This document shows, in pieces, positions 1 through 12,851 of a DNA stretch of 12,851 nucleotides. Made by a program: the position numbers and the translations under genes. The notes under the pieces were generated by a model, which was given only the letters and a program-made list of their open reading frames with translations, ran no database searches and had not been told where the DNA came from. The first letter of the stretch is position 1, and the number at the start of each line of letters is the position of its first letter. Source of the stretch: Peptostreptococcaceae bacterium (GTDB lineage Bacteria; Bacillota_A; Clostridia; Peptostreptococcales; Acidaminobacteraceae); contig JABXKX010000264.1 in assembly GCA_013619035.1 (NCBI GenBank), positions 1 through 12,851 of the forward strand, in the 5' to 3' direction.

Positions 1-949
1 CAATATTTTGAATGACTTTCATTGAAAAAGGTACAGATCCTCCAGACACAAATTTAAATCCTCTATCATTAATCAGATAAGAGATCAATTTAAAGCCATC
101 ATCTAGATTACTCGCCACATAATCAAAATCTAAATGTGTTCTTTCATAACCTTTTGGATAAAATTCTGATGTTCTACCACCTTTAACAGGAGCAACTGAC
201 CAATCATTATCCTTTATGTAAACATTCACAAGCTTTATCTCAGTGAGAGCAATGTGTTTACTCACAATTTGCTTTCTTGCTAAATGCAACAGTTCATTCT
301 CAAATTTATCAGCATGCAAATGATTGTAGAACAGAACTGGTAAACGTAGCTTTTTAGAATCTTTGACCTCTTTCTTACTCACTTCTTTCATCAATGAGTT
401 TAGTTGATTCTTCTCATCTGTACTTAATACACATTTAGAAAGGCGTTGTAAGGGTCCATAATTTTTATCATCAAATGAATTTATTTGCTTAATAACTTTT
501 CTTAAAGATACTTTTGATTTTTCAGGTTGCTTTGTATGCCACTGAATCTTTATAGGTTCAATACAAGCGTCACAAGCTAAAGGCACAACAGGCATGACAT
601 GATCGACTTTATTCTCCATTGTCCGTAATCCATTAAGAAGTAAATTAACTGACGTTACAACACAACCTTTTCTACTCTCGAGAATATTTAAGACACTACA
701 TAGTTCATTGACAAAATAATTTGTATCTATTTTAGATTTCACATCTAATATCAAACCATTGGAATAATGTTTAATCAAATAATGACATGTTTTCTCACAA
801 ACTGAACAACACTCACCTTTAAAGTTAAAAATGACTCTATCTTCTATTTTAACAAGAGATAATATAACTATATCACCACATGCAATACCATCTGATTTCA
901 ATAACACATCAGGATCTAAGATGCGATTTCCAAGCAATACTTTTCTCAT
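1..949 (-). CDS. IscU/NifU-like domain fused to NTase-like domain (3' end outside window)
   Basis: The reading frame is open from an ATG at 947-949 to the left edge (316 codons, no stop), so the C-terminus is missing. The start overlaps the desulfurase stop by one base (TAATG) and is preceded by GAGGAG. Residues 1 to about 135 look like an IscU/SufU/NifU-N scaffold: GIACGDIV (C24, D26), then FKGECCSVCEKTC (C47, C48, C51, C55) where the family has FxGxGCAIxxAS, then LACDAC (C126, C129) near the position of the third scaffold cysteine. The order matches the scaffold family but the second motif is degenerate and has extra cysteines. After a lysine-rich linker, residues about 250-316 look like the start of a nucleotidyltransferase fold: GG at 257-258 and HLDFDYVA with D274 and D276; any third carboxylate lies beyond the edge. 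The neighbouring cysteine desulfurase is the expected sulfur donor for such a scaffold. The IscU-like call is moderate and the NTase call weaker. The real substrate is unknown. Confidence 0.75.
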   Translation of the reverse strand, partial: MRKVLLGNRILDPDVLLKSDGIACGDIVILSLVKIEDRVIFNFKGECCSVCEKTCHYLIKHYSNGLILDVKSKIDTNYFVNELCSVLNILESRKGCVVTSVNLLLNGLRTMENKVDHVMPVVPLACDACIEPIKIQWHTKQPEKSKVSLRKVIKQINSFDDKNYGPLQRLSKCVLSTDEKNQLNSLMKEVSKKEVKDSKKLRLPVLFYNHLHADKFENELLHLARKQIVSKHIALTEIKLVNVYIKDNDWSVAPVKGGRTSEFYPKGYERTHLDFDYVASNLDDGFKLISYLINDRGFKFVSGGSVPFSMKVIQNI

Positions 950-2151
950 TACTTATTCTCCTCTTTGTCCAACGCCTCTAAAGTCTTTAAAAGATACTCA
1001 AGATTGTATTGATCGTTACAAAGTCCCCAAGACAATCTAACCAAACTAGACACTCCTAAAGCATTCACAGTCGGTTGAGAACACATATGACCACTTCTTA
1101 ATATGATACTTTGTTCGCTAAATGCCTGTTCTAAATCATGTGAATGCATATACTTGTGTTTGATAGCTAAAATCGTTTCACACGATGACTCGCCAGATGG
1201 TATCATCTCAAAATTGTTTAGTGCTTCAATTTTACTTCTAATCATTTCATAGAAACACTTATTATGCATTCTAATACGATCAAAAGTGATATCTTCAATA
1301 AAACGACACGCTTCACTCCACGCCAAAATTAAACCAATATCAAAAGTCCCTGCTTCAAATCTTTGAACACCATCAGCCCATGTAGGTGTGCTTCCATAAG
1401 CATTCCATACCATGCCACCTCCTAATATCAAAGGTTCCATTTGTTGTGTCATGCCTTTTTTAATAAATAAGCCACCAATATTTTTAGGTCCATACATTTT
1501 ATGTGCAGATAAGGCATATGCATCAGCATTCAGTTTTGATAAATCTAATTTCTTACTAGCCACGGCTTGTGAAATATCAAGAATCAACTTAGCATCAAAT
1601 CTATCCGAATACTTCTTAAGTAATTCTACATCTACAGTCACACCAGTCACATTGGATATATACGTTGAAGCTATAACTTTCACAGGTAAGTGGGTCATAT
1701 CATCTAAGACTCTATAATCTAAATCACCTGATTCTGTAAGAGGAATCTTTACCAATATAGCGCCTACTTCTTTCACAAGTTTCATCCAAGGCAGTAAAGC
1801 ACTATGGTGTTCCAATTCAGTGACGATAACCACATCTCCAGATTCAATGGTATTTCTTAAACCATTAGAAATAACATTTAGCGCTTCTGTTGCATTCTTT
1901 GTGAACACTAAATCATAAGCTTCAGAAGCTGAAAAGAAATCTAAGATTTGCTTTCTACCATCTTTTAAACTTATATTAGCTTTTTCTCCTAAGAAGCCTC
2001 CTGTTCTATTAGATGAAACCCCAATCGTTTCATGATACTGAATCCATGCATCCATCACACGTCTAGGCATAAATGTTGTTGCAGAGTGATCAAAATAATG
2101 AAGATTCGGAGAGTTTTCAAATACTTTGAAGTTTGATTTAACATTATCCAT
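949..2151 (-). CDS. Type II (SufS/CsdA-like) cysteine desulfurase, class V aminotransferase fold
   Basis: A 400-aa cytoplasmic PLP enzyme of normal SufS length. It would remove sulfur (or selenium) from cysteine and hold it as a persulfide. Visible landmarks: YFDHSATT near residue 19, ELEHHSALLPW with the cofactor-stacking histidine near 115-116, D192 in LILDISQ (binds the PLP pyridine nitrogen), SAHKMYGP with the PLP lysine K218, and RSGHMCSQP with the persulfide cysteine C357. RSGHMCSQP matches the SufS RxGHHCAQP loop and puts it in type II rather than IscS/NifS type I. The start is ATG after GGAGG with 7-nt spacing. It overlaps the glycosyltransferase gene by 8 nt, and its stop overlaps the IscU-like gene by 1 nt, so all three are probably translated together. 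It could be a dedicated sulfur donor for the operon rather than housekeeping Suf, because no sufBCD genes are adjacent in the window. Confidence 0.92.
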   Translation of the reverse strand: MDNVKSNFKVFENSPNLHYFDHSATTFMPRRVMDAWIQYHETIGVSSNRTGGFLGEKANISLKDGRKQILDFFSASEAYDLVFTKNATEALNVISNGLRNTIESGDVVIVTELEHHSALLPWMKLVKEVGAILVKIPLTESGDLDYRVLDDMTHLPVKVIASTYISNVTGVTVDVELLKKYSDRFDAKLILDISQAVASKKLDLSKLNADAYALSAHKMYGPKNIGGLFIKKGMTQQMEPLILGGGMVWNAYGSTPTWADGVQRFEAGTFDIGLILAWSEACRFIEDITFDRIRMHNKCFYEMIRSKIEALNNFEMIPSGESSCETILAIKHKYMHSHDLEQAFSEQSIILRSGHMCSQPTVNALGVSSLVRLSWGLCNDQYNLEYLLKTLEALDKEENK

Positions 2152-3154
2152 TGTTTGCCTCCAAAGAATCTAAAACTTCTTTATAAACCGTATGAACATC
2201 TAATGTCTTCATACACTCATGTTTATTCTCGCACTTACCACTCCAAATATTACATTCTAAGCACTTATATTCTTTTTCAATGGTAGTGCCAAGACCGTAT
2301 TTCCATATACCATTAATAACACCTTTAGTTGGTCCACAGATCATATAAGTTGGCACTTCTTGCCATATAGACAGATGAAGAGCGGCAGAATCATTACCAA
2401 TAACAAATCTACATCTCGAAAATAGTTCCTTGTATCCTTGAAAACTATTTACGCTTTTAACACTAATGCTACCAGTCGTTTTAGAATTAAGATATTCATA
2501 TAATTCAACTTCTTCTGGTCCTAGTATAAATATAACTTTATAATTTAAACTCAATAATTTAGCAAGTTCTACATACCTCTTGGAATCCCATCGCTTTAAT
2601 ATGCCAAGTTCACTACTACCGGGTAAAATCGCTACTATGTTATTTTCTTGCCATCTCATGTTCTCTGAATACTTAAATTCAAGATCCTTGAAGTATGTTT
2701 TTGCAATTTTTATATGACGTTCCATCTTGTTTACATCCCAAGAATCAATGTTACAAATATGTGTATACATAAGATGTGCACCATCTTTTGCAGTATGGTG
2801 AGATCGTCCTATTCTTACAGGAATATTTGCCAGCAAACCTATGAGAGCACTTTGAAATACACCATGTAAATCAATGTATACATCATACTCCTTGCGTCTG
2901 ATCTCTAACACAACCTTTTCAAGTTTTGAGATATCACACACTCTTGAGTTGTTAAAAGTGTTACTTGAAGTTTCAAGTCTTGGTTGGAGAAGAATATCAT
3001 CTATAGCATCACATATTCTACAGGTGTCAGCCATAATTTCAAGACACGTAAAGTCTACCTCACAAGATGGGTATGTTGCTTTCAGAGATTCTATCAACGG
3101 AAATGACCGAATGATGTCTCCATGATTTCTCAGTTGACATATGAGTATTTTCAT
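2144..3154 (-). CDS. Glycosyltransferase family 9, heptosyltransferase-like
   Basis: A 336-aa GT-B enzyme resembling the ADP-heptose:LPS heptosyltransferases WaaC/WaaF. N-terminal domain: MKILICQLRNHGDIIRSFPL (GD at 12-13, the acceptor-side loop), then DVYIDLHG. C-terminal domain: ILPGSS, KRWDSKRYVELA and FVIGNDSAALHL (D255, H260), the usual nucleotide-sugar-binding region of GT9. A cysteine cluster at C298, C301, C308 and C314 with H312 resembles the CxxC...C...C tail seen in heptosyltransferase II. The hldE-like gene in the same operon supports an activated heptose as donor. No membrane segment is seen, so the enzyme is likely cytoplasmic or peripheral. The start ATG directly abuts the preceding stop (TAGATG) with GGAGG just upstream. 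The acceptor cannot be read from sequence: lipid, glycan, protein or a small molecule are all possible if the host lacks LPS. Confidence 0.88.
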   Translation of the reverse strand: MKILICQLRNHGDIIRSFPLIESLKATYPSCEVDFTCLEIMADTCRICDAIDDILLQPRLETSSNTFNNSRVCDISKLEKVVLEIRRKEYDVYIDLHGVFQSALIGLLANIPVRIGRSHHTAKDGAHLMYTHICNIDSWDVNKMERHIKIAKTYFKDLEFKYSENMRWQENNIVAILPGSSELGILKRWDSKRYVELAKLLSLNYKVIFILGPEEVELYEYLNSKTTGSISVKSVNSFQGYKELFSRCRFVIGNDSAALHLSIWQEVPTYMICGPTKGVINGIWKYGLGTTIEKEYKCLECNIWSGKCENKHECMKTLDVHTVYKEVLDSLEANNG

Positions 3155-3802
3155 CTAATCCTCCAGGACTAATAATATCTTATTAAACGCTTTTGATTCT
3201 TCTGGAAATATAAGATCTACTTCCACTTTAGCATCAAGAAACAAACGAATAAATGGCTCTTTTTCAAAGTCAATTAAACGATTTTGACAGATTGTCTTCA
3301 CCACTTGCAAATGTTTGTATGTCTTGTCTATGGAATGTCCTCTATTTAAACGACCAGATATCTTCTTCAGACGGTCTTCCAGTAAAGATTCTATAGTCAT
3401 AACATTACAAGCTATCGAGTAATCCGGTATGTTCATTCTCACATATGGCATATCATCTTCAGTCAAAAGTATATCCACCTTGTTAAAGTGCTCACCAGCT
3501 TCCCAGAATAAAGTGACAACCTCCATTCCAAAGCTATTTTGATTTAAGTAACCAAAATAACCTTCTTGGTTCAAGTAGTCTATAAGCGCCTCTTTATTAT
3601 CCTTTTTAAGTGCAAGGTCAATATCCTTTAATGCGTATGAAAAATCATTTGTATGGACAACATATGCCAATCCACCTCGAACGACAGCATCAAAATTACT
3701 GCATAAATCATTCAACAGCTGCATCATGTAATCCGGTAGTTGATGATATTCATTAACACTAAGGGGATAGTCTTTACTCCCATAATTGCAATTTCTAATC
3801 AT
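3155..3802 (-). CDS. Stand-alone NTase-fold protein (minimal nucleotidyltransferase)
   Basis: A 215-aa protein with the signature of the nucleotidyltransferase superfamily (MNT/AbiEii/aminoglycoside adenylyltransferase-like): VVRGGLAYVV (GG at 43-44), KDIDLAL with the metal-binding pair D60/D62, and a third carboxylate D110 in KVDILL. The spacing from GG to DxD and on to the third strand fits the fold, so an active enzyme transferring NMP from an NTP is plausible. Residues from about 130 on are probably a helical substrate-binding part (SLLEDRLKKISGR). The start overlaps the upstream gene by 8 nt (ATGATTAG) with AAGGGGG as ribosome binding site, and the gene ends where the GT9 gene begins. 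Alternatives are a sugar-phosphate or small-molecule nucleotidyltransferase in the heptose pathway, or an AbiEii-type toxin. The operon context favours the first. The substrate is unknown. Confidence 0.78.
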   Translation of the reverse strand: MIRNCNYGSKDYPLSVNEYHQLPDYMMQLLNDLCSNFDAVVRGGLAYVVHTNDFSYALKDIDLALKKDNKEALIDYLNQEGYFGYLNQNSFGMEVVTLFWEAGEHFNKVDILLTEDDMPYVRMNIPDYSIACNVMTIESLLEDRLKKISGRLNRGHSIDKTYKHLQVVKTICQNRLIDFEKEPFIRLFLDAKVEVDLIFPEESKAFNKILLVLED

Positions 3803-4457
3803 CCATTTCCCCCTTCAAAATTAAGGTGTGTAATTCTACATTCCCTAAATGAGGTGTGTGGAATGCTTTTAGAATTGCAGGATATTTAAAGTCATTATTT
3901 TTATACTCATATGATTTAAGTTCTGATCTTAATTGCAACTGCATTTTTCTAGCAAACGCAGCAAGACTGCAAGTCGCACTTTCTGTTTTTTCAATCCATA
4001 AGAGAATAGCATGACTATTCCAAATATCCTTATGGTTACTTAAACCATATCTTAAAGAAGGATACCATGGTTGACCACCATACAATCCAGCATGAAGTAA
4101 TTCACTAAAAATCAGTTGTTCTCTAACATCTACTTTAAAACCATTTTCAGATATATACATAATGATCTTTTCTTCCTCATCTACAGCAAAAGGAAAAATC
4201 AACAATGGCCATCGACGATAAACAATCTCACCTAAATTATTAGGTATACTTAATTCACCTAATAAAGTCCATAAGTTCGTTATAAAACAGTCTTTCAGCT
4301 TTTCGACATCAGGCAAATCCATCATCAAATCTCTTATAAGAAGCATCTCTTTATTCAGACTGCCAGATGTAGCATCTCCTGACAAAATCTCTACGGCCTC
4401 TTCGGATATGCCTAATTTATCAACAAAAATCTGGTTTTCCTTATTCCATTGATTCAT
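3795..4457 (-). CDS. Uncharacterised 220-aa protein in the heptose operon
   Basis: I do not recognise this family. The protein is soluble-looking, with no signal peptide or membrane segment. It has an acidic N-terminal helical part (DLMMDLPDVEKLKD), a hydrophobic core stretch YRRWPLLIFPFAVDEEEK, an aromatic/glycine patch LLHAGLYGGQPWYPSLRYG around residue 120-140, and a C-terminal segment with several histidines (AFHTPHLGNVELHTLIL). The conserved-looking histidines and aromatic residues could bind a ligand or metal, but no known motif is complete. It overlaps the upstream kinase gene by 17 nt and the downstream NTase gene by 8 nt, with GGAGGG before the ATG, so it is clearly a translated member of the operon. 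Its position between a P-loop kinase and an NTase suggests it may be a partner subunit or act on the same substrate; this is inference from context only. Confidence 0.8.
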   Translation of the reverse strand: MNQWNKENQIFVDKLGISEEAVEILSGDATSGSLNKEMLLIRDLMMDLPDVEKLKDCFITNLWTLLGELSIPNNLGEIVYRRWPLLIFPFAVDEEEKIIMYISENGFKVDVREQLIFSELLHAGLYGGQPWYPSLRYGLSNHKDIWNSHAILLWIEKTESATCSLAAFARKMQLQLRSELKSYEYKNNDFKYPAILKAFHTPHLGNVELHTLILKGEMDD

Positions 4458-5172
4458 GAATACCCTCCATATAGTTAGATAGTATCTTTCTTATATTTTC
4501 TGTTACTTGATTTTTAGACATTGAACCGTTTATATAATGAATTGGAATATTCTTGTCTAGTCTGTCTATGAACTTCTCAAACAAGACCAAATCTGATTTC
4601 ATCTTATCAACCATATCCATTTCACGAAGTGGTTCTCTATTTCGTTTCACAACTCTTTCATGAGCTTCTTCCGGTGATAGATCAAAGAATATAATTACAT
4701 CCGGTAAAACGAATCCTTTCAAATGCTTACAAAGTTCATCCCATGCTTTCTCAAAATCACCATAACGATCATGGAAAGTACTGAAATTATAATAGTAGGT
4801 AGATAGTATGCCTCTAGACATAAGAATATATTTCGAACCAACACTTTCCGCTTCTTCAACTGCTAATCTTAAATCCATAGATAAAAGAACTGGATTCATC
4901 CACGGATGCTCCTTATGAACCTGCTTCCATATTGGTTTATTGGAATATAACGCTCTCAGTAGAAGACCAACAGAAGATTTTGTTGGTAAATCAATATAAT
5001 ACGATTTACCGAATACAGCTTCCAAGTCACTAGATGCTTTTTTAATTTGAGTAGTTTTACCTGCACCAGGCAAGCCTTCAAACGAAAATATTGGAACGTT
5101 CTTACTAAACGTTCTTTTGGAGAAATCCTTTTGGATTTCATCCACTACACTCTTGATAATACTTATATCCAC
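4441..5172 (-). CDS. Thymidylate-kinase-like P-loop kinase
   Basis: Predicted P-loop kinase of the nucleoside-monophosphate/dTMP kinase type, 243 aa from the chosen start. Walker A GLPGAGKTTQ lies at residues 33-42, followed by a FFDLSPEEAHERVVKRNREP segment that matches the LID/arginine region of dTMP kinases (DVPPExAxxR...RxR). An aspartate or glutamate partner strand (LSMDLRLAVEEAE) and YILMSRGILSTYYY fill the usual DR(Y/F) region, here SRG rather than DR, so the phosphate acceptor may not be dTMP. I chose GTG at 5170-5172 because GGAAGG lies 7 nt upstream. A longer reading from TTG at 5193 adds seven residues but has no visible ribosome binding site. It may phosphorylate a nucleotide, nucleoside or sugar-like intermediate of the pathway. 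The specific substrate is unknown. Confidence 0.85.
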   Translation of the reverse strand: MDISIIKSVVDEIQKDFSKRTFSKNVPIFSFEGLPGAGKTTQIKKASSDLEAVFGKSYYIDLPTKSSVGLLLRALYSNKPIWKQVHKEHPWMNPVLLSMDLRLAVEEAESVGSKYILMSRGILSTYYYNFSTFHDRYGDFEKAWDELCKHLKGFVLPDVIIFFDLSPEEAHERVVKRNREPLREMDMVDKMKSDLVLFEKFIDRLDKNIPIHYINGSMSKNQVTENIRKILSNYMEGIHESME

Positions 5173-5179
5173 TTTAATA

Positions 5180-5185
5180 CCTTCC
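5180..5185 (-). promoter_or_regulatory. Ribosome binding site deciding a GTG start
   Basis: GGAAGG on the minus strand, 7 nt before GTG 5170-5172. The competing upstream TTG at 5191-5193 has no purine-rich sequence at the right distance, so this site favours the shorter kinase product. Confidence 0.6.
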
Positions 5186-6211
5186 CTATTCAATAGAAAT
5201 CACAAACGATTCGTAACCATATTTATCATGAATAAACGAAACGATTTCATTTTCATCAGTTGTTTCTTTTAACAGCAATTGCATTGAGCCATCACCATGA
5301 GAACCAACACCTTTTGCACCATAGATAAAACTTCTCAAAGCTTCATCTTCTAGAAGTTCATGCATCTTTGGTGCTTTTAAATTCACTAGAGAATACTTAG
5401 CAATATTTAAGTCAAAAACTTCTTGAGCTTGATACATGATCTCTCCTAGTTTCTTTAAATCACCTTGGTGAATCGCGACCTTAGCAGATTCTACAATCAT
5501 TTGATTCGTATCTCCTAAAGCACGATAGATGCCATGATGCTCTTCTATATCAAAATTTAAGTATGGTTGATTTAAATCATATAGGATTTTTGATGTATCT
5601 TTATAACCGTTTAAATCAACCAGTAAAATCCTCAATTTAGTTTTATTTTCTATTGGTTGAACATGTAGTCCATGATTCATAAAAGTCAGTGCTAACAATC
5701 GATTGCCATATCCGCAGATCTGGTCTAACTTACCACACATACTTCCAGCATTTCTTTCAGCTTCATAAGCCAAAGACATCTCTTGATGTATATCTAGCCC
5801 TAGGTCATATAAATTGTTAAAAACCCGTACCACTGCCATACATATGGATGCACTAGAAGCTAGTCCCTTTTTTATAGGCAGGTCTACTTTGACACATTCA
5901 ATAGATGCACCACCTACATTGTAGTATTTCTTCATCACATCAAATGACTTTAGTACATAGTTACCAGAATGTTCTTTTGAATCCACACTCGCTTCATTAT
6001 GTATCCATTCAATATCTAAATTCAAATGATTGCATTTATATTTATATTTATCTGATTTCATTGCTTCAAAATACAGGCCTCTATTTAATCCTAGTACAAT
6101 TGCAGCACCCTCTCTAATTGTAGAGTTTAAATCCTTGTATTCTGAAGCCCAATCACTATGTTCACCTAACAAACACAGTCTGCCAGGCATAAAAATTTCA
6201 CATTTATCCAT
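5186..6211 (-). CDS. GHMP-family sugar kinase
   Basis: A 341-aa small-molecule kinase of the galactokinase/mevalonate kinase/HddA superfamily. Motif 1 is PGRLCLLGEHSDW (9-21, like galactokinase PGRxxLxGEHxDY), motif 2 is the ATP-binding loop LPIKKGLASSAS (111-122), the probable catalytic aspartate is D163 in CGKLDQICGYG, and motif 3 is GAKGVGSHGDGSMQ (298-311). Motif 3 departs from the usual GAGxGG form, with S, H and D in the glycine loop, which may reflect a distinct substrate. In ADP- or GDP-heptose pathways a GHMP kinase (HddA) phosphorylates the anomeric position of heptose 7-phosphate; here the HldE-like protein already has a kinase domain, so a second sugar or a second position may be the target. 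The start overlaps hldE by 8 nt, with AAGGAGTC as ribosome binding site. Galactokinase, fucokinase-like or heptose kinase activity cannot be told apart by eye. Confidence 0.87.
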   Translation of the reverse strand: MDKCEIFMPGRLCLLGEHSDWASEYKDLNSTIREGAAIVLGLNRGLYFEAMKSDKYKYKCNHLNLDIEWIHNEASVDSKEHSGNYVLKSFDVMKKYYNVGGASIECVKVDLPIKKGLASSASICMAVVRVFNNLYDLGLDIHQEMSLAYEAERNAGSMCGKLDQICGYGNRLLALTFMNHGLHVQPIENKTKLRILLVDLNGYKDTSKILYDLNQPYLNFDIEEHHGIYRALGDTNQMIVESAKVAIHQGDLKKLGEIMYQAQEVFDLNIAKYSLVNLKAPKMHELLEDEALRSFIYGAKGVGSHGDGSMQLLLKETTDENEIVSFIHDKYGYESFVISIE

Positions 6212-7637
6212 TTGACTCCTTATTAATCTTATTAATTATACTTGTCGTTGACAAACCGTTATACATATCTAGAAACTCTATACGGTCTACAAATTCAGCT
6301 TCAGGGAGAGTTTTATTTTGATATTCATTACCTTTTACATAAACATCAGGCTTTATAAGCTTAATCAGATTAATGGCTGTATCTTCTTCAAATAAAACCA
6401 CACTATCAATTGCCTCTAATGAAGATAAAATTAGCATACGATCATTCTGATTGTTAATCGGTCTATCTTCACCTTTCAAACGCTTAATAGAATCATCTGA
6501 ATTAACACCTAGTATGAGCCTCTTCCCTTTAGCTTTTGCACCTTGTATCAATTGTATGTGACCAGAATGAAGTATATCAAAGCAACCATTTGTAAATACT
6601 ATGCTCTCACCTTGTACTCTCCAAGCTTCAATTAAATCTTGTATATTGTTACGACTGACTATCTTGTTACTGATGTTCATTTTAACAAAATATCGATAAC
6701 ATTCGTGTATCAATTCATTTCTAGAAACAACCTTTGTTTCCTCATGAAGCACCGCTAGTCTACCGGCTAGATTTAAGACAATGCCTAGTAGTTCAAAGTC
6801 AAGTTTTTCCCTTATAACAGATGTAAACAAAGCTAAAACGGAATCACCTGCTCCAGATACGTTCACAGGATAAACAGCCTCTATGCTAGAGTAATGATAT
6901 TTGGTGCCATCATAATAAATCAGGCCGTCTTTACCACAAGTCAATAAAATGCTTTTGCAATTCAATTCTAACACCATAAGATCTAATTGCTTTTCTGGTG
7001 ATAAATCACAAGCTTCTAAAGTCTTACAAAAACTTTCTAATTCATCTAAATTCAAAACTACATGATCAATGTTTCTATAGGCCTGCCAATGAGTGCTCCT
7101 AGTCGTTGAGACTACAGGAACATTTTTTTGATTACAACTCTCAATAATTCTTGAAATCATCTCTGATGTAAGATATCCGAGATGATAATCAGCAATTACA
7201 ACTACATCATATTCTGAAATATCATAATCAAAAGATAAATCTAGATTCAATGATGGATTGTGATCTAATCTCATTAACTGCTGATCCGAAACATAGATAC
7301 GTTCCTTCTTAAGATTCCAGTCCTTAACTTCAATAAGAAGTGAATCATCTATATTGTATTTTGAGAATAACTCGTAAACTCTCTCATCACCTACTGGTGA
7401 AAGCACTGAAACTTGCTTTACGAAGCTACTGATATTAGCAGCGATGTTTCCAGCACCTCCCAAGCAACATCTTTGCTCTTTAATGTCTACAGTGGGTATT
7501 GATACTCCTGATGATATCCTATCAATACTGCCATAGGAGTATATATCTAAAATGACTTCACCAATCACCAATACCTTGAGGTTTTCCCCTTTGCCTATTA
7601 AATTAATAGCATCATTTAAAAGTTTCCCGTCATGCAT
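6204..7637 (-). CDS. hldE: HldE-like bifunctional heptose 7-phosphate kinase / heptose 1-phosphate nucleotidyltransferase
   Basis: A 477-aa two-domain protein, the same length as E. coli HldE as I recall it. Residues about 20-315 form a PfkB/ribokinase domain with LGGAGNIAANIS near 59-70 and the catalytic SGAGDS loop at 261-266 (D265). Residues about 345-475 form a cytidylyltransferase-like domain with FTNGCFDILHSGH (HSGH 357-360), RLKGEDRPINNQ, LFEEDT, PDVYVKG and the terminal GLSTTSII, all in the order of HldE. The first domain phosphorylates D-glycero-D-manno-heptose 7-phosphate at C1; the second transfers AMP after removal of the 7-phosphate. The enzyme is cytoplasmic. AGGAGG lies 8 nt before ATG, and the gene is 18 nt after the HAD phosphatase gene. 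GmhA, GmhB and HldD homologues are not in the window, so precursor supply and the final epimer cannot be judged. The nucleotide (ADP or other) is inferred from similarity. Confidence 0.92.
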   Translation of the reverse strand: MHDGKLLNDAINLIGKGENLKVLVIGEVILDIYSYGSIDRISSGVSIPTVDIKEQRCCLGGAGNIAANISSFVKQVSVLSPVGDERVYELFSKYNIDDSLLIEVKDWNLKKERIYVSDQQLMRLDHNPSLNLDLSFDYDISEYDVVVIADYHLGYLTSEMISRIIESCNQKNVPVVSTTRSTHWQAYRNIDHVVLNLDELESFCKTLEACDLSPEKQLDLMVLELNCKSILLTCGKDGLIYYDGTKYHYSSIEAVYPVNVSGAGDSVLALFTSVIREKLDFELLGIVLNLAGRLAVLHEETKVVSRNELIHECYRYFVKMNISNKIVSRNNIQDLIEAWRVQGESIVFTNGCFDILHSGHIQLIQGAKAKGKRLILGVNSDDSIKRLKGEDRPINNQNDRMLILSSLEAIDSVVLFEEDTAINLIKLIKPDVYVKGNEYQNKTLPEAEFVDRIEFLDMYNGLSTTSIINKINKESNG

Positions 7638-7655
7638 GTAACATGCCTCCTCTTA

Positions 7656-8264
7656 CTAAATGTAGTCTAATACTTCTCTTAAATCATCAATCACAGTTAT
7701 ACCAGGTATATCACCACAACGAATACCTAAAACTTTAAGATTGGCATTTGATGCAGATTGAATACCAACCTGCGAATCTTCTATAACAATCACTTCATCA
7801 CATTCTAAACCCAACTGATTAAGACAGTATTCATAAATATCAGGAGAAGGTTTGTTATTTAAAACATCCTCAGGTGTTGCGATAATATCAAAAATATCTT
7901 TCTTACCATAAATATCTATCAATTCCTTCCCCTTACCAGATGCAGTCGCAACAGCTAATTTTAAATTCCTATCCATAAGAAGCTTCAACAGTTCCAAAGC
8001 ATCCTCATAAAATATTTCAGGTAGATCATTTAAAATATCTATAAATATCTTATCCTTTAATATCCCCATCTCAATTAAAAATTCATGCTGTCCTAATAGA
8101 CTTTTTAAGCCTACCTTCTTTCCTTTAGATCTAATAAGAGTATCAAATTGCTCTCTAGATAAATCTATATCATAAAATTTTAGCATTTCACTATATGCTT
8201 GAAAGTGGATCTGTTCAGAATCTATAAGAACCCCATCCAAATCAAATATTATACCCTTTATCAT
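7656..8264 (-). CDS. HAD-superfamily phosphatase (beta-phosphoglucomutase/phosphatase-like, subfamily I)
   Basis: A 202-aa HAD hydrolase with all four motifs: FDLDGV (D8 nucleophile, D10 acid/base), AVATASGKG (motif II), NKPSPDIY (motif III lysine) and VIEDSQVGIQSA (motif IV). A helical cap between residues about 15 and 85 puts it in the beta-PGM/phosphatase group. The start was set at ATG 8262-8264, 4 nt after AGAGGTGA. An in-frame ATG at 8312 would place the start upstream of the apparent promoter, so I reject it. It is the first gene of the operon and sits 18 nt before hldE. HldE action needs a phosphatase that removes the 7-phosphate of heptose 1,7-bisphosphate; the normal enzyme GmhB belongs to a different HAD subfamily, so this protein may stand in for it, or act on another sugar phosphate. 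That role is inference. Confidence 0.88.
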   Translation of the reverse strand: MIKGIIFDLDGVLIDSEQIHFQAYSEMLKFYDIDLSREQFDTLIRSKGKKVGLKSLLGQHEFLIEMGILKDKIFIDILNDLPEIFYEDALELLKLLMDRNLKLAVATASGKGKELIDIYGKKDIFDIIATPEDVLNNKPSPDIYEYCLNQLGLECDEVIVIEDSQVGIQSASNANLKVLGIRCGDIPGITVIDDLREVLDYI

Positions 8265-8268
8265 TAAT

Positions 8269-8303
8269 TCACCTCTTATATCGTCATGTAATATATTATA
8301 GCA
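8269..8303 (-). promoter_or_regulatory. Extended -10 promoter and ribosome binding site of the heptose operon
   Basis: On the minus strand TGCTATAAT (8295-8303) is a perfect extended -10 (TGnTATAAT). No good -35 hexamer lies 16-18 nt upstream, as expected when an extended -10 is used. Transcription would start near 8288, giving a leader of about 25 nt that carries AGAGGTGA before the ATG at 8264. No hairpin or riboswitch fits in that leader. Confidence 0.65.
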
Positions 8304-8382
8304 TCTATTCATTCAACTTTAACCAAGAAATGTGTCTTTTGACGCTACCATTCTACTTTAAGCACCATGGCAACTTAGATTA

Positions 8383-8640
8383 CTAATAACCTTGTAGGAT
8401 TTTCTCGGAATTCCTTATCTTGGTTGCATAGGCGAGCAGCGAATTTGTCGTGACCAGCCTCATCACTTCAATTCGCACTGGTCGAAGACTACGTCTTCTG
8501 CTCGTGCATGCATCCGGCCTGGGAAGATTCTTATAATTGTCATACTTACGCATGATGTTAAGACTACCATTGATATCAACATTGATGAATTGAGCCTTTG
8601 ATTTAAAATACTTCTTAATCGCTCTCATAACCCCCCTCAA
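8383..8640 (-). pseudogene. tnpB: C-terminal remnant of IS605/IS1341-family TnpB (OrfB)
   Basis: An 85-aa open stretch whose first 35 residues match the end of TnpB proteins: FINVDINGSLNIMRKY corresponds to the family's INADVNGSLNIxRK, which carries the third RuvC aspartate. PVRIEV follows, as is common at the end of these proteins. About three quarters of a normal TnpB (RuvC I and II, zinc finger, N-terminal domain) is missing. No TnpB-like sequence was found upstream to 8990 on this strand, and no tnpA is present, so the element is a dead fragment. Its 3' end holds the fold described at 8433-8504. It lies just upstream of the heptose operon promoter. The family assignment rests on the INxDxNGSLNI motif and the context. 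Confidence 0.7.
8433..8504 (-). ncRNA. Candidate omega (TnpB guide) RNA scaffold with pseudoknot
   Basis: Within the 3' part of the TnpB relic four perfect complementary pairs are packed together. The outer pair is CGAGCAG/CTGCTCG (8433-8439 with 8498-8504). A local hairpin is GAAGAC/GTCTTC (8484-8489 with 8493-8498). Two interleaved pairs are GACCAG/CTGGTC (8452-8457 with 8478-8483) and GCGAATT/AATTCGC (8439-8445 with 8470-8476). The last two cross, so they form a pseudoknot. Pseudoknotted guide RNAs overlapping the 3' end of tnpB are an established feature of IS605-type elements. The imperfect palindrome around CCATGG at 8360-8376 may belong to the element's right end. Assignment as omega RNA is inference; the base pairing is seen directly. 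Confidence 0.5.
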
Positions 8641-8860
8641 TTTTCTCTATACATCATGACTATTTCACCTCAAAAGAAGCCCTCCGAACATTGCCATAGT
8701 ACACTTATAAGGTGTACTTTGCTTTTTTGTTGTCTAACAGTGTTTTGGCACAACAAATGTTAATGACAACTGAATGCTCCCCCCCTTTTTTTAGATTAGA
8801 TTTCCGGTAAATACTTTTAAAGTGTGTCACTCACTACCACAAAACGACTTTATCAGTCAA
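8641..8860. other. Intergenic spacer between TnpB relic and chemoreceptor gene
   Basis: Apart from the terminator at 8698-8729, this stretch shows a C7T7 homopolymer junction (8779-8792) and no open frame of note. I looked for a c-di-GMP riboswitch, common before chemoreceptor genes in clostridia, and did not see one. Confidence 0.5.
8698..8729 (+). terminator. Orphan rho-independent terminator
   Basis: AGTACAC (8698-8704), a 7-nt spacer and GTGTACT (8712-8718) form a perfect 7-bp stem, followed by TTGCTTTTTTG on the plus strand. No plus-strand gene precedes it in the window, so it may be left from a displaced gene or mobile element. The stem is AT-rich and moderate in strength. Confidence 0.45.
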
Positions 8861-8886
8861 TAAAAAACAAATACTGTTGCCAATAA
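8861..8886 (+). promoter_or_regulatory. SigD/sigma-28-like motility promoter
   Basis: TAAA (8861-8864), a 14-nt spacer and GCCAATAA (8879-8886) match the flagellar/chemotaxis sigma factor consensus TAAA-N15-GCCGATAA with one base change and a spacer one nt short. It lies about 105 nt before the chemoreceptor ATG, and this class of gene is commonly SigD-controlled. No better vegetative promoter is visible in the same stretch. Confidence 0.4.
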
Positions 8887-8992
8887 GTTTATGTGAAATT
8901 AATCAGGGTATCATCTATGAATATTCAAAGCAAAGAGAAATAATTATTAACACGGACAGAGTTGAGATGATTTAAGAAAGGGTTGTTGTTGT

Positions 8993-10927
8993 ATGAAAAA
9001 TCTAAAGATTAGCACCAAATTGATTATTAACACTGCCATTACACTGATTATTTTGGTTGTATTGGGCGTTTATGCCTATTACTCAATAAATGACATCGTA
9101 GACAACAAGGCAGCACTGATGAATGAGAATGCGGAAAGTGAAACACTGGTACTTGAACTCAGGAAACATGAAAAAGATTTCCTTATGAGGGATATTTCAG
9201 ATGAAAATTATTACGAAACTGGTGAAAGCAAGTATTTAACAAAGTTTGGCGATACTCAGGATTTATTTTTGCTTCATTTGGAAGCAATGAAAGATTTTGA
9301 AACACTTAAGAAAAGTGCAGAAATGACTGAAGATATAGATATGATTATCGCTAATCTAAATGAGTATTCGACACTGTTTAGTCAAGTCGCTTCAGCCTAT
9401 ACTCAACGAGGCTATCGTGATTACGGCTTAATTGGTGAACTAAGAGCTGCTGTACACGCTTTGGATGATGAAGCCTTACAGTTTGATGACGAACACATTC
9501 AAACACTCCTTTTACGTATCAGAAAGGATGAAAAGGATTATTTCTTAACGGCTGACGTCTCTTATATTGAGAAAATTCATCAGAAGACGACTGAACTCGA
9601 ATCATATATTTCTGGATCTAGCGCCAATAGCAATATAAAAAGTAGAATGCTTGCTTCATTGAATCAATACGTAGAAGCATTTGACTCCATCACGGAAATA
9701 GATGAGATTATCGGTCGCAGTCAGGATGAAGGCCTGACAGGAGAATACCGCGAAACAGTTTCTAAGATTGAACCACTTGTCCAAGAGCTGAATGGATCCA
9801 TCGAAGGTATGATTGATTCTGAAATAAGTACGATGTTAAGAAACACTCTCATCTTTATTGTAGTCGCAGTACTTATTTCGATTGCATTGTCAGCATTCAT
9901 CATCAAATCAATCACCAAACCATTGGCCTCTTTGGTGATTGCGGCCGATAAAATTGCTGATGGAGATCTGGATGTTAATATTACATCCCATTCAAAAGAT
10001 GAAATTGGCATTCTCTCTAAATCTTTTGAGAAAATGACCACAAACATAAATGATGTTCTGGCCAATATCAATACCGCTTCAATACAAGTGGCTTCAGGAT
10101 CAACACAGTTGTCTGATTCCAGCATGTCATTGTCACAAGGCGCTACAGAACAGGCGAGTTCCATAGAAGAATTATCTGCTTCAATTGACGAAATCACAAC
10201 ACAAACACATGCGAATGCAAAGAATGCAGAAGAGGCTAAAGGCGTAACAGCCGAAGCACATCACTATGCCATAGAAGGTAATGGTCATATGCAAAACATG
10301 CTTCAGGCAATGAATGACATCAATGAGTCTTCAAGCAATATTTCAAAAATAATCAAAGTCATTGACGACATTGCGTTTCAAACGAACATCTTAGCATTGA
10401 ATGCTGCCGTTGAGGCTGCAAGAGCCGGACAACATGGTAAAGGATTTGCCGTTGTCGCTGATGAAGTGAGAAACCTTGCAGCTAAATCTGCTAATGCTGC
10501 AAAAGAGACGACCGTTATGATTGAAGAATCAATTGTAAAGGTTGATGAAGGCACAACGATTGCCAAATCGACTGCAGATGCTTTGACTATGATTGTAAAT
10601 TCCATCTCCACTATTACCAATTCTGTTAATGACATATCGATGGCTTCACAAGAACAGGCCATTGGAGTTGAGCAGATTAGTCAGGGCTTAACACAGATAT
10701 CCGATGTTGTTCAGACCACGAGTGCTACTGCGGAAGAAACAGCTGCTGCCAGTGAGGAATTGCAAGGACAAGCGGAGACACTCAAGACGCAGGTGGCTTC
10801 ATTTAAACTAAAAGGTAATACGCATGTTTCAGCCATCCAGCGCACACCATCATCTATTCCTGAGAATAGAAGTGATAGCCCCGCAAAATATATCGCGTTG
10901 AATGTTTCTGAATTCGACAAGTATTAA
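8993..10927 (+). CDS. Methyl-accepting chemotaxis protein with HBM sensor domain
   Basis: A 644-aa inner-membrane chemoreceptor. Transmembrane helix 1 is at about 11-31 and helix 2 at about 283-305; the roughly 250 residues between them are extracytoplasmic. This sensor region carries two copies of an RKxEKD(F/Y) motif, at 57-63 and 177-183, the hallmark of the helical bimodular (HBM) ligand-binding domain. A HAMP domain follows (about 305-358, ITKPLASLV...DGDLDV), then a long coiled-coil signalling domain whose tip [20 protein letters not shown] (457-476) and following [18 protein letters not shown] contact CheA and CheW. Glutamine/glutamate-rich segments ([25 protein letters not shown]) are probable methylation regions. 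There is no C-terminal CheR-docking pentapeptide. AGAAAGGG precedes the ATG by 10 nt. The gene stands alone, on the opposite strand from its neighbours and between mobile-element relics, and looks slightly GC-richer than the heptose operon, so acquisition by transfer is possible. Its ligand is unknown. Confidence 0.95.
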
Positions 10928-10985
10928 ACTTATGAGGTTTATGGTCAATACTTTAAAAGTTTTGGCATATCTCACCATAAAATTT

Positions 10986-11046
10986 AAAAAAGTGATAGCA
11001 TTGATTTCGGTTTTCTTACCAAAATCAATGCCTATCACTTTTTATG
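10986..11046 (+). terminator. Strong bidirectional terminator after the chemoreceptor gene
   Basis: AAAAAGTGATAG-CATTGATTT pairs with AAATCAATGCCTATCACTTTTT across a loop of about 13 nt, forming a stem of about 21 bp with a single bulged base. It is followed by a T run on the plus strand and, read from the other side, by T-rich sequence on the minus strand. It lies about 60 nt past the chemoreceptor stop and could also stop transcripts from the right. Confidence 0.85.
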
Positions 11047-11079
11047 TTCTGTTTATTTTATTACTTTTGTTTGAAATGA

Positions 11080-11094
11080 TTATTCCCACTCAAT
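11080..11094 (-). other. Possible guaA 3'-end remnant or attachment site
   Basis: On the minus strand ATT GAG TGG GAA TAA reads IEWE-stop, the usual last four residues of bacterial GMP synthase (GuaA). The frame closes two codons before the ATG upstream of it, so no gene remains. The guaA 3' end is a known integration target of genomic islands, whose insertion duplicates this short tail. Only one copy is present in the window, and a 15-nt match can be chance. Confidence 0.2.
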
Positions 11095-11260
11095 AAACAT
11101 TGTCTATTTTATAGTGCTTTCAAGTGTTCTTTCGTTGTTTCAAGTACTTGTATTCTCATATCTTCTGTTATTACATCTGATTCATATAACTATTGGAGTC
11201 ACTCTTTACTATTAAATCAATTATGAACTCAATTGTAAATTTAAATTTGCAGGGGAGTTA
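11095..11260. other. AT-rich intergenic stretch without a recognisable gene
   Basis: Between the chemoreceptor terminator and the structured segment I see no supported reading frame, RNA or repeat. Composition is strongly AT-rich, in contrast to the following GC-richer segment. Confidence 0.5.
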
Positions 11261-11267
11261 ACATTGA

Positions 11268-11530
11268 AACACTCATATAACGAAAGCGCTTCTGCACCGT
11301 CATTGTGCACTACAACAAACTGTCATATGAGACTTTCCGACCTTTCGCACGGTCGCCACCTTATCCTGCCGCTTATATACTTCACACTTAGCATTTCGGC
11401 CTACTCACCCCCCTATGGCTCTCGCGTTTATCCACATCTCCTTCAGACATGACCTCATGATAACGCCCTAGATTAGGTTTCTTGGGTTATATCAGCATCC
11501 CCAAGGAAAGACTTTCACTTTCGTGAATAC
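11268..11530 (-). mobile_element. Candidate group II intron fragment (domain I-like structured RNA)
   Basis: This segment is clearly GC-richer than its surroundings and folds on the minus strand. Pairs seen: CTTGGG/CCCAAG (11481-11486 with 11500-11505); GCGTTTATC/GATAACGC with one bulge (11424-11432 with 11459-11466); CGACC/GGTCG (11338-11342 with 11351-11355); CTCATATAAC/GTCATATGAG with one G-U pair (11272-11281 with 11322-11331), enclosing TGCAC/GTGCA (11293-11297 with 11305-11309). The minus-strand wording (GGATAAGGTGGCGACC, GGTCGGAAAGTCTCATATG) recalls the 5' domain I of bacterial group II introns as I remember them. No maturase reading frame or domain V follows, and sequence turns AT-rich at 11268, so it would be a truncated relic. 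A different structured RNA is possible. Confidence 0.4.
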
Positions 11531-11599
11531 TTATTTCATTCAAATCTTATAAACCTGTTTTACACTATAACGTTGCCGTGAATTGATTCAAGTAAATAA

Positions 11600-11621
11600 A
11601 GCAGGAGAAGAATCTCCTGCT
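11600..11621 (-). terminator. Second hairpin downstream of the radical SAM gene
   Basis: AGCAGGAGA (11600-11608) and TCTCCTGCT (11613-11621) form a perfect 9-bp stem with a 4-nt loop. On the minus strand it is followed by TTATTTACTT, a weak T tract. It probably backs up the terminator at 11641-11668. Confidence 0.6.
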
Positions 11622-11640
11622 AGGTTCAAATGCCTATCGA

Positions 11641-11668
11641 ACAAAAGACACCTCAGAAATGAGATGTC
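11641..11668 (-). terminator. Terminator of the radical SAM gene
   Basis: On the minus strand GACATCTCA, loop TTTC, TGAGGTGTC forms a 9-bp stem (one G-U pair) followed directly by TTTTGT. It starts 18 nt after the radical SAM stop codon, the normal position for an intrinsic terminator. Confidence 0.8.
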
Positions 11669-11686
11669 CAATAAGTCTAAAACCAA

Positions 11687-12559
11687 CTATGCAACCTTAT
11701 GATTGAAGCGTTCTCTAAAACCACACTTCTGACATAATTCTTCAACTAGAATGCACTGTTCAAATCCTTTTTTCATTTTAATTGTTCGCTCTGAATTAAG
11801 AATATCATGGATTTTTTCTTCTTTTATTTTGCCAAGAGGAATATCACCTTCTTGATCAAGGCAACAGGGTAAAACTGTGCCATCTACTAGAATAGCAATC
11901 TGCTGTTTGATACCATAACATGAACCTACATCACTGATTTTATGATGTTTTAATGAAGGCCATGTAAATTCAGCACTCTGGCTTAAATATAGATGATCTT
12001 TTAATCGAATGCCTTTATCTTTAATGACTTCTTCTTTTAAATCCACATCAAGTTCAAAGAAATCTTTGATCAGTGTTAGAATCTCCTTGTTGTGGTTCTC
12101 TCCATCTTGAGTGCTTTCTAGATTCCAAAGTCTTAACTCAACGTATTTCTTGTTACGTTTGGCTTCTTTAGCAAACTCAAAAATAGTTGTAAGATAAGAC
12201 AACAACTCTTCTCTTCCTTGTTGTTCAAAGCTCTGTAAAGAAAAACTGATTTGTCTCAATCCATCTGATTCTAACAACTGATCGTACCATTTATGTATTA
12301 AGGTACCATTTGTAGTTAAATTCACTTTCATATCTCTTTGATTGCACAGTTCAATCATCCTAATCAAATCTGGGTGAAACGTAGGTTCTCCCTTTACATG
12401 CAAATATATATGTTTTGTTCGACCTACAAGATCATCAAGTATCTGCTCAAAAAATTCAATATCCATAAATTCTTTGGCCCGTTCACTTGTGGGACAAAAA
12501 CTACAAGATAGATTGCAAGCATTGGTAATCTCTATATAAACTCTTTTTATTAATGACAT
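11687..12559 (-). CDS. Radical SAM protein with SPASM/twitch-like cysteine-rich tail
   Basis: A 290-aa cytoplasmic radical SAM enzyme. The [4Fe-4S] cluster that binds S-adenosylmethionine is held by C15, C19 and C22 (ACNLSCSFCP, the CxxxCxxC motif). KGEPTFHPD supplies the GGE-like SAM-binding turn (GEP), and LTTNGTLI is the usual next strand. The C-terminal region has six further cysteines, C214, C232, C233, C269, C276 and C279, in a SCYG...LPCCLD...QC...CQKCGF layout as in SPASM or twitch domains, which bind auxiliary Fe-S clusters. Such proteins modify peptides or small molecules, but no precursor peptide or partner gene is beside it, so the substrate is unknown. AGAAAGGATG lies just before the ATG at 12557-12559. 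The gene is monocistronic, with its own terminator. It may simply be one of the widespread uncharacterised radical SAM/SPASM proteins. Confidence 0.88.
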   Translation of the reverse strand: MSLIKRVYIEITNACNLSCSFCPTSERAKEFMDIEFFEQILDDLVGRTKHIYLHVKGEPTFHPDLIRMIELCNQRDMKVNLTTNGTLIHKWYDQLLESDGLRQISFSLQSFEQQGREELLSYLTTIFEFAKEAKRNKKYVELRLWNLESTQDGENHNKEILTLIKDFFELDVDLKEEVIKDKGIRLKDHLYLSQSAEFTWPSLKHHKISDVGSCYGIKQQIAILVDGTVLPCCLDQEGDIPLGKIKEEKIHDILNSERTIKMKKGFEQCILVEELCQKCGFRERFNHKVA

Positions 12560-12851
12560 TTTACATCCTTTCTGGTGTTGCTTACTTTGATATTGGTTCT
12601 ACGATTTATACAAAAAAATAAAAGACATCTTTTGAAATGACTTTCAAATAATATATTTACTTGAATGATTTGTAGTAGATATTAGATCAACTATAAACAT
12701 CTTTACTATCCATTTGTAAAGCACCTCTAGATTTCAAGTCTCATTTAGTTATGATTAAAAACCACATTTTCAGCAATACGACTCAGTATAACACACTCTA
12801 TACAAAATTTCTTAGAACTTTTTATACATATTACGAAAGGAAGCTTTTGAC
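12560..12851. other. Intergenic region with inverted repeat; possible start of a gene at the right edge
   Basis: AT-rich DNA upstream of the radical SAM gene. TTTGAAA (12631-12637) and TTTCAAA (12642-12648) form a perfect 7-bp inverted repeat with a 4-nt spacer, a possible operator about 75 nt before the start codon. I could not assign a convincing -35/-10 pair on the minus strand. At the right edge AAAGGA (12836-12841) is followed by TTG at 12847, which could be the ribosome binding site and start of a plus-strand gene, but only five bases of it would be visible. Confidence 0.3.

What the first reader, a model, noticed from the sequence alone, without database searches (positions are those of the whole stretch)
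1..8264. Heptose-activation operon coupled to a sulfur-mobilising and nucleotidyltransfer module
HldE-like enzyme, HAD phosphatase, GHMP kinase and GT9 transferase make a coherent activated-heptose set. The same overlapping operon also encodes a dMP-kinase-like protein, an unknown protein, an NTase, a SufS-type desulfurase and an IscU-like/NTase fusion. The heptose part is established chemistry; the coupling to persulfide delivery and two NTase folds is not one I recognise. It may make a sulfur-containing or otherwise modified NDP-heptose, a glycosylated surface molecule or a small-molecule product. Activated heptoses are also known innate immune ligands (ALPK1 pathway), which would matter if the host lives with animals.
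Basis: partly seen in the sequence, partly recalled or inferred. Interest (0 to 1): 0.78.

Follow-up and report, generated by a model that had tools for sequence, protein, structure and literature searches.

The report
Mobile sulfur, sugar and nucleotide operon
A rare set of tightly packed bacterial genes, found again in the same order in three other bacteria and probably moving between species, looks built to make an unknown sulfur-containing, sugar-decorated small molecule; the molecule itself and the role of heptose are not yet known.

Summary
The operon is real and the coupling is not accidental. Seven window genes (HldE-like, GHMP kinase, dTMP-kinase-like, NTase, GT9, SufS-type desulfurase, SufU/NTase fusion) recur in the same order in Anaerotignum lactatifermentans and a Lachnospiraceae MAG; Dialister succinatiphilus has the same order without GHMP. 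In two of the three hosts the operon is a 33% GC island, so it looks horizontally acquired. In all three, five more genes follow: membrane GT2, variant radical SAM, PhnP-like hydrolase, P-loop kinase, and a PP-loop protein with the CxxC...C pattern of [4Fe-4S] thiolases. This makes a complete-looking sulfur relay. The window ends before that region.

The 'unknown protein' is NDK-like by fold. The IscU-like/NTase fusion is confirmed by fold.

'Heptose' is the weakest part. The GHMP kinase is galactokinase-like, and the HAD matches beta-phosphoglucomutase models best. gmhA and gmhB were not found in two of three relatives. No LPS locus was recognised in the fetched flanks.

Best reading: a mobile biosynthetic operon for a thiolated, glycosylated, nucleotide-like metabolite. 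The product is inferred.

The parts
7656..8264 (-). HAD-IA phosphatase, first gene; not found in the three related loci
   Evidence: ORF can also start at 8312; no tblastn match in L004-L006 at E 1e-3
6204..7637 (-). HldE-like PfkB kinase + nucleotidyltransferase (HxGH and GxSTT motifs kept)
   Evidence: 27-38% identity to L004-L006
5186..6211 (-). GHMP kinase, galactokinase-like; its relative in L006 is fused to a GalU-like domain
4441..5193 (-). dTMP-kinase-like P-loop kinase
   Evidence: 47-49% identity to L004-L006
3795..4457 (-). NDK-like protein with helical N-terminal extension; rare family, no match in L004-L006
3155..3802 (-). Pol-beta-type NTase (GG...KDxD) of unknown substrate
   Evidence: 29-32% identity to L004-L006
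2144..3154 (-). GT9 glycosyltransferase (heptosyltransferase family)
   Evidence: 43-45% identity to L004-L006
949..2151 (-). SufS-type cysteine desulfurase; SAHKMYGP and RSGHMC motifs kept
   Evidence: 40-43% identity to L004-L006
1..949 (-). SufU/IscU-like domain fused to NTP_transf_5-type NTase, cut by the window's left end

Best explanation
A horizontally mobile biosynthetic operon. SHOWN from sequence: gene order kept in four loci; its own desulfurase; a SufU-fold domain with its four ligand positions invariant and fused to an NTase; NDK-like and dTMP-kinase-like proteins; an HldE-like enzyme and GT9; and, in the three relatives, a PP-loop protein with the [4Fe-4S]-thiolase cysteine pattern, a radical SAM protein, a PhnP-like hydrolase, another kinase and a membrane GT2. 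INFERRED: the desulfurase takes sulfur from cysteine and passes it as persulfide to the SufU domain. From there it goes to the PP-loop enzyme encoded downstream, which adenylates a carbonyl oxygen on a nucleotide-like core and replaces it with sulfur. The dTMP-kinase-like, NDK-like and P-loop kinases and the two NTases phosphorylate or nucleotidylate that core. The HldE-like and GHMP(-GalU) enzymes each make an NDP-sugar, used by GT9 and GT2 respectively. The product is a thiolated, glycosylated, nucleotide-like metabolite. Whether the HldE sugar is really heptose is open.
Against: No product, transporter or resistance gene was recognised in the operon. The five downstream genes are not visible in the window itself. 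The PP-loop protein could act on RNA instead. The substrates of both NTases and of the kinases are unknown. The membrane GT2 (one or two hydrophobic stretches) also fits a lipid-linked or surface glycan. NDK-like is missing from the three relatives (one search had no positive control), so it is not essential to the core pathway. In G001 and G003 the operon desulfurase is the best sufS match of the genome (of 5 and 8 matches, none over the cut-off), so there it is not shown to be an extra copy beside a housekeeping SufS. In L006 the flanks have nearly the operon's GC.
Confidence: 0.45

Rival explanations
1. Surface glycan or glycolipid operon: HldE-GHMP-GalU make NDP-sugars, GT9 and the membrane GT2 build a short glycan, and the sulfur genes thiolate one sugar or an anchor.
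For: GT9 and a membrane GT2 with DND, DD and QxxRW motifs; an NAD-dependent epimerase/dehydratase (UDP-xylose-synthase-like by eye) and a PMI-type cupin beside the Dialister copy.
Against: No flippase, polymerase, ligase or exporter was recognised in the ORF lists of the three fetched stretches (not all frames were scanned against libraries); dTMP-kinase-like, NDK-like, PP-loop and PhnP-like proteins are unusual in glycan loci (from general knowledge).
Confidence: 0.22
2. RNA modification system: the SufS-SufU-PP-loop relay thiolates a tRNA base, the NTases and GTs decorate it.
For: PP-loop protein passes Pfam cut-offs for the PP-loop, ThiI and tRNA_Me_trans families and has its best NCBIfam scores with TilS, MnmA, TtuA and LarE; NTase half resembles MenT toxins, which I recall as acting on tRNA; no exporter recognised.
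Against: Two NDP-sugar makers and a membrane GT2 are not expected for tRNA work; the NCBIfam scores are far below the cut-offs listed, and LarE, which acts on a small molecule (PMC9283937, abstract in search listing), scores about as well.
Confidence: 0.13
3. Ordinary ADP-heptose operon (LPS-type, or ALPK1-ligand producing) with sulfur genes as passengers.
For: HldE model 294 bits; rfaE_dom_II within 1 bit of its cut-off; GT9; HENase-like GxSTT motif (motif from PMC11461863).
Against: gmhA and gmhB not found in G001 and G003; sulfur genes kept in 3 of 3 relatives; no LPS genes recognised in the fetched flanks.
Confidence: 0.1
4. Fe-S cluster assembly or repair module beside unrelated genes.
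For: SufS and SufU-fold proteins.
Against: No SufBCD-type protein among the operon genes identified; the SufU domain is part of a 600-aa NTase fusion; Dialister has a separate SufS over the cut-off. In G001 and G003 no SufS over the cut-off was found, so there this rival is less well excluded.
Confidence: 0.05

Closest known systems
4'-thionucleoside clusters (albomycin abm; 4'-thiothymidine thmA-C; PMC12691670, passages)
   Same: Radical SAM enzyme and a nucleoside kinase in one cluster; sulfur put into a nucleoside
   Different: thmA-C holds a radical SAM enzyme, a nucleoside-kinase homologue and a triphosphatase; albomycin AbmM takes sulfur from its own Fe-S cluster. The term 'cysteine desulfurase' has 0 occurrences in that paper's main text. 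Here there is a SufS-SufU relay, a PP-loop protein, sugar activation and two GTs
ADP-heptose pathway (HldE, GmhA, GmhB) and septacidin-type use of NDP-heptose (PMC11461863, part 1 of 2 of the whole text)
   Same: HldE-like bifunctional enzyme, GT9
   Different: GmhA and GmhB not found in two hosts; HAD and GHMP are of other subfamilies; sulfur and nucleotide genes added
PP-loop tRNA thiolation with a [4Fe-4S] cluster (TtuA/TtcA/NcsA class, PMC10067955, passages)
   Same: PP-loop with CxxC and a distal cysteine
   Different: Here it sits with a desulfurase, a U-type carrier fused to an NTase, and sugar and nucleotide enzymes
6-thioguanine and closthioamide clusters (recalled; one search listed two papers, neither read)
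   Same: PP-loop enzyme thiolating a small molecule
   Different: No SufU-NTase fusion or heptose-type genes, as far as I recall

Membership tests
HldE / ADP-heptose pathway | Score over NCBIfam equivalog cut-offs | tested here: not met
   294.3 of 521 (PRK11316), 164.7 of 345 (dom I), 180.8 of 181.5 (dom II)
HldE / ADP-heptose pathway | Isomerase GmhA and phosphatase GmhB in the same cell | tested here: inconclusive
   No genome held for the window. Relatives: gmhA at E<=1e-3 in 1 of 3 genomes, gmhB in 1 of 3; G001 and G003 have neither; completeness not told
HddA heptose 7-phosphate kinase (GHMP) | Score over NCBIfam cut-off | tested here: not met
   20.8 of 600; best model galactokinase, 69.6 of 443
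SufS desulfurase | Score over sufS cut-off | tested here: not met
   302.5 of 475.1
SufS desulfurase | PLP lysine and catalytic cysteine motifs (recalled) | tested here: met
   SAHKMYGP and R[ST]GHMC in 4 of 4 rows
SufU/IscU carrier | U-type fold | tested here: met
SufU/IscU carrier | Ligand residues C, D, C, C (recalled for SufU) | tested here: met
   C24, D26, C48, C96 invariant in 21 of 21 rows
SufU/IscU carrier | Pfam match | tested here: not met
   No family at E<=10 for residues 1-141
NDK | NDK fold | tested here: met
NDK | NDK sequence family | tested here: not met
   No NDK match in Pfam at E<=10; in PDB sequences three NDK homologues at E 0.4-1.7, below two unrelated matches at E 0.00064 and 0.09
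NDK | Catalytic histidine | tested here: inconclusive
   H200 and H210 invariant in 11 of 11; H200 lies near the NDK histidine only by residue offset from the ranges (NDK numbering recalled)
[4Fe-4S] PP-loop thiolase | SGGxDS, CxxC and distal C | tested here: met
   In 3 of 3 relatives; the gene would lie outside the window
[4Fe-4S] PP-loop thiolase | PP-loop superfamily by Pfam | tested here: met
   L004: ATP_bind_3 39 of 27, ThiI 35.9 of 20.5
[4Fe-4S] PP-loop thiolase | Score over an NCBIfam equivalog cut-off | tested here: not met
   L004: TilS 41.7 of 93.6, MnmA 32.1 of 284; L005: LarE 33.1 of 150

The most novel reading that the evidence does not exclude
An undescribed class of thiolated, heptosylated (or otherwise glycosylated) nucleotide metabolite, made by bacteria from a mobile low-GC operon. 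Sulfur would be delivered by a new device, a SufU-type persulfide carrier fused to a nucleotidyltransferase, so that one protein both tags the substrate and hands over the sulfur.
Probability: 0.3. Interest if true: 0.85.

Novelty: new variant of a known kind. Interest (0 to 1): 0.6.

Why it matters
It is a concrete, conserved gene set with a cultured type strain among its carriers (Anaerotignum lactatifermentans DSM 14214), so the question 'what sulfur compound does it make' can be tested directly. It would add a new sulfur-delivery architecture (SufU-NTase fusion) and possibly a new class of thio-metabolite. It also shows that HldE-like and GT9 genes can occur without a recognised heptose supply, a caution for inferring ALPK1 ligands from HldE hits alone.

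Tried and rejected
Protein 5 (A1) in genome contigs (37 pattern stretches, 0 confirmed) and viral contigs (76, 0), and protein 5 alone in plasmids (0), found nothing. A2 in viral contigs: 268 stretches, 0 confirmed. SufU-NTase P0012 and the L004 PP-loop protein in plasmids: none. GHMP in plasmids: 27 records, the best four from Nostoc; in the three whose surroundings I read no operon partner was recognised. The L004 radical SAM protein in plasmids: 497 records, none covering 80% of the query; of the 12 rows listed 9 are annotated MSMEG_0568 family, at 23-27% identity over 57-71% (one context read). TMPK-like in plasmids: 2 records (one read). A G815 match is a general NTP_transf_5 protein near another radical SAM protein and ABC genes, without the operon: rejected. 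PADLOC gave desulfurase matches to SspA and DndA and weak matches for the dTMP-kinase-like and SPASM radical SAM proteins; an anti-phage reading was not pursued. Rfam and tRNA scans of the window: none. Literature for this cluster: searches gave no paper whose title or abstract describes it; most subscription papers are not held. Desulfonema limicola (P0007, NDK-like) was not reached as a genome. The window's host was not identified.
Full report
What is there. The window carries nine minus-strand genes from 8264 down to its left end, with gaps of 18, -8, -8, -17, -8, 0, -8 and -1 bases. In order they are: HAD phosphatase, HldE-like kinase/nucleotidyltransferase, GHMP kinase, dTMP-kinase-like protein, a protein with no family match over a cut-off, a small NTase, GT9, a SufS-type desulfurase, and a protein cut by the window end.

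Conservation of the operon. A scan of genome contigs with this family gave 33 pattern stretches and three confirmed loci: L004 (Anaerotignum lactatifermentans DSM 14214), L005 (Dialister succinatiphilus YIT 11850) and L006 (Lachnospiraceae MAG SIG304). tblastn of the window proteins found HldE, GHMP, dTMP-kinase-like, NTase, GT9, SufS and SufU-NTase in this order in L004 and L006. L005 has the same order without GHMP. Window proteins for which no match passed E 1e-3 in any of the three loci: HAD, NDK-like, and the neighbouring MCP and SPASM radical SAM protein. A search of the three whole genomes with the NDK-like alignment was also empty, without a positive control. The family is rare. Among sampled genomes it was found in 1 of 397 of the family of G003, 1 of 12 of the family of G002 and 1 of 392 of the order of G001, in each case the centre itself. 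In the phylum sample it was 2 of 398, the centre and a partial match that is not this system.

Mobility. Operon GC is 33.6% (window), 33.0% (L004), 32.7% (L005) and 33.5% (L006). The flanks held are 44.1/38.9% for L004 (3,216 and 1,410 bases), 42.7/52.1% for L005 (2,989 unmasked and 5,218 bases), but 33.7/35.3% for L006. So in two of three hosts it stands out as an island. Transposase-like frames lie upstream in L004 and L005 (recognised by eye).

What the window does not show. In all three relatives five further genes follow the fusion gene. They are a GT2 with DND, DD and QxxRW motifs and one or two hydrophobic stretches; a radical SAM protein with CX5CX2C (in L004 variant_rSAM 156.7 bits, cut-off 125); a PhnP-like metallo-hydrolase (in L004 75 of 272 bits; HxHxDH in 3 of 3); a P-loop kinase (L004 by Pfam; L005 and L006 by similarity to it, seen by eye in the ORF lists); and a PP-loop protein with SGGKDS, CxxC and a distal REGC. 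The last pattern fits the class in which three cysteines hold a [4Fe-4S] cluster that binds the sulfur (PMC10067955, passages). SufS, SufU fold and PP-loop protein together make a plausible full thiolation relay. That these genes also lie left of the window is an inference.

The heptose question. For heptose: HldE model 294 bits, the nucleotidyltransferase domain within 1 bit of its cut-off, GT9, and a GxSTT motif (window MYNGLSTT) close to the (F/L)XXGXSTT motif of heptose nucleotidyltransferases; its first residue is Met, not Phe/Leu, and the fifth is Leu, not the Arg tied to wider NTP use (PMC11461863). Against: the kinase half scores 164.7 of 345. The GHMP kinase is galactokinase-like and in L006 is fused to a GalU-like domain (100.7 of 326.8 bits); in L004 the GalU-like part appears split across frames. 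gmhA and gmhB were not found in G001 and G003, while both ring in Dialister G002 (gmhA over its cut-off, gmhB-like below it). In G001 the only rfaE_dom_II match is the operon's; G003 has one more, weak (60.3 bits, in a 132-aa frame). Dialister also holds a second HldE-like gene (499-aa frame, dom II 198.6 bits, over the cut-off). Its operon copy scores 26.1 of 181.5 on the nucleotidyltransferase model and lacks the HxGH motif. One reading is that a host with its own ADP-heptose no longer needs that half, which would favour heptose; but its kinase half is kept. Beside the Dialister copy are an NAD-dependent epimerase/dehydratase, UDP-xylose-synthase-like by eye, and a PMI-type cupin, perhaps replacing GHMP-GalU. 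I leave heptose as possible, not shown.

Mechanism. See the best explanation: sulfur from cysteine to SufS, SufU domain, PP-loop enzyme, then a nucleotide-like core; kinases and NTases activate the core; two NDP-sugars feed GT9 and GT2. Every catalytic step is inferred from family and motif. The desulfurase is an extra copy in Dialister, which has a SufS over the cut-off elsewhere; in G001 and G003 the operon copy is the best sufS match and no other passes the cut-off. My confidence that the operon is a real conserved unit is about 0.95; that it makes a thiolated compound about 0.6; that this compound is a glycosylated nucleotide-like metabolite about 0.45.

Known systems. Known thionucleoside clusters use a radical SAM enzyme with a nucleoside kinase (PMC12691670, passages); NDP-heptose is used in septacidin (PMC11461863). 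I found no description of this operon in searches of the open-access library (listings only). It is filed as a new variant of a known kind (a small-molecule biosynthetic operon) because the product is unknown.

Noticed in passing
window 8993-10927 (+): Methyl-accepting chemotaxis-type protein on the opposite strand, 39% GC against 33.6% for the operon (name by eye); not part of the operon.
   Followed up: no
window 11687-12559 (-): Radical SAM/SPASM protein, best model the tungsten-oxidoreductase maturase (89 of 380 bits), with weak viperin-type PADLOC matches; no match in L004-L006.
   Followed up: partly
window 8383-8640 (-): 85-aa frame that by eye resembles the C-terminal end of a TnpB-type protein; no Pfam or PHROG match. 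Might mark an insertion next to the operon.
   Followed up: partly
L001, L002, L003 (Nostoc plasmids): GHMP kinases 34-36% identical to the window's, annotated only as GHMP kinase, with no operon partner recognised beside them.
   Followed up: partly
L005 4955-6232: Operon HldE of Dialister with a degenerate nucleotidyltransferase half in a genome that has another HldE-like gene over the dom II cut-off.
   Followed up: yes
L006 2-3118: 1038-aa open frame (cut at its start by the stretch) upstream of the operon without any Pfam match.
   Followed up: no
   Followed up: no
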